Shown piece after piece: positions 1 through 64,000 of a stretch of DNA of 64,000 nt. The stretch is from Streptomyces sp. RPT161 (GTDB taxonomy: Bacteria; Actinomycetota; Actinomycetes; Streptomycetales; Streptomycetaceae): assembly GCF_027533845.1 (NCBI RefSeq), contig NZ_JAPZVN010000003.1, positions 372,001-436,000 on the forward strand. The letters are read 5' to 3'. The notes beneath the pieces were generated by a model that saw nothing but the letters and a program-made list of their open reading frames with translations, searched no databases and was not told where the DNA came from. Made by a program: the position numbers and the translations under genes. Each line of letters opens with the position of its first letter. The stretch's first letter is position 1.

Positions 1-662
1 CGCCGGGCGTCCCCGCCCGCGATGCGCAGCAGATGCGCCTCGGAGTCCTCGGGCAGTGCGACGGCGCCCGCCAGACCGCGCGGGTCCGCCAGCGCCCGGT
101 GCAACAGCCCGCGCAGGTCGTCGTCGGTGAGCGCTTCGAGGGTGAGCAGCAGCGAGCGGGACAGCAGCGGCGAGATCACCGAGAAGTACGGGTTCTCCGT
201 GGTGGCGGCGATCAGCGTCACCCAGCGGTTCTCCACCGCCGGGAGCAGCGAGTCCTGCTGGGCCTTGCTGAAACGGTGGATCTCGTCCAGGAACAGCAGC
301 GTCTCACGCCCGTACGCACCCGACTCGCGCTTGGCGCTGTCGATGACGGCGCGCACTTCCTTGACGCCCGCGGTGATCGCCGAGAGCTCCACGAACCGCC
401 GGTTGGTGGCATGGCTGACCACGTACGCCAACGTGGTCTTGCCGGTGCCCGGCGGCCCCCACAGGATCACCGAGGCGGGACCGGCCGGGCCGCCGCTGCC
501 CTCACCGACGAGACGGCGCAGCGGCGAGCCGGTCTTCAGCAGATGCCGCTGGCCCACCACCTCGTCGAGGGTGCGCGGACGCATCCGCACGGCGAGCGGG
601 CTTCCGCCCGGCTCCCTCTCCTGGCGTTCCTCGGCGGCTACGGTGAACAGATCCGGTTCCAC
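1..662 (-). CDS. rarA: Replication-associated recombination protein A (RarA/MgsA), AAA+ ATPase, 3' part missing
   Basis: AAA+ ATPase of the RarA/MgsA/WRNIP1 family, which acts at stalled replication forks. About 220 N-terminal codons are present and the rest lies beyond the left edge. The start is a GTG at 662 ([14 protein letters not shown]). The family opening [13 protein letters not shown] is followed by Walker [10 protein letters not shown] near residue 65 and Walker [17 protein letters not shown], then sensor 1 AATTENP. The EIHRF and ENP signatures point to RarA rather than RuvB, which is elsewhere in the window. It is separated by 46 bases from the leftward VKOR gene upstream, so the two may be cotranscribed. 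Family assignment is firm; the C-terminal tetramerisation region cannot be assessed. Confidence 0.93.
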
Positions 663-708
663 GCCAAGAAGCCTAGGACACCCCTCTGACAGTGCCTGGT
701 CGCGCGAC

Positions 709-1347
709 CTAGATCAGCGTGCTCCAGTACGACCACCAGCGGGTCAGGATCAGCATGATGATCACGCCGTACCAGAGCGCCGGAACCGCCCAGTGGAACT
801 CCAGAGCCGCCGAGCGCAGCCCCCGCGGCACCGGGATGACGCGGTGCTTGATGTTGTGCACCAGCGTGTACCAGAAGGCGGCGATGGTCACCACCCAGGC
901 CAGCGAGCACCACAGGCACAGCGAGCCGATGCTGTACAGCGACTCGTACTGCAGCCAGGTCACGAAGCCGACCCCGAACAGGGTGCCCGCCTGCAGGCCG
1001 AGCCAGAACCACGGGCGGTAGCGCGCCCCGGCCAGTACGCCCATGCCCACGCACATCATGACCGGGTAGGCGACCAGGCCGATCATCGGGTTCGGGAAGC
1101 CGAACGCGGACGCCTGGGCGCTCTTCATGATGTTGCCGCAGGAGATGATCGGGTTGAGGCTGCACCCGGGCACGAAGTTCGGGTTCTTCAGCAACTCGAA
1201 CTTGTCGATGGTGATCACCCAGGCGGCGAGCAGTCCCAGGGCGCCGCACACCACGAGCAACACGCTGAACGCCCGGCTAGCGCCGATGAGTCCCGCCGTC
1301 TCCTGCCGTTCGTCACTGCGTGTCTCGTCAAGCGCCGATGTCGTCAT
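709..1347 (-). CDS. Vitamin K epoxide reductase (VKOR) family membrane protein
   Basis: Polytopic membrane oxidoreductase that in actinobacteria takes electrons from DsbA-like proteins to form disulfides outside the membrane. The 212-residue protein has a cytosolic N-terminus of about 25 residues and four to five hydrophobic segments. It has the two expected cysteine pairs: C62/C70 in the first outer loop ([10 protein letters not shown]) and a C-x-x-C (CLWC) near residue 143 in a late helix. The ATG at 1347 was chosen over an upstream in-frame start because a GAAGG ribosome site lies 5 bases before it and the upstream extension is Pro/Gly-rich with no homology. It lies just upstream of rarA in the same direction. 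A membrane thiol partner is not adjacent; the DsbA-like protein at 34903 has no signal peptide. Confidence 0.9.
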
Positions 1348-1551
1348 GTCGCCTTCTGTCGCCGTGTGCTCGGGTCCCCGCCTCTTCCAGCGTGCCTCAT
1401 TGTGCACCAGAGGTCCGCTACGCGGACCCGGACCGTCGAGTGAGCCGGACGGCCCCGGCTTGACGGTGGGGGGACCGGACGGCGCATATCCGGTCCCCCT
1501 TGTCGCTACGTACGGACCCCTCGCCTGGTTCAGCACACCGCCAGCCGAGCG

Positions 1552-2844
1552 CTAGGCGCTGGGGCTGCCCGAGAGGCGCTCGCGGACGGTGTCCACCAGC
1601 GCGTCCAGCGCGACCGCGCTCTGCTCGCCGCTCTCCAGGTCCTTCAACTGCACGGTCCCCTCGGCGAGGTCACGCTCACCGGCGACCACCGCGAACCGGG
1701 CACCGGACCGGTTGGCCGACTTCATCGCGTTCTTCAGGCCCTTGCCGCCGTACGCGAAGTCCGTCGCCACGCCCTGCCGGCGCAGTTCGGTGACGAGCGA
1801 GAACAGCGCGCGCCGCGCCTCCTCGCCGAGCGGCACCGCGAACACGTCGGTGTGCGCGGGGAGTTCCAGCTCGATGCCCTCGGCCTTCAGCGCCAGCACG
1901 GTGCGGTCCACCCCCAGCGCCCAGCCCACCGACGGCAGCGCCGGGCCGCCGATCATCTCGGACAGGCCGTCGTAGCGGCCACCGCCGCCGACCGCGGACT
2001 GCGAGCCGAGGCCGTCGTGCACGAACTCGAAGGTGGTCCTGGTGTAGTAGTCCAGGCCGCGCACCAGCTTCGGGTCGTCCTCGAACGCCACGCCCGCGGC
2101 GGTCAGCAGCTCCCGTACCTGCTCGTGGTAGCTCTTGCACGCCTCACACAGGTGGTCGCGCATCATCGGGGCGCCGACCAGCTGCTTCTGCACCGCCTCG
2201 CGCTTGTCGTCCAGCACTCGGAGCGGGTTGATCTCGACCCGCCGCCGGGTCTCCTCGTCCAGGTCGAGGGCGCGCAGGAACTCCTGGAGCGCCGCGCGGT
2301 AGACGGGACGGCACTCCTTGTCGCCCAGCGAGTTCAGCAGCAGCCGGAAGTTCCGCAGCCCCAGCGAGCGGTAGGCGTCGAAGGCCAGGATGATCAGCTC
2401 GGCGTCGAGCGCCGGGTCCTCCGTGCCCAGCGCCTCCGCGCCGACCTGGGAGAAGTGCCGGTAGCGGCCCTTCTGCGGGCGCTCGTAGCGGTAGTACGAG
2501 CCGGAGTACCACAGCTTGACCGGCAGGTTGCCGAGCTTGTGCAGGTTGGCCTCCAGCGCGGCGCGCAGCACCGAGGCGGTGCCCTCGGGGCGCAGCGCCA
2601 GCTCGTCGCCACCCTTGGTGGTCAGGGTGTACATCTCCTTGGTCACGATGTCGGTGGACTCACCCACACCGCGTGCGAAGAGTTCGACGGCCTCGAAGCC
2701 CGGGGTCTCGATGTAGCCGTACCCGGCCCGCTTCAGCGGTGTGGAGATCGCCTCACGTACCGCGAGGAACACGGAGGAGTCCGGCGGAATCAGATCGTAC
2801 GTGCCCTTGGGGGCGGAAAAGGTACTCAACGGAAGAGTCGTCAC
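1552..2844 (-). CDS. hisS: Histidine--tRNA ligase
   Basis: Class II aminoacyl-tRNA synthetase that charges tRNA-His. The 430-residue length is normal for the bacterial enzyme. The start of the family is seen in [12 protein letters not shown], followed by motif 2 region [15 protein letters not shown], the histidine A-type loop [12 protein letters not shown], and motif 3 GGGGRYDGL with GWALGVDR. The GTG start at 2844 overlaps the stop of the upstream metallo-hydrolase (GTGA), so translation is probably coupled; an internal TTG five codons later (LSTFSAPK) is the alternative. The reading frame stays open for 167 more codons upstream, but that stretch is the antisense of the neighbouring gene and is not part of hisS. 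Confidence 0.96.
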
Positions 2845-3551
2845 AATCCTCGTCGTGGAGCCGTGGTGTCGGCTCCGAGGCCGCGGGCCACCTCGCGCAG
2901 GTACGGGTTGGTGGCGCGTTCGCGGCCGATGGTGGTCTGGGGGCCGTGGCCGGACAGCACCACGGTCGAGTCGTCGAGCGGCAGGCACACACGGGCCAGC
3001 GATTCGAGGATCTCGGCGTGCGAGCCGCCAGGCAGGTCGGTGCGTCCGATGGAGCCGGCGAACAGCAGGTCGCCCGAGAACAGCACCGGCGGGATCTCCG
3101 CCGTCTCGGGCAACCGGAAGGTCACCGACCCCTTGGTATGGCCGGGCGCATGCGAGACGGTCAGCTCCAGGCCCGCCAGGGACAGCGCCGAGCCGTCGGT
3201 CAGCTCCCGTACGTCGTCGGGCTCCCCCACCGTCAGCCCGCCCATCAGCTGCTGGCCGATGGACATGCCCAGCGCCTTCTCCGGGTCGCTCATCATGTAG
3301 CGGTCCTCGGGGTGGATCCAGGCGGGCACGCCATGGGCGCCGCACACCGGAACGACGGAGGCGACATGGTCGAGATGGCCATGGGTGAGGACGACGGCCA
3401 CCGGCTTGAGCCGGTGCTTGGCGATGGTCTCCTCGACACCGCGGGCCGCTTCATGGCCCGGGTCGATGATCACGCACTCCTCACCGGCGGCGGGGGCGAC
3501 CAGGTAGCAGTTGGTCCCCCAGGCCCCGGCGGGGAACCCGGCAATGAGCAC
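2841..3551 (-). CDS. MBL-fold metallo-hydrolase, glyoxalase II-like
   Basis: Metallo-beta-lactamase-fold hydrolase of 236 residues, of the class often named hydroxyacylglutathione hydrolase. The metal motif T-H-G-H-L-D-H is at residues 56-62, and later metal ligands are visible in [10 protein letters not shown] and [11 protein letters not shown]. There is no signal peptide, so the enzyme is cytosolic. Streptomycetes use mycothiol rather than glutathione, so the natural thioester substrate is unknown. The stop codon overlaps the GTG start of hisS by four bases, placing both in one transcript. The ATG at 3551 faces the cyclophilin gene across a 180-base divergent gap. Confidence 0.88.
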
Positions 3552-3732
3552 GATCGTCCTTCTGTCGTCCGCGTCGGTCTGCGCAGCAGGTTTCTGCAGA
3601 CGACGAGCCTACCGGCGGCGGTACGAGACAAGCGAACCCGTATCGTCGCGGGTCTCGTGCCGGTCCCGTATCGTCACCGCAGCAGACCAAGCGGTAACGG
3701 CTAGCGCCACGGCACACCCGGGAGAAGCAGAA
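3552..3732. promoter_or_regulatory. Divergent promoter region with an 11-base direct repeat
   Basis: Gap between the leftward hydrolase-hisS unit and the rightward cyclophilin gene. It holds two exact copies of CCCGTATCGTC, at 3637-3647 and 3665-3675, 28 bases apart and in the same orientation as the cyclophilin gene. Each contains a possible -10 (TATCGT). Whether these are tandem promoters or a regulator site cannot be told by eye. Confidence 0.4.
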
Positions 3733-4557
3733 GTGGTCAGCAAGGATCAGCGGCGGCGCCAACTCGCCCGCGAGAAGTACCTGCGCCAGCAGCAGCGCCG
3801 CACCGAGCAGCGGGGCAGGGCACGCAAGCGCAACGCGGCGATCGCCGGCGTGGTCGCCGTAGTGGTGGCGGCCGGTGCCGCGGCATGGGCCTCCACCGGT
3901 CTCGGCGGCGACAAGAAGACCACCGCCGACGCGGCCAGTTCCGCCTCGGCCACGTCCACCAGCAAGGCGCCGGACCCGTGCGCCAAGCCCGCACCGGGCT
4001 CCCCCGGCACCAAGCAGTGGAAGTCCGAGCCGTCGATGTCCGTCGACGGCAAGGCCTCGTACGCCATGGACCTGGCCACCACCTGCGGTGACATCAAGCT
4101 GAAGCTGGACGCGGCCAACGCGCCGCACACGGTGAACTCCTTCAAGTTCCTGGCCGACCAGGGCTTCTTCGACCACACCAAGTGCCACCGGCTCACCACC
4201 AGCGGCATCTACGTGCTCCAGTGCGGCGACCCCAAGGGCACCGGCCAGGGCGGCCCCGGATACACGCTGCCGGACGAGAACCTCAAGGACCCCGCGATCG
4301 CCAAGGGCACCTACCCGGCGGGCACGGTCGCCATGGCCAACACCGGCCAGCCGCACACCGGCGGCAGCCAGTTCTTCCTGGTCTACAAGGACAGTCCGCT
4401 GCCCGCCTCGTACACCCCCTTCGGCACCATTGACGCCGACGGCATGAAGGTGCTCCAGAAGATCGCCGCCGCGGGCGAGGACGATTCCAACAACCCCGGC
4501 GACGGAAAGCCCAACGCCACGGTGGTGATCAACAAGGCGACCGTCACGCAGTCGTGA
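3733..4557 (+). CDS. Peptidyl-prolyl cis-trans isomerase, cyclophilin type, membrane anchored
   Basis: Proline isomerase expected to act outside the membrane. The 274-residue protein begins with a basic, glutamine-rich stretch (residues 1-35, QRRRQLAREKYLRQQQRR) and then one hydrophobic segment (about 37-57, AAIAGVVAVVVAAGAAAWAS). A Thr/Ser/Ala-rich linker leads to a cyclophilin domain from about residue 95 to the end. Domain marks include VNSFKFLADQGFFD, CHRLTTSG, GTGQGGPGY, and the core GTVAMANTG...GSQFFL. The GTG at 3733 was chosen because GGAGAAG lies 5 bases upstream; the frame is open further upstream but that region is divergent promoter DNA. It is a single gene, followed by 262 bases before the next one. 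Confidence 0.9.
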   Translation: MVSKDQRRRQLAREKYLRQQQRRTEQRGRARKRNAAIAGVVAVVVAAGAAAWASTGLGGDKKTTADAASSASATSTSKAPDPCAKPAPGSPGTKQWKSEPSMSVDGKASYAMDLATTCGDIKLKLDAANAPHTVNSFKFLADQGFFDHTKCHRLTTSGIYVLQCGDPKGTGQGGPGYTLPDENLKDPAIAKGTYPAGTVAMANTGQPHTGGSQFFLVYKDSPLPASYTPFGTIDADGMKVLQKIAAAGEDDSNNPGDGKPNATVVINKATVTQS

Positions 4558-4819
4558 ATTCCGGTCGTGCGGGATGCGGACAGCCGGGGCGCGGTTCGCC
4601 TATGTTGGCGTTGTACAAGGTGACGGTCGCTCTCCGGAGCGGCCGCGGACCGCACAGCGGGCGCCTGCGCCGACGGCTGCCGCCCTCGCGGAATCCGAAC
4701 GCGGTCGGAACCACCATCAGCAGCACGTCGGAGCGGCCAGGGCGAGGCCCGGCCGGAGGAAACTGTGGACGATGCCCGCGCACCGCTGGACGGGCCGGGC
4801 ATCACGTGGAGGAGGCGCT
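4558..4819. other. 262-base gap upstream of the DUF349 gene
   Basis: No gene seen. The gap contains TTGTACAA, a short perfect palindrome, near 4612 and a possible -10 (TATGTT) at 4602, so the DUF349 gene probably has its own promoter here. Confidence 0.3.
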
Positions 4820-6049
4820 GTGAGCAGCGACCCATGGGGACGCGTCGACGAGACGGGGACCGTGTACGTGCGGACGGCCGACGGTGAGCGGGTTGTCGGT
4901 TCGTGGCAGGCGGGCTCTCCCGACGAGGCGCTGGCCTATTTCAAGCGCAAGTACGACGGGCTCGTCGTCGAAATCGGCCTCCTCGAACGCCGGGTGCGCA
5001 CCACCGACCTGTCCGCCAAGGACGCCATGACCGCGATCGAGCACCTGCGGGCCACGGTGAACGAGGCGCACGCGGTGGGTGATCTGGACGCGCTCACCAA
5101 GCGTCTTGACGCTCTCGTGGAGCAGGTCGCGACGCGCCGTGAGGAGCGCAAGGCCGCCAAGGCCAAGGCGACGGACGAGGCGCGGACCGCCAAGGAGGAC
5201 CTGGTCGCGGAGGCGGAGCAGCTGGCCACCAGCGAGCAGTGGCGCAACGCCGGTGAGCGGCTACGGGCCCTGGTGGACAGCTGGAAGGGCCTGCCGCGGC
5301 TGGACCGCAAGACCGATGACGAGCTGTGGCACCGGTTCAGCCACGCCCGTTCCGTCTTCTCCAAGCGCCGCAAGGCGCACTTCGCCTCGCTCGACGCGCA
5401 GCGCGAGGAGGCACGGCAGCTCAAGGAGAAGCTCGTCCAGGAGGCGGAGGCGCTCTCCGGCTCCACCGACTGGGGCCCGACGGCGGCCCGTTACCGCGAG
5501 CTGATGTCGGACTGGAAGGCCGCGGGCCGGGCCCAGCGGGAGGCCGAGGACGAGCTGTGGAACCGCTTCCGCGGCGCCCAGGACGTCTTCTTCGCGGCCC
5601 GGGCCGAGGTGTTCGCCGAGCGCGACTCCGAGCAGCGCGAAAACCTCGCGCTGAAGGAGGAGTTGGCGATCGAGGCGGAGAAGCTGCTGCCGGTGACGGA
5701 CCTGAAGGCGGCGCGGGCCGCCTTCAGATCGATCAACGAGCGGTGGGAGGCCATCGGCCATGTGCCGCGGGAGGCCCGCCCGAAGATCGAGGCCCGGATG
5801 CACGCGGTGGAGCGGGCGCTCCAGGACGCGGAGGAGGCCGAGTGGCGGCGCACCAACCCGGAGGCGCGGGCTCGCGCCGAGGGGCTGACCGGCCAGCTCC
5901 AGGCGGCCGTTGACAAGCTGCGGCAGCAGCTGGAGGCCGCTCGCGCGGCCGGGAACACCGCCAAGGCCGACAAGCTGGCCAAGGAACTGGAGGGCCGCCA
6001 AGCCCTCCTGGACCAGGCGCTCAAGGGACTCCAGGAGTTCGGCGGCTAG
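4820..6049 (+). CDS. DUF349 domain-containing helical protein
   Basis: Cytosolic protein of 409 residues. Residues 1-75 form a short beta-rich head (SSDPWGRVDETGTVYVR, then GSWQAGSPDEALAYFKRKY). The remainder is almost entirely charged alpha-helix with three or four repeats of about 70 residues; each carries the DUF349 pattern of a W...G....R..E.ELW.RF segment, for example DELWHRFSHARSVF and DELWNRFRGAQDVF. The C-terminus is coiled coil. The function of the family is unknown. The GTG at 4820 has a GGAGGAGG ribosome site. Downstream lies a strong bidirectional hairpin facing the convergent relA gene. Confidence 0.85.
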   Translation: MSSDPWGRVDETGTVYVRTADGERVVGSWQAGSPDEALAYFKRKYDGLVVEIGLLERRVRTTDLSAKDAMTAIEHLRATVNEAHAVGDLDALTKRLDALVEQVATRREERKAAKAKATDEARTAKEDLVAEAEQLATSEQWRNAGERLRALVDSWKGLPRLDRKTDDELWHRFSHARSVFSKRRKAHFASLDAQREEARQLKEKLVQEAEALSGSTDWGPTAARYRELMSDWKAAGRAQREAEDELWNRFRGAQDVFFAARAEVFAERDSEQRENLALKEELAIEAEKLLPVTDLKAARAAFRSINERWEAIGHVPREARPKIEARMHAVERALQDAEEAEWRRTNPEARARAEGLTGQLQAAVDKLRQQLEAARAAGNTAKADKLAKELEGRQALLDQALKGLQEFGG

Positions 6050-6077
6050 CCCCCGCGCTGCCACACGTCGTCCTCAA

Positions 6078-6114
6078 ACGCCGGACGGGCTTGGATCCCA
6101 AGCCCGTCCGGCGT
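6078..6114. terminator. Bidirectional terminator hairpin between convergent DUF349 gene and relA
   Basis: A perfect 17-bp inverted repeat (6078-6094 with 6098-6114; left arm acgccggacgggcttgg) closed by a 3-base loop, preceded by TCCTCAA. It lies 28 bases after one stop and 25 before the other. It is a member of a sequence family that recurs at 25892 in this window. Confidence 0.8.
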
Positions 6115-6139
6115 CTCTCGTTCAGCCCGTGGGCGTGCC

Positions 6140-8602
<2,463 letters not shown>

Positions 8603-8690
8603 GGGCACTCCTCAAGCGGGTCGGACTCCCATGGTATCGGTGTGTCGACCAGGACCGCGTGCGACGGCGGTCGGCAGCTCCCGGACACGG

Positions 8691-8726
8691 CGGAGGCGGG
8701 CTCCCCGGCCGGGAAGCCCGCCTCCG
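8691..8726 (-). terminator. Terminator hairpin after apt
   Basis: Perfect 12-bp stem (cggaggcgggct at 8691-8702 with its complement at 8715-8726) and a 12-base loop. It starts 16 bases beyond the apt stop and separates apt from relA transcription. Confidence 0.65.
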
Positions 8727-8741
8727 TCGCGGTGTCGAGCG

Positions 8742-9302
8742 TCAGACGACGATGAGCGCCTCCAGGGGCGCCCCCGCCAGGGTCGGCGCAAGACGGCCGC
8801 GGCCATCCAGGAAAGCGAGTTCCATCAGCACCGCGACGCCCGCCACCTCAGCGCCCGCGCGCCGGATGAGGTCCAGCGAGGCCTCCGCGGTACCGCCGGT
8901 GGCCAGCACGTCGTCGATGACGAGGACCCGGTCTCCCGGCCCGAAGGCATCCGAGTGGACCTCGATCTCGGCCGTTCCGTACTCCAGCTCGTACCCCTGC
9001 CGCAGGGTGCTGCCGGGCAGCTTGCCCGCCTTGCGTACCGGTACGAAGCCGATCTCCGCCTTGGCCGCCGCCGGAGCGGCGAGTATGAAGCCGCGGGCTT
9101 CGAGGCCGACGACCTTGTCGGCTCCCAGGCGCACGCACAGCGCGGCCAGGGCGTCGGTAAGGGCCCCGAAGGCCGCCGGGTCAGCGAGCAGCGGGGTGAT
9201 GTCCTTGAACACCACGCCCGGCTTCGGATAGTCGGGTACGTCGCGGATCCGGCTGAGCAGCAGTTCACGCAGGTTGGATCGGGCGGTGTCCGCCGTGGTC
9301 AC
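8742..9302 (-). CDS. apt: Adenine phosphoribosyltransferase
   Basis: Salvages adenine to AMP using PRPP, in the cytosol. The 186-residue length is typical. The PRPP-binding loop appears as VLVIDDVLATGGTAEAS near residues 122-138, and the N-terminal motif DYPKPGVVFKDITPLL and GLEARGFILA are diagnostic. The GTG at 9302 has GAGGAG 7 bases upstream; the longer in-frame extension lies inside secF and is rejected. It lies 16 bases after secF, so it is probably transcribed with secDF, with relA following behind a hairpin. This apt-relA linkage is common in streptomycetes. Confidence 0.95.
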   Translation of the reverse strand: MTTADTARSNLRELLLSRIRDVPDYPKPGVVFKDITPLLADPAAFGALTDALAALCVRLGADKVVGLEARGFILAAPAAAKAEIGFVPVRKAGKLPGSTLRQGYELEYGTAEIEVHSDAFGPGDRVLVIDDVLATGGTAEASLDLIRRAGAEVAGVAVLMELAFLDGRGRLAPTLAGAPLEALIVV

Positions 9303-9318
9303 TGGTGGGTCTCCTCGC

Positions 9319-10449
9319 TCAGCGGCGCTTGCCGGAAGGACGGCCGCGGCCGCGGGAGCGTGCGGTGGGCTGACGTCGCTGACCGCCGACGGTGGCCGTG
9401 GCGGCCGCCTCGACCGGCTCGTCGTCGGCGTCCGCGGGCACCGCGTCCTGCGGCTCCTCGCTCTCGCCCTTCGCCTCGGCCGCGGCGCGCTTGGCCTTGA
9501 CCCGCTTGGCGAGCGCCCGCATCTCCGGGGTGCGCTCCTTGAGGGAGGCGACCAGCGGGGTGGCGATGAAGATCGAGGAGTAGGCACCGGCCGCCAGACC
9601 GACGAACAGCGCCAGCGCGATGTCGTTGAGCATTCCCGCGCCGAGCAGCCCGCCGCCGACGAACAGCAGCGCGGCGACCGGCAGCAGGGCGACCACGGTG
9701 GTGTTGATGGACCGCACCAGGGTCTGGTTGAGGCTGCGGTTGGCCAACTCGCTGTAGGTGAAGCGAGTTTGGCTGGTGATGCCCTTGGTGCTCTCCTTCA
9801 GACCGTCGAAGACCACCACGGTGTCGTAGAGCGAGTAACCGAGGATGGTCAGCAGGCCGATGACCGTACCCGGGGTCACCTCGAAGCCGACGATCGCGTA
9901 CACACCGATGGTGATGGTGAGGTCATGGACCAGCGCGACCAGCGCGGAGATCGCCATGCGCCACTCGAAGGCGACGGCGAGGTAGAGCACCACCAGGACC
10001 ATGAAGATGACCAGGCCGAGTTCGGCCTTCTGGGAGATCTCCTGGCCCCAGCTCGGGCCGACCACCTGCGGGGAGATGGCGTTGGGGTCGACGTTCAGTT
10101 CCTTGGCGAGGTCCTGCTTGACCTTGTCCGCGGTGGTGCCGTCGATGCCGCTGACCTGGATGCGCAGTCCGCCGGTGCCGAGCTTCTGGGCGATGACGTC
10201 GTGGTGCCCGGAGATGACGTTCTGCGTCTTGGTCTGCGCGTCCCCCGTCGACACCGAGGTCTTGGGCGTGGTGAAGACCGCGCCGCCGGAGAACTCGATG
10301 CCCTTGTTCAGGCCGTTGACCGCGAGGCCGATGATCGCCACGAGGGTGATGACGATGGAGACGCCGTACCAGAGCTTGCGCTTGCCGACGAAGTCGTAGG
10401 AGACCTCGCCCCGGTGCAGGCGGTGACCGAGATTACCGAGCCGGGACAT
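9319..10449 (-). CDS. secF: Protein-export membrane protein SecF
   Basis: Subunit of the SecDF complex, which uses the proton gradient to help pull secreted proteins through SecYEG. The 376-residue protein has the six-helix RND-like layout: TM1 about residues 24-44 (LWYGVSIVITLVAIIGLAV), a periplasmic domain with GIEFSGGAVF, then five helices with the conserved VALVHDLTITIGVYAI and GYSLYDTVVVFDGLKE segments. The C-terminal tail of about 65 residues is long, basic and Pro/Arg-rich. The start ATG overlaps the secD stop by one base (TGATG), so translation is coupled. Confidence 0.96.
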   Translation of the reverse strand: MSRLGNLGHRLHRGEVSYDFVGKRKLWYGVSIVITLVAIIGLAVNGLNKGIEFSGGAVFTTPKTSVSTGDAQTKTQNVISGHHDVIAQKLGTGGLRIQVSGIDGTTADKVKQDLAKELNVDPNAISPQVVGPSWGQEISQKAELGLVIFMVLVVLYLAVAFEWRMAISALVALVHDLTITIGVYAIVGFEVTPGTVIGLLTILGYSLYDTVVVFDGLKESTKGITSQTRFTYSELANRSLNQTLVRSINTTVVALLPVAALLFVGGGLLGAGMLNDIALALFVGLAAGAYSSIFIATPLVASLKERTPEMRALAKRVKAKRAAAEAKGESEEPQDAVPADADDEPVEAAATATVGGQRRQPTARSRGRGRPSGKRR

Positions 10450-12227
10450 CAGGCCTCCTTGGCTTCGGGGCTGGCGGTACGGCGACCGCGGCGCAGCGGT
10501 GCCTGGACACCGAGGCTCTTGGGGTTGAGCCCGGACCAGGGGTGGCCCTGCGCGTAGAACTTGCGCCGGGCGAGGATCGTCATCAGCGGCTTGGTGAACA
10601 GGTAGACCACCACCACGTCGAGCAGGGTGGTCAGGCCGAGGGTGAACGCGAAGCCCTGGACCTTGCCGACCGAGCAGATGAACAGCACGGCCGCGGCGAG
10701 GAACGACACGAAGTCGGACACCAGGATGGTGCGCCGGGCCCGCGGCCAGGCCCGCTGGACCGCCGGGGCGAGGCTGCGGCCACCGCGTAGCTCGTCGCGG
10801 ATCCGCTCGAAGTACACGATGAACGAGTCCGCCGTGATACCGATCGCGACGATGGCACCGCAGACCGCGGGCAGGTTCAGCGCGAAGCCGATCGCCGGGC
10901 CGAGCAGCGTCATGATGGCGTAGGTGAGCGCGGCGGAGACCAGCAGGCTGACCACGGCGACGAAGCTCAGACCGCGGTAGTACGCGAGCAGGTAGAGCAC
11001 CACCAGCGCCAGGCCGACCGCGCCGGCGATCAGGCCGCCGTGCAGTTGCTCACCGCCGAGCTGCGGGGAGACGGTGGTGACGTCCGAGGTGTTGAAGGAC
11101 AGCGGCAGCGCGCCGTAGGACAGCACGTTGGCCAGGTCCTCGGAGGACTGCTGGGTGAAGTTGCCGTAGATCTGGGCGCTACCGCCGGTGATCGCCGAGG
11201 AGACCGAGGGCGCCGAGACGACCTGGTTGTCCAGCACGATGGCGAACTGGTTGTTCGGCGGCTGCTGCTTGGCGAGCTGACCGGTCACGTCGGCGAACTT
11301 CTTGCCGCCCGCGGAGCTGAACTCCAGCGTGACGATCCATCCCTCACCGGACTGGGTGTCGTAGACCGACTTGGCGCCGGAGACCTGCTTACCGTCCACC
11401 TGGGCCGGGCCCAGGATGTACTTGGTCTTGCCGTCCTGGCTGCACGCGACGGTGGTGTCGGTCGGCTGGGCGCCGAGCCCGGCGTTCGCCATCTGCGTGG
11501 GCTTGGAGCAGTCCAGCGCGTTGAACTGCTTCTGCACGGCCGGGGGCACGCCTGCGGCGCCGGAGGTCGGCGGAGGCGTGCTGGCCGCGGACGGGTTGGT
11601 CGAGGGGGTGGCCGACGAGGTCGCCTTGGGGCTGCTGGAACCGGCCGCCTTGACAGCGTCGGTGACCGCCCGGCCCTGGGCGGTGGAACTGGGCGACGGG
11701 GAGGTCGACGGCTTGGCACTGGCACCGTTCTTGCCCGCGCCCGACGGGGAGCTGGACGGGGCGGACGACGGGCTGCCGGAGGGGCTCGGCGACGGCTTGT
11801 TCCCGGCGGCCGGGGCGTTGTTGGCCTCGGTGATCACCGTGCGGAAGTACAGCTGGGCGGTGGTGCCGACCTGCTTCTTCGCCTGGTCGGCGTTGGTACC
11901 CCGGGGGATGTCGACGATGATGTTGCGATCGCCCTGGGTCTGCACCTCCGCCTCGGAGACACCAAGACCGTTGACCCGCTTGTTGATGATGTTGACCGCG
12001 GTGTCCATGTTGGCCTTGTTGATCGCGTTGGCCTGACCCGGAGTGTTCTTCGCGGTCAGCGTGATCTCGGTGCCACCGGCGAGGTCGATGCCCAGCCGCG
12101 GGCTGGTGTGCCCGGAGATGAACATGCCTCCGGTGAGCGCGACCAGAGCCACCAGGATCACGGCCAGCGCGCGGCCGGGGTACCCCTGGGCCCCCGGCGA
12201 CCTGCGCCCCTTCTTGGGTGCTGCCAC
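10449..12227 (-). CDS. secD: Protein translocase subunit SecD
   Basis: Partner of SecF in the export motor. The 592-residue protein has TM1 at about 19-39, the D1 signature RLGIDLAGGTEITL, a large periplasmic domain and five C-terminal helices with GIGITADSFIVYFERIRDE and GFAFTLGLTTLLDVVVVYLFTKP. Between about residues 139 and 219 the periplasmic domain carries a Pro/Ser/Ala-rich low-complexity insert (SPSPSGSPSSAPSS and similar) absent from short SecD proteins. The GTG at 12227 (VAAPKKGRR) was preferred over a start 20 codons upstream because homologues begin there. Confidence 0.95.
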   Translation of the reverse strand: MAAPKKGRRSPGAQGYPGRALAVILVALVALTGGMFISGHTSPRLGIDLAGGTEITLTAKNTPGQANAINKANMDTAVNIINKRVNGLGVSEAEVQTQGDRNIIVDIPRGTNADQAKKQVGTTAQLYFRTVITEANNAPAAGNKPSPSPSGSPSSAPSSSPSGAGKNGASAKPSTSPSPSSTAQGRAVTDAVKAAGSSSPKATSSATPSTNPSAASTPPPTSGAAGVPPAVQKQFNALDCSKPTQMANAGLGAQPTDTTVACSQDGKTKYILGPAQVDGKQVSGAKSVYDTQSGEGWIVTLEFSSAGGKKFADVTGQLAKQQPPNNQFAIVLDNQVVSAPSVSSAITGGSAQIYGNFTQQSSEDLANVLSYGALPLSFNTSDVTTVSPQLGGEQLHGGLIAGAVGLALVVLYLLAYYRGLSFVAVVSLLVSAALTYAIMTLLGPAIGFALNLPAVCGAIVAIGITADSFIVYFERIRDELRGGRSLAPAVQRAWPRARRTILVSDFVSFLAAAVLFICSVGKVQGFAFTLGLTTLLDVVVVYLFTKPLMTILARRKFYAQGHPWSGLNPKSLGVQAPLRRGRRTASPEAKEA

Positions 12228-12353
12228 CTTCTCGTTTCTCCCTGTCCAACCGTTTCCGCGTCGGCGTTGCTGTCGCGGGACGGCCACGAATGATGTGAGG
12301 ACGTGCCGGACGTGCTGGACGCAGGGCCTTCAGCCTAGCCCTGAACCCGCGAC

Positions 12354-12842
12354 TTACTTCTCGCTGTCCTTGGCGTCCTTCGCCGTGTCGGCGTCGCGCA
12401 CCGCGTCCTTGGCGTCGGTGGCCTCGCCTTCGGTGGCAGCGGCCTTGTCCAGGTTGACGGGCTCCTCGTCCTGGGACTTGGCGGCGTGCTCCGGCTCGTC
12501 GGCGGGCTCGACGACCGGGGTGCCGTCAACGCCGGGGTGCTCGTCGAAGGTGAGCGGGATGTCGTTGTTGACGAGGCTGTCGTACTCCTCGTCGCTCAGC
12601 ACCGCGCCGACGGCGTTCTTGGCGTACAGCGAGTGGACACCCGGAGCGACCTCCAGCAGGACGGTCGTGTCGCGGACCTCCTTGACCTTGGCGATCATGC
12701 CGCCGATGGTCCGCACACCCGTACCGGGCTGCATCTGGTTGCGCATCTCGGCGGCCTGGCGCTGCTTGTTCTTGGCCGAGCGGGTCATGAGCAGCATGAC
12801 GCCGATGATCAGGATGAAGGGGAGAAGCGTGGCGATGTTCAC
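12354..12842 (-). CDS. yajC: Preprotein translocase subunit YajC
   Basis: Small accessory protein of the SecDF complex, with one N-terminal membrane helix (residues 3-20, IATLLPFILIIGVMLLMT) followed by basic SAKNKQRQAAEMRNQM and the conserved core GTGVRTIGGMIAKVKEVRDTTVLLEVAPGVHS. The C-terminal 70 residues are acidic and low-complexity, as in other actinomycetes. At 162 residues it is longer than the roughly 110 residues of E. coli YajC because of this tail. It leads the yajC-secD-secF-apt series and has its own promoter upstream. Confidence 0.92.
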   Translation of the reverse strand: MNIATLLPFILIIGVMLLMTRSAKNKQRQAAEMRNQMQPGTGVRTIGGMIAKVKEVRDTTVLLEVAPGVHSLYAKNAVGAVLSDEEYDSLVNNDIPLTFDEHPGVDGTPVVEPADEPEHAAKSQDEEPVNLDKAAATEGEATDAKDAVRDADTAKDAKDSEK

Positions 12843-12938
12843 GGCCTGGGGGTTTTCCTTCGCGCGGCCACGTGGACGCGGCCTGGTCTACGGATGGGGG
12901 TGTGGGGTGCGGATGCCGTCCTAGGAGGGCATCGGCGG

Positions 12939-12968
12939 AGTCTAGGCGAACCCACACCTTGGGAACAA
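12939..12968 (-). promoter_or_regulatory. Promoter for yajC-secDF
   Basis: Reading leftward, -35 TTGTTC (12968-12963) and -10 TAGACT (12944-12939) are separated by 18 bases, close to the vegetative consensus. The start of yajC is 97 bases downstream. A small GATGCC/GGCATC hairpin lies in the leader at about 12912-12933. Confidence 0.6.
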
Positions 12969-13015
12969 CGCCCAGCATTGCACTCAGGTTCCGCGAGCGG
13001 CGAGTCCCCGCGCCG

Positions 13016-14080
13016 TCACTGGCCGAACAGCCCCTGCTGGCCGGGCGGGTTCGACTGCTGCGGCGGCACCAGGCCCAGGTGGGCCCAAGCGGCGGGAGTG
13101 GCGATCCGGCCACGCGGCGTGCGCGCCAGCAGCCCCTCACGCACCAGGAACGGCTCCGCCACCTCCTCCACCGTCTCCCTCTCCTCCCCCACGGCCACCG
13201 CCAGTGTCGACAGTCCCACCGGTCCACCGCCGAACAGCCGCAACAGGGCGTCCAGCACCGCGCGGTCCAGCCGGTCCAGGCCGCGCAGGTCCACCTCGTA
13301 CACATCGAGTGCCTGCGCGGCGATCTCGCGGGTGATCGCGCCGTCCGCCTTGACCTGGGCGTAGTCGCGGACCCGGCGCAGCAGGCGGTTGGCGATCCGG
13401 GGGGTGCCGCGGGACCGGCCGGCGATCTCGGCGGCGCCCTCGGGGTCGATCGCCACGTCGAGCAGATCGGCGGAGCGGCGCACGACCCGCTCCAGTTCGG
13501 CGGGCCCGTAGAACTCCATGTGGCCGGTGAAGCCGAAGCGGTCGCGCAGCGGGGGCGGCAGCAGGCCCGCCCTGGTGGTGGCACCGACCAGGGTGAACGG
13601 CGGCAGCTCCAGCGGAATGGCGGTGGCGCCGGGGCCCTTGCCGACGATCACGTCGACCCGGAAGTCCTCCATCGCCATGTAGAGCATCTCTTCGGCGGGC
13701 CGGGACATCCGGTGGATCTCGTCGAGGAAGAGGACCTCGCCCTCGGTGAGCGACGACAGGATCGCGGCCAGGTCGCCCGCGTGCTGGATGGCGGGTCCCG
13801 ACGTGATCCGGATCGGGGCGCCCATCTCGGCGGCGATGATCATCGACAGGGTGGTCTTGCCGAGGCCCGGAGCGCCGGAGAGCAGTACGTGATCGGCGGT
13901 GCCGCCGCGCTGGCGGGCCGCTTTGAGCACCAGGTCGAGTTGTTCGCGGACCCGCTCCTGACCGATGAACTCGCCGAGGTCCTTGGGCCGCAGGGCGGCC
14001 TCGACGGCGCGCTCCTCACCGTCCGCGGCTGCGGCGACCAGCCGCTGGTCGGTCTCGGGTACTGGGTCGTCCCAGGTCAT
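13016..14080 (-). CDS. ruvB: Holliday junction branch migration ATPase RuvB
   Basis: AAA+ motor that drives Holliday-junction branch migration with RuvA. The 354-residue protein contains [18 protein letters not shown], Walker [10 protein letters not shown] near residue 70, Walker [10 protein letters not shown], the RuvB-specific insert [16 protein letters not shown], sensor [18 protein letters not shown] with an arginine finger, and the C-terminal winged helix. The tail [11 protein letters not shown] is Gly/Gln-rich. It follows ruvA by 47 bases. The ATG at 14080 is preceded by a moderate AAAGGAC ribosome site. Confidence 0.97.
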
Positions 14081-14127
14081 GGGTGGGTCTGTCCTTTGTC
14101 GGGGCGGACGTCGGTGCGGTCGGCGGG

Positions 14128-14742
14128 CTAGCGGGCCCGGTTGAGGGTCTTCAGAGCGGAGCGCAGCAGAGCCGAGACATTGGGCGTGCCACCCTCGGCC
14201 TCCGCCTCGGGCGCCACCGCGGCGACCGCTTCATCGGCCTGCCGGGGCTGGTAGCCCAACCCGACCAGGGCGGCGTGGAGTTGGTCCCGCCACGATGCGG
14301 GCGCGGCGGCCGCGGGGGCCGGCACGGTGCCGCCGCCCACGGGGGCGCCGAGTCGGTCCTTGAGCTCCAGCAGCAGCCGTTGGGCGCCCTTCTTGCCGAT
14401 GCCGGGCACCGCGGTGAGCGCCTTCTCGTCGTCCGTGGCGACGGCCAGCCGCAGGGCGTCGGGCGAGTGGACGGCGAGCATGGCCTGGGCCAGCCGGGGC
14501 CCAACCCCGCTTGCCGTCTGCAGGAGTTCGAAGACCTGCCGCTCGTCGTCGTCGGCGAAGCCGTAGAGGGTGAGCGAGTCCTCGCGCACCACCAGGGAGG
14601 TGGCCAGCCGGGCCGGCTCCCCCAACCGAAGCGCGGCCAGGGTGCCGGGGGTGCACTGGACCGACATCCCCACACCGCCGACCTCCACGACCGCGGTGTC
14701 CGGGGACAGGGCCGCGACCGGCCCACTGACGAAGGCGATCAT
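14128..14742 (-). CDS. ruvA: Holliday junction branch migration protein RuvA
   Basis: Tetrameric junction-binding protein that positions RuvB. The 204-residue protein begins [12 protein letters not shown] (OB fold). It contains the two helix-hairpin-helix segments [19 protein letters not shown] and [23 protein letters not shown], then an acidic/Ala-rich linker and domain III ([19 protein letters not shown]) that contacts RuvB. Its ATG overlaps the ruvC stop (ATGA), so the two are translationally coupled in a ruvC-ruvA-ruvB operon. Confidence 0.97.
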
Positions 14743-15275
14743 GCGGTGCCTTTCGGAGTACGGAGCCGCTGGGCGGCGACGGCCTGGCGCAGCCGGTCGC
14801 TGGCCGTGCCGCGCCAGATGTGGCAGATGGCCAGGGCCAGCGCGTCGGCGGCGTCGGCGGGCTTGGGCGGTGCGTCAAGCCGTAGCAGCCGGGTGACCAT
14901 GGCGCCGACCTGCGCCTTCTCGGCCCGGCCGCTGCCGGTGACGGCGGCCTTGACCTCGCTGGGGGTGTGCAGTGCGACCGGAAGGCCGCGACGGGAGGCG
15001 CAGAGCAGGGCGACGGCGCTGGCCTGCGCGGTGCCCATCACGGTGCGGACGTTGTGCTGGCTGAACACCCGCTCCACGGCGACGAATTGCGGCCGGTGCT
15101 CGTCGAGCCAGGCCTCTATGCCGCGTTCGATGAGCACCAAACGCTCGCCGATGTCCGCGTCGGCCGGGGTGCGGACGACGCCAACTCCCGCCATGCGCAA
15201 CGGTTTTCCCGGGGCGCCGTCCACCACGCCGATGCCGCAGCGGGTCAGTCCGGGGTCCACTCCGAGCACACGCAC
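14739..15275 (-). CDS. ruvC: Holliday junction resolvase RuvC
   Basis: RNase H-fold endonuclease that resolves Holliday junctions. The 178-residue length is usual. The first catalytic Asp is in [13 protein letters not shown] (residue 7), the Glu in [20 protein letters not shown], and the last Asp pair in [16 protein letters not shown]. The GTG at 15275 gives the conserved N-terminus; the frame stays open upstream but without coding character. It is the first gene of ruvCAB and is separated from the upstream yebC gene by a strong terminator hairpin. Confidence 0.96.
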
Positions 15276-15340
15276 CGAGCCCCTCCCTTCACGCCGTCGA
15301 TCAGCTGTTCTTCGGAGGTTATCGGGTGCCACTGACAACG

Positions 15341-15379
15341 AAGGGGGGCCGGTGGGGGTGTTTCCCACCGGCCCCCCTT
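15341..15379 (-). terminator. Terminator hairpin after yebC
   Basis: Perfect 16-bp stem (aaggggggccggtggg at 15341-15356 with its complement at 15364-15379) and a 7-base loop, starting 8 bases past the yebC stop. The ruvC start is about 65 bases further on. Confidence 0.8.
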
Positions 15380-15386
15380 CAGGGGC

Positions 15387-16139
15387 TCAGGCTTCGACCT
15401 TCTCCATGATCTCGTCCGGGACGTCGAAGTTGGCGAACACGTTCTGCACGTCGTCGCTGTCCTCAAGGGCGTCGATCAGCTTGAAGATCTTGCGCGCGCC
15501 CTCCTCGTCCAGCTCCACCTGCATGGTGGGAAGGAAGTTGGCGTCGGCGGAGTCGTAGTCGATGCCCGCCTCCTGGAGCGCCTTGCGCACCGGGACCAGG
15601 TCGGTGGCCTCGCTGATCACCTCGAAGGACTCGCCCAGGTCGTTGACCTCCTCGGCGCCCGCGTCGAGCACGGCACCGAGCACGTCGTCCTCGGTCAGCC
15701 CGTTCTTCGGGACGATCACCACGCCCTTGCGGTTGAACAGGTACGACACCGAGCCCGGGTCGGCCATCGAGCCGCCGTTGCGGGTCATCGCGACGCGCAC
15801 CTCGGAGGCGGCGCGGTTGCGGTTGTCGGTGAGGCACTCGATCAGCACGGCGACACCGTTCGGGCCGTAGCCCTCGTACATGATCGTCTGGTAGTCGGCG
15901 CCGCCCGCCTCCAGGCCGGCACCGCGCTTGATCGCGCTGTCGATGTTCTTGTTCGGTACCGAACTCTTCTTGGCCTTCTGTACGGCGTCGTAAAGAGTCG
16001 GGTTGCCGTCCAGGTCGGCGCCGCCCATCCGCGCCGCGACCTCGATGTTCTTGATCAGCTTCGCGAAGAGTTTGCCGCGCTTGGCATCAATCACGGCCTT
16101 CTTGTGCTTCGTCGTAGCCCATTTAGAGTGGCCGGACAT
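15387..16139 (-). CDS. YebC/PmpR family regulator (TACO1 family)
   Basis: YebC-type protein of 250 residues. Members were first described as DNA-binding regulators, and some are now linked to translation of difficult proline stretches. The start [30 protein letters not shown] is the family hallmark (only parts needed: GHSKWA, DAKRGK), followed by [13 protein letters not shown] and the acidic domains [14 protein letters not shown] and [18 protein letters not shown]. It sits between pdxT and ruvC, as in many actinomycetes. The ATG at 16139 is preceded by AAGGAGAC, a strong ribosome site. Confidence 0.95.
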
Positions 16140-16213
16140 CCGCCTGTCTCCTTCACGTCACCAAACTGCCAACGAACACTTGTGATCCTACCGGGATCAC
16201 GCGGTCCGGCTTT

Positions 16214-16810
16214 TCACCCCGACTGCCGCACCATGCCCGCGAACAACGCGTGCACCCTGTGGTCTCCGGTCAGCTCCGGGTGGAAGGAGGTGGCGAGCAG
16301 GTTGCCCTGGCGGACGGCGACGATCGTCTCGTCCCGCAGCCGCGCGAGCACCTCGACCCCGGCGCCCACCGACTCGACCCATGGAGCGCGGATGAAGACG
16401 CCCTCGCAGGGGCCGCCCTCGATGCCCGCGATCTCCACGGCGGCCTCGAAGGACTCGTTCTGGCGGCCGAAGGCGTTGCGACGCACCGTCATGTCGATGC
16501 CGCCGATGGTCTCCTGGTCGTCACGGCCGTCGAGGATCTTGTCGGCGAGCATGATCATGCCCGCGCAGGAGCCGTAGGCGGGCATTCCGCCGCGTATCCG
16601 GGCGCGCAGCGGTTCCAGCAGGCCGAAGGTGACGGCCAGCTTGGACATGGTGGTGGACTCGCCGCCCGGGATCACCAGGCCGTGGACACCGTCGAGTTCC
16701 TCGGGGCGGCGCACCGGGCGGGTCTGGACACCGGCGGCCTCCAGCGCGGCGGTGTGCTCACGTACATCGCCCTGGAGGGCGAGCACGCCGACGGTGGGGG
16801 TAATGGGCAC
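16214..16810 (-). CDS. pdxT: Pyridoxal 5'-phosphate synthase glutaminase subunit PdxT
   Basis: Class I glutaminase that supplies ammonia to PdxS for vitamin B6 synthesis. The 198-residue protein has [12 protein letters not shown], the oxyanion-hole segment [13 protein letters not shown], the nucleophile Cys in [10 protein letters not shown], and the His/Glu pair in [13 protein letters not shown]. The GTG at 16810 was chosen because AAAGG lies 8 bases upstream and homologues start just before the first beta strand. It lies downstream of pdxS, with a strong hairpin in the 132-base gap. Confidence 0.95.
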
Positions 16811-16848
16811 AGCGGAACCTTTCGCAGGCGTTTCTCGGCCCAACGGAC

Positions 16849-16915
16849 GGGCCACGGCCGCGCGGTGGGGATTCCGGGGCGAAGCCCCTGGAAGCTCCCA
16901 GCGCGGCCGTGGCCC
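16849..16915 (-). terminator. Hairpin between pdxS and pdxT
   Basis: Perfect 15-bp stem (gggccacggccgcgc at 16849-16863 with its complement at 16901-16915) enclosing a 37-base loop. It lies 28 bases after the pdxS stop and 39 before the pdxT start. It may act as a partial terminator or RNA-stability element that lowers PdxT relative to PdxS; this is inference. Confidence 0.55.
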
Positions 16916-16942
16916 GGACCATCGGTGGTTCGGGGCGGGTGG

Positions 16943-17857
16943 TTACCAGCCGCGGTTGGCGTAGCGCTCGGTCTCCGGGAGGGTGTCGCAGTTGATGCCG
17001 ACCATGGCCTCGCCCAGGCCGCGGGAGACGTCCGCGATCACCTTCGGGTCGTCGTAGAAGGTGGTGGCCTTCACGATCGCGGCGGCGCGCTGGGCCGGGT
17101 CGCCGGACTTGAAGATGCCGGAGCCGACGAAGACGCCCTCCGCGCCGAGCTGCATCATCAGCGCGGCGTCCGCCGGGGTGGCCACGCCGCCCGCGCTGAA
17201 CAGCACGACGGGCAGCTTGCCGAGCGTGGCGACCTCCTTGACCAGCTCGTACGGGGCGCGCAGCTCCTTGGCGGCGGCGTACAGCTCGTGGTTGTCCAGG
17301 CCGCGCAGCCGGGCGATGTCGCCCTTGATCTGGCGCAGGTGGCGCACCGCCTCGACCACGTTGCCGGTGCCCGCCTCGCCCTTGGAGCGGATCATGGCCG
17401 CGCCCTCGGCGATCCGGCGCAGCGCCTCGCCCAGGTTGGTCGCACCGCACACGAAGGGCGTGGTGAAGGCCCACTTGTCGCTGTGGTTGACCTCGTCGGC
17501 GGGGGTGAGGACCTCGGACTCGTCGATGTAGTCCACGCCCAGCGCCTGGAGCACCTGGGCCTCGACGAAGTGGCCGATCCGGGACTTGGCCATGACCGGG
17601 ATCGACACCGCGTTGATGATGCCGTCGATCATGTCGGGGTCGGACATGCGGGCCACGCCGCCGTCCTTGCGGATGTCGGCGGGCACCCGCTCAAGCGCCA
17701 TGACCGCGACGGCACCGGCGTCCTCGGCGATCTTGGCCTGCTCCGGGGTGACCACATCCATGATCACACCGCCCTTGAGCTGCTCGGCCATGCCGCGCTT
17801 GACGCGCGCGGTGCCGGTCTCGGGGCTGGCAGTGGTGCTGGCGGGCGTGGTGGACAA
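16943..17857 (-). CDS. pdxS: Pyridoxal 5'-phosphate synthase lyase subunit PdxS
   Basis: Synthase that builds pyridoxal phosphate from ribose 5-phosphate, glyceraldehyde 3-phosphate and PdxT-derived ammonia. It is a TIM barrel with [18 protein letters not shown] and its active-site lysine, [36 protein letters not shown] and the C-terminal [11 protein letters not shown]. The TTG at 17857 is preferred because GAGG lies 6 bases upstream and it gives 304 residues, the usual size; a GTG at 17869 lacks a ribosome site. Among the most conserved proteins in the window. Confidence 0.96.
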
Positions 17858-18067
17858 GATTGACCTCACTCGTTGAGATACGTGTGCGATAGGCCCATCG
17901 TAGGACCGTACGGATCGACCCTGGACCTGCCCTCAGGTCCACTTCGGCCGGACCGCCGCTACGGAACTGACAAAACCCGAGGCATCAGGCCAAGAACAAG
18001 GGCCAATCGCCACCCAGTGGCCCGATTTCCACCGCTCCGCGGGCCGCGGTTGGCCTGGGAACGGCCG

Positions 18068-18616
18068 CTAGCGGCTCGCCCCGTCCGCGGTGAGGGCCTG
18101 CGGCGGCTCGTCGTCCATCTCGAAGGCCAGCGGGAACGGCGCGTGCCCGGCCAGCCGGAACCAGCGGACGGCGCGCTGCCGCCGTAGGGCGCGCGCGGCG
18201 CGCACCGCGTCGTTGTGGAACCGGCGGGCCATCGGGGTACGGCGTACCGCCGCGGTCAGTTCGCCCACCGCCTCCGGGCCGCCCGGTGCCTCCCGTACCG
18301 CCTGTACGGTGTCGGGCTCGGCGAAGACCGCGCGCAGCGTCTGGCTCAGGTCACTCTCCGCGACCTCGCGCTGCTCGTCCTCGGCCTGCCGGGCCGCGTG
18401 GGCGGTCTGGTACAGCACGATCGAGGCGGCCGGATCGAGGATGCCGGAGGTCGCCAACTCCTGTGCCACCGAGGCGCGGCGCAGCAGTTGCGCGTCCAAC
18501 GCGGCGCGCGCCGCGTCGATGCGCGCGTGCAGGCGGTCCAACCGGCCGGCGGTCCAGCTGAGGTAGATGCCCAGCAGGACCAGTGCTGCCGCGATCCAGA
18601 TCAAGGTGAACGTCAC
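18068..18616 (-). CDS. Hypothetical single-pass membrane protein with coiled coil
   Basis: Not assigned to a family by me. The 182-residue protein starts with one membrane helix (residues 2-20, TFTLIWIAAALVLLGIYLSW). A heptad-rich segment RLDRLHARIDAARAALDAQLLRR continues as long Ala/Glu-rich helices to about residue 150; the end is RWFRLAGHAPFPLAFEMDDEPPQAL. The layout recalls LemA-like proteins, but the LemA motifs are not obvious. The GTG at 18616 gives the membrane start; the frame is open upstream into an inverted-repeat region. It is downstream of the PIM mannosyltransferase gene in the same direction. Confidence 0.75.
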   Translation of the reverse strand: MTFTLIWIAAALVLLGIYLSWTAGRLDRLHARIDAARAALDAQLLRRASVAQELATSGILDPAASIVLYQTAHAARQAEDEQREVAESDLSQTLRAVFAEPDTVQAVREAPGGPEAVGELTAAVRRTPMARRFHNDAVRAARALRRQRAVRWFRLAGHAPFPLAFEMDDEPPQALTADGASR

Positions 18617-18652
18617 GGGCTGCAAGCCTACGGGTTCCGTGCGGATGGTCGG

Positions 18653-18801
18653 GGGTTCGCGTGGTCTCTCCGCCACCCGCCCGCCCGTTCGCCGTCCCAC
18701 CGGCGGGCAACGCCTCGCCCCCCACCCACAACCGATGCGGCGCACCGGTACGCGAAGGGGGCGGCGAACGGGTGGGAGGCGGGAAGAGGAACGCGAACCC
18801 G
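18653..18801. repeat. Long imperfect inverted repeat between two genes
   Basis: About 40-base arms at 18653-18694 and 18762-18801 are imperfect complements. The ends match well: gggttcgcg pairs with cgcgaaccc, and cgttcgccg with cggcgaacg. The arms are separated by about 67 bases. It fills the 193-base gap upstream of the 182-residue membrane protein gene and could form a large cruciform or RNA hairpin. Confidence 0.55.
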
Positions 18802-18809
18802 GCGGAGGG

Positions 18810-19961
18810 TCACAGGCGCAACCGCGCCCGCAGCCCGGTCCGTTCGTCCGGCGCCACAGAAGCCGCGCCGTCCGTCACCATCTCGTAGACCGAAAGGATC
18901 TCCGCCCCGACCGTCGACCAGTCGAACCGCCGTACGTGCCTGCTGCCCAACTCCCGCAGCTCCGCGAGCCGTTCGCGGTCGCCGAGCAGCCGTACCGCCG
19001 AAGTGGCCAGCGCCTCCGCGTCCTCCACCGGGAACAACTCGCCCGCCGCTCCCCCGTCCAGCACCTGCCGGAAGGCGTCGAGATCGCTGGCCAGCACCGG
19101 CGCGCCCGCCGACATCGCCTCCACCAGGATGATGCCGAAGCTCTCACCACCGGTGTTGGGCGCCACGTACAGGTCCACGCTGCGCAGCATCCGCGCCTTG
19201 TCCTCGTCGCTGACCATGCCGAGGAACTCCACACGCTCGCGCATGGATTCGGGCAGCCCGTCGACCGCCTCCTCCTCGTCGCCGCGCCCGGCGACCAGCA
19301 GCCGGGTCTCCGGCCGGGCCGCGAGGATCTTCGGCAGCGCCCGCATCAGCGTCGGAAGTCCCTTGCGCGGCTCGTCGATCCGGCCGATGAAGCCAATCGT
19401 TTCCCCTTGCCACTGCGGCTTCGGTTCGGCCTTCGCGAAGAAGTCGACGTCGACGCCGTTGGGGATCACCACGGCATCGCCGCCGAGATGTTCGACGAGG
19501 GTGCGCCGGGCGTACTCGCTCACCGCGATCCGCGCGCTGATCTTCTCCAGCGCCGGTTGCAGGATCGGGTACGCGGCGATCATGGCGCGCGAACGCGGGT
19601 TGGAGGTGTGGAACGTGGCCACGATCGGCCCCTGCGCCGCCCAGCAGGACAGCAGCCCCAGCGACGGCGAGGCGGGCTCGTGGATGTGGATCACGTCGAA
19701 GGCTCCGTCGTGCAGCCAGCGCCGTACCCGCGCGGCGGACAGGAAGCCGAAGTTGAGCCGGGCCACCGAGCCGTTGTACGGCACCGGCACCGCCCGCCCG
19801 GCGGAGACGACGTAGCCCGGCAGCGGGGTGTCGTCGTCGGCCGGGGCCAGCACCGAGACCCGGTGGCCGAGACCGATCAGGTGCTCGGCGAGGTCCCGGA
19901 TGTGGAACTGCACGCCACCGGGGACATCCCAGGAGTACGGGCAGACGATCCCGATCCTCAA
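18810..19961 (-). CDS. pimA: Phosphatidylinositol alpha-mannosyltransferase, PimA-like
   Basis: GT-B, GT4-family glycosyltransferase that transfers mannose from GDP-mannose to phosphatidylinositol at the inner membrane face. The 383-residue protein begins RIGIVCPYSWDVPGGVQFHI. It carries VIHIHEPASPSLGLL, ATFHTSNPRSR, GFIGRIDEPRKGLPTL and the donor-site motif APNTGGESFGIILVEAMSAG with E-x7-E. The TTG at 19961 overlaps the upstream stop (TTGA) and has GGAG 6 bases before it. It is third in the operon pgsA, acyltransferase, pimA. The gene order matches the mycobacterial PIM locus, which strengthens the substrate call. Confidence 0.92.
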   Translation of the reverse strand: MRIGIVCPYSWDVPGGVQFHIRDLAEHLIGLGHRVSVLAPADDDTPLPGYVVSAGRAVPVPYNGSVARLNFGFLSAARVRRWLHDGAFDVIHIHEPASPSLGLLSCWAAQGPIVATFHTSNPRSRAMIAAYPILQPALEKISARIAVSEYARRTLVEHLGGDAVVIPNGVDVDFFAKAEPKPQWQGETIGFIGRIDEPRKGLPTLMRALPKILAARPETRLLVAGRGDEEEAVDGLPESMRERVEFLGMVSDEDKARMLRSVDLYVAPNTGGESFGIILVEAMSAGAPVLASDLDAFRQVLDGGAAGELFPVEDAEALATSAVRLLGDRERLAELRELGSRHVRRFDWSTVGAEILSVYEMVTDGAASVAPDERTGLRARLRL

Positions 19962-20896
19962 GGCCGCTCCGTTCCGGAGCTGTCGGACCGCCGAGCGGTG
20001 GTGTCCGGGCGCGGTTCCAGGTCCGCCAGCCACAGCCGCTGCAGCATGTGCCAGTGCTCCGGATGCTCGGCGATGCCCTCGGCGAAGGCGTCGGCCATCC
20101 GTTGCGTCATCGCCTTCGCCTTCTCGGTCCGGGTCCCGTCCTCGGGCACCTCGATCCGGGGGTGCACCTGTCCGCGCATGACCGCCGACTCGTCGTACCA
20201 GAGGGTGACCGGCAGTAGCGGCGCACCGGTCTGTACGGACAGCATCGCAGGTCCCGCGGGCATCCGGGCGGTATCGCCGAAGAACGAGACCTCGATCCCG
20301 GAGGCGGACAGATCGCGGTCGGCGACCAGGCACACCAGTCCCCCGGCACGCAGCCGCCGGGCGAGGGCGCCGAACGCGGCGCCGCCGGTGTGCGGCAGCA
20401 CCTCCATGCCCAGGCCCTCGCGGTAGGCGACGAACCGGTCGTAGAGCGTCTCGGGCTTGAGCCGCTCCGCGACGGTGGTGAACGGTACGCCGAGCTTGGT
20501 GGTGACCCAGGCGCCCGCCAGGTCGTAGTTCCCCATGTGCGGCAGGGCGAGGATCACGCCGTTGCCCGCGGCGAGCGCCTCTTCGAGCAGATGGATGTCC
20601 TTGACCTCGAAACCGTCCCTGATGCGCTGCCTGCTCCAGGCCGGGAGCCGGAAGGACTCCATCCAGTACCGCAGGTAGGAGCGCATTCCGGCGCGGGACA
20701 GCTCGGCCAGGCGCTCGGGGGTGGCGTCCGGGACGACCCGCGCGAGATTCGCCTCCAGGCGCAGTACTCCCTTGCCGCGCCTGCGCCAGGTCAGATCGGC
20801 TATGCCCCGGCCCAGTGCGTGCGCCACGGGCTCGGGCAGCCGTTTGACCGCGGTCCATCCGGCCCCGTACAGCGCGTCGGTGAGCTTCTCCTTCAC
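19958..20896 (-). CDS. Phosphatidylinositol mannoside acyltransferase (LpxL/HtrB-like)
   Basis: Membrane-associated acyltransferase of the LpxL/HtrB superfamily; by context it acylates phosphatidylinositol mannosides, like mycobacterial PatA. The 312-residue protein has the catalytic HX4D-type segment GVILALPHMGNYDLAGAW near residue 115, then TVAERLKPETLYDRFVAYRE, and RAGGLVCLVADRDLSASG. It ends Arg/Ser-rich. GTG at 20896 overlaps the upstream stop (GTGA), and its own stop overlaps the next start. No signal peptide; an N-terminal amphipathic stretch may bind the membrane. Confidence 0.9.
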   Translation of the reverse strand: MKEKLTDALYGAGWTAVKRLPEPVAHALGRGIADLTWRRRGKGVLRLEANLARVVPDATPERLAELSRAGMRSYLRYWMESFRLPAWSRQRIRDGFEVKDIHLLEEALAAGNGVILALPHMGNYDLAGAWVTTKLGVPFTTVAERLKPETLYDRFVAYREGLGMEVLPHTGGAAFGALARRLRAGGLVCLVADRDLSASGIEVSFFGDTARMPAGPAMLSVQTGAPLLPVTLWYDESAVMRGQVHPRIEVPEDGTRTEKAKAMTQRMADAFAEGIAEHPEHWHMLQRLWLADLEPRPDTTARRSDSSGTERP

Positions 20897-21555
20897 GCCG
20901 GGTTCCCCTCCCCTTCGTGTGCCGCCGCGTCGGCCTCCGCCGCCTCGCGGCGCACGGTGACCACGCGCTGCACCATGGTCACCAGGCTGCCCGCGGCCAC
21001 GATCCACAGCGCGATCGGCAGCAGCACCTGGATGCCTGGTACACCGAACTTGTGCAGCCCGGAGACGCCGCAGGCCACCAGTGAGATCACCAGCCGCTCG
21101 GCGCGCTCCACCAGCCCGTTGACGTTGACCGGCAGCCCGATGGCCTCGCCGCGCGCCTTGGTGTACGAGACGATCTGGCCGCTGGCCAGGCAGAAGATGG
21201 TCACCGCGCACAGCACCAGGCTGTGGCCGCCCCCGGCGTACCACAGCGCGAGACCTCCGAAGATCGCCGCGTCCGCCACCCGGTCAAGGGTGGAGTCGAG
21301 GAACGCCCCCCAACGGCTGGAGCGGCCCAGCTGGCGGGCCATGTTGCCGTCGACCAGGTCGGAGAAGACGAACAGGGTGATGACGACGGTGCCCCAGAAG
21401 AACTCGCCCCTGGGGTAGAAGGCCAGCGCCCCCGCCAGCACGCCCCCCGTACCGACGAGGGTGACCGCGTCGGGGCTGACGCCCAGACGCAGCAGCAGTG
21501 CGGCGAACGGTGTGAGGACACGCGTGAAGAAAGCACGCGCGTACTTGTTCAGCAT
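20893..21555 (-). CDS. pgsA: CDP-alcohol phosphatidyltransferase, phosphatidylinositol phosphate synthase
   Basis: Integral membrane enzyme joining CDP-diacylglycerol to an inositol phosphate head group. The 220-residue protein has six predicted helices and the family signature D-x2-D-G-x2-A-R-x8-G-x3-D-x3-D, visible as DLVDGNMARQLGRSSRWGAF followed by LDSTLDRVAD (about residues 66-95). It is first in a three-gene unit with PIM acyltransferase and mannosyltransferase, which favours phosphatidylinositol phosphate over phosphatidylglycerol phosphate. A divergent promoter region separates it from the EF-G-like gene. Confidence 0.92.
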   Translation of the reverse strand: MLNKYARAFFTRVLTPFAALLLRLGVSPDAVTLVGTGGVLAGALAFYPRGEFFWGTVVITLFVFSDLVDGNMARQLGRSSRWGAFLDSTLDRVADAAIFGGLALWYAGGGHSLVLCAVTIFCLASGQIVSYTKARGEAIGLPVNVNGLVERAERLVISLVACGVSGLHKFGVPGIQVLLPIALWIVAAGSLVTMVQRVVTVRREAAEADAAAHEGEGNPA

Positions 21556-21844
21556 GGCCTTCCCGACAGGTCAGTGGTACCGGCTTGGCCCCTTTCGGCC
21601 CCGGCGGCCCCATCGTAGCCAGGCGCCGAGTGCGGCCGGTCACAGGCACCCGTCCGGTACGGGCGGGGGTACGACGTATGGACGCAAACGTAAGGGCGTG
21701 GGAAGGTCGAATAACCGCGGGCGCCACCGGAGCCGCCTGATCAGTCCCGTGGCCTTCGCGTTCGCGCCTGCAGCGAGCCAGCCCTGCCCTCATGAGCCGC
21801 GGGCTCGACGAGGGCAGCCACCATGCAGTGACTGGAGGCAAGCG
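21556..21844. other. Divergent intergenic region between pgsA and the EF-G-like gene
   Basis: 289 bases with no gene seen. It should carry promoters for both directions, but I could not identify a convincing -35/-10 pair by eye. Confidence 0.3.
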
Positions 21845-24043
21845 ATGGGCGACAGGCGAGACGCACATGCTGGAGCCGCCGGAGGCGCACCGGCGGCCGA
21901 CCGGCCCGAAGGACTGCGGAACGTGGTGCTGGTCGGCCACAGCGGAGCGGGCAAGACGACGCTGGCGGAGGCGCTGGCGTTGGCGGGTGGGGCGATGAAC
22001 CGGTGCGGCCGGGTCGAGGAGGGGACGACGGTCTCCGACTTCGACGAGATCGAACACCGGCAGCAGCGTTCCGTACAGCTCTCCCTGATCCCGGTGGACT
22101 GGGGCAACGTCAAGATCAATCTGCTGGACACCCCCGGGTACGCGGACTTCGTCGGGGAGTTGAGGGCCGGTCTGCGCGCGGCGGACGCGGCCCTTTTCGT
22201 CGTCTCGGCCGCGGACGGCGTGGACGGCGCCACCCGGATGGTGTGGGAGGAGTGCGCGGCGGTCGGCATGCCCCGCGCGGTGGTGGTGACCCACCTGGAG
22301 AACGCCCGCGCCGACTTCGACGAGATGACCGCCATCTGCCAGCGCGTCTTCAGCGGCGACGACCCCGATGCGGTGCTGCCGCTGTACCTGCCGCTGTACG
22401 GGGAGGAGGGGCCCGACGGGCACACCCCGGTGGCGGGGCTGATCGGGCTGCTGTCGCAGCGCGTCTACGACTACTCCTCGGGCGAACGGGTCGAACGCGA
22501 CCCCGACCCCGAGCACCTGCCGCTGATCGCGGAGGCCCGCAACCGGCTCATCGAGGGGATCATCGCCGAGAGCGAGGACGAGACCCTCATGGACCGCTAT
22601 CTCGGCGGCGAGGAGATCGACTTCAAGACCCTCATCCAGGATCTGGAGCGGGCCGTGGCGCGCGGCACCTTCCACCCGGTGCTGGCCGCCGCGCCACCGG
22701 CCGAGGGCGCCCGGCAGGGCCTGGGCACCCTGGAACTGCTGGAGCTGGTCACCGGAGGCTTCCCGACCCCGGCCGAGCGGGAGACGCCCGCGGTGACCAC
22801 CCCGCAGGGCGCACCGCGCCCGCCGCTGCCCTGCGACCCGGACGGGCCGCTGGTCGCCGAGGTGGTCAAGACCTCCTCCGACCCCTATGTGGGCCGGATC
22901 AGCCTGGTGCGGGTCTTCTCCGGGACGCTGCGCCCAGACGAGACGGTGCACGTGTCCGGGCACGGCCTGGCGGACCGCGGGCATGAGGACCACGACGTGG
23001 ACGAGCGGGTCGGGGCGCTGTCCTCCCCGTTCGGCAAGGTCCAGCGGCCGGTGCCCAGGGCCATCGCGGGCGATCTGGTGTGCGTGGCGAAGCTGAGCCG
23101 CGCGGAGACCGGCGACACCCTCTCCGCGAAGGACGATCCGCTGCTGATGGAGCCTTGGGTCATGCCGGACCCGCTGCTGCCGGTGGCGATCGAGGCGCAC
23201 AGCAAGGCGGACGAGGACAAGCTGTCGCAGGGCCTGGCCCGGCTGGTCGCCGAGGATCCGACGATGCGCCTTGAGCAGAACCAGGACACCCACCAGGTGG
23301 TGCTGTGGTGTCTGGGCGAGGCGCATGTGGATGTGGCGCTGGAACGGCTGCGCGCCCGGTACGGGGTGCAGGTTGACGCGGTGCCGTGCAAGGTGTCGCT
23401 GCGCGAGACCTTCGGTGAGAAGGCGGCCGGGCGCGGTCGGCACGTCAAGCAGTCCGGTGGGCACGGGCAGTTCGCGATCTGCGAGATCGAGGTGGAGCCG
23501 CTGCCGGTGGGCTCGGGCATCGAGTTCGTGGACAAGGTGGTCGGCGGCGCGGTACCGCGGCAGTTCATTCCTTCGGTGGAAAAGGGCCTGCGGGCGCAGG
23601 CCGCCAGGGGCGTGGCGGCCGGCTACCCGGTGGTGGACATCAGGGTCACCCTGCTCGATGGCAAGGCGCACTCGGTGGACTCCTCGGACGCCGCCTTCCA
23701 GACCGCGGGCGCGCTGGCGCTGCGCGAGGCCGCCAAGGAGGCCCGCATCCATCTGCTGGAGCCGGTCGCCGAGGTGCAGGTACTGGTCTCGGACGAGTAC
23801 GTGGGGCCGGTGATGAGCGACCTCGCCGGACGCAGGGGCCGGGTGGTGGGCACCGAACCGGCGGGCCCCGGGCGGACGTTGGTGCGTGCGGAGGTGCCGG
23901 AGATCGAGATCGGCCGGTACGCGATCGACCTGCGGTCGATCTCGCACGGAACCGGCCGGTTCAACCGCTCGTACGCCCGGCATGAGCCGATGCCGTCGCA
24001 ACTCGCCGCGAAGTTGCGGGAGGAGCAGGAGGGGAGCAGGTAA
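21845..24043 (+). CDS. Elongation factor G-like protein EF-G2, with altered GTPase motifs
   Basis: Translational GTPase-family protein of 732 residues with the full EF-G domain order (G, II, III, IV, V; for example GRGRHVKQSGGHGQF in domain IV). The G domain is unusual. G1 is GHSGAGKTT (31-39) and G3 is DTPGYADF (95-102), with Tyr99 where EF-G has its catalytic His. The G4 base-specificity motif NKxD is replaced by THLE (149-152). Such EF-G2 paralogues are known from actinomycetes, and a mycobacterial one was reported to lack ribosome-dependent GTPase activity. The ATG at 21845 has GGAGG upstream. The role is unknown; it is not the main EF-G. Confidence 0.9.
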   Translation: MGDRRDAHAGAAGGAPAADRPEGLRNVVLVGHSGAGKTTLAEALALAGGAMNRCGRVEEGTTVSDFDEIEHRQQRSVQLSLIPVDWGNVKINLLDTPGYADFVGELRAGLRAADAALFVVSAADGVDGATRMVWEECAAVGMPRAVVVTHLENARADFDEMTAICQRVFSGDDPDAVLPLYLPLYGEEGPDGHTPVAGLIGLLSQRVYDYSSGERVERDPDPEHLPLIAEARNRLIEGIIAESEDETLMDRYLGGEEIDFKTLIQDLERAVARGTFHPVLAAAPPAEGARQGLGTLELLELVTGGFPTPAERETPAVTTPQGAPRPPLPCDPDGPLVAEVVKTSSDPYVGRISLVRVFSGTLRPDETVHVSGHGLADRGHEDHDVDERVGALSSPFGKVQRPVPRAIAGDLVCVAKLSRAETGDTLSAKDDPLLMEPWVMPDPLLPVAIEAHSKADEDKLSQGLARLVAEDPTMRLEQNQDTHQVVLWCLGEAHVDVALERLRARYGVQVDAVPCKVSLRETFGEKAAGRGRHVKQSGGHGQFAICEIEVEPLPVGSGIEFVDKVVGGAVPRQFIPSVEKGLRAQAARGVAAGYPVVDIRVTLLDGKAHSVDSSDAAFQTAGALALREAAKEARIHLLEPVAEVQVLVSDEYVGPVMSDLAGRRGRVVGTEPAGPGRTLVRAEVPEIEIGRYAIDLRSISHGTGRFNRSYARHEPMPSQLAAKLREEQEGSR

Positions 24044-24167
24044 CTCCCGTCCCACACAGCTCGGGAGACGTCCTTCGCATCGCACCACTGACGGGTTGGT
24101 CACCGTCCGGATACGCTGTGCTCGTAGATCGGACGGTGTGCCAATCCGATCCGCGATGACGGTAGTT

Positions 24168-24188
24168 GACGGCCCGCCGCGGGCCGTC
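24168..24188. promoter_or_regulatory. Perfect hairpin in leader of the 548-residue protein gene
   Basis: GACGGCCC (24168-24175) and GGGCCGTC (24181-24188) pair perfectly around a 5-base loop, 24 bases before the GTG start at 24213. A possible promoter (CTGACG, 18 bases, TACGCT) lies just upstream near 24089-24118. It may be a leader element or a late terminator of the upstream gene. Confidence 0.4.
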
Positions 24189-24212
24189 GGGTGAGGGAGT
24201 TGGGGGGCGGAA

Positions 24213-25859
24213 GTGTCTTTCTCCGGCGTGGAGTTCGACTTCAGCCCGGGCGCTCAGGTGCCGCTCACCGGTATGGGTGGGGAGACCGCCGCCACACAGG
24301 CGCTCTCCTCCGCCGCGTACCGGGACGGGCCGGTCGAGGACCTGGTGAAGATCAACCCCGAAGCGGGCGTCGGACCACCGAAGTTGTCCCTCTTCGAACC
24401 CAACCTCGGCGAGGCGTTCGCCCGTGCCGTACAGGTGCGGATGCTGGGCGGCGCGCGCAAGGAGACCGTTCAGTCGTTCGGCATGGACCCGCAGACCGTG
24501 GTGGTGCACTGCCTGGCGGCCAACCGGATCCGGCAGCAGCGCGACCGCCGGCTGACCGTTGTGATGGGCGTGTGCGGGCTGCTGTTCCTGCCCGGTGTGC
24601 TGATCTGGCTCGGCGCGTTCCAACTGCGCCGCACGCTCGGCAAGTTGGCGGGCCGGGTCAGCTCACTGGGCGGCCTGGTGCTCGCGGTGGTGGTGGGACT
24701 GGCCGCGCTGTTGCTGTTGCGGCCACCGCTGACCGGGTTCTTCGGGCTGTACCTGCGGGTGATGCTGCTGGTTCCGATCCTCGGCTGGTACGTCGCCAAG
24801 CGGATCTGCGAGAAGACCGCGGTGGACCTGCGGGAGCGCTGGGCGTCGCTGCTCGGCGGGGGCGGGGTCGGCGCCAGGATCCCGGAGGCGGTACCGCAGC
24901 ACCCCAACCAGACCCGCGCCGAGCTGATGCGGCAGTCACTGGTGGCGCTGGCCACCGAGCAGAGCAGCAACGTGGTCTTCTACGCCGGTCCCAAGGGCAT
25001 CCTGGGGATGGGATCGCGGTGGGGCGTCTGGCAGTTGGCGGAGGAACTGGAGCCGCGGCCCGACACCGACATCCACCCGTTCCGCAGCTGGGACGTGATC
25101 AAGGCCATCCAGGACCGGTTGCGCGATCTGGAGCGCGGTCCGCTGCACACCGGCGGTTTCCCCAAGCCGACCGTACGGCACTGGATCGTGGCGCCGGTCG
25201 GGGAGAACGCCAAGGAGGTCAGCCGACCCACCGGGCCCGAGGTCGAGGGCTTCACCGTCAAGGACTTCGAGATACAGCGGATCTGCAACGAGCAGCAGTT
25301 CGGCAGCGGCAACCGGCACTACCTCGGTGTGCAGTTCGTGCTGTGGGACGGTCAGTTGGTGATCAACCTGCTGATCACGGTGACGGTGCTGCACTACACC
25401 CTGCGGATCGAGGTGACCGGGCATGCGCTCGGGCCGGTGAACTCGCTGTTCATGGGCGGCCCTTCACCGAAGACCAAGGAGGTGTCCAAGACCGTCAAGT
25501 TCTGGGAGACCAGGACCGTACACCTGCCGCTGGTGGACGCCGGGGAGGTGGTACGGCTCGCGGCGCGGGCGCCGTTCACCTGGTTCCCGCCGGTGCTGGA
25601 CTTCCTGGGCGGCCAGCTCGCGCTGCCCGAGCCGTTCGGGCTGCGGCACGCGTGGGCGGACAAGCCGTGGAAGCACCGCTTCATGGCGGACGACGCGTTG
25701 CGCGCGGCCACTCCCGTGCTGCGGGCGGTGAACGCCGCGGCGATCTCCGTGCTGGAGGAGAACGGGGTGAACACGGAGCGGTTCACCAATCGCTCCCTGG
25801 TGCTCAGCGGGTTGGTCCAGGCGGCGGAGCCCAGGGCCGCGGACGCTTATAACGCGTAG
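24213..25859 (+). CDS. Uncharacterised membrane protein, 548 residues
   Basis: I do not recognise the family. Residues 1-105 are soluble and begin SFSGVEFDFSPGAQVPLTGM. Two hydrophobic blocks follow: about 115-135 (VVMGVCGLLFLPGVLIWLGAF) and a double segment about 150-190 (LVLAVVVGLAALLLL; YLRVMLLVPILGWYV). The rest is soluble and mixed alpha/beta, with VVFYAGPKGILGMGSRWGVW, a segment HWIVAPVGENAKEV and QLVINLLITVTVLHYTLRIEV. The first block plus hairpin would leave the large C-terminal part on one side of the membrane. Start GTG at 24213 has GGGGGCGGA upstream. No catalytic motif is evident. Confidence 0.8.
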   Translation: MSFSGVEFDFSPGAQVPLTGMGGETAATQALSSAAYRDGPVEDLVKINPEAGVGPPKLSLFEPNLGEAFARAVQVRMLGGARKETVQSFGMDPQTVVVHCLAANRIRQQRDRRLTVVMGVCGLLFLPGVLIWLGAFQLRRTLGKLAGRVSSLGGLVLAVVVGLAALLLLRPPLTGFFGLYLRVMLLVPILGWYVAKRICEKTAVDLRERWASLLGGGGVGARIPEAVPQHPNQTRAELMRQSLVALATEQSSNVVFYAGPKGILGMGSRWGVWQLAEELEPRPDTDIHPFRSWDVIKAIQDRLRDLERGPLHTGGFPKPTVRHWIVAPVGENAKEVSRPTGPEVEGFTVKDFEIQRICNEQQFGSGNRHYLGVQFVLWDGQLVINLLITVTVLHYTLRIEVTGHALGPVNSLFMGGPSPKTKEVSKTVKFWETRTVHLPLVDAGEVVRLAARAPFTWFPPVLDFLGGQLALPEPFGLRHAWADKPWKHRFMADDALRAATPVLRAVNAAAISVLEENGVNTERFTNRSLVLSGLVQAAEPRAADAYNA

Positions 25860-25891
25860 CGGCCGGGTTCTCTCCCAGCCGCCCGGCCTTT

Positions 25892-25943
25892 GTCCTCAAA
25901 CGCCGGACGGGCTGACAGATCAGCCCGTCCGGCGTTTGAGGAC
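25892..25943. terminator. Bidirectional terminator: 24-bp perfect inverted repeat
   Basis: Two perfect 24-base arms (25892-25915, 25920-25943) with a 4-base loop, between the convergent membrane-protein and HIT genes. The arms begin GTCCTCAAACGCCGG and share TCCTCAAACGCCGGACGGGCT-type sequence with the hairpin at 6078 and a degenerate half copy at 31526. Confidence 0.85.
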
Positions 25944-25960
25944 GACGCGCGCAGCGTGGA

Positions 25961-26521
25961 TCAGTCGTGCGGCCAGTGGGCCGCCAGCATGGCTCGCGTG
26001 TCCGCGAGAAGTTGCGGCAGCACCTTCGTGTGGCCGACCACCGGCATGAAGTTGGTGTCCCCGCCCCAGCGGGGCACGACGTGCTGGTGCAGGTGGGCGG
26101 CGATACCGGCGCCCGCCACCGCACCCTGGTTCATGCCGATGTTGAAGCCGTGCGCTCCGGACGCCGAGCGCAGCGCGGTCATCGCCCGCTTGGTGAACTC
26201 CGCAAGCTCCGCCGTCTCGGCCTCGTCGAGGTCGGTGTAGTCCGCGACGTGCCGGTACGGCACCACCATCAGATGGCCACCGTTGTACGGGTAGAGATTC
26301 AGCACCGCGTAGACCATCTCACCGCGCGCGATGATCAACCCGTCGACGTCGGACTTGGCCGGAATCGCGCAGAAGGGGCAGCCGTCACCGGCCTCCGGAC
26401 CGGTGGGCTTGTTCTCGCCCTGGATGTACGCCATGCGGTGCGGGGTCCACAGGCGCTGGAACGCGTCCGGCGTCCCCACTCCGATCTGGTGCTCCGGCTC
26501 AGTCGTCATGTTGTGCAGCAT
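25961..26521 (-). CDS. HIT domain nucleotide hydrolase/transferase
   Basis: Histidine-triad protein of 186 residues. The catalytic triad HLHQHVV lies at about residues 141-147, preceded by NIGMNQGAVAGAGIAAHL. A Cys pair CPFCAIP near residue 45 can bind zinc with later His residues. Known relatives are AP4A hydrolase/phosphorylase and Fhit-like enzymes; the substrate here cannot be fixed. The ATG at 26521 is used, since homologues begin ML..MT.EPE; it lacks a clear ribosome site. It follows thrS by 82 bases across a terminator hairpin. Confidence 0.9.
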   Translation of the reverse strand: MLHNMTTEPEHQIGVGTPDAFQRLWTPHRMAYIQGENKPTGPEAGDGCPFCAIPAKSDVDGLIIARGEMVYAVLNLYPYNGGHLMVVPYRHVADYTDLDEAETAELAEFTKRAMTALRSASGAHGFNIGMNQGAVAGAGIAAHLHQHVVPRWGGDTNFMPVVGHTKVLPQLLADTRAMLAAHWPHD

Positions 26522-26548
26522 ATTCGCCCGCGACGCGGGGCGAAGCGG

Positions 26549-26579
26549 CGAGGGGCGGACCGCAATGGTCCGCCCCTCG
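26549..26579 (-). terminator. Terminator hairpin after thrS
   Basis: Perfect 13-bp stem (cgaggggcggacc at 26549-26561 with its complement at 26567-26579), loop GCAAT, starting 25 bases beyond the thrS stop. Confidence 0.75.
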
Positions 26580-26603
26580 TTACCCCGGCCGCGCGGGGAC
26601 CAG

Positions 26604-28586
26604 TCACACCTGGATACGGCGCTCCACAGCATCAACGATCTCGGCCAGCGCTTGGTCACTGGGGATGCCGTTCTTCTGCGAACCGTCGCGGTAGCGGAAG
26701 CTCACCGCGCCGCTCGCCACGTCCTCGTCACCAGCGATGATCATGAACGGGATCTTCAGCTTCTGCGCGTTGCGGATCTTCTTCTGCATCCGGTCCGACG
26801 AGGAGTCCACCTCGACCCGCAGCCCCTTCGCCCGCGCCTGGGCCGCGAACTCCTCCAGGTACGGCACGTGCGCGTCACCGATCGGGATGCCGACCGCCTG
26901 GACCGGCGCCAGCCAGGCCGGGAACGCGCCCGCGTAGTGCTCGGTCAGCACGCCGAAGAAGCGCTCGATGGAGCCGAACAGTGCCCGATGGATCATCACC
27001 GGACGCTGCCGTGAGCCGTCGGCGGCCTGGAACTCCAGGTCGAACCGCTCGGGCAGGTTGAAGTCCACCTGGATCGTGGACATCTGCCAGGTGCGGCCGA
27101 TGGCGTCCCGCGCCTGCACGGAGATCTTCGGGCCGTAGAACGCGGCGCCACCCGGGTCCATCACCAGGTCGAGTCCCTGCTTCTCGGCCGCCTCGCGCAG
27201 CGTCTGGGTGGCCTCCTCCCAGACCTCGTCGGAGCCGATGAACTTCTCCGGGTCCTTGGTGGACAGCTCCAGGTAGAAGTCGTTGAGCCCGTAGTCACGC
27301 AGCAGGTTCAGCACGAAGGTGAGCAGCGAGTCCAGTTCGTCGGCCATCTGCTCCTTGGTGCAGTAGATGTGCGCGTCGTCCTGGGTCAGACCGCGCACCC
27401 GGGTCAGACCGTGCACCACGCCCGACTTCTCGTACCGGTAGACGGTGCCGAACTCGAAGAGGCGCAGCGGCAGTTCACGGTAGGAGCGGCCCCGGGACCT
27501 GAAGATCAGGTTGTGCATGGGGCAGTTCATGGGCTTCAGGTAGTACTTGTGGCCCTCGTCGAGCTCCATGGGCGGGTACATGCCGTCCGCGTACCAGTCC
27601 AGGTGGCCGGAGGTCTGGTACAGCTCCTGCTTGGTGATGTGCGGGGTGTTGACGAACGAGTACCCGGCCTCCTCGTGGCGCCGGCGCGAGTAGTCCTCCA
27701 TCACCCGGCGGATGACACCGCCCTTGGGGTGGAACACCGGCAGGCCGGAGCCGATCTCCTCGGGGAAGGAGAACAGGTCGAGTTCGGCGCCGAGCTTGCG
27801 GTGGTCCCGCTTCTCGGCCTCGGCCAGCCGGTCGAGGTACGCCTTCAGCTCGTCCTTGGACGGCCACGCGGTGCCGTAGATCCGCTGCAGCTGCGGGTTC
27901 TTCTCGCTGCCGCGCCAGTAGGCGGCGGCGGAGCGCATCAGCTTGAAGGCCGGGATGATCCGGGTGCTGGGCAGGTGCGGACCGCGGCACAGGTCCTTCC
28001 AGCACAGCTCGCCGGTCTTGGCGTCGAGGTTGTCGTAGATGGTCAGCTCACCGGCACCGACCTCGGCCGAGGCGCCCTCGGCGGCCTCCGCGGCGGAGCC
28101 CTTCAGGCCGATCAGCTCCAGCTTGTACGGCTCGGCCGCCAGTTCCTCGCGGGCTGCCTCGTCGCTGACCGCGCGGCGGGAGAAGCGCTGGCCGCGCTTG
28201 ACGATCTCCTGCATCTTCTTCTCGATGCGCTTGAGGTCCTCGGGGTGGAAGGCCTCGGCGACGTCGAAGTCGTAGTAGAAGCCGTCCTTGATCGGCGGGC
28301 CGATGCCGAGCTTGGCCTCCGGGAAGATCTCCTGCACGGCCTGCGCCATGACGTGCGCGGTGGAGTGGCGCAGGATGTTCAGCCCGTCCTCGCTGTCGAT
28401 GGTGACGGGCTCGACCTCGTCGCCGTCGGAGAGCGGGTAGCCGAGGTCCTTCAGCTCACCGGCGACACGGGCAGCGACGACGGAGCGGTCCCCTTCGAAG
28501 AGGTCCGCGGCCGTCGTCCCCGTCGTGACCACGCGCTCTTCCCGTTCCACGGAATCGCGTTTGATGATCACACGGAGCTCTGACAC
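26604..28586 (-). CDS. thrS: Threonine--tRNA ligase
   Basis: Class II aminoacyl-tRNA synthetase for threonine, 660 residues. Domains in order: TGS (1-60, [16 protein letters not shown]), the editing domain with metal motif NILRHSTAH near residue 80, the catalytic core with [39 protein letters not shown] and [12 protein letters not shown], and a C-terminal anticodon domain. The GTG at 28586 was chosen because GGAG lies 6 bases upstream and homologues start there; an ATG six codons earlier has no ribosome site. It is preceded by a 201-base gap in which no T-box structure was recognised. Confidence 0.96.
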
Positions 28587-28787
28587 CGGTTTCTCCTGAC
28601 TCATGACATGCGGTCGGCAGCGGACGCTGCACCGCTGAATCGTACCGAGCGGGACCGCCACGGCGCTAAGCCATGATCGTCATGAGCTGCCGCCGAGGGT
28701 CCGAGGGCCCGCTCCCACGGACATTGCGCGGCGACGGCGGGCAACCACGACGGTGGAGACCGGTGGTGCCGCACGCACCGCGACCCC

Positions 28788-29981
28788 CTAGTCGACGGCG
28801 TCAGCGGCCTCCTGCAAGGACTTGAGCAGTCGGTCGCGCTCGGCGGCGTCCACATGCAGAAGCGTCACGCCACTCGCCCCCGACAACCGGCGAAAGCCGC
28901 GCCCGGGCTCCAGTTCCCCGCTGACCCGGACCGGCAACCCCACCAGATGGGCGTGGGCGGCGACGCGGTAGTCGTCCGCCGCCAAGCGCATGCGAACGTG
29001 CCGTACGTCCGCACCCCCGAGCACCCGCAGCCGCACCGAACCGCCCTCCGCCGGACGGGCACTGCGCAGCCGGACCACGGTCCCGGTCACGGTGACCGGG
29101 ACCGGCGGCTCCGAGGCGGCGTAGCGGGCGGCGGCCTGGTGCAGCGCGGGCAGGTCGCCCGGCGAGAACTCCACCGGCTCCGGGCGGGCGGCCACTCCGA
29201 GTGGCAGCCCGGCCGCCGGGGACCAGGCCAGGGCGATCTCGGCTCCCTCGCTGTCCCGCACCAAGTGCGCGACCGCCGCGACGAGTTCATGGCACACGCC
29301 CAGTTCCACCGCCGCGTCGAAGGCCTCAAGGCGGCCGGTCGCCCGCTGGTAGTCCACCGCGTCCCGGGCCGCCTGCAGGGCGCGCAGCAGCGTGATCGTG
29401 ACGTGCCGCTCGTCCGGCGCCGGGGCGTACGCGGTCAGCAGATGACCGCCGGAGGACGGGCCGATCAGCACCCGTTCCAGATAGGCGGTGGCGTACCGCC
29501 CGTGCCGTTCCCCGAAGTATCCGGCGTTGCCCTGGGCGGCCCGCGCGGCGGCCGAGAGCATGCCGCGCACCGCGTCCCGCAGCCGCTCCGCCGCCGTCCA
29601 CGGCACCGCCCCGGCGCACCGGGGCACGTCCCGCCGCCAGCGGATCTCGTCCCCCGGCACGGTCAGGGCCAGCAGCACCTCGCGGGCCGAGGGCGCGCCG
29701 GAGTGGGCCAGCGCGGTCAGTGCCTCGCCGACGAGGTCGGTGCAGTCCCCGTACTCCGTGCTCGCGGGCACCAGCAGGCTGGTGGCCGCCATACCGCTTC
29801 GGGTGCCGCTGCCGGGCGGGGTCCAGCGGGTGTACCGGCCGCTCTCGCCGCCCCTGCGCTGCCAGCCGTGCCGGGCGAGCAGCGCGGTGAGCACCTGGGG
29901 GTCGACGCGCTCGGGGTCGGGCAGTTCCGCCGCGGGCGGTTCGGGTTCTGACGGTTCGGGGTCCGGTCCGGTGAGTCGCAT
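28788..29981 (-). CDS. Uncharacterised protein coupled to a DUF4365 protein
   Basis: 397 residues, family not recognised. An acidic Pro/Glu-rich start (1-28) is followed by a helical N-terminal segment VDPQVLTALLARHGWQRRG and a mixed alpha/beta middle (SLLVPASTEYGDCTDLVGEAL; YATAYLERVLIG). The C-terminal part, about residues 285-370, is rich in beta strand (VPVTVTGTVVRLRS, SVRLRVLGG, LPVRVSGEL), as in a small OB- or beta-barrel-like nucleic-acid-binding domain; that is inference from pattern only. The ATG at 29981 shares one base with the upstream stop (TGATG), so it is co-translated with the DUF4365 gene. Confidence 0.75.
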   Translation of the reverse strand: MRLTGPDPEPSEPEPPAAELPDPERVDPQVLTALLARHGWQRRGGESGRYTRWTPPGSGTRSGMAATSLLVPASTEYGDCTDLVGEALTALAHSGAPSAREVLLALTVPGDEIRWRRDVPRCAGAVPWTAAERLRDAVRGMLSAAARAAQGNAGYFGERHGRYATAYLERVLIGPSSGGHLLTAYAPAPDERHVTITLLRALQAARDAVDYQRATGRLEAFDAAVELGVCHELVAAVAHLVRDSEGAEIALAWSPAAGLPLGVAARPEPVEFSPGDLPALHQAAARYAASEPPVPVTVTGTVVRLRSARPAEGGSVRLRVLGGADVRHVRMRLAADDYRVAAHAHLVGLPVRVSGELEPGRGFRRLSGASGVTLLHVDAAERDRLLKSLQEAADAVD

Positions 29982-30547
29982 CAGGGTCTCCCTCCCGCCC
30001 CGACCCGCGTCATGATCTCGCACAGCGCCCGGTCGTCGAAGATCCGGGTCGTGGGGATCCGCACGGTGGTCTTGTACCTGCCCGTCACCGGCTGGCCGGC
30101 GAGGTTCGTCCAGTAGCAGCAGTGCCTCAGCTCCATGCGGTCGTGCCCCGCACGCAGCCACTGCTCCTGGCTGCGCGGCACCAGCATCACGACGAGGATC
30201 TTGTGCACCGACACCGGTGTCCTGGCCAGCTTGGCGAGGTGGGCGTTCTCCAAGGTGAAGGAGAAGAACGCCCCGGGTGGGTTCGGTGCCACCTGGTAGG
30301 TGCACTTGAGCTGCACCTTGATGGTGACCTCGTCGTCCACCGCGTGACCGCGCGAGCTGTGGCTGAGGTGCCAGTCGATGCCGTTGTCGGGGAAGGGCTG
30401 GGCGAGCGAGCATCCGGCCGCCGCGGCCACCGCATGCAGATAGCCCACCTGAAGGGTCTCCATACAACTGGTGGTGGCGAGTCCTCCCCGTAGCGGTGCC
30501 GTCCGTTCGGGAAGCAGCCCGCCGGGTTCGGGCTGAGCGAGCGCCAT
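29981..30547 (-). CDS. DUF4365 domain protein, predicted PD-(D/E)XK nuclease-like
   Basis: 188 residues. It begins with a disordered tail, then METLQVGYLHAVAAAAGC. The segment DNGIDWHLSHSS plus IKVQLKCTY gives the G-I-D ... Q-L-K pattern expected of DUF4365, a family considered restriction-endonuclease-like. This leaves a plausible Glu, Asp and Q-x-K set. Function is unproven; relatives occur in varied mobile and defence contexts. The ATG at 30547 lacks a strong ribosome site. It is first of a coupled two-gene unit and is divergent from a DnaQ-type exonuclease across 241 bases. Confidence 0.75.
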   Translation of the reverse strand: MALAQPEPGGLLPERTAPLRGGLATTSCMETLQVGYLHAVAAAAGCSLAQPFPDNGIDWHLSHSSRGHAVDDEVTIKVQLKCTYQVAPNPPGAFFSFTLENAHLAKLARTPVSVHKILVVMLVPRSQEQWLRAGHDRMELRHCCYWTNLAGQPVTGRYKTTVRIPTTRIFDDRALCEIMTRVGAGGRP

Positions 30548-30788
30548 GGCTGCTGCCGTGCCTTCCGGGCCTTGCGCGAATCGTTTCCCCGCGACGAACC
30601 GTAGGCGGCTGGGGCGGTTTGGCCGCCCAGGAATCGAACGGGCCGTCAACTCTGTCTTCTCCGGCGGGAGTGATCCGCAAACAGGTGCGAACCGGTGCGC
30701 GCCACGACGGTTCGATGACGTGGCGTCACGGGTAGGAAACGGACAGTGGGTTGTCCGTCGGGTCAAGAGGGCGGAAGGGGTGGCGGTC

Positions 30789-31517
30789 ATGGCACGTTGG
30801 TTCGAAGGGCCCCTGGCCGCGTTCGACACCGAGACCACCGGGGTGGACGTGGAGCACGACCGCATAGTGTCGGGCGCCCTCGTCGTACAGGACCGGGCAG
30901 ACGCCGAACCGCGCTTCCTGCGCTGGCTGGTCGACCCCGGTGTGCCGGTACCGGAAGCCGCGCGGGCGGTGCACGGGCTGACCGATGCCCATCTGCGGGA
31001 ACACGGCGCCGCGCCGGGTCCGGCCGTGGAGTCGATGGCGCGGGCGCTGGCACACGAGTCGGAGCCCGGCACACCGCTGGTGGTGATGAACGCGCCGTTC
31101 GACCTGACCCTGCTGGACCGGGAGTTGAGGCGGCATCGCGGGCTCGGCCTGTTCGGCTACCTGGAGCGCACGGCGCTGTGCGTACTGGACCCGAGGGTGC
31201 TGGACAAGTACGCGGACCGCTACCGCAAGGGCCGCCGTACCCTGAGCGACCTGTGCGCGCACTACGGCGTCCCGCTCACCGACGCGCACGACGCGGCGGC
31301 GGACGCGCTGGCGTCACTGCGCCTGGTGCGGGCGATGGGCCACCGCTACGCGGAGCGCGGCATCGGTCTGATGTCACCGGCCGAACTGCATGTCCGCCAG
31401 GCTTTGTGGCATGCGGCACAGGCTCGCGGCCTGGAAGCCTGGTTCGCCAGAAGCGGTTCCCCGGAACGCTGCGACCCGGCGTGGCCACTACGCCCGGAAC
31501 TGCCCGCTGCGGCTTAG
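30789..31517 (+). CDS. DnaQ-type 3'-5' exonuclease domain protein
   Basis: 242-residue DEDDh exonuclease. Exo I is FDTETTG with Asp13 and Glu15. HGLTDAHL and a later Asp lie in the exo II region, and exo III is the HDAAADALASLRL segment (His and Asp). It is a stand-alone domain without a polymerase or helicase, so it could be a repair or RNA-processing exonuclease or an epsilon-like subunit; the substrate cannot be told. The ATG at 30789 follows GAAGGGG. The longer upstream frame is non-coding. A hairpin with arms TTCGGGG/CCCCGAA lies about 40-60 bases past the stop. Confidence 0.88.
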   Translation: MARWFEGPLAAFDTETTGVDVEHDRIVSGALVVQDRADAEPRFLRWLVDPGVPVPEAARAVHGLTDAHLREHGAAPGPAVESMARALAHESEPGTPLVVMNAPFDLTLLDRELRRHRGLGLFGYLERTALCVLDPRVLDKYADRYRKGRRTLSDLCAHYGVPLTDAHDAAADALASLRLVRAMGHRYAERGIGLMSPAELHVRQALWHAAQARGLEAWFARSGSPERCDPAWPLRPELPAAA

Positions 31518-31525
31518 CACCCGCC

Positions 31526-31550
31526 TCAAGCCCGTTCGGCGCCTGAGGAC
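31526..31550. repeat. Degenerate half copy of the dispersed terminator repeat
   Basis: TCAAGCCCGTTCGGCGCCTG followed by AGGAC at 31526-31550 matches one arm of the 25892 hairpin with several changes, and no matching second arm was found. It follows the exonuclease gene. Confidence 0.5.
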
Positions 31551-31634
31551 CGGGGTTCGGGGAGAAGGCCCCGAAGATTCCCCATAACCAACAAGACCGG
31601 TCAGCGACTTGAAGCTGACCGGTCTCACTCGGGG

Positions 31635-31706
31635 TGGGCGATACTGGGTTCGAACCAGTGACCTCTTCGGTGTGAACGAAGCGCTCTCCCACTGAGCTAA
31701 TCGCCC
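31635..31706 (-). tRNA. tRNA-Val(CAC), copy 1
   Basis: 72 bases with acceptor stem GGGCGAT/ATCGCCC, D arm GCTCAGTGGGAGAGC, anticodon stem CTTCG/CGAAG with loop TTCACAC (anticodon CAC) and T loop TTCGAAC. CCA is not encoded. Identical to the copy at 32311. Confidence 0.95.
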
Positions 31707-31742
31707 CGGTTGTTCCGCGGTTGCCGCCGCGGCACGTGCAGA

Positions 31743-31772
31743 ACAATACAGTGCGCGGGACGTCGTGTTCAA
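31743..31772 (-). promoter_or_regulatory. Promoter for tRNA-Val(CAC) copy 1
   Basis: Reading leftward: -35 TTGAAC (31772-31767), 18-base spacer, -10 TATTGT (31748-31743), 37 bases before the tRNA 5' end. The -35 overlaps the stop codon region of the SRPBCC gene. Confidence 0.6.
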
Positions 31773-32242
31773 ACGCCGTTCTCCCGCCCTTGTTCCGACC
31801 GCTCGGCGAGCAGGGCGCACAATCCCCGGCGCCCGGCGCGCATCATCAGCGCGTGGTTGGCCCGGAAGAACAGCCGACCGGGAACGGAGAGCCACCGCAT
31901 CACGGGTTTGCGGACGATCACCTGCTGCTCGAACGCCGCCCGGGTCCCGGTGCCGCGGGGGCCGAGCGTCCACCGTGCCCAACCCTCAAGATCACCGGTC
32001 ATCGCGATCTCCAGCACCCCCGCCGCCGGATCGCGCCGCGCCTCGCGGGCGGTTACCACCAGCTCGTATGGGAGGACGGAACGGAAGCGGGCGGTGCCGC
32101 TCCACTCGTCGATCGGGTCGACCCGGCGCACCTGCGGCCACCACCGGGGGTACTCCTCGGCGCGTTCCAGCACCGCGTAGACCTCCGCGAGGGGAGCGTC
32201 CAGCCGCCAGACGTCGCGAAAGCGGTACCGGCACCAGTCCAT
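31769..32242 (-). CDS. SRPBCC (polyketide cyclase/START-like) family protein
   Basis: 157-residue protein with an SRPBCC fold pattern: YRFRDVWRLDAPLAEVYAVL, then EEYPRWWPQVRRVDP, which is typical of the first helix and strand of the family. These proteins bind hydrophobic ligands in a cavity; no enzymatic residue set is apparent. It ends with a basic segment (RLFFRANHALMMRAGRRGLCALL) that may be amphipathic. The ATG at 32242 has no strong ribosome site. The gene lies exactly between two identical tRNA-Val(CAC) genes and is oriented with them, so it may be read from the upstream tRNA promoter. Confidence 0.8.
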   Translation of the reverse strand: MDWCRYRFRDVWRLDAPLAEVYAVLERAEEYPRWWPQVRRVDPIDEWSGTARFRSVLPYELVVTAREARRDPAAGVLEIAMTGDLEGWARWTLGPRGTGTRAAFEQQVIVRKPVMRWLSVPGRLFFRANHALMMRAGRRGLCALLAERSEQGRENGV

Positions 32243-32310
32243 GGCGCCCAGTGTGACGGCAACGCACGAGGGCCCGGAAGCCTTCTCGGCTTCCAGGCCC
32301 TCGGTCGGGG

Positions 32311-32382
32311 TGGGCGATACTGGGTTCGAACCAGTGACCTCTTCGGTGTGAACGAAGCGCTCTCCCACTGAGCTAATCGCCC
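32311..32382 (-). tRNA. tRNA-Val(CAC), copy 2
   Basis: Base-for-base the same mature sequence as copy 1 (acceptor GGGCGAT, anticodon loop TTCACAC, T loop TTCGAAC). A possible -10 (TAATGT, near 32397-32402) lies upstream; no good -35 was seen. Confidence 0.95.
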
Positions 32383-32707
32383 CGGCGCGGAGACAACATT
32401 ACCGCATGTCAGCGGGGGCTCTTGACCACCTCGGTGCCACCGGTCGTGCTTCGGTGCGCCCGCGCCCGCCTGGAGACACCGCCGGAGGTGAAGCGCTACC
32501 GTCACTCTTCGTGATCACAACGGTACAGTCGACCGATCCGACCGCTCACCGCATCGGCCCATCAGGGCAGCCCAGGACTGGTCCGAACGAAGTACCAGAA
32601 ACCTCACAAACCAGTCAGAGGGGTTTACAACGTCCTCGCAGGTGGCATGTCGATTTCGCCGACGTGCGAATCCCCGAGCGCACACTGAGCGAAAGGCCTT
32701 GGCGCTT
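32383..32707. promoter_or_regulatory. Intergenic and presumed control region of ssgB
   Basis: 325 bases with no gene seen. A GTTTAC element near 32627 followed about 15 bases later by GTGGCAT is the only promoter-like pair I could see for ssgB. It roughly resembles the SigH/SigB-type GTTT ... GGGTAY pattern reported for ssgB control, but the -10 match is weak. The leader would be about 55 bases. Confidence 0.35.
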
Positions 32708-33121
32708 ATGAACACCACGGTCAGCTGCGAGCTGCACCTGCGCCTCGTTGTGTCGAGCGAATCCTCACTGCCCGTACCCGCGGGCCTGCGGTACGACACG
32801 GCCGATCCCTACGCCGTGCACGCCACCTTCCACACCGGTGCCGAAGAGACGGTCGAATGGGTGTTTGCCCGCGACCTGCTCGCGGAGGGGTTGCACCGTC
32901 CCACCGGAACCGGCGATGTCCGTGTCTGGCCCTCCAGGAGCCATGGCCAGGGCGTTGTCTGCATCGCCCTGAGCTCTCCAGAAGGCGAAGCACTGCTGGA
33001 AGCCCCGGCCCGGGCGCTGGAGTCGTTCCTGAAGCGGACCGACGCCGCCGTACCGCCGGGCACCGAGCACCGTCACTTCGACCTCGATACCGAGTTGTCC
33101 CACATCCTCGCGGAGAGCTGA
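32708..33121 (+). CDS. ssgB: Sporulation-specific cell division protein SsgB
   Basis: 137-residue SsgA-like protein that in Streptomyces recruits FtsZ to future sporulation septa together with SsgA. The whole sequence, from MNTTVSCELHLRLVVSS to the end HFDLDTELSHILAES, appears the same as the SsgB protein I recall from S. coelicolor; the family is known for near-invariance across the genus. The core segment TFHTGAEETVEWVFARDLL is the SALP hallmark. ATG at 32708 has only a weak GAAAGG ribosome site about 11 bases upstream. This gene is the best single marker that the organism sporulates. Confidence 0.97.
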   Translation: MNTTVSCELHLRLVVSSESSLPVPAGLRYDTADPYAVHATFHTGAEETVEWVFARDLLAEGLHRPTGTGDVRVWPSRSHGQGVVCIALSSPEGEALLEAPARALESFLKRTDAAVPPGTEHRHFDLDTELSHILAES

Positions 33122-33367
33122 GCCCCCGCCCGCTGCCCGCGGCCGTCCTACTCGGGGGGACGACGCGGGCCTGACATCGCGCGTCGGAGCGCCGTTGCCG
33201 CGGAACCCCGCGGCGCGGCGCTTCTGCGTGTGCGGCGGTCACGGCCGGATCGGCGGGCTGATCCAGGTGGCGACAGCGCACGGTCCACTTGAGTAAAGTC
33301 ACCCGGCAACAACCGCGGGCCCGACCCGCCGGTGCGCTGTCCGACCCTCCGGCCAGGGAGCGAAGCC

Positions 33368-34066
33368 GTGCTGATCAACCATGACACCCGGTGCGCCCTC
33401 GACCGTGTCGTCGACCTGCTCAACACCGCGCCGGAGAGCGAGGGCCGGGAGAGGCTGGACGGCCTGGAGTCGCTGCGCGACTTCGTGGCGCGCAACCGGG
33501 TCAGCGATGTCGGGCGGCTCGCGGAGTCGGATCTTCCAGCGGTGCGGGCGGTACGCGCCCGGTTCGGCGAGGTGCTGACCGCGACCGGCAGCCGCAAGGC
33601 GGCGGCCCTGATCAACACCATGGTCGCGGAGGCCGGGACCACCCCTCGACTGACCGACCACGACGACTACGACTGGCATGTGCACTACTTCGCCCCCGGC
33701 GCCTCGCTGGCCCAGCAGCTCGCCGCGGACGGCGGGATGGCACTGGCGTTCCTGGTGGTCGCGGGGGAACGGGACCGGCTGCGCCGGTGCGCCGCGCCGG
33801 ACTGCCGTCGCGCGTTCGTCGACCTGTCCCGCAACCGCTCGCGCCGCTACTGCGACAGCCGCACCTGCGGCAACCGCCTGCACGTCGCCGCGTACCGCGC
33901 CCGCCAGCGCGCCGAGCGGTCAGAAACCAAGCAGGTCGTAACAGGCGCCGAAGAAGATCAGGGTGCCGATCACCCCGAGAAACACCATGAGCGGCGGCTG
34001 GGAGAGCGCGAAGAGGCACCCACGGGAGTCGTCGTTCATCTGGTACGCGGCCTCGACAGGTCGTAA
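33368..34066 (+). CDS. CGNR zinc-finger domain protein with atypical C-terminal extension
   Basis: Putative DNA/RNA-binding regulator of the ABATE plus CGNR family. The N-terminal ABATE-like domain (about 1-130) is followed by the zinc finger: C-A-A-P-D-C near 141-146, and Y-C-D-S-R-T-C-G-N-R near 160-169, which includes the CGNR signature. Residues after about 183 (SETKQVVTGAEEDQ...) lose the G/C third-base bias, and this part is antisense to the small gene at 33920-34039. The natural end may have been near residue 183; the extension may be read-through or a sequence error. GTG at 33368 has GGGAGCG upstream. Confidence 0.85.
   Translation: MLINHDTRCALDRVVDLLNTAPESEGRERLDGLESLRDFVARNRVSDVGRLAESDLPAVRAVRARFGEVLTATGSRKAAALINTMVAEAGTTPRLTDHDDYDWHVHYFAPGASLAQQLAADGGMALAFLVVAGERDRLRRCAAPDCRRAFVDLSRNRSRRYCDSRTCGNRLHVAAYRARQRAERSETKQVVTGAEEDQGADHPEKHHERRLGEREEAPTGVVVHLVRGLDRS
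33920..34039 (-). CDS. Small membrane protein, 39 residues, antisense to the CGNR gene 3' end
   Basis: Too short for most gene callers. It starts MNDDSRGCLFALSQPP, then has one hydrophobic helix LMVFLGVIGTLIFFGACY and ends DLLGF. Nearly every codon ends in G or C, as expected for a real gene here, while the overlapping CGNR frame on the other strand does not show this bias. A GAGG lies about 11 bases before the ATG. The composition, helix and codon pattern argue for a real gene of unknown role. Confidence 0.65.
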   Translation of the reverse strand: MNDDSRGCLFALSQPPLMVFLGVIGTLIFFGACYDLLGF

Positions 34067-34264
34067 GTCACTCGACAGGGGGCAGGCCCGCACAACAGTA
34101 CGTCCCTGTAAGCCTCAAGTCGCTTACGCCAGAGGGGAGTTGGCGGCTGCCATAACGATCATCGCGTAATGCGGCCGCCCAGAGGGCCCAACACGCTGAC
34201 CCGCGGGGGTGGTTGTGGGGCACATAACGGCGTGGCGCCGTGGCGCCACGCCCAACGCACTTGA

Positions 34265-34738
34265 TCAGATGCCGTGTTTCCGAAGGATTTCCTCAATGTC
34301 CCCCATTTCGGAGGAAAGTTCATCGTTCGCCGCGCCCTTGCCCTTCGCCTTGACCGCGGGCTTCGACCGGCCCAACCGCGGTGCGGAACCGGCGGCGACC
34401 GCCTGACCGCCCCGCGACGGCCGGACGGCCTCGCGCTCGGCGCGGCTGACCTGCTTCGAGTCGCCGAAACGGGTGGAGACGTAGAGCACCACGGCCAGGG
34501 CCAGCACCGCGAAGCCCGCCCACACCGTCGGCTTGAGTACCAGGCCGGTCGCCCAGCTGCCGACCGCACTGCCGATCTTGCCCGCCAGGGTGATCAGCCC
34601 CGCCTCGTACAGTCCGATGGGCAGCAGTGCCAGTGCGGCGATGCGGGTCGCCCGGCGGAACCGGCGGCGCCAGGCGGTCAGCAGCGCCACCGCGAGTCCC
34701 GCGCCGGACAGGGCGACGCACACGGTGGCGGTCAGCAT
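34265..34738 (-). CDS. Hypothetical small membrane protein with basic C-terminal tail
   Basis: 157 residues, family not named. Helices are seen at about 2-20 (LTATVCVALSGAGLAVALL), 28-50 (RIAALALLPIGLYEAGLITLAG) and 65-88 (KPTVWAGFAVLALAVVLYVS). The tail is Lys/Arg-rich, low in order, and ends with SSEMGDIEEILRKHGI, an amphipathic helix. The ATG at 34738 was chosen for its GAGGAG at 7 bases; an upstream start is weak. It is divergent from the DsbA-family gene. Confidence 0.8.
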   Translation of the reverse strand: MLTATVCVALSGAGLAVALLTAWRRRFRRATRIAALALLPIGLYEAGLITLAGKIGSAVGSWATGLVLKPTVWAGFAVLALAVVLYVSTRFGDSKQVSRAEREAVRPSRGGQAVAAGSAPRLGRSKPAVKAKGKGAANDELSSEMGDIEEILRKHGI

Positions 34739-34902
34739 CGCCCACTCCTCGTGCCGATTCCGGACATGGCCACTCCAATCAGCCGGATGTGCGTCATCTC
34801 CATCGTGCACCGGCCGCGGCGCCGCGGGCCATGCCCGGACCCCGGCTTCAGGGAGATCTCGGGGTGATGATCCTCCCCACGACCTACTGAGAGACTGGCC
34901 GT

Positions 34903-35421
34903 ATGAACGAAGCCAAACCCCGCAGCGCGACCCTCGACTTCTGGTGCGACCTGCAGTGCCCGGACTGCCGCACCGCCTGGCAGCAGGATCTGCGGGAGCT
35001 ACGCGACCAGTACGGCGACCGGCTGGAGATCCAGCTGCGGCACTTCCCCCTGGAGAAGCACAAGTACGCCTTCGCCGCGGCGCAGGCCGCCGAGGAGGCC
35101 TTCGTCCAGGGCAGCGGCTGGGAGTACGTCGAGGCGGTACTGGACCGGATCGAGGAGTTGGAGCGGCAGGGCGAGCCGCTGCTGGTGCGCATCGCCGAGG
35201 AGTTGGGGCTGGACGACGAAGAGATGGACACCGCCCTGGTGGACGGCCGCCACATCCTCACCGTCGACGCCGACCACGCCGAGGGCAAGGCGATCGGTGT
35301 GACGGGCACGCCGACGTACGTGATCGCGGGCGTCCGCCTGGACGGTGGCAAGAGCCAGGCGGGACTGCGCGAGCGCATCCGGCAACTGGCGGACGAGGCC
35401 CTGGCCTCGCCCTCGGAGTAG
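34903..35421 (+). CDS. DsbA-family thioredoxin-fold protein
   Basis: 172-residue protein with a redox motif C-P-D-C at residues 19-22 (LDFWCDLQCPDCRTAW), an inserted helical domain and a cis-Pro loop GVTGTPTYVIAG near 133. No signal peptide or membrane helix is present, so it is likely cytosolic, similar to FrnE/DsbA-like isomerases. Its partner is unknown. The VKOR gene in this window is 33 kb away. ATG at 34903 has only a weak ribosome site. Confidence 0.88.
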   Translation: MNEAKPRSATLDFWCDLQCPDCRTAWQQDLRELRDQYGDRLEIQLRHFPLEKHKYAFAAAQAAEEAFVQGSGWEYVEAVLDRIEELERQGEPLLVRIAEELGLDDEEMDTALVDGRHILTVDADHAEGKAIGVTGTPTYVIAGVRLDGGKSQAGLRERIRQLADEALASPSE

Positions 35422-35458
35422 CGGCTCGCCCCAGGGCCTGGGCGCGGGTCGGGAGGGC

Positions 35459-36286
35459 CTAGAGCAGGGGCTTGGCGAGGTACACCGTCGTGGAGCGGTA
35501 GCCCAGTGACTCGTAGAGTCGCTGGGCGGGCGTGTTCCCGGCGAACACGTTCAGGCAGAGGCTGCGGACACCGGCCGCCAGGCACTCGCGTTCCGCCAGC
35601 AGCATCAGCGTGCGGCCGTGGCCCTGGCCGCGTCGTGCCGCGGCCACCTCGACGCTGTAGACCCAGGCCGAGTCGGCCGACCCGAGTCCCACCCACAGCC
35701 AGCCGATGTCCTCGCCGCCCTGCGTGAGCACCCTGAGCACCGCGTCCGCGGTGTGCGGGCCGTCCGGCAGCAGCGTCCGGCACTCGCCGTCGGCCTCGGC
35801 CGACGCCTGCTCGTACGGCACTCCCCGCCGCACCCAGCCGTCGATGTAGCGTGCCCGGTCACGCTCATGCCAGACCGGGTACTCGTCCTCCCCCATCGGC
35901 CGCACCACGACGCCCGGCGGCAGGTCCGGCGGGGTGTCCGGCAAGAGCTTGACCATGCCGTGGCTGCGCTCCACGTAGCCCAGCGCGCCGACAAGTCGCA
36001 ACGCGATCTCCGCATCGGCCGGAACCCGCAGCTCCACCCGTCGGCACCCCCAGCCGCGCAGCACCTCCTCAGCGGCGAGCGCCGCGACCGTACCGCGACC
36101 GCGTCTGCGGTCCGGCTCGTCGATGTCCAGCGAGACGATGCGCCCGACCTCGGGGCCGAAACGCCGGTCCGTGGCGAGCTGGATCGTGCCGACCGGGCGG
36201 CTGTTGACGCACACCGCGAACCGGCGCGATCGCCCTCCGTCCGCCTCACGCCGCTCCGCCTCCGCGGGCCGCAGGGTGGTTGTCAT
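35459..36286 (-). CDS. Tandem GNAT acetyltransferase
   Basis: 275 residues with two GNAT folds. The N-terminal half (about 20-110) has SRPVGTIQL, VSLDIDEPDRRRGRGTVAAL (acetyl-CoA loop RRRGRG) and ALGYVERS. The C-terminal half (about 120-275) has VYSVEVAAARRGQGHGRTLM (loop RRGQGHG), LNVFAGNTPAQRLYESLGY and is the stronger match. The acceptor is unknown. ATG at 36286 follows GGGGGAG. It runs leftward after the aminotransferase gene, with a 44-base gap. Confidence 0.88.
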   Translation of the reverse strand: MTTTLRPAEAERREADGGRSRRFAVCVNSRPVGTIQLATDRRFGPEVGRIVSLDIDEPDRRRGRGTVAALAAEEVLRGWGCRRVELRVPADAEIALRLVGALGYVERSHGMVKLLPDTPPDLPPGVVVRPMGEDEYPVWHERDRARYIDGWVRRGVPYEQASAEADGECRTLLPDGPHTADAVLRVLTQGGEDIGWLWVGLGSADSAWVYSVEVAAARRGQGHGRTLMLLAERECLAAGVRSLCLNVFAGNTPAQRLYESLGYRSTTVYLAKPLL

Positions 36287-36330
36287 GGCTTCGCTCCCCC
36301 TCCCGTGGCGGCCTCCCGCCACCCATCACC

Positions 36331-37152
36331 TCACGGATTGCCGTCCGCCGCCGACCGTTCGGCGAACACCCGGGCCGCCTTGGCGGTGACCGGGCCCGGA
36401 GCGCCGGGCAGTTCACGGTCGTCCACCCGGTGCACCGCCTGCACATCGCGTGTCGAGGAGGTCAGGAAGACCTCGTCGGCGACGTCGAGCACATCGAGCG
36501 GCAGGTCGGCCTCGCGCGCCCCGGCCCAGTCGATCACCAACTGCCGGGTGATACCCGCCAGACAGCCGGAGTCCAGCGGCGGCGTGACCAGTTCGCTGCC
36601 GAGGACGACGAAGACATTGGTGCCGGTGCCCTCGCACAGCCGCCCCCGGGTGTTGCCGAAGACCGCCTCGGAGGCACCGCGCTCCCGGGCGCGGGCGAGG
36701 GCGACCACGTTCTCCCCGTACGAGGTGGTCTTCAGGCCGGCGAGGGCGCCGCGCTCGTTGCGCGGCCAGGGAACGGTGACGATCGCGGTGGTCTCCGGCC
36801 GTCGGGCCGTCCGCTCCAACGCGACGACCAGCGTCGGCTCGCCGTCGCCGCGTGCGGAGCCGAGCGGCGCGATGCCGCCGGTGTAGGTGATCCGCAACGC
36901 CCCGTAAGGCGCCGGGTTGGCGTCGAGCACCGCCAGGCAGGCCTGGCGCACGCGGGCCGGGTCCGGCTCGGGCAGCCCGAGACCGCGCGCCGAACGGGCC
37001 AGCCGGACCAGGTGCCGGTCCATGGCGAAGGCGGTGCCGTTGGTCGCCTTGAGCGTCTCGAACACGCCATCGCCCACGGTCAGACCGTGGTCCAGCACGG
37101 ACACGGCGGCACTGGCCGCGTCCCTCAGTTCACCGTCGACCCAGATCTTCAC
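36331..37152 (-). CDS. Class IV aminotransferase, aminodeoxychorismate lyase-like
   Basis: PLP enzyme of fold type IV, 273 residues. The start WVDGELRDAASAAVSVLDHG and DGVFETLKATNG are typical. The catalytic Lys lies in LKTTSYGENVVALARARERG, and the cofactor segment is EGTGTNVFVVLGSEL with TPPLDSGCLAGITR. Both aminodeoxychorismate lyase (folate synthesis) and branched-chain or D-amino acid transaminase share these features. The short size and position favour the lyase, but I leave the symbol blank. GTG at 37152 follows AAGGACG at 7 bases. Confidence 0.85.
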   Translation of the reverse strand: MKIWVDGELRDAASAAVSVLDHGLTVGDGVFETLKATNGTAFAMDRHLVRLARSARGLGLPEPDPARVRQACLAVLDANPAPYGALRITYTGGIAPLGSARGDGEPTLVVALERTARRPETTAIVTVPWPRNERGALAGLKTTSYGENVVALARARERGASEAVFGNTRGRLCEGTGTNVFVVLGSELVTPPLDSGCLAGITRQLVIDWAGAREADLPLDVLDVADEVFLTSSTRDVQAVHRVDDRELPGAPGPVTAKAARVFAERSAADGNP

Positions 37153-37241
37153 CGTCGCCGTCCTTCGCTCATGCGCCCCTTCCGTTGTCGACGCTACCCC
37201 CGCCCACCCTCTACCTGCCCGGCACGCTGCGGAAACGGAAT

Positions 37242-37269
37242 TTGAGCTGACGCGGAATTCCGCTAGAGT
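37242..37269 (+). promoter_or_regulatory. Promoter of the tRNA Gly-Cys-Val-Val-Val operon
   Basis: -35 TTGAGC (37242-37247), 16-base spacer and -10 TAGAGT (37264-37269), 72 bases upstream of tRNA-Gly. The spacer contains the palindrome GGAATTCC. Confidence 0.7.
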
Positions 37270-37340
37270 TCAACACGTCGCCGGGACGCGGAAGCGAACC
37301 GGCGGAGATCGCTCCCGGACGGTGTCCGGGGGAGACACAC

Positions 37341-37413
37341 GCGGACGTGGCTCAGTTGGTAGAGCATCACCTTGCCAAGGTGAGGGTCGCGGGTTCGAAT
37401 CCCGTCGTCCGCT
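37341..37413 (+). tRNA. tRNA-Gly(GCC)
   Basis: 73 bases: acceptor GCGGACG/CGTCCGC, D arm GCTCAGTTGGTAGAGC, anticodon stem TCACC/GGTGA with loop TTGCCAA (GCC), T loop TTCGAAT. First of five tRNAs. Confidence 0.96.
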
Positions 37414-37440
37414 CGGAGGGGGTCCCTGGATCCTCGACGT

Positions 37441-37511
37441 GGTGGAGTGGCCGAGAGGCGAGGCAACGGCCTGCAAAGCCGTCTACACGGGTTCAAATCC
37501 CGTCTCCACCT
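37441..37511 (+). tRNA. tRNA-Cys(GCA)
   Basis: 71 bases: acceptor GGTGGAG/CTCCACC, anticodon loop CTGCAAA (GCA), T loop TTCAAAT. It lies 27 bases after tRNA-Gly and one base before tRNA-Val. Confidence 0.96.
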
Positions 37512-37512
37512 C

Positions 37513-37584
37513 GGACGATTAGCTCAGCGGGAGAGCGCTTCCCTGACACGGAAGAGGTCACTGGTTCAATCCCAGTATCGTCCA
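37513..37584 (+). tRNA. tRNA-Val(GAC), copy 1
   Basis: 72 bases: acceptor GGACGAT/ATCGTCC, anticodon stem CTTCC/GGAAG with loop CTGACAC (GAC), T loop TTCAATC. Confidence 0.96.
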
Positions 37585-37626
37585 CTGGGTCCGCGAGGGC
37601 CCAACGGTGCCCCTGCGGTACCACCC

Positions 37627-37698
37627 GCGCGATTAGCTCAGCGGGAGAGCGCTTCCCTGACACGGAAGAGGTCACTGGTTCAATCCCAGTATCGCGCA
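37627..37698 (+). tRNA. tRNA-Val(GAC), copy 2, variant acceptor stem
   Basis: Same body as copy 1, but the acceptor is GCGCGAT/ATCGCGC: positions 2 and 3 and their partners 71 and 70 all changed together, so pairing is kept. Body, anticodon and T loop are unchanged. Confidence 0.95.
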
Positions 37699-37726
37699 CC
37701 AGGCCCTACCAGGGGCCTTTGCACAA

Positions 37727-37798
37727 GGACGATTAGCTCAGCGGGAGAGCGCTTCCCTGACACGGAAGAGGTCACTGGTTCAATCCCAGTATCGTCCA
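37727..37798 (+). tRNA. tRNA-Val(GAC), copy 3
   Basis: Identical in its 72 bases to copy 1 (acceptor GGACGAT/ATCGTCC). Last tRNA before the terminator. Confidence 0.96.
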
Positions 37799-37804
37799 CA
37801 CCAT

Positions 37805-37839
37805 GGCTGAGGGCCGGAGCGATGCTCCGGCCCTCAGCC
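37805..37839 (+). terminator. Terminator of the tRNA operon
   Basis: Perfect 16-bp stem (ggctgagggccggagc at 37805-37820 with its complement at 37824-37839) with a 3-base loop, 6 bases after the last tRNA and followed by TTTCC. Confidence 0.88.
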
Positions 37840-37996
37840 GTTTCCGCCAGCCCCGAAAGACACCGAGAAAAACACCGAGGCCCGGACACCTCCCCCAGGT
37901 GTCCGGGCCTCGTGCCGTCCGCTACGCCCCCCGTCCCCACGGGGTCCTGTCGCCGGTTTCCCGCCCGGGCCGCTCTCCCGGACCTCGAACGCTTCG

Positions 37997-38203
37997 TCAG
38001 CGCCCCATCAACCCAGCTACGGACGACGCCTGTACGACCACGGCGTGCCAGCCGCCGCATGCAACGGCGAGCAGCAGAGCCAGGGGGGCCGCCATGGCCA
38101 CCGCCACCAGCGGGTGCCGGGTCCCCGTCCGGCTTCCCGCGGGCAGCGCGGTGGACCTCAGCTCGCGCACACGCTTGACCGCACGTGCCGCCGAGTCCGT
38201 CAT
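37997..38203 (-). CDS. Small hypothetical membrane protein
   Basis: 68 residues: a basic N-terminus (TDSAARAVKRVRELRSTAL) then one helix at about 34-58 (HPLVAVAMAAPLALLLAV, followed by ACGGWHAVVV). ATG at 38203 has GGGGAG 5-6 bases upstream, a good ribosome site. Codon bias is normal. No function can be given. Confidence 0.65.
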   Translation of the reverse strand: MTDSAARAVKRVRELRSTALPAGSRTGTRHPLVAVAMAAPLALLLAVACGGWHAVVVQASSVAGLMGR

Positions 38204-38495
38204 GGCCGCTCCCCCTGACCCTTCTCTTCCACACGGTGATCGTTCGCACTGCTCTCCAGCTTTGGCGGCGGCGGGCATCTGACCTCGGGGGACGAGTGCT
38301 CCACCCGCCGCTTGACCTCAACACTAGGCGCGCGGAGCGGCCTGGTCGTCATGCCCTCGTACAGCTTCGCGGGCCTCCCGGAGGATGACGCCGGAGCGGC
38401 CGGAATACTCCCCTGGTTGGAGACGCCCGCCCGCGTCCCTCAGGGGATCCCCGACGGTGCGCACCCGAGAGCGCCCCGGCGGGCGTCAACCGGCG
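38204..38495. other. 292-base gap between two small leftward genes
   Basis: No supported gene. Short frames on both strands have mixed codon bias. It should contain the promoter of the 68-residue membrane protein gene. Confidence 0.3.
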
Positions 38496-38738
38496 CTACG
38501 CACCGCCCTCTTCCTCCGCATCGTCCCTGGGTACCGGCTGCTCCACCAGCGCGAGCACCCGGTTCGCCATGAACCGCGCGGTGCGCACTACGGAGCCGCT
38601 CCTGGTGACTTCACTCACTTCGACCACCCCTCGGCGCACCGCCGTCTCCACCCGGCGCCCGGCCCTGGTGGCCACCACCTCATAGGTACGCGTGGTGTCC
38701 CCCGCATCCACCACTATCTCCACACGATCACCTTTCAT
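38496..38738 (-). CDS. Small conserved-type hypothetical protein, 80 residues
   Basis: Starts MKGDRVEIVVDAGDTTRTYE and contains beta-strand-like segments VVATRAGRRVETAVRRGVVE and VSEVTRSGSVVRTARFMAN, ending acidic (PRDDAEEEGGA). It looks like a small soluble beta-rich protein. GGGGG lies 9 bases before the ATG. It is divergent from the kinase gene, with 277 bases between. Function unknown. Confidence 0.65.
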   Translation of the reverse strand: MKGDRVEIVVDAGDTTRTYEVVATRAGRRVETAVRRGVVEVSEVTRSGSVVRTARFMANRVLALVEQPVPRDDAEEEGGA

Positions 38739-39015
38739 GCCGTCAATCCCCCTAATCCGACCGGCTGTTGGTGGCGTGGGGCGACTCCGCCCGATCGCGG
38801 CGGCGGACGCGTCCCCACCAGACCAGGATTCCACCGGCCACTGACAATCCGTCCGTTGACGCGTGCGGCGCCTCTCCGCGTCCCGGCCGGTCAGTCCGTA
38901 AGCTGTGCCTCGTCAGACGGACCGGGCGGGTGTCACACGGCGTACGGCGCGACCATCGAGCACGGTGGGGGGCGACGGGCGGGCAGGGCCTTCCCACCGG
39001 AGGTAGGGGAAGGAC

Positions 39016-40308
39016 ATGGCGATGATGCGGCTCCGGCGCGAGGATCCGCGTGTCGTCGGCTCGTTCCGGCTGCACAGGCGGCTCGGCGCCGGCGGGATGG
39101 GCGTGGTCTACCTGGGCGCCGACAGACGCGGACAACGGGTGGCGTTGAAGGTGATCCGCCCGGAGTTGGCGGAGGATCAGGAGTTCCGGCAGCGGTTCGC
39201 CCGCGAGGTCTCGGCGGCGCGCCGGATCCGTGGCGGCTGCACCGCGCGGCTGGTGGCGGCGGATCTCGATGCGGACCGGCCATGGTTCGCCACCCAGTAC
39301 GTGCCGGGTCCCTCGTTGTACGACAAGGTGAGCGCGGAGGGGCCGCTGCCCGCCGCCGAGGTCGCGGCGATCGGCGCGGCGCTCGCCGAGGGGCTGGTGG
39401 CGGTGCATGACGCGGGGGTGGTGCACCGGGATCTGAAGCCGTCGAACATCCTGCTCTCCCCCAAGGGTCCGCGCATCATCGACTTCGGCATCGCGTGGTC
39501 CACCGGCGCGACCACCCTGACGCACGTCGGCACCGCGGTGGGCTCCCCCGGGTTCCTCGCGCCTGAACAGGTGCGCGGTGCGGCGGTCACCCCGGCAACG
39601 GATGTTTTCGCGTTCGGCGCGACGCTGTGTTACGCGGCGGCGGCCGACTCCCCCTTCGGACAGGGCAGTTCGGAGGTGATGCTGTACCGGGTGGTGCACG
39701 AGGAACCGGATCTGCGAGGGGTACCGGACTCGCTGGCGCCGCTGGTGCACGCCTGTCTGGCGAAGGAGCCGCAGGACCGGCCGAGCACGGCCCGGCTGGC
39801 GGAGCGGCTCTCGGAGATCGCCGCCCGGGAGGCGCGGGGGCTCGGAGTGCCCCAGGCGCCCGTTGCGCGCAGTGACCGGCCGGTCGGCCGCCGCGCCCAG
39901 GAGTACGCCGAGCAGCGCACCGAGCGGCGCGTGGTGCCCCCGGACCGGGCGTCCGGGAGCACTCCGGTGCGTACCGGTACGCCGCGCACGCCGGCTCCCC
40001 GGCCCACCGCGGGACGGGGCGCGGCCCGGCCACCGCAGCGGACTCCGGCGTCCCGGCCCTCTTCGGGCCGCCAGCCCGCCGCTCCGCCGCGGCCTTCGGC
40101 GGGCCGCGGCGGCCCGGCGACGGTACGGCGGACCGGGCGGCGGGATCGCGGGCTGCTGCGGCAGCGGTTGATCGTGTTCGTGACGGTCACACTGCTGGTC
40201 GCGTTGGGCATCGCGGTGGCGCAGGGCTGCCAGGGACCGGCCCGCGGACTCGGGGTCGTCGGCTCGCCGACGGCCCCCACGGCCCGGCCCACCGACGCGG
40301 CGCCGTAG
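39016..40308 (+). CDS. Eukaryotic-type serine/threonine protein kinase, membrane anchored
   Basis: Hanks-type kinase of 430 residues. Kinase domain at about 15-275: glycine loop LGAGGMGVVYLG (23-34), Lys45 in ALKVI, catalytic loop HRDLKPSN near 136-143, DFG near 156, and APEQ in the activation segment. All catalytic residues are present. A Pro/Arg/Ser-rich linker follows (about 290-380), then one membrane helix LIVFVTVTLLVALGIAVAQG (about 385-404) and a short outer tail. There is no PASTA or other sensor domain, so the signal is unclear. ATG at 39016 follows GGGGAAGG. Confidence 0.93.
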   Translation: MAMMRLRREDPRVVGSFRLHRRLGAGGMGVVYLGADRRGQRVALKVIRPELAEDQEFRQRFAREVSAARRIRGGCTARLVAADLDADRPWFATQYVPGPSLYDKVSAEGPLPAAEVAAIGAALAEGLVAVHDAGVVHRDLKPSNILLSPKGPRIIDFGIAWSTGATTLTHVGTAVGSPGFLAPEQVRGAAVTPATDVFAFGATLCYAAAADSPFGQGSSEVMLYRVVHEEPDLRGVPDSLAPLVHACLAKEPQDRPSTARLAERLSEIAAREARGLGVPQAPVARSDRPVGRRAQEYAEQRTERRVVPPDRASGSTPVRTGTPRTPAPRPTAGRGAARPPQRTPASRPSSGRQPAAPPRPSAGRGGPATVRRTGRRDRGLLRQRLIVFVTVTLLVALGIAVAQGCQGPARGLGVVGSPTAPTARPTDAAP

Positions 40309-40435
40309 CTCCCTTTCCGTCTTTCCGACGGGGCTGACCGGGGGTGCGGTGGCTGGTTCGCCATGGGTGCCGCACCGCCGGGCGGCCACGCGGGGCTGGT
40401 CGCCGTCGCGGCGGACTGTTCGGGGGCACGCCCGC

Positions 40436-40465
40436 GAAGCCCCGCAGCGGCTTCTGCGGGGCTTC
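40436..40465 (+). terminator. Hairpin downstream of the kinase gene
   Basis: gaagccccgcag (40436-40447) pairs perfectly with 40454-40465 around a 6-base loop, 128 bases past the kinase stop. Confidence 0.45.
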
Positions 40466-40840
40466 AGGGTGGGGGTCCCGTCGGGTGCGCGGGTGATTCG
40501 GCACCGCCAGGCCGCGACGTCGTGGCCGCTCACCGCCGTGGCGGACTTCTTCGGGCACGCCCCCAGTAGCTGCCCCGGTGCGAGGCGCCTTGAGGCGCGC
40601 ATCTGCCCCCGGTGTCGAGGTGCCTCGCCCGGTGACCCCCTCGGGAACCCCGTCCGGCGGGCCGGAGTTGGGGGCTGGGGGCGCGCCCGGACAACCGCGC
40701 CGCGACCGCGAGCGACTCCAACGGTGCGCCCCGGCGGCCTCGCGTCCGCCGCTGTCCAGACCGAAGAACGAGCCCGGCGCAGACCGACCCGAAAACCGGC
40801 CCCGGACCCTGGCGCGTTGCGCCACGCTTCGATAGGTTTC

Positions 40841-40850
40841 CAAGCGCTTG
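40841..40850. promoter_or_regulatory. Candidate operator CAAGCGCTTG upstream of the acyl-CoA dehydrogenase operon
   Basis: Perfect 10-base palindrome in a locally A/T-richer stretch, 41 bases before the ATG at 40891. Its CAAG-N2-CTTG core is the core reported for KstR2, a TetR-family regulator of steroid-ring catabolism; the outer bases match only on one side (C-T after CTTG). Which regulator uses it here is unknown. Confidence 0.5.
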
Positions 40851-40890
40851 CTTAGTTCGAGGGCGTGGTGGCCCGGAGAGGACGTGGCTT

Positions 40891-42084
40891 ATGGCGGAGA
40901 ACGGACCGGACGCGGCGGAGGTGCTGCGGCGCGTGCGGGGGCTGCTCGACGCGTACGACCCCGGCAGCACCGAGCGGCTGGAGTTCCTGCGGGCCCGCTT
41001 CGACGCCGGGCTCGCCTGGGTGCACTTTCCGCCGGGGCTAGGCGGGCTGGGCGCGCCGCGCGCCCTCCAGAGCGTGGTGGACGCCGAGTTGGCGGCGGCC
41101 GGCGCGCCCGACAACGACCCGCGCAGGATCGGCATCGGCCTCGGCATGGCCGCGCCGACCATCCTCCGGTACGGCACGGACGCGCAACGCGAGCGCTTCC
41201 TGCGTCCCTTGTGGCTCGGCGAGGAGGTGTGGTGCCAGTTGTTCAGCGAGCCCGGCGCGGGCTCCGACCTCGCCGGACTCGGCACCCGCGCGGTGCGCGA
41301 GGGCGAGGACTGGGTGGTCACCGGCCAGAAGGTCTGGACCTCCAACGCCCACAACGCCCGTTGGGCGATCCTCATCGCGCGCACCGACCCCGACGTACCC
41401 AAGCACCGCGGCATCACGTACTTCGTCTGCGACATGACCGATCCGGGCGTCGAGGTCCGCCCGTTGCGGCAGATCACCGGCGAGGCGGAGTTCAACGAGG
41501 TCTTCCTGACCGGTGTGCGGATCCCGGACACCCTGCGGCTGGGCGAGGTCGGCGACGGCTGGCGGGTCGCGCAGACCACGTTGATGAACGAGCGGGTGGC
41601 GATCGGTGGTTCGCCCCTCCCCCGCGAGGGCGGCATGATCGCCAGTGTCGCCGCGACCTGGCGCGAGCGCCCGGAACTGCGCACACCCGAACTGCACGAC
41701 CGGCTGCTGCGGTTGTGGGTCGACGCCGAGGTCACACGGCTCACCGCCCAACGCGTGCGCCAGCAACTCGCCGTCGGCGCGCCCGGACCCGAGGGCTCCG
41801 GGATGAAGCTCGCGTTCGCCCGACTCAACCAGGCGGTCAGCGGGCTGGAGTTGGAACTGCTCGGCGAGGAGGGACTGCGCTACGGGGACTGGACGAACGC
41901 CCGCCCGGACACGGTGGACTTCTACGGGCGCGACGCGGGATACCGCTATCTGCGCGCCAAGGGCAACTCCATCGAGGGCGGCACCTCGGAGGTCCTGCGC
42001 AACATCATCGCCGAGCGGGTGCTCGGCCTGCCCTCGGAACCGCGTACCGACAAGGACGTCGCCTGGAAGGACCTGCCCCGATGA
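40891..42084 (+). CDS. Acyl-CoA dehydrogenase family protein, subunit 1
   Basis: FAD-dependent enzyme of 397 residues that introduces an alpha-beta double bond in an acyl-CoA. It has the N-terminal helical domain, LFSEPGAGSDLAGLGTRA and GQKVWTSNAHNARW in the FAD region, and the C-terminal GNSIEGGTSEVLRNIIAERV. The stop overlaps the next start (ATGA). Adjacent, unequal acyl-CoA dehydrogenase genes in actinomycetes often form alpha2beta2 enzymes acting on steroid side chains or rings; that is an inference from architecture. The ATG is preceded by GGAGAGG. Confidence 0.9.
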   Translation: MAENGPDAAEVLRRVRGLLDAYDPGSTERLEFLRARFDAGLAWVHFPPGLGGLGAPRALQSVVDAELAAAGAPDNDPRRIGIGLGMAAPTILRYGTDAQRERFLRPLWLGEEVWCQLFSEPGAGSDLAGLGTRAVREGEDWVVTGQKVWTSNAHNARWAILIARTDPDVPKHRGITYFVCDMTDPGVEVRPLRQITGEAEFNEVFLTGVRIPDTLRLGEVGDGWRVAQTTLMNERVAIGGSPLPREGGMIASVAATWRERPELRTPELHDRLLRLWVDAEVTRLTAQRVRQQLAVGAPGPEGSGMKLAFARLNQAVSGLELELLGEEGLRYGDWTNARPDTVDFYGRDAGYRYLRAKGNSIEGGTSEVLRNIIAERVLGLPSEPRTDKDVAWKDLPR

Positions 42085-43247
42085 ACACCGATGGCCTTGA
42101 CCTGCTGTACTCCGACGTGGAGGACGACCTGCGCGCGGCGGTGCGCGACCTGTTGGCAGACCGCTGCCCGGCCTCGGCGGTGCTGGCCCGCTGCGACAGC
42201 GACACGCCGTACGACCTGGAGCTGTGGCGGACGTTGCAGGTGCAGCTGGGGCTGGCCGGGCTGCTGGTGCCGGAGGAGTTCGGCGGCCAGGGCGGCTCGG
42301 CCCGGGAAGTCGGCGTCGTACTGGAGGAGTTGGCCGCCGCGGTGGCTCCCGTGCCCTTCCTCGGCAGTGCGGTACTGGCCACGAGCGCGCTGTTGGACTG
42401 CGACACCGCGGACGGCCAGGTCGCGGGGCTGCTCGGGCGGTTGGCGTCCGGCGAGTCGACCGCCGCGCTCGCGGTGCCGCTGTCCGCCGCGCCCGGCGGC
42501 GCGTTCCCGCAGGGCGTGGAGGCGGACGCGCACGGCGCGTTGAGCGGGCGGGTGACCAGCGTCGCCGACGCGACCGTGGCGGACGTACTGCTGGTGCCCG
42601 CCGTCGGTCCCGAGGGGCCGGGGCTGTACGAGGTCGCGGCCGACGCGCCCGGTGTCCGGATCAGCGCCGCGACACCGCTGGACCTGACCCGGCCCATCGC
42701 CGACGTCGAGTTGGCGGGGGTTCGGGCCACCCGCCTCGCCGGAGGACGGATCGCCGAGGCGGCGGTGGACCGGGCGCTGCTGGCCGGCGCCGGGCTGCTC
42801 GCCTCGGAGCAGGTCGGGGTGGCGCAGTGGTGTCTGGACGAGACCGTCGACTATCTCGGCCAGCGGCGGCAGTTCGGGCGTGTCGTGGGTTCCTTCCAGG
42901 CGCTCAAACACCGCTTGGCGGACATCTGGCTTGAGGTGGTATCGGCGCGCGCCGCCGCACGGGCCGCCGCCGACGCACTGGCCCACGGCGCCCCCGACAC
43001 CGCCGTACTGGTTCGCGTGGCCCAGGCGTACTGCGCACCGGCGGCGGTGCACGCCGCGGAGGAGTGCGTGCAACTGCACGGCGGCATCGGCATGACCTGG
43101 GAGCACCCGGCTCATCTCCGCCTCAAGCGGGCCAAGTCCAGCGAGATCGCGCTGGGTACGCCGGGGCGGCACCGGGCGGCGCTCGCCGCCCTGGTGGACC
43201 TGCCCCCGGCGGCTCAGGCGACCGGGCGACCGGCCGTCACCGCGTAG
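42081..43247 (+). CDS. Acyl-CoA dehydrogenase family protein, subunit 2
   Basis: 388 residues, beginning MNTDGLDLLYSDVEDDLRAAV. Marks include VPEEFGGQGGSAREVGVVLEE, the dimer-contact segment QFGRVVGSFQALKHRLADIW, and QLHGGIGMTWEHPAHLRLKR near the C-terminus. The N-terminal part is shorter in FAD-contact motifs than subunit 1, consistent with unequal subunits. Coupled to subunit 1 by ATGA. Its last 34 bases overlap the 3' end of the convergent RNA methyltransferase gene. Confidence 0.9.
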   Translation: MNTDGLDLLYSDVEDDLRAAVRDLLADRCPASAVLARCDSDTPYDLELWRTLQVQLGLAGLLVPEEFGGQGGSAREVGVVLEELAAAVAPVPFLGSAVLATSALLDCDTADGQVAGLLGRLASGESTAALAVPLSAAPGGAFPQGVEADAHGALSGRVTSVADATVADVLLVPAVGPEGPGLYEVAADAPGVRISAATPLDLTRPIADVELAGVRATRLAGGRIAEAAVDRALLAGAGLLASEQVGVAQWCLDETVDYLGQRRQFGRVVGSFQALKHRLADIWLEVVSARAAARAAADALAHGAPDTAVLVRVAQAYCAPAAVHAAEECVQLHGGIGMTWEHPAHLRLKRAKSSEIALGTPGRHRAALAALVDLPPAAQATGRPAVTA

Positions 43248-44032
43248 AAGGCCACGGCCGCGGCGGCGCCGACGTTCAGCGAGTCCACGCCGTGGGCCAT
43301 CGGGATGCGCACCCACTGGTCCGCGGCGACCAGCGCCCGGGTGGACAGGCCCTCACCTTCGGCGCCGAGCATGAGGGCGACCCGCTCCATCCGGTGCGGT
43401 GCCACCACGTCGATGTCCTCGGCCTTGGCGTCCGGGGTGAGGGCGAGAAGCCGGAAGCCGCGCTCCCGTACGGTCTCCAGATCGCGCGGCCACTGCTCCA
43501 GCCGCGCGTAGGGAACGGAGAAGACCGCGCCCATCGACACCTTGACCGAGCGGCGGTAGAGCGGATCGGCGCAGTCCGGGGAGAGCAGTACCGCGTCCAT
43601 GCCGAGCGCCGCGGCGCTCCTGAACACGGCGCCGATGTTGGTGTGGTCGTTCACCGCCTCCATGACCACGACCCGCCGTGCGTCGGCCAGCAGTTCCGCC
43701 GCGTCCGGCAGTGGTCTGCGCTCCATCGACGCGAGGGCGCCGCGGTGGACGTGGTAGCCGGTGACCTGCTCGGCGACTTCCGGGCTCACCGCGTAGACCG
43801 GCGCCGGGACCTCGTCGATGACGTCGCGCATCGTGTCGACCCACTTCGCCGACAGCAGCATGGACCGCATCTGGTAACCGGAGTACCGGGCGCGGCGGAT
43901 GACCTTCTCGCCCTCGGCGATGAACAGGCCTTCGGCCGGTTCGCGGCGCCGTCTCAGCTCCACGTCGGTCAGGCAGGTGTAGTCGCCCAGCCGCGGGTCG
44001 GCGGGGTCGTCGATCGTGATGAGCTCAGCCAC
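43214..44032 (-). CDS. TrmH/SpoU family RNA 2'-O-methyltransferase
   Basis: SPOUT-fold RNA methyltransferase of 272 residues. The N-terminal substrate-binding domain (RRREPAEGLFIAEGEKVI) precedes the knotted catalytic domain with motif 1 NDHTNIGAVFRSAAALG (Asn and Arg), motif 2 LMLGAEGEGLS and motif 3 IPMAHGVDSLNVGAAAAVA. Whether tRNA or rRNA is the target cannot be told. It converges on, and overlaps by 34 bases, the acyl-CoA dehydrogenase gene. ATG at 44032. Confidence 0.92.
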   Translation of the reverse strand: MAELITIDDPADPRLGDYTCLTDVELRRRREPAEGLFIAEGEKVIRRARYSGYQMRSMLLSAKWVDTMRDVIDEVPAPVYAVSPEVAEQVTGYHVHRGALASMERRPLPDAAELLADARRVVVMEAVNDHTNIGAVFRSAAALGMDAVLLSPDCADPLYRRSVKVSMGAVFSVPYARLEQWPRDLETVRERGFRLLALTPDAKAEDIDVVAPHRMERVALMLGAEGEGLSTRALVAADQWVRIPMAHGVDSLNVGAAAAVAFYAVTAGRPVA

Positions 44033-44086
44033 AGGGTGATACTGCCTTGTCCCGCTCGGTGTGCCAACGGCCGGGGCGGGCCCGCG

Positions 44087-45313
44087 TTACCCACGGTTAC
44101 CGGAGTCGAGGGAGACGACGTCGCCGATGACGATCACCGCGGGCGGCCGGACGCCCTCGGCGGCCACGGTCCGCGCGACCGTCGCCAGCGTGGCGTCGAC
44201 CCGGCGCTGGGCGGCGGTGGTGCCCTCCTGGACTATGGCGACCGGTGTGTCTGCGTCCCGGCCGTACGCGACGAGGGTGCGGGCGATCTCGCCGATCCGC
44301 TCGACCGCCATCATGAGCACCAGCGTGCCGCGCAGCCGGGCCACGGCCGCCCAGTCGACCAGTGAGCTGGGGTCGTCGGGTGCGACATGTCCGCTCACGA
44401 CGGTGAACTCATGTGCCACACCGCGGTGGGTCACCGGGATCCCGACCACCTCCGGCACGCTGATGGAACTGGAGATTCCAGGGACCACCGTGCAGGCGAT
44501 CCCTGCCTTCGCCAGTGCCTGTACCTCCTCCATGCCGCGTCCGAAGACGAACGGATCGCCGCCCTTGAGCCGCACCACGGACCGGCCCGCCTTGGCGTGC
44601 TCGATCAGCGCGGTGTTGATGGCCTCCTGGGCCATCGCCCGCCCGTAGGGGATCTTCGCCGCGTCGATCACCTCGACGTGCGGCGGGAGTTCGTCGAGCA
44701 GGTCGCGCGGGCCGAGACGGTCGGCGATCACCACGTCGGCCTCCGTGAGCAGCCGCCGTCCGCGCACGGTGATCAGGTCCGGGTCGCCGGGGCCGCCGCC
44801 CACCAGCGCCACGAAGGGGGTGCGCGCCCGGTGGTGCGGGGCGGCGAGCGTACCGTCGCGCAGGCCCTCCACCACCGCGTCCCGCACAGCGGCGGAGCGG
44901 CGCGGGTCGCTGCCGGTGAGCACGGCGACGGTCACGCCCTCGCTGCGGCCGGTCGCCGGGGTCCAGGCGGTGGCGGCATCGGCGTCGTCGCTGCGTACGC
45001 ACCACACCCGGCGCTGTTCGGCCTCGGCGGACGCGGCGGCGTTGGCCTGCGGGTCGTCGGTGGCGACCACCGCGTACCAGGCTTCGGCGAGGTCACCCGG
45101 CTGGTACCCGCGGCGCTCCCAGCGGATCTCGCCCGCCTCCGCCATCGCCTCCACCGACGCGGTGGCCGACGGCGAGACCAGCACGACGTCCGCGCCCGCC
45201 GCGACCAGCGAGGGCAGCCGACGCTGGGCGACCTGGCCGCCGCCGAGCACGACGACACGCCGTCCGGCGAGCAGCAGTCCTACGGGGTATGCGGGTACGT
45301 CGTTACGGGTCAT
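44087..45313 (-). CDS. cobA: Uroporphyrinogen-III C-methyltransferase with N-terminal siroheme synthase domain
   Basis: Makes precorrin-2, the branch point to siroheme and cobalamin. The 408-residue protein has an N-terminal Rossmann-like precorrin-2 dehydrogenase domain (VVVLGGGQVAQRRLPSLVAAG) and a C-terminal SAM methyltransferase (about 165-400). The latter carries LVGGGPGDPDLITVRGRRLL, DRLGPRDLLDELPP, VVRLKGGDPFVFGRGMEE and IPVTHRGVAH. It is shorter than CysG of E. coli (about 457 residues), so the middle dimer segment is reduced. It lies after the BluB-CobT gene, with a terminator hairpin between. Confidence 0.93.
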   Translation of the reverse strand: MTRNDVPAYPVGLLLAGRRVVVLGGGQVAQRRLPSLVAAGADVVLVSPSATASVEAMAEAGEIRWERRGYQPGDLAEAWYAVVATDDPQANAAASAEAEQRRVWCVRSDDADAATAWTPATGRSEGVTVAVLTGSDPRRSAAVRDAVVEGLRDGTLAAPHHRARTPFVALVGGGPGDPDLITVRGRRLLTEADVVIADRLGPRDLLDELPPHVEVIDAAKIPYGRAMAQEAINTALIEHAKAGRSVVRLKGGDPFVFGRGMEEVQALAKAGIACTVVPGISSSISVPEVVGIPVTHRGVAHEFTVVSGHVAPDDPSSLVDWAAVARLRGTLVLMMAVERIGEIARTLVAYGRDADTPVAIVQEGTTAAQRRVDATLATVARTVAAEGVRPPAVIVIGDVVSLDSGNRG

Positions 45314-45483
45314 GGCGAGTGGCTCCTTCCCCTCCCGGGGGTTTCTGACATTAGCGGGTCACCCGCATACACCAGGCCTGTGGCCTGGCTACTTCACTTC
45401 CGAGGCAAGGCCCCGGTGCCCCCCACCACGACGGTGTGGCGGCGGGGCAGCGCCCTCCCAGGAGGCCGGACAAGCCCCGGAGG

Positions 45484-45507
45484 CCGGGGAGGCCAAGCCC
45501 TCCCCGG
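45484..45507 (-). terminator. Terminator hairpin after the bluB-cobT gene
   Basis: CCGGGGAGG (45484-45492) pairs with CCTCCCCGG (45499-45507), 6-base loop, immediately beyond the stop at 45509. Confidence 0.65.
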
Positions 45508-45508
45508 G

Positions 45509-48500
45509 TCAGTCCTTCTCGGTGACGCCCGCGGAGTCGAACGTCGCCACCTCGTGCATCACCCGGGCCGCGCTCTGCACCAGCGGCAGCGCCAGCAGCG
45601 CGCCGGTGCCCTCGCCGAGCCGCAGGTCGAGGTCGACCAGCGGGCGCAAGCCCAGCTTGGTCAGCGCCGCCACATGGCCGGGCTCCGCGCTGCGGTGACC
45701 GGCGATGCACGCGGCCAGCGCCTCCGGCGCGATGGCGCGGGCCACCAACGCGGCGGCCCCGGCGCTGACCCCGTCCAGGATCACCGGCGTGCGCAGCGAC
45801 GCACCGCCCAGCACCAAGCCGACCATGGCGGCGTGCTCCAGGCCGCCGATCGCGGCGAGCACACCGATGGGGTCGGTCGGGTCGGGCTGGTGCAACTCCA
45901 GGGCCCGGCGCACCACATCGACCTTGCGGGCGTGCATCTCGTCGTTGATCCCGGTGCCGCGACCGGTCACCTCGGTCGGGTCGGCGCCGGTGTAGACGGA
46001 GATCAAGGCCGCGGACGCGGTGGTGTTGGCGATGCCCATCTCACCGGTGAGCAGCGCCTTGTTGCCCGCCGCCACCAGGTCGCGGGCGGTCTCGATGCCG
46101 ACCTCGATCGCCCGCAGCACCTCTTCGCGGGTCATCGCCGGACCGGTGGTGAAGTCACCGGTGCCGTGCCGGACCTTGCGCGGCAACAGGCCGGGCGTGG
46201 TGGGCAGTTCGGCTGCCACGCCGACGTCCACCACGCACACCTCGGCCCCGACCTGGTTGGCGAACGCGTTGCACACCGCGCCGCCACCAAGGAAGTTGGC
46301 CACCATCTGCGCGGTGACCTCCTGCGGCCAGGCGGTCACCCCCTGAGCGTGCACCCCGTGGTCACCCGCGAAGATCGCCACGGCGGCGGGCTCCGGGATC
46401 GGCGGCGGGCACTGCCGGGACAGCCCGCACAGCTGCGCGGAGATGATCTCCAACATGCCGAGCGCACCGGACGGCTTGGTCATCCGCTTCTGCCGCTCCC
46501 ACGCCTCGCCGAGCGCCTTGGCGTCCAACGGGCGGATGCCGCGCAGGGTTTCGTCGAGCAGGTCGTGCGGCTGCTCACCGGGCAGCGCCCGGCGGCCGTA
46601 CTCCTCCTCGTGCACCACCCAGGACAGCGGACGGCGCTTGGACCAGCCCGCCTGCATCAGCTCGGGCTCCTCGGGGAACTCGTCCACGTACCCGACGCAC
46701 AGGTAGGCGACGACCTCCAGGTGCTCGGGCAGGCCGAGTTCGCGGACCATCTCGCGCTCGTCGAAGAAGCTGACCCAGCCGACGCCGAGCCCCTCGGCGC
46801 GGGCGGCCAGCCAGAGGTTCTCCACCGCCAGCGCCGAACTGTACGGGGCCATCTGCGGCTGCGTGTGGCGGCCGAGGGTGTGCCGGCCGCCACGCGTCGG
46901 GTCGGCGGTGACCACGATGTTCACCGGCGTTTCGAGGATCGCCTCGATCTTCAGCTCGCGGAACTGCTTGGCGCGGGCCTTCGGCAGCGACTTGGCGTAG
47001 GCGTCGCGCTGCTTCATCGCCAGGGCGTGCATCTTCTCGCGGGTCTGGGTGGACCGGATGACCACGAAGTCCCACGGCTGCGAGTGCCCGACACTGGGCG
47101 CGGTGTGCGCCGCTTCCAGTACCCGCAGCAGCACCTCGTGCGGAATCGGGTCCGGGCGGAAGCCGTTGCGGATGTCGCGGCGCTCCCGGATGACACGGTG
47201 CACGGCCTCGCGTACGGCCTCGTCGTAGCCGGTGGCGATCCCGACCGGCTCGGCCTCTCCCGGCGCGGGTGCGGCGACGGGCGGTACCGGCTCGGCGGCG
47301 GAGGGCTGTTCGGCCTCCTGCGGCCTAGGTTCCGGCGCGGCCTGCGGCTCGGCGACGGTCCGCTCCGGCTGCTCGTCGGCGGCCGGTTCCGCGAGCGGCT
47401 CGGGGGTGTCCGCGGCGGGCTCGTCGGTCGTGGGCTGCTGCGGTGCGGCGGCGTCCGGAGCGGGCGCTTCGCCCGAAGTGTCCGTCTCCGGCGTCGAGTT
47501 GTTCGGCGCCGCCTCGGTCACCGGCTCGCTCTGGACCAGTACCGGGGCGGGCGCGACGATGGGATCACGGTCCAGGTCGGCGAGGCCGCCCGGCTCGTCG
47601 GCCGGGGCGTTCTGCGGCGTCCCGGGGACCGGCTCGGCGACCACGGGGGGCGTGACGGGCGTGCCCTGCAGGGGAGTCGGCTGCGCCTCGGCGACCGGCG
47701 CCACGGGCTGCGGCTGGGCGGGCGTCTCCTCGGCGGGCGCGGCGGCGCCCTCCTCCGGGGCGGCGGCCGGAGCGTCGGTTTCCGGCGCGGCCTGAACGGG
47801 GGCCTGCGCCACAACCTCCGCCGAAGCCGCGGGCTCCGCCGAAGCCGCGAGCGGGTCGGCGGCAGCGGCCGGAACCGCTGCCTCCTCCCCCACCTGCCGC
47901 ACCGGCTCCACCGGAACCGAAGCCTCAGCCGGAACCGAAGCCTCAGCCGGAACCGCGGGCTCCGCCGCAGTGGGCGCCTCGGCAACCGGCGCTTCCACAG
48001 CCGGAGCCGAGACCTCGGCCGCGCTTGGAACGGGCGCTTCGGGCTCGACCGGCATGGCGTTCACGGACTCGTCCGCGCCCACCGCCTCTGCGTCGCCGAC
48101 CGCGGCTCCCGCCGTCGCGTCCGCGGCGACCCACGGGCCACCGGACACCGGCGCCTCCGCGGTCTGCTGGGCCGGGATCGCGGCGGCCTGCTCGGCCGGG
48201 GAGTCGAGGTACTCGGGCTCGGCGGCCTGGTCAACCGTGTCCGGGGCGGGCTGCGGCTCCGGCTGGTGCACCGGCGCCGCAGCGGCGGGCGCGGGCGCCG
48301 GGCCGCGTTCGGAAAGCGAGCGCACGGAGACCCCGCCCACGGACTCCGCCGAGGGGTTGGGCATGCCGACGGGCGTCGGCGGCCCCATGTTCAGCGGGCG
48401 GCGGGGCGGCGCGGCCTGCCCGGCCGTGCCGGAGGTCGAAGTGGCGGGCGCCGTGAAGTCGGCCGCGCCCGACTGCTGTTCGCCGTCCAGCGGTGCGACG

Positions 48501-48964
48501 GCCGGGTCCATCGCGACCGGCTCGGGCTCGACGGGCGTCGGTGCGACCGGCTGCTGCGGCACTGCCGGCGCCACCGGCGGTGACGGTTGCGCGGGGACCG
48601 GCTGCGGGTCGCCCCACGAGCCCTGCGGTGCGGGCATCAGCAGCAGGTCGTCCTCGTCGTCGACGGCCACCGACGGCTCGCCGTCCGGCTGGTCGAGGAA
48701 GGTGAACACGGGCGTGGCGGGGGCCAGGAACGCCTCGGTGCTCCAGCCGTGTCCGGACTGCGGCGCGCCCGTGGCCGCCGCGTCGGTCAGCCCGGCGTGC
48801 GGCTGCGGAACCGCTTCTGCGGCCATGGTTTCGGGCAGTCCCTCAGCGGGGACCCACCCCGTGGCCGGGGTCGCCTCCGCGCCCGCTCCGTGGGCGGCTC
48901 GCTCCGCTTCACCGTCCACTCCGCGAGCGTGTCGGCTCGCCGCTCCGGCACCGGTGTCAGTCAT
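45509..48964 (-). CDS. cobT: Fusion of BluB-like and CobT domains with a long disordered N-terminus
   Basis: 1151-residue protein for the lower ligand of vitamin B12. Residues 1 to about 575 are Pro/Ala/Glu/Val-rich low complexity without a recognised domain. A BluB-like flavin domain follows (about 578-790): RRDIRNGF, APSVGHSQPWDFVVIR, WVSFFDEREMVRELGLP. It would make dimethylbenzimidazole. The CobT domain (about 800-1151) has FAGDHGVHAQGVTAWP, GEMGIANTTASAALIS and LGEGTGALLALP with the catalytic Glu; it joins the base to nicotinate mononucleotide. Encoding both in one chain would channel the base. ATG at 48964 follows GAGGGG. Enzymatic activities are inferred from motifs. Confidence 0.9.
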   Translation of the reverse strand: MTDTGAGAASRHARGVDGEAERAAHGAGAEATPATGWVPAEGLPETMAAEAVPQPHAGLTDAAATGAPQSGHGWSTEAFLAPATPVFTFLDQPDGEPSVAVDDEDDLLLMPAPQGSWGDPQPVPAQPSPPVAPAVPQQPVAPTPVEPEPVAMDPAVAPLDGEQQSGAADFTAPATSTSGTAGQAAPPRRPLNMGPPTPVGMPNPSAESVGGVSVRSLSERGPAPAPAAAAPVHQPEPQPAPDTVDQAAEPEYLDSPAEQAAAIPAQQTAEAPVSGGPWVAADATAGAAVGDAEAVGADESVNAMPVEPEAPVPSAAEVSAPAVEAPVAEAPTAAEPAVPAEASVPAEASVPVEPVRQVGEEAAVPAAAADPLAASAEPAASAEVVAQAPVQAAPETDAPAAAPEEGAAAPAEETPAQPQPVAPVAEAQPTPLQGTPVTPPVVAEPVPGTPQNAPADEPGGLADLDRDPIVAPAPVLVQSEPVTEAAPNNSTPETDTSGEAPAPDAAAPQQPTTDEPAADTPEPLAEPAADEQPERTVAEPQAAPEPRPQEAEQPSAAEPVPPVAAPAPGEAEPVGIATGYDEAVREAVHRVIRERRDIRNGFRPDPIPHEVLLRVLEAAHTAPSVGHSQPWDFVVIRSTQTREKMHALAMKQRDAYAKSLPKARAKQFRELKIEAILETPVNIVVTADPTRGGRHTLGRHTQPQMAPYSSALAVENLWLAARAEGLGVGWVSFFDEREMVRELGLPEHLEVVAYLCVGYVDEFPEEPELMQAGWSKRRPLSWVVHEEEYGRRALPGEQPHDLLDETLRGIRPLDAKALGEAWERQKRMTKPSGALGMLEIISAQLCGLSRQCPPPIPEPAAVAIFAGDHGVHAQGVTAWPQEVTAQMVANFLGGGAVCNAFANQVGAEVCVVDVGVAAELPTTPGLLPRKVRHGTGDFTTGPAMTREEVLRAIEVGIETARDLVAAGNKALLTGEMGIANTTASAALISVYTGADPTEVTGRGTGINDEMHARKVDVVRRALELHQPDPTDPIGVLAAIGGLEHAAMVGLVLGGASLRTPVILDGVSAGAAALVARAIAPEALAACIAGHRSAEPGHVAALTKLGLRPLVDLDLRLGEGTGALLALPLVQSAARVMHEVATFDSAGVTEKD

Positions 48965-49387
48965 GCGTGCCCCTCGCCCATCGGTATCGATCCTTCCAGC
49001 CCCGTGATGCGCCGGCGGCTTCGGCGGTACGAGCCGGGCCTTCGGACCGACCGGCGGCAGGCTCGCGGTACGCGCTCCTGTGCCGGGCGGTCACAGGGAG
49101 AACGAGCACGCGTGGCGGTGCGTGACGACCCCCCGGACGTTCATTGTCCCGGTCGGCCGTGCGCCTCGACCACCCAACTCGCCATCCGGGCGCTGTGGAC
49201 TGCGCCACTCCGCTGGCCTGCGGCACGGGGAACCCGTCGCCGACGCCGCGCTCACCGCCGGGGACGAGGCGGGCCGACACCGTGTCAACACCACATCGCC
49301 ACCGGTAGGCGGCACAACGGTCCGCCAGCCTACCGCGCGATCACCCGAACGTGGTCCAAGCCCCCGCCACCATCAGACAAATGTTCG
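48965..49387. other. 423-base gap upstream of bluB-cobT
   Basis: No gene seen. It holds an 8-bp perfect stem (CGGTAGGC at 49303-49310 with 49328-49335) extended by 3 bp past a bulge, a likely terminator for cbiET. I looked for a cobalamin riboswitch core on the leftward strand and did not find the GCCACTG-type box. Confidence 0.45.
49303..49335 (-). terminator. Hairpin downstream of cbiET
   Basis: cggtaggc with gcctaccg, plus inner ggc/gcc past a single-base bulge, about 53 bases beyond the cbiET stop at 49388. Confidence 0.5.
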
Positions 49388-50602
49388 TCACATTCGTGTG
49401 CCGCACAGCAGGAAGACCGTCGAGCGTTCCCGCTCCGCCCACTCCTCGTCGAGTTCCACCGACTGGAGTAGCGCACGCTCCACCGCGTAACCGGCTTCGG
49501 CCAGCACCTGACCAACGCGCTCCGCTTCGTCGCGTGTTGTCGCGCTGGCGGCGATACGTTCCGGTTTACGTGCCGCGCAGGCCGCGACCACATCCGCCCC
49601 GCCACCGCCGACACGCACGACGTCCGGCTCCGGCAGATCCTCCAGGACGTGCGGCGCGGCGCCCTCCACCACCTGCGGTTGCACGCCGTAGCGGCGGGCG
49701 TTGGCGGTGATCCGGGCGCAGGCGTCGGCGTCCTGGTCCACCGCGATGACCGCGGCGCCGAGGCGGGCGGCCTCCACCGCCAACGCGCCGCTGCCCGCGC
49801 CGATGTCCCACAGCAGGTCGCCGGTGCGCGGCCCTAGCCGGGCCAGTTGCAGGGCGCGCAGCTGCGCGGACCGTTGGGCGCCGGGGGTGCCGGGTGCGGG
49901 TTCCTGTGCGTACCGCTCCTCCGGCAGCGCCCAGCCGCGTAGTTCGCCCGGGTAGCCGGGGTCCTGGCCCGCGATCCAGCCGCTGCTCTCGGTGGCCGAG
50001 CCGCCGCCGATCACCAGCACCACGTTGGGGTCGCGCCAGGTGTGGTCGGCGACCTTGTCCGAGGTGAGCACGGTGACCTCCTCGCGCTCGGTGCCCAGCG
50101 CCTCGCAGATGACGAACGTGCGGTGCACTCCGCCGAGCAGCAGGGCGAGTTCGGCGGGCCCGGCGCCCGGCGCGGTGAGCACCGCGACCTTCGGGTGCGC
50201 CCGGACCACGTTCACGGCGCGCCGCAGTGTGCGGCTGTGCGCGACGACGACGCGGGCGTCGTCCCACGGCATTCCGGCGCGGGCGAAGGCCTGGGCGACG
50301 GAGGAGACCGCAGGCACCACCTCGACCTCCAGGCCGTGCTCGGGCTTGCGCAGCGCCCGTACCACACCGAAGTAGCCGGGGTCGCCGTCGGCGAGGACCA
50401 CCGCGGTGCCACGGTGCGCGGCGATGCGGCGGGCGGCGAGGTCGATGCTGCCGAGCAGCACGCGCTCGGCGTCGGCGGGCACGTCGGGCAGCGCGAGGTG
50501 GTGGCGCGCTCCGGCCACCAAAGTGGCCGCGCCGAGCGCGGATAGTGCCGCCGCGGTAAGCGGCGTACCGTCCCACCCGATCACCGTGACCCGGTCCGCC
50601 AT
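49388..50602 (-). CDS. cobL: Precorrin-6Y C5,15-methyltransferase (decarboxylating), CbiE-CbiT fusion
   Basis: Two methyltransferase domains for corrin ring synthesis in 404 residues. CbiE at about 1-200: VTVIGWDGTPL, GDPGYFGVVRAL, VVPAVSSVAQAFARAG. CbiT at about 205-404: DLLWDIGAGSGALAVEAARLG (SAM motif I), VIAVDQDADACARITANA. This matches CobL/CbiET of aerobic-type pathways. ATG at 50602 has AAGGACG upstream. It lies upstream of bluB-cobT and cobA in the same direction, so the cobalamin genes form a loose series here. Confidence 0.93.
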   Translation of the reverse strand: MADRVTVIGWDGTPLTAAALSALGAATLVAGARHHLALPDVPADAERVLLGSIDLAARRIAAHRGTAVVLADGDPGYFGVVRALRKPEHGLEVEVVPAVSSVAQAFARAGMPWDDARVVVAHSRTLRRAVNVVRAHPKVAVLTAPGAGPAELALLLGGVHRTFVICEALGTEREEVTVLTSDKVADHTWRDPNVVLVIGGGSATESSGWIAGQDPGYPGELRGWALPEERYAQEPAPGTPGAQRSAQLRALQLARLGPRTGDLLWDIGAGSGALAVEAARLGAAVIAVDQDADACARITANARRYGVQPQVVEGAAPHVLEDLPEPDVVRVGGGGADVVAACAARKPERIAASATTRDEAERVGQVLAEAGYAVERALLQSVELDEEWAERERSTVFLLCGTRM

Positions 50603-50743
50603 CGTCGTCCTTCGTTCGGCGTGTCGTTGACTGTGCTGTCGGGGCGTTGTCGCCAGAACCAGGTGCAGACCTGGCATGACACAGTATCCCGGCCGGATCT
50701 GGCCAGGCACGGGAGCACCCGGTGCACACGCCGAGCGGGCGGA

Positions 50744-51394
50744 TCAGCGCCAGTCGGGATAGGCGGCGTATCCGGAGTCGTCCATCACCCGGCCCGCGAC
50801 CCCGTCGAGGTCCTCGGGCAGCAGGCTCCACACGATCAGATCGGTGCGCGACTCGGTCCAACGGCCGTCCGCACACCGGCTGCGCACTATGCCGGCGTTG
50901 CGCAGCACGCCCTCGCTGATGCAGCCGATCTTCTGGGCCACCTGCTGGGAGGCCGTGTTGTCGGCCGCCGTGCGCAACTCCAGGCGTTCGAAGCGCTGGT
51001 CGTGGAAGAGCCATTGGGCGGTGGCCAGCACCGCCTCCGAGGCGTAGCCCTCACCACGCGCCCAGGGGGCGGTGATGTAGCCGATCTCGGTGCTGCGGCA
51101 GCGCCAGTCGGTGTCGTACAGGTGGATGGTGCCGACCAGCCGCTGGGTGAGGAACTCGCTGACCGCGAAGACGATTCCGCGCCCCGAGGCGCGTTCCGCG
51201 GGCGCGGTGCTGGTGACCCAGTGCCGGGCGTCGGACCTGGTGTACGGGTGCGGCACGGGCGACCAGGCGACGACCAGTTCGTCGTTCATCATCTCCGCCA
51301 GCGCCGGGATGTCCTCCTCGTCGAACGGACGCAGGGAGAGCCGTTCCGTACTGATCGAGATGTCCGGGAAGATGTCCGGGAAGGTGGTTGTCAT
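50744..51394 (-). CDS. GNAT family N-acetyltransferase, RimJ-like
   Basis: 216 residues: ISTERLSLRPFDEEDIPALAE is the RimJ/RimL opening, followed by WRCRSTEIGYITAPWARGEGYASEAVLAT (only parts: GYITAPWARGEGYA, the acetyl-CoA loop) and VAQKIGCISEGVLRN. The acceptor, protein N-terminus or small molecule, is unknown. It is upstream of cbiET in the same direction but probably independent. Divergent from the methyltransferase gene across 215 bases. Confidence 0.88.
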   Translation of the reverse strand: MTTTFPDIFPDISISTERLSLRPFDEEDIPALAEMMNDELVVAWSPVPHPYTRSDARHWVTSTAPAERASGRGIVFAVSEFLTQRLVGTIHLYDTDWRCRSTEIGYITAPWARGEGYASEAVLATAQWLFHDQRFERLELRTAADNTASQQVAQKIGCISEGVLRNAGIVRSRCADGRWTESRTDLIVWSLLPEDLDGVAGRVMDDSGYAAYPDWR

Positions 51395-51609
51395 TCGCCG
51401 CTCCTCGCCGAGCCCCGTGGAAAGAGCCGTGTAAAGAGCACAGCATGCAACATCGGGCGCGGTGCGCGCAGTGCGGGGTACCGGGCCGCCGATCCGTGCA
51501 CGGTGTCCGTGCGGCCGTGGATTGCCGCTGGTCCAAAGGGCCTTCGGGGTACCGCGCGGACCACGCCCGTACCCTTTCCCGTCACTGGCTCCTGCTACCG
51601 TCTGCCCGC

Positions 51610-52380
51610 GTGACGATCCACCACGCAGCAGGAATCGGTTACCAGCGTTCGGCGGGCGGCTACGAGCGGTCGCGGCCCTCCTACCCCATGGCCTCGCTCG
51701 CGGAGCTGGCGGACGCGCTGCCGCTGGAGGCCGGACGCACGGTCGTCGATCTCGGCGCGGGTACGGGGAAGTTCACCCGTCTGCTGGCGCTGACCGGTGC
51801 CGAGGTGATCGCGGTGGAGCCGGTCGCTCAGATGCGTGACCGGCTGGCGGAACTGCTGCCGGGGGTGGCGGTGACGGCCGGTACGGCGGAGGCGACCGGC
51901 CTGGCGGACGGCTGCGCGGACGCCGTGGTGGCGGCGCAGTCCTGGCACTGGTTCTCCGGTGGGCAGGCGCTCTCCGAGGTGGAGCGCCTGTTGCGGCCGG
52001 GTGGTGCGCTCGGGCTGGTGTGGAACACGTATGACACCTCGGTGCCGTGGGTGCGCGAGTTCCAGGACATCTACTTCCGCTGTGCGCCGCGTGATCTGCC
52101 CAGTCCGCTGGACGACGGTTGGCGGCAGGTCTTCACCGGCCGCCCCGGCTGGAGCGAACTGCGCGAGCGGCACTGGCCGAACCCGCACTCCACGACGGTG
52201 GCGGACGTGGTGGAGCGGATGATGTCGTCCAGCCACATCGTGGTGCTGGGCGGGGCCGAGCAGGAGCAGGTACGGGCGCAGGCCGTGGACCTGCTCAAGC
52301 GCCAGGGTGCGATGCGTGATGACGACCGCCTGGAGATGCCGTACACCACGGATGTGTACTGGGCGCACTGGCGGCCGTAG
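51610..52380 (+). CDS. Class I SAM-dependent methyltransferase
   Basis: 256-residue Methyltransf_11-type enzyme. Motif I VVDLGAGTGKFTRLLA is near residue 44, with VIAVEPVAQM (motif II), and VVAAQSWHWFSGGQALSEVE follows. The substrate is not predictable. The GTG at 51610 has no visible ribosome site and is close to a TACCGT-like -10 12-17 bases upstream, so the transcript may be leaderless. It converges with metQ across a hairpin. Confidence 0.87.
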   Translation: MTIHHAAGIGYQRSAGGYERSRPSYPMASLAELADALPLEAGRTVVDLGAGTGKFTRLLALTGAEVIAVEPVAQMRDRLAELLPGVAVTAGTAEATGLADGCADAVVAAQSWHWFSGGQALSEVERLLRPGGALGLVWNTYDTSVPWVREFQDIYFRCAPRDLPSPLDDGWRQVFTGRPGWSELRERHWPNPHSTTVADVVERMMSSSHIVVLGGAEQEQVRAQAVDLLKRQGAMRDDDRLEMPYTTDVYWAHWRP

Positions 52381-52401
52381 CGTCTCAGCGCCACGGCCGC
52401 C
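52370..52401. terminator. Bidirectional hairpin between the methyltransferase gene and metQ
   Basis: ggcggccgt (52370-52378, inside the last codons of the methyltransferase) pairs with 52393-52401 around a 14-base loop; it lies between two convergent stops. Confidence 0.5.
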
Positions 52402-52416
52402 GGTGCGCGGTGCCTC

Positions 52417-53271
52417 TCAGGCGGCGGGCTTGCCGAAGGCGGGGACGACCGCGCCCTTGAAGGTCTGCTCGATGTACTGCTTGACCGCGTCGGAGTTGAG
52501 CAGCTTGGCGAGCTTCTGGACCCGCGGGTCGTTCTGGTTGCCCTCCTTGACCGCGAGGAAGTTGGCGTAGGGGTTGCCCTTCGCCTTCTCCAGCACCAGG
52601 GCGTCCTTGGACGGGTTGAGGTTGTCGCCTATCGCGTAGTTGCCGTTGATGATCGCGGCGTCCACGTCGTCGAGGGCGCGCGGCAGCTGGGCGGCCTCCA
52701 GCTCCTTGAACTGCAGGTGCTTGGGGTTGTCGGCCACCGACGCCGGGGTGGCGTCGTTGCCGGTGCCGGGCTTGAGGGTGAGCAGCCCGTTGGCGGCCAG
52801 CAGCTTGAAGGCGCGGCCCTCGTTGGTCGTGTCGTTGGGGACGGCGACGGTGGCGCCGTCCTTGATGTCCTTGACCGACTTCGCCTTGTGCGAGTACAGG
52901 CCCAGCGGCTCCAGCTCGACGTTCACCACCGGCACGATGTGGGTGCCGTTCTTCTTGTTGAAGTCGTCCAGGTAGGGCTTGTGCTGGAAGAAGTTGGCGC
53001 CGACGTCGCCGTTCTCGGTGGCGGTGTTCGGCAGCACGTAGTCGGTGAACTCCCTGACTTCCAGCTTGAGCCCGGCCTTCGCGGCCAGGTGGTCCCGGAC
53101 GAAGTCGAGGATCTTGGCGTGCGGGGTGGGGCTCGCGGCCACGATCAGCGGCGCGTCGGCGCCCTTCTGCTGCGCGCTCGAACCGTCGGACGAGGACGCG
53201 CAGGCGGTGGCACCGAACGCGAGGGCCGCGGCGGCGAGCAGGGAGGTGGTGAACTTGGTTGCGGTACGCAC
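52417..53271 (-). CDS. metQ: Methionine ABC transporter substrate-binding lipoprotein MetQ
   Basis: NlpA-family lipoprotein of 284 residues. The signal peptide has a basic start RTATKFTTSLLAAAALAFG, and the likely lipobox Cys is in ATACASSSDG (about residue 24). The mature domain shows VAASPTPHAKILDFV, ANFFQHKPYLDDFNKKNG, VAVPNDTTNEGRAFKLL and IINGNYAIGDNLNPSKDAL, all MetQ hallmarks. It ends the metN-metI-metQ unit, 162 bases after metI. It binds methionine (D or L) or derivatives on the outer surface. Confidence 0.94.
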   Translation of the reverse strand: MRTATKFTTSLLAAAALAFGATACASSSDGSSAQQKGADAPLIVAASPTPHAKILDFVRDHLAAKAGLKLEVREFTDYVLPNTATENGDVGANFFQHKPYLDDFNKKNGTHIVPVVNVELEPLGLYSHKAKSVKDIKDGATVAVPNDTTNEGRAFKLLAANGLLTLKPGTGNDATPASVADNPKHLQFKELEAAQLPRALDDVDAAIINGNYAIGDNLNPSKDALVLEKAKGNPYANFLAVKEGNQNDPRVQKLAKLLNSDAVKQYIEQTFKGAVVPAFGKPAA

Positions 53272-53433
53272 GAAAAGTGCCTTTCGTTATGGGCGCTGGG
53301 CCCGATTTCCTGTACTGCGGGGAAACTTCGGGGGCTACTCCCCCAAGCCCCTGGCTTTTTCGGGAGCTTCGCCCCCCGTCGCCCTGTCCGGGGCCGCGTC
53401 CCCAGGCGCCCCTCGGGGCCTGTGCCCGGTCGC

Positions 53434-54111
53434 CTACGCTGCCGCGGCTCGTCTGCCGCGGCGGGCCAGGGAGCTGGCGGCCAGGTCGCCGAGCAACTGG
53501 ATGGCGGTGACCAGGACGACCAGGATGACCAGAGTGATCAGCATGACGTTGGTCTCGAAGCGCTGGTAGCCGTAGCGGATCGCCAGGTCACCCAGGCCGC
53601 CCGCGCCGACCGCGCCCGCCATCGCGGTGTAGCCGACCAGCGCCACGGCGGTGGTGGTCAGCCCGGACACCAGCGAGGGCAGCGCCTCCGGCAGCAGCAC
53701 CTTGCGCACCACGGTCCAGGTGCCGCCGCCCATCGACTGCACCGCCTCCACAAGGCCGTGGTCGACCTCGCGTATCGCGGTCTCCACCAGGCGGGCGAAG
53801 AACGGGATGGCGCCCACCGCCAGCGGCACGATCGCCGCCTCGGCGCCGATGCTGGTGCCGATCACGTACCGGGTGAAGGGGATCAGCGCGACCATCAGGA
53901 TGATGAACGGCAGCGAGCGGCCGACGTTCACGATCGCTCCGACGACCTTGTTGACCGCCGCGTTCCGCAGCAGTCCACCGCGGTCGGTGAGCACCAGCAG
54001 CACACCGAGCGGGAGTCCGACGATCACCGCGATCGCCGCGGACCACAGCACCATGTAGATGGTGTCCCAACACGCGGGCAGCAGCATCGGCTGCAGCTCG
54101 TCCCAGGTCAC
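53434..54111 (-). CDS. metI: Methionine ABC transporter permease MetI
   Basis: 225-residue permease with five predicted helices. The EAA-type loop is AVQSMGGGTWTVVRKVLLPE, preceded by VGAIPFFARLVETAI, and the family segment GYTAMAGAVGAGGLGDLAIRYG is present. It overlaps metN by four bases (its ATG lies in the metN stop region) and belongs to the same transcript. It pairs with MetN to form the transporter. Confidence 0.94.
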   Translation of the reverse strand: MTWDELQPMLLPACWDTIYMVLWSAAIAVIVGLPLGVLLVLTDRGGLLRNAAVNKVVGAIVNVGRSLPFIILMVALIPFTRYVIGTSIGAEAAIVPLAVGAIPFFARLVETAIREVDHGLVEAVQSMGGGTWTVVRKVLLPEALPSLVSGLTTTAVALVGYTAMAGAVGAGGLGDLAIRYGYQRFETNVMLITLVILVVLVTAIQLLGDLAASSLARRGRRAAAA

Positions 54112-55166
54112 TTCGCGGCCTCCTTGACCAGCGTGTCGTCAGCCTTCGGCGTGGCGGCGCCGTTCACCGACGCGACGTCGACCTGGAGGCCCTTCTCCCG
54201 CAGGAACCCGATGGGCACCACGTTCTCCTCGAAGCGGCCGGGTAGTTCGATCCGCATCCGGCCGACCTGGCGACCGCCGATGGTCTCCATCGCCGCGCCG
54301 AGGATCGAGATGTCGATGTTGTAGGTGCGGGCGAGTTGGGAGATGACCGGCTGGGTGGCCGCCTCACCGTGGAAGGTGAGGTCCACCACCGTGCGGCCCT
54401 CCTCGGAGGGCTCGCCGCCAACCGGGAAGAGTTCCTGGGCCAGTTCGGAACCGGGGGTCGCCAACAGTTCGGCTACGGTGCCGGATTCCACGATGCGGCC
54501 TCCCTTCATCAGCGCGGCCGAGTCGCAGACCGCCTTGACCACGTCCATCTCGTGGGTGATCAGCAGGACGGTCAGCCCCAGCTGCTGGTTGAGATCGCGC
54601 AGCAGTTGGAGGATGGAGCGGGTGGTCTCCGGGTCGAGCGCCGAGGTGGCCTCGTCGGACAGCAGCACCTTGGGGTCGCCCGCCAGCGCGCGGGCGATGC
54701 CGACCCGCTGCTTCTGGCCGCCGGACAGCTGTGCCGGGTAGGCCTTCGCCTTGTCGGCGAGGCCCACCAGGTCCAGCAGTTCCAGCGCCTTGCGGGACCG
54801 CTCCTGCCCGCAGATGCCGAGGATCTCCAGCGGCAGCTCGACGTTGTCCTGCACGGTGCGCGCGGACAGCAGGTTGAAGTGCTGGAAGACCATGCCGATC
54901 TGGCTGCGGGCGCTGCGCAGTGCCGCGTTGGCACGCCGGGAGCGACCGGCCAGCGCGGTCAGGTCGGTTCCGGCGACCTCTACGGTGCCGGAGGTGGGGC
55001 GCTCCAGCAGGTTGACGCAGCGGATCAGGGTGCTCTTTCCGGCGCCGCTGCGGCCGACGACGCCGAACACCTCGCCCTCGCGGACGTGTAGATCGACGCC
55101 GTCGAGAGCGACTGTCTCCCGACCTCGCGAGTGGTAGACCTTACTCAGGCCCGTGGTGGTGATCAC
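54108..55166 (-). CDS. metN: Methionine ABC transporter ATP-binding protein MetN
   Basis: 352 residues: ABC ATPase with Walker A GRSGAGKST (about 38-46), Q-loop FQHFNLLS, signature LSGGQKQRVGIARAL, Walker B VLLSDEATSALDP and H-switch ITHEMDV. A C-terminal NIL regulatory domain (about 270-345; TFHGEAATQPVISQLARTY) can bind methionine to inhibit transport when the substrate is plentiful. GTG at 55166. The gene is preceded by a roughly 0.5-kb leader with a Met/Cys-ended short reading frame. Confidence 0.95.
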   Translation of the reverse strand: MITTTGLSKVYHSRGRETVALDGVDLHVREGEVFGVVGRSGAGKSTLIRCVNLLERPTSGTVEVAGTDLTALAGRSRRANAALRSARSQIGMVFQHFNLLSARTVQDNVELPLEILGICGQERSRKALELLDLVGLADKAKAYPAQLSGGQKQRVGIARALAGDPKVLLSDEATSALDPETTRSILQLLRDLNQQLGLTVLLITHEMDVVKAVCDSAALMKGGRIVESGTVAELLATPGSELAQELFPVGGEPSEEGRTVVDLTFHGEAATQPVISQLARTYNIDISILGAAMETIGGRQVGRMRIELPGRFEENVVPIGFLREKGLQVDVASVNGAATPKADDTLVKEAAK

Positions 55167-55272
55167 TGGGTTTCCGTCACTGTCGAGTACGTACCGGGGT
55201 GTCCGTCACGTACGGATGTGTCCGTCTCGGATTACGGCAGGGCGCGGCCCGGGTACACCAGGCGGCGGTGTG

Positions 55273-55398
55273 TCAGAGGGAGTGGGTGCCCGGCGGCTGC
55301 GGGTCGTGGGCGAGTCGGCAGCGCTTGATCGCCGCGAGGCACATGTGCCGGCTCGCGGCGGTGGCCATGGCGAAGGCTCGGGGCACTGGATTGGTCAT
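55273..55398 (-). CDS. Possible small protein gene in the metNIQ leader, 41 codons
   Basis: ATG at 55398 to stop at 55273, with strong G/C third-base bias. The peptide includes FAMATAASRHMCLAAIKRCR and ends PQPPGTHSL. It lies between the leader peptide frame and metN. It may be a true small protein or a second regulatory frame; the ribosome site is weak. Confidence 0.45.
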   Translation of the reverse strand: MTNPVPRAFAMATAASRHMCLAAIKRCRLAHDPQPPGTHSL

Positions 55399-55497
55399 CG
55401 GGTGTCCGTGGTGCGGGAGCGGTCCGGATGCGGACGCCGCTCTGCTCTGTCCGTAGGGGGTTGCTCGCTTCGGGGCGCGAGGCTCAGGCAGGGGCCC

Positions 55498-55581
55498 TCA
55501 GAGTTCGCACATTCGACACATACGACGAACACCGGGCGTCATCGCCTCGGTCGCACGGCTGCGGCTGTTCGTCGTCGTCAT
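55498..55581 (-). CDS. Candidate leader peptide upstream of metNIQ
   Basis: 27 codons starting MTTTNSRSRATEAMTPG and ending RRMCRMCEL, so two Met and two Cys codons cluster next to the stop. Directly after the stop (TGAGGGCCCCTG) come short complementary stretches, including CTCGC/GCGAG around GCCCCGAA. The position at the head of the methionine-importer leader and the Met/Cys ending suggest translation-coupled control by sulfur amino acid supply. This is inference; the ribosome site is weak (TGGGGCG). Confidence 0.5.
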   Translation of the reverse strand: MTTTNSRSRATEAMTPGVRRMCRMCEL

Positions 55582-55672
55582 GCGCCCCAGTAAACCAGAC
55601 AGCGCTCGAACGTTCCGCATTCCGATCCGATTGTCCGCCATGCGGACAGCGCGGTGTCCGGCGGCGGTGTGC

Positions 55673-56326
55673 TCAGCCGTCGCAGCGCAGCGTCACGCCG
55701 ACCTCGTCCACCTGCGCGGACACCTGCGAGAGGTCCCTGACCAGCACATCGGCGTCCAGCTCCGCCGGGTCGTGGGTTGTGGTCAACGCCACCGTGCGCA
55801 TCCCGGCCGCCCGGCCCGCCCGCAGGCCCGCGGGCGCGTCCTCGAACACCGTGCACCGCCCCGGCCGGAACCCCAGCTTCTCGGCGGCGACCAGGAACGG
55901 CGCCGGATCGGGCTTGCCGCGCCGCACGTCACCGGCGCTCACCAGTAGGCCGGGGGCTATCCCGGCCGCCGCCAGCCGCGCCTCGGCCAGCCGCCGGGTG
56001 GCCGAGGTCACCACCGCCCACCGCTCGGCGGGCAGCGAGGCCAGCAGTGCGAGGGTGCCGGGCAGCACCACCAGACCGTCGACGTCCTGGACCTCAAGCT
56101 CCTCGATCCTGGCCAGCGCCTCCGGGACCCGCTCGGCGGGCAGCAACTCGGCGATGATCTCGACCGCGGGCCGCCCGTGCAGCTGCACCCGGGCGAACCG
56201 CTCGGCGCCGATCCCGTACTCCCGCGCCCAGCGGGTCCAGCAGCGGACGACGGAGTCCAGCGAGGAGACCAGCGTTCCGTCCATGTCGAACAGCAGGGCG
56301 TCGGTGCGGAAGTGCGAGGGGCTCAT
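55673..56326 (-). CDS. HAD-superfamily phosphatase
   Basis: 217-residue HAD hydrolase subfamily IA (phosphoglycolate phosphatase/beta-phosphoglucomutase-like). Motif I is DALLFDMDGTLVSS with the nucleophile Asp near residue 15; VVTSATRRLAEARL gives motif II; KPDPAPFLVAAEKLG carries the motif III Lys; and VFEDAPAGLRAGRAAGM motif IV. The C1 cap points to sugar phosphates. ATG at 56326. It is independent of the metN leader, whose start faces its 3' end. Confidence 0.88.
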   Translation of the reverse strand: MSPSHFRTDALLFDMDGTLVSSLDSVVRCWTRWAREYGIGAERFARVQLHGRPAVEIIAELLPAERVPEALARIEELEVQDVDGLVVLPGTLALLASLPAERWAVVTSATRRLAEARLAAAGIAPGLLVSAGDVRRGKPDPAPFLVAAEKLGFRPGRCTVFEDAPAGLRAGRAAGMRTVALTTTHDPAELDADVLVRDLSQVSAQVDEVGVTLRCDG

Positions 56327-56442
56327 GATCCGCGACCCTATGCGGCCGGGTGGGGGCGGCGCATCCGGACTTTCGTCCCGTAATAGAGTCACCGCATGCT
56401 CGTACACCCCTGTCCGGTCCGTTCCGCGGTGCGGAGCGTGCG

Positions 56443-56811
56443 GTGATCGGCGCGCTCACCGTGGCGGTCACGGTCGCCGCGCTGCTGCTCGCCGCGTGGT
56501 GCGGATACGCGACCGCCCGCGACCAGTCCACCAAGGACTGGCACTTCATCGGCATGGCCGTGGTGTCCGTACTGGCACTGGCCCAACTGGTGGTGGGCAT
56601 CGTGGAGTTGGCCGGCGGCCACAAGCCGCACGGCGGCACGGTGATCTTCGTCGCCTATCTGGTGGGCGCGGCGCTGACCGTTCCGGCGGCTGGCTTCATG
56701 TCGCTGCTGGAGCGCACCCGTTGGGGATCGGCGACGGTGGCGGCAGGCGGAGTGATTCTGGCCGTGCTCCAGGTGCGGCTGCTGGACATCTGGGGAGGCG
56801 GTCATGGCTGA
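56443..56811 (+). CDS. Small membrane protein
   Basis: 122 residues with three or four helices: VIGALTVAVTVAALLLAAWC (1-20), then FIGMAVVSVLALAQLVVGIV, VIFVAYLVGAALTVPAAGF and SATVAAGGVILAVLQVRLL. GTG at 56443 was chosen because GGAG lies 6 bases before it and a possible -10 (TAATAG, 56381) lies upstream; an earlier in-frame GTG is in the promoter. It overlaps the next gene by 8 bases. Function unknown. Confidence 0.7.
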   Translation: MIGALTVAVTVAALLLAAWCGYATARDQSTKDWHFIGMAVVSVLALAQLVVGIVELAGGHKPHGGTVIFVAYLVGAALTVPAAGFMSLLERTRWGSATVAAGGVILAVLQVRLLDIWGGGHG

Positions 56812-57250
56812 GAGCCAGGCCACACAACGGCCGCGGAAGATCGGCGAGGGTCCGGGACGGCTGATCGTCTCGCTGTACGCGGTGTTCACCGTCGCCGCCG
56901 GATCGCGTTCGCTCTACCAGTTGATCGCGCAGTTCCACGAGGCGCCGCTGGCGTATGTGCTGTCCGCGGTGGCCGCGGTGGTCTATGCGTTCATCACGGT
57001 GTCGCTGGTGCGCGGCGGGGAGTCGGCCCGGCGGCTGGCGATGGTGTGCTGCGCGGTGGAGCTGGCGGGCGTGCTCGCGGTGGGCACGCTGACCATCGTG
57101 GACTCCTCCGCGTTCCCCGACCAGACCGTGTGGTCCTACTACGGGATGGGCTATGTGTTCATTCCGCTGGTGCTGCCGGTGACCGGGATGCTGTGGTTGC
57201 GCAGGGCCGCCCCGCAGCGGTTGAGCACGGCGGGGCAGCCCCAGGCGTAG
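56804..57250 (+). CDS. Hypothetical membrane protein
   Basis: 148 residues with about four helices: RLIVSLYAVFTVAAGSRSL, LAYVLSAVAAVVYAFITVSL, LAMVCCAVELAGVLAVGTL, and MGYVFIPLVLPVTGMLWL. It starts ATG at 56804, inside the 3' end of the preceding small membrane gene, so both are probably translated together. Function unknown; the pair may form a membrane complex. Confidence 0.8.
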   Translation: MAESQATQRPRKIGEGPGRLIVSLYAVFTVAAGSRSLYQLIAQFHEAPLAYVLSAVAAVVYAFITVSLVRGGESARRLAMVCCAVELAGVLAVGTLTIVDSSAFPDQTVWSYYGMGYVFIPLVLPVTGMLWLRRAAPQRLSTAGQPQA

Positions 57251-57257
57251 TGGCCGG

Positions 57258-57761
57258 TCAGGCGCTGGCGGCGAACGAGGACGCCTCGACCGCCTTCTCC
57301 ATGGTGACCAGGCTCAGTCGGCGGTTGATCTCCTCGGTGCCGATCTGCGCGTAGCCGAGCCGGCGGTACAGGCGCAGGTTGCCCTCGTTGCGGTGGCCGG
57401 TGAACAGCTGGAAGCGCTTGGCCTCGCGCTCCGCGGCGAGCCGCTCCTCGATGGCCCCCAGCAACCGGCCGCCGAGGCCGTGCCGTTGCATCCGCGGGTG
57501 GACGATCAGCTTCGCTATCCGGGCGGTGCCGTCGGAGTCGACCGTGCCGCGCACCGAGCCGACGACCTCCTCGCCGAGCCTGGCCACCAGTACGCAGCCC
57601 TCGCCGAGTTCGGTGCGCAGCGCGGCCAGGGTCTGGGTCAGCGGTTCGATGCCGTAGTCGCCGTACAGCTCGGCTTCCCGCTGGTAGCAGAGGTACTGGA
57701 GTTTGAGGATCTTCTCGGCGTCGTCCTCGGTCGCCGTAGAGATGGTCACGCTCATGCCCAT
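57258..57761 (-). CDS. GNAT family N-acetyltransferase
   Basis: 167-residue GNAT fold. LIVHPRMQRHGLGGRLL contains the acetyl-CoA loop Q-R-H-G-L-G-G, followed by KRFQLFTGHRNEGNLRLYRRLGY. The acceptor cannot be predicted. ATG at 57761. The stop is 7 bases from the end of the convergent membrane gene. A 250-base gap upstream holds no gene that I can support. Confidence 0.88.
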   Translation of the reverse strand: MGMSVTISTATEDDAEKILKLQYLCYQREAELYGDYGIEPLTQTLAALRTELGEGCVLVARLGEEVVGSVRGTVDSDGTARIAKLIVHPRMQRHGLGGRLLGAIEERLAAEREAKRFQLFTGHRNEGNLRLYRRLGYAQIGTEEINRRLSLVTMEKAVEASSFAASA

Positions 57762-58011
57762 GTGCGCAGGCCTCCCCTTTGTGTTCTCCCGGACGCGGGT
57801 GGGTGAGGGTGTACGCCCGGGATGTCTGCCCTGTTTGCCGGAGGCGGCGCGGGTTCGCCCCGCCTCCGTGGCGCCGATGATCGCACAGTCGTCCGGACGG
57901 GGAGAGCGAGCGGTTGGCCCGTCTCTGCCCCGCTTCGGGTGCTGTTCCGGACACGTCTCAAGCGCCCTGCCGCCGACTGTTTACCGCTCCTTACCCCGTA
58001 GTTGCGGCCTT

Positions 58012-58491
58012 TCAATCCTCCGAACCGAGCCTGGCCCGCAGGCAACCCAGACAACGCGAGCGCAGCGGACCGAGGCTGCCCTGTGAGATTCCCAACTCCC
58101 GGGAAATTTCTTGGTAAGTGGGGTCGGAACGGGACAACAGTGCGGATAACAGCTGCGGGCAGCGGCCCGGCAGCTTCCGGATGACGGCGCGCAGCGAACG
58201 GCGCAGCTCGGCGTCGAGCGCCTGGTGCTCCACCGACGGCCCGGCCGCCAGGTGCCCCGGTTCGTACGGCAGCTCGCGCCGCGCCCTGCGCCGGGCCTCG
58301 CGCGCCTCCCGGTGTACCGCCTCGCGCAGCCACGCCGCGCTGTCGGTGGGCGCCCGGCCGCGCTCCAAAAGCCTCAGCCAGACGGCCTGTTCGAGGTCGG
58401 CCGGGTCCAGCCCGCCGCTCCCGGCCTCCGCGGCGGCCTCGGCGGCCAGCAGCGGGGCGTACGCGTTGATCACGTCGAGCATCGGCGCCAT
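58012..58491 (-). CDS. Small sigma-70-family-like protein
   Basis: 159 residues. The N-terminal half (LDVINAYAPLLAAEAAAEAG, then LEQAVWLRLLERGRAPTD) resembles a degenerate sigma region 2. The C-terminal half (LRAVIRKLPGRCPQLLSALL, YQEISRELGISQGSLGPLRS) is a clear region-4-type helix-turn-helix. It could be an ECF sigma factor or a sigma-like regulator; no anti-sigma gene is adjacent. ATG at 58491 is taken, with GTG 36 bases upstream as the alternative. Confidence 0.75.
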   Translation of the reverse strand: MAPMLDVINAYAPLLAAEAAAEAGSGGLDPADLEQAVWLRLLERGRAPTDSAAWLREAVHREAREARRRARRELPYEPGHLAAGPSVEHQALDAELRRSLRAVIRKLPGRCPQLLSALLSRSDPTYQEISRELGISQGSLGPLRSRCLGCLRARLGSED

Positions 58492-58730
58492 GTCAGAGGA
58501 GATGCCCAGCGGATGGCGGGCGCGCACCGTGTTACACGGAGATCACTCGCACGAGGGGCAGGGAAAGGTTTCGGCGCCGCTTGTCAACTGTGCGTACCAA
58601 GTGGGTGAACCTGGCGTGGAACTCGTCAGTAGCCGCGAGTATCGTCCCCGTCAGGAGTGACGCGGTGGCTGCCGCTCCACTTCTTCCGCCTAGCGTTTCC
58701 CATATCGGCTGACCCCGACCGGAGGGCCCG

Positions 58731-59399
58731 TTGTCCCGCATTCTGCTCAAGGCGCTGCTCGGATTCCTGATGCGCGTCCTGTTCCGCCCACGGGTGGAGG
58801 GTGTGCAGAACATCCCGGAGAGTGGTGCGGTGATCCTCGCCGGGAACCATCTCACCTTCATCGACTCGCTGTTCCTGTCGCTGGTGGTGGATCGACCGGT
58901 CTACTTCATCGGCAAGGACGAGTACGTCACCGGGCGGGGCGTCAAGGGTCGGCTGATGGCCTGGTTCTTCACCACCTCGGGCATGATCCCGGTGGACCGG
59001 GACGGCGCGAACGGCGGGGTCGCGGCGCTGATGACGGGCAAGCGGGTGCTGGAGGAGGGCAAGGTGTTCGGCATCTACCCGGAGGGCACCCGCTCCCCCG
59101 ACGGCCGTCTGTACCGGGGCCGCACCGGCGTGGCCCGGCTGGCGCTGATGACCGGCGCGCCGGTGGTGCCGTGCGCCACCATCGGCACCGACCGGGTCCA
59201 GCCCGGCGGTGCGGGCATGCCGCGCATCACCCAGGTGACGGTGCGGTTCGGCGAGCCGCTCGACTTCTCCCGCTACGAGGGCATGGACCGGGACCGGTAT
59301 GTCCTGCGCGCGGTGACCGACGAGGTCATGAGCCATGTGATGCGTCTGTCCGGCCAGGAGTACGTGGACGTCTACGCCACCAAGGCGAAGGCGGCCTAG
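58731..59399 (+). CDS. 1-acyl-sn-glycerol-3-phosphate acyltransferase (PlsC family)
   Basis: 222-residue acyltransferase. The catalytic HX4D is His40-Asp45 in GNHLTFID, the phosphate-binding EGTRS is near residues 119-123, and PVVPCATIGT is typical. One N-terminal hydrophobic region may attach it to the membrane. It makes phosphatidic acid for phospholipids. Start is TTG at 58731, with GGAGGG about 5 bases upstream. A terminator hairpin follows the stop. Confidence 0.9.
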   Translation: MSRILLKALLGFLMRVLFRPRVEGVQNIPESGAVILAGNHLTFIDSLFLSLVVDRPVYFIGKDEYVTGRGVKGRLMAWFFTTSGMIPVDRDGANGGVAALMTGKRVLEEGKVFGIYPEGTRSPDGRLYRGRTGVARLALMTGAPVVPCATIGTDRVQPGGAGMPRITQVTVRFGEPLDFSRYEGMDRDRYVLRAVTDEVMSHVMRLSGQEYVDVYATKAKAA

Positions 59400-59403
59400 C
59401 CTC

Positions 59404-59420
59404 GGGCGGCTGAGCCGCCC
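59404..59420 (+). terminator. Terminator hairpin after the PlsC gene
   Basis: gggcggc (59404-59410) pairs with gccgccc (59414-59420), loop TGA; just beyond the stop. Confidence 0.65.
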
Positions 59421-59519
59421 CTACGCGGCGGGGTGCGCCCGTGCTCGGCGCCCCCGCCTTCCGGCTGTTCGGCGGAACCTCGTCGGGCCTTGGTGCGTTC
59501 GGCACCGCCGGGTTCGGCC

Positions 59520-59594
59520 GGTGTGGCTGCTCACCGCCGCGGCGGAAAGAGGATTCGGCTGCGCCGCGCTACCGCGGTGGCGAGCGACCACACC
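59520..59594. repeat. Imperfect inverted repeat between PlsC and MFS genes
   Basis: Arms 59520-59542 and 59572-59594 are complements at about 19 of 23 positions (ends ggtgtgg/ccacacc and ccgcgg). It may act as a terminator for the leftward efflux gene. Confidence 0.45.
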
Positions 59595-59627
59595 GAAGCA
59601 GCCCGGCGGTGCCGAAGCCACCGCCGC

Positions 59628-61166
59628 CTACGAGCGCAGCGTCTGCCCGCGCAGCATCCGCCAGGCCCAGACAGCGGCGAGCAGCAACACGATCGCACCG
59701 ACCGCGGCGGCCCCCCGCACCCCGTCGGTGAAGGCGCTCTGCGCGGCGACCCGCAGCGCGTCACCGGTCTGCTGCGGCAGCAGATTCGCCGCCTCCATCG
59801 CACCCGGCAACGACTGCCGCGCCTGCTGGGCCGCACCCGCCGGTACTCCGTCGGGGATGGCGATGCCCGCGTACCGACTGGTCACGATCGACCCCAGGAA
59901 GGCGATGCCGAGCGCGGCGCCCAACTCGTACGCCGTCTCCGAGACGGCCGACGCCGCACCCGCGTTCTCCTTGGGCACCGAGGACAAGATCACGTCCGCG
60001 GTAACGGTGAAGGAGAACCCCGCGCCGATCCCGACGATCAACAGCACCGCGCCCACCAGCGGATATCCGCTGTCCGGGGTGAGCGCCAACAGCGCCGCCA
60101 GCGCCACCCCGATGGCCGCGAGTCCTCCGGCGACCACGGCGCGCACCGAGTAGCGGCGGGCCGCCTTGCCCGCGAGCAGACCGGTGACCACGGCGCCCAC
60201 GGTGGCCGGTAGCTCCGCGAGCCCGGCCTGCAGCGGCGAACGCTCCTGCACCAGTTGGAGGAACTGGGAGAGGAAGAACACCAGCCCGGACATGCCGAGC
60301 ACGGTGAGCAGATCGGCCAGCACCGACGCGCTCAGGCCCCGGTTGCGGAACAGGCGCATGTCCAACAGCGGTGCCGGGATGGTCAGTTGCCGCCGTACGA
60401 ACGCGGCGACGCACAGCAGTCCGACCGCACCGGCCGCCAGGTGGCTCGCTCCGACCCCGTAGGCGGCGGTCTCCTTGACCGCGTAGACGATGCCGGCCAT
60501 ACCGACCAGTGACAGCAGCACACTGGGCAGGTCCCAGGGCCCGGGTGCCGGGTTGCGGGACTCCGGCAGCAGCTTGGCGCCGAACACGATGAGCACCGCC
60601 ATCACCGGGATGTTGATCAGGAAGACCGAGCCCCACCAGAAGTGTTCCAGCAGGAAGCCGCCGACCACCGGACCGGCCGCGGCGCCCGCCATCGAGGCGG
60701 AGCCCCACACACCGATGGCGAAGCTGCGCTCACGCGGGTCGCTGAACAGGTTGCGGATCAGCGCCAGAGTGGACGGCATCAGCGTCGCGCCCGCGACACC
60801 GAGCAGCGCCCGGGCGGCTATCAGCATGCCGGGCGTGGCGGAGTACGCGGCCAGCACCGACAGCGCACCGAACGCGGCGGCGCCGCTGAGCAGCAGCCTC
60901 TTTCGGCCGATGCGGTCGCCGAGGCTGCCCATGGAGACCAGCAGTCCGGCGATGACGAAGGAGTAGACGTCACCGATCCACAGCAACTCGGTGGAGGACG
61001 GCCGTAGTTGCTCACTGAGGAACGGCATCGCCAGGCCCAGCACGGTCGCGTCCACCGCGACCAGCAGCAGGGCCAGGGTCAGTACCGCGAGCGCCCACCA
61101 GCGCGCGGGGTGCGGACGCCGGGGCGCCGCTTCCGTGGGGGTGGACTCGGACACCTGCGAGGTCAT
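59628..61166 (-). CDS. MFS transporter, DHA2 (EmrB/QacA-like) family
   Basis: 512-residue drug:proton antiporter with 14 predicted helices. Signature segments are LTLALLLVAVDATVLGLAMP (TM1), LWIGDVYSFVIAGLLVSMGSLGDRIGRKRLL (short parts: GSLGDRIGRKRLL, motif A), GVAGATLMPSTLALIRNLF (motif C region) and GPVVGGFLL. ATG at 61166 overlaps the tetR stop (ATGA). The substrate is unknown; cotranscription with tetR suggests efflux induced by the ligand of that regulator. Confidence 0.92.
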   Translation of the reverse strand: MTSQVSESTPTEAAPRRPHPARWWALAVLTLALLLVAVDATVLGLAMPFLSEQLRPSSTELLWIGDVYSFVIAGLLVSMGSLGDRIGRKRLLLSGAAAFGALSVLAAYSATPGMLIAARALLGVAGATLMPSTLALIRNLFSDPRERSFAIGVWGSASMAGAAAGPVVGGFLLEHFWWGSVFLINIPVMAVLIVFGAKLLPESRNPAPGPWDLPSVLLSLVGMAGIVYAVKETAAYGVGASHLAAGAVGLLCVAAFVRRQLTIPAPLLDMRLFRNRGLSASVLADLLTVLGMSGLVFFLSQFLQLVQERSPLQAGLAELPATVGAVVTGLLAGKAARRYSVRAVVAGGLAAIGVALAALLALTPDSGYPLVGAVLLIVGIGAGFSFTVTADVILSSVPKENAGAASAVSETAYELGAALGIAFLGSIVTSRYAGIAIPDGVPAGAAQQARQSLPGAMEAANLLPQQTGDALRVAAQSAFTDGVRGAAAVGAIVLLLAAVWAWRMLRGQTLRS

Positions 61167-61711
61167 GACCGCTCCCGCAGCATTCCGCCGAGCAGCAGTT
61201 CGCCGACCATGCGCGCCGAGTCGCGCGAGGCCACCTTGCCGTCCTGCACACACCAGCCTGAGGCGGCGATCAGCGCGTACAGCGCCTCGCACAGCCAGGC
61301 GGGGCTCAGGTCGTACCGGAACAGGCCCTGCTCCTGGCCGCGCCGGAACAGCGCGGAGACCCGCTCGTCGATCCTGCCCCAGCCCTCGTCGATCTCCGCG
61401 ACGTCGTAGAGCTGGTTCTCGCCGTAGAGGAAGGCCAGGAAACCGGAGACCGGCATGGCCTCCCCGATCAGCCGCCGCACCGCCTCGACCGGATCGCCCT
61501 CCTCGATGCGGGCGGCGTCCAGCCGCTCCTCCAGTTGCTCGACGCCGAGCGCGCCAAGCGCCCGGACCAACGCGTCACGGCCCGGAAAGTACCGGTGCAG
61601 GGTCGCCCGGCTGACCCCCGCCGCCTTGGCGATCTCGTCCATGGAGGCGGTCGCCTTACGCGTCAGCAGCGCGGCGGCCTCCCGCAGCACCTGTTCACGA
61701 TCGAAACTCAT
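61163..61711 (-). CDS. TetR/AcrR family transcriptional repressor
   Basis: 182-residue regulator of the adjacent MFS gene. N-terminal helix-turn-helix: REQVLREAAALLTRKATASM, then MDEIAKAAGVSRATLHRYF. The C-terminal ligand-binding domain is all-helical. ATG at 61711 was chosen because a promoter ends only 9 bases upstream, so the message would be nearly leaderless; an ATG nine codons earlier lies inside the -10/spacer. It overlaps the MFS gene by four bases and probably represses both. Confidence 0.92.
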   Translation of the reverse strand: MSFDREQVLREAAALLTRKATASMDEIAKAAGVSRATLHRYFPGRDALVRALGALGVEQLEERLDAARIEEGDPVEAVRRLIGEAMPVSGFLAFLYGENQLYDVAEIDEGWGRIDERVSALFRRGQEQGLFRYDLSPAWLCEALYALIAASGWCVQDGKVASRDSARMVGELLLGGMLRERS

Positions 61712-61720
61712 GAGACCAGA

Positions 61721-61749
61721 ATAATGCATGCGAGACATGAGTGTCTCAA
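61721..61749 (-). promoter_or_regulatory. Promoter of tetR-MFS
   Basis: Reading leftward: -35 TTGAGA (61749-61744), 17-base spacer, -10 CATTAT (61726-61721). The tetR ATG at 61711 is 10 bases from the last -10 base, so transcription would start near the A of ATG. Confidence 0.65.
61732..61747. promoter_or_regulatory. Candidate TetR operator overlapping the -35
   Basis: GAGACATGAGTGTCTC is an inverted repeat with 6-base arms (GAGACA/TGTCTC) and a 4-base centre, lying across the -35 and spacer. A further half site ATGAGAC is at 61710-61716. Binding here would block RNA polymerase, as expected for autorepression. Confidence 0.65.
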
Positions 61750-61844
61750 TTTGGATGTTCGCGCCTCGCCATGTGGCGGCTCCGACGCACTCCGACCCGG
61801 TCTCCGCGTGTCGCGGCGGCCGGGCCGGAGTGGGGTCTGGTGGA

Positions 61845-64000
<2,156 letters not shown>

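Follow-up and report, generated by a model that had tools for sequence, protein, structure and literature searches.

The gene metN of Streptomyces sp. RPT161 begins with a GTG codon at position 55166 of the minus strand and is separated from the upstream gene (last base 55673) by a gap of 506 bases. This gap raises the question of whether the operon behind it is preceded by a regulatory leader and, if so, of what kind. The window, which is the whole stretch of 64,000 nucleotides that was analysed, encodes metN, metI and metQ downstream of the gap, and the NCBIfam matches of these genes (Table 1) agree with an earlier sequence-only reading in which the operon was described as importing methionine. 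Sections of the gap aligned at 72-89% with relatives from the same and from other genera (DNA search of 61 genomes, oriented alignment). Since, in addition, a small upstream open reading frame (uORF) was retained in 118 of 120 leaders, the conservation of the leader is not attributed to chance. We infer that the leader is likely to be a Met/Cys-responsive leader-peptide attenuator of metNIQ. The step by which transcription would be stopped is proposed far more tentatively.

A riboswitch was considered and rejected as an explanation of the leader. A covariance-model search with Rfam at the gathering threshold returned only tRNAs in the window, a search of the leader up to E 5 returned only a sub-threshold snoRNA match, and nothing relevant was returned for 20 related loci. 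The sequence-only reading had likewise recognised no SAM riboswitch core. It had named a non-conserved frame and a standard riboswitch as the two findings that would speak against a leader peptide, and neither appeared.

Table 1. Features of the metNIQ locus and its leader, with positions in the window
Feature	Position	Strand	Basis or occurrence
Palindrome TGTCCGN5CGGACA, 5' of the uORF promoter	55632..55648	-	possible regulator site
Extended -10 box TGG-TTTACT, 7 nt 5' of the ATG	55589..55597	-	invariant bases, spacing of 6-7 nt
uORF, probably leaderless (metL orthologue), 27 codons, MTTTNSRSRATEAMTPGVRRMCRMCEL, stop TGA	55498..55581	-	recognised in 118/120 leaders
Proposed sensing site ATG TGT CGA ATG TGC GAA CTC TGA	55498..55521	-	codon conservation
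C-rich, G-poor region between the uORF stop and metN, candidate for Rho loading	55167..55497	-	C.432, G.275
GGGCCC directly 3' of the stop	55492..55497	-	GGGY near the stop in 99/118 leaders
Short hairpin CTCGC-GCCCCGAA-GCGAG (CTCGCGCCCCGAAGCGAG), 17 bases after the stop	55464..55481	-	73 exact, 77 relaxed of 118 leaders
Second small ORF, MATAASRHMCLAAIKRCRLAHDPQPPGTHSL; further in-frame ATG at 55398	55273..55368	-	11/118 leaders
Hairpin just 5' of the metN start region	55187..55213	-	covariation
metN, ATP-binding subunit	54108..55166	-	best NCBIfam match TIGR02314 MetN, 373.5 bits, below the cut-off of 499.7
metI, permease	53434..54111	-	NF008049 MetI, 231.7 bits, above the cut-off of 212
metQ, substrate-binding lipoprotein	52417..53271	-	TIGR00363 MetQ/NlpA, 197.2 bits, below the cut-off of 228.85

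The uORF and its start

When 61 genomes were searched with the DNA of the gap, 30 loci were returned, of which 21 were aligned, the remainder being short matches. The alignment revealed a strongly conserved block that consists, in order, of TGNTTTACT, six to seven bases, the ATG, the frame, the stop, GGGCCC and a hairpin. A broader sample was drawn regardless of the frame. A MetI search of 150 genomes of the family at E 1e-50 was positive in 120 and the 30 genomes without MetI were left out, and the upstream DNA from 119 MetI-positive genomes together with that of the window itself made up 120 leaders. The family was taken as Streptomycetaceae, from named relatives in a second collection.

With one exception, the rule for recognising the uORF demanded an open frame with a Cys codon towards its end. 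It was widened stepwise, from 105 of the 120 leaders to 114 and then to 118, because the missed leaders were found on inspection to have other second codons or -10 boxes, and in one leader (L058) the uORF was placed via a typed stretch. The 27-codon frame that had been proposed for the window from its sequence is present, on the minus strand and with a TGA stop, and was kept in nearly all of the metI-bearing genomes of the family. Two leaders were not counted. One of these (L124) lies on a contig that ends 125 nt before metN. The other (L074) has lost the promoter and the 5' part of the uORF while CGTATGTGTCGAATGTGTGCCTGA, the Met/Cys end and the stop are retained, which makes it a natural test case. 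In the second collection, comprising Streptomyces and Kitasatospora, the uORF was recognised by the rule in 43 of 47 loci; three of the four misses have a uORF on inspection and the fourth (L216) starts too close to metI. Within the genome of RPT161, a search for further copies of the uORF gave weak matches only (E 0.002 or worse), and there was no NCBIfam family model for the uORF peptide or for the second small ORF of Table 1.

A mechanical ORF call opens the frame at an earlier ATG (55641), which gives 47 codons, and 55581 was adopted as the working start on the grounds of conservation and the -10 box. In 35 diverse leaders the T, G, T, T, A and T of the extended box TGnTTnAnT were invariant, and the hexamer ended 7 nt from the ATG in 96 of the 118 leaders and 6 nt from it in the other 22. 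With the box only six to seven bases before the ATG, the transcript probably begins at the ATG of the uORF itself, at 55581. A leaderless start was determined by RNA-seq for the metL peptide of S. lividans, according to the available part of PMC8079986. The RNA leader would therefore be about 415 nt in length, and the figure of 506 bases given by the sequence-only reading holds for the gap and probably not for the transcript.

Codons at the end of the uORF

The distance from the ATG to the last CG[AC]ATGYG motif took twelve values between 69 and 138 bases, all of them multiples of three (118/118 leaders), and the 140 copies of the motif in these leaders were all in frame. This in-frame spacing is partly selected by the rule, which requires an open frame with Cys close to its end, yet just two of the 120 leaders were excluded. 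Stops were present in one of the alternative frames in 111 and in the other in 44 of the 118 leaders. The uORF itself ended with TGA in 96 leaders and with TAG in 22. In three leaders (L066, L086 and L143) the uORF is 37-50 codons long, as further residues have been inserted in frame after the first Cys/Met group and ahead of the final RRMC or GRMC.

The clustering of Met and Cys codons beside the stop, on which the earlier reading was built, was a constant feature. The last nine uORF codons had a mean of 2.8 Cys and 1.76 Met with at least one of each in 118/118 leaders. For comparison, 36 long frames of the window with 14,110 codons have 128 Cys and 232 Met. Of 114 leaders, which are those of the intermediate step of the rule and the basis of all CGA counts, 110 had CGA and 4 had CGC as the codon preceding the last Met. 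Elsewhere in the uORFs, just 9 of 352 Arg codons were CGA, and in the frames of the window 62 of 1,221. The codon following the last Met was Cys in 103 leaders and the Arg codon CGC in 11, which identifies Met as the fixed element and Cys as nearly so. Three codons led from the last Met to the stop in 98 of the 114 leaders, two in 15 and four in one. The conserved end is therefore a nearly invariant CGA-AUG-UGY followed usually by two codons, sometimes by one, and the stop, with more Cys/Met codons usually preceding it.

Cys codons of the uORFs were TGT in 237 of 398 cases versus 17 of 128 in the frames of the window, and the sole tRNA-Cys of the window has the anticodon GCA. This tRNA belongs to a Gly-Cys-Val-Val-Val cluster (window positions 37341-37799) and would read the TGT codons of the uORF by wobble. 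Similar scores were obtained for two tRNA-Val genes (CAC) located at 31633-31706 and 32309-32382.

Amino-acid-level purifying selection was not clear outside the motif, as the median dN/dS was 0.71 (229 pairs) and 1.18 (282 pairs) in two length classes, and the case for the uORF is consequently made by its frame and its codons. RNA structure within the uORF beyond that given by the codons was indicated weakly, with a mean z of -0.51 relative to synonymous shuffles and negative values in 25 of 34 related sequences. Peptides of more than 33 codons and near-duplicates were left out of this set of 34 uORFs.

RNA after the stop and modes of attenuation

In the mechanism that we propose, transcription would start at the ATG of the uORF and a ribosome would translate the leader. 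With Met (and Cys) in ample supply the ribosome would pass the terminal codons and leave at the stop, so that C-rich RNA would be exposed and RNA polymerase would terminate early, with Rho as the most likely agent. A shortage of charged tRNA-Met or tRNA-Cys would instead halt the ribosome at the AUG/UGY codons beside the stop, where it would cover the start of the C-rich RNA, and transcription would continue into metNIQ. Slow codons, namely CGA and a wobble-read UGU, should sharpen the pause.

RNA on which Rho loads is C-rich and G-poor. Between the uORF stop and metN, C exceeded G in 118/118 leaders (C.456, G.291). The same excess was seen in 4 of 16 control rows taken from other intergenic DNA of the window, which represent 13 distinct stretches between mechanically predicted genes, three of them scored on both strands. 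An intrinsic terminator was not found in 55100-55750, and TTTT occurred 3' of the stop in just 6 of the 118 leaders. A ribosome-shielding attenuator of the Rho type is preferred here because of the constant excess of C over G and the known composition of Rho-loading RNA. Taken alone, the Rho step is suggested by base composition and by the lack of a terminator and is put forward as possible, with chances somewhat short of even.

Translation attenuation, in which stalling in the uORF would alter RNA pairing and free the ribosome-binding site of metN, is considered somewhat unlikely. The polycysteine uORFs of mycobacteria, which are the closest leaderless system with experimental support, are described in these terms in the available parts of PMC13236596 and PMC9031893, and in part of the family a covarying hairpin lies directly 5' of the metN start region. 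Both sides had changed in six of the nine pairs of this hairpin among 46 distinct sequences, and 0 of 500 shuffles reached the observed covariation score. The test was restricted to leaders with a conserved TCGACAG block (48 of the 118, 46 of them distinct), and an earlier subset of 37, from which several shifted-register sequences had been left out, gave the same outcome as all 46. Against this reading, the predicted mean accessibility of the ribosome-binding region of metN was the same with the ribosome stalled at Met (0.49), at the stop (0.50) or absent (0.49). A change of more than 0.05 between the stalled state and the stop was upward in 21 and downward in 28 of the 118 leaders. The distance of 96-359 nt from the uORF stop to metN (118 leaders) also argues against it.

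In transcription attenuation as in trp operons, the hairpin after the stop would act as the terminator and a competing hairpin as the antiterminator. The complementary stretches that the sequence-only reading placed at once after the stop do include such a short hairpin, which begins 17 bases further on. CTCGCGCCCCGAAGCGAG or a close variant was present in 77 of the 118 leaders, and GGGY was found at the stop in all 77 of these versus 22 of the 41 leaders that lack the hairpin, a co-occurrence that is confounded by relatedness. Folding of the 77 leaders with the ribosome masked gave mean hairpin probabilities of 0.95 in the stalled state, 0.98 at the stop and 0.84 in ribosome-free RNA. A difference of more than 0.05 between stalling and the stop made the hairpin less probable on stalling in 20 of the 77 leaders and more probable in 2, which is the direction that a trp-type switch would take. 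In the ribosome-free leader of the window, moreover, the 5' arm of the hairpin was predicted to pair upstream with a probability of 0.94, as compared with a mean of 0.12 for the 77. The hairpin nevertheless forms on average whether the ribosome is stalled or at the stop, it is absent from 41 leaders, U tracts are almost absent and an intrinsic terminator was not found, as described above, so that a trp-type attenuator is judged improbable.

A consensus RNA structure over 35 leaders (RNAalifold) contained no pairs, and a clear alternative-stem switch that depends on the position of the ribosome was not seen in the masked folding. Classical stem swapping as a part of the attenuator is thus not supported by the folding models, given that the stem occurs in just 77 of the 118 leaders and that folding showed no clear switching. 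The earlier proposal of an attenuator is supported by the terminal Met/Cys codons, conserved with the frame in 118 of 120 leaders, by the lack of a riboswitch match and by the agreement with the published metL, which was called an attenuator independently (PMC8079986, available part). In two leaders (L065 and L089) the stem has the form CCCGC...GCGGG.

Arrest by the nascent peptide, whose end would sense free methionine, SAM or the redox state instead of tRNA charging, also appears improbable. The last residues (CRMC) and their distance from the stop are strongly constrained, as such a peptide would require. A redox signal would be in keeping with the rise of S. coelicolor metNIQ under oxidative stress, which is reported along with a predicted SenR site in the available part of PMC4991794; in view of this response, control at the promoter may act as well. 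Replacement of the Cys by Arg in 11 of 114 leaders and insertions of several residues just upstream in some leaders do not fit a peptide sensor, and the fixed CGA suggests a constraint on the codon or the RNA and not on amino acids alone. It is very improbable that the uORF encodes a small protein with a function in trans, or that it merely couples translation, with no sensing of amino acids. Small ORFs with a leaderless start occur commonly in mycobacteria (PMC4633059, available part), but dN/dS is near 1 outside the motif, the uORF ends well before metN without overlapping it, and Met and Cys are concentrated at its end ahead of a methionine importer.

Two further elements were observed in the leader. 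The second small ORF lies between the uORF and metN, and its core RCRxAHxxQPPG is common to 11 of the 118 leaders. It has a PPG motif and ends RCRLAHDPQPPGTHSL in the window and often RCRLAHDPQPPGTRC in relatives. Away from metN leaders, no convincing copy was detected in 26 genomes, the best other match having an E of 5.4e-4. The palindrome is found upstream of the uORF in 49 of the 118 leaders, where TGTCCGN5CGGAC lies 57-69 nt before the ATG. A palindrome regulon was rejected, as the genome of RPT161 has two exact full sites, one besides that of the leader, which is about the expectation from composition (our own estimate is near one). A regulator is not claimed for the palindrome for this reason.

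The ribosome-shielding reading could be extended to a dual sensor of sulfur amino acids, an elaboration that we regard as unlikely. The slow CGA would set the ribosome on the AUG-UGY pair beside the stop, and a shortage of either charged tRNA-Met or tRNA-Cys would keep it there, where it would block Rho without alternative hairpins. In the lineage of the window, the second uORF (core RCRLAHDPQPPGTRC, whose PPG could pause ribosomes) and the metN hairpin would then form a second checkpoint in a tandem-uORF leader.

Occurrence beyond the family and related systems

A sequence model of the conserved block (R1) was built from 35 leaders of the family. Of 84 family genomes, 81 were matched at E 2e-15 or better, a result that is in part built into the model, given its source in leaders of this kind. 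In a second family of the order, 8 of 14 genomes gave a match with an E of 3.3e-5 or better. Seven of these eight loci, which were fetched because R1 matched, have a Met/Cys-rich small ORF before metN with the end CRMCGC, CRMCSC or CRMYGC, and in five of the seven a TATAGT box is located 7 bases 5' of an ATG. Beyond the order, CGNATGTGY was present in 4 of 39 metN leaders, most being without the motif. The site precedes metN in two of the loci from outside the order (L174 and L184), and in L174 the end CRRMCGC is followed by TGAGGGCCCCC and then by a near-identical hairpin with one extra C in the loop.

Judged by sequence, most of the sampled metNIQ operons in the family appear to carry a translated leader that Rfam misses. 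If the proposed mechanism is correct, this would be a case of amino-acid attenuation without the textbook stem swap, in which Met and Cys are read together. It would also provide a compact element of about 100 bases in which the access of Rho, pausing at rare codons and the translation of leaderless mRNA come together for study, and the emphasis on Met and Thr in the published account of S. lividans would give way to one on Met and Cys.

The orthologous peptide is already in print as metL of S. lividans TK24 (SLIV_29928), and the available part of that paper shares with our leader the metNIQ operon and a peptide of the type MSTTSDRTPATEATTTPGARCMCRRMCAF, and it reports a leaderless start such as is probable here (PMC8079986). 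It describes metL as an attenuator whose termination is 'unclear' and, as here, without a typical Rho-independent terminator. That account, as far as its available text goes, covers one strain and mentions Met and Thr, whereas a Cys and Met end was found here across 114-118 leaders and the threonines fall within the initial, variable portion of the uORF. Two further features shown across the same 114-118 leaders, the CGA-AUG dicodon and the variation in length that keeps the frame, go beyond the available description (PMC8079986). In the literature searched, no other paper was found to name this leader peptide. New in the present analysis are the family-wide conservation, the Cys beside the Met, the near-invariant CGA-AUG, the covarying metN hairpin and the second small ORF (11/118 leaders).

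The cys leader peptides of actinobacteria surveyed by Seliverstov et al. in 2005 are likewise short ORFs with Cys codons near the stop and no terminator, for which Rho was proposed (PMC1262725, available part). In this survey, which also mentions tnaC, no conserved RNA structures were reported upstream of actinobacterial methionine operons (PMC1262725, available part).

In tnaC of E. coli, a ribosome that stays at the end of the leader frame would block Rho just past the stop, as is proposed here for the metNIQ leader. The sensing by tnaC is of free tryptophan and involves the nascent peptide.

Polycysteine leaderless uORFs of mycobacteria were reportedly described by Canestrari et al. in 2020. 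In mechanism, these uORFs are the nearest studied relatives. The leader of the window falls outside the polycysteine class, which is defined by a run of consecutive Cys codons and a cysteine operon, as it has a mixed Met/Cys/Arg end and precedes a methionine importer. The mycobacterial uORFs, as portrayed in the available parts of the sources, have clusters of Cys before cysteine-related genes, in contrast to the mixed Met/Cys codons, the fixed CGA-AUG and the methionine importer found here, and the likeness noted here is one of features. What the two share is a short ORF, leaderless there and probably so here, with codons for sulfur amino acids near its stop, placed ahead of a sulfur-related operon (PMC4633059, PMC9031893, PMC13236596, available parts).
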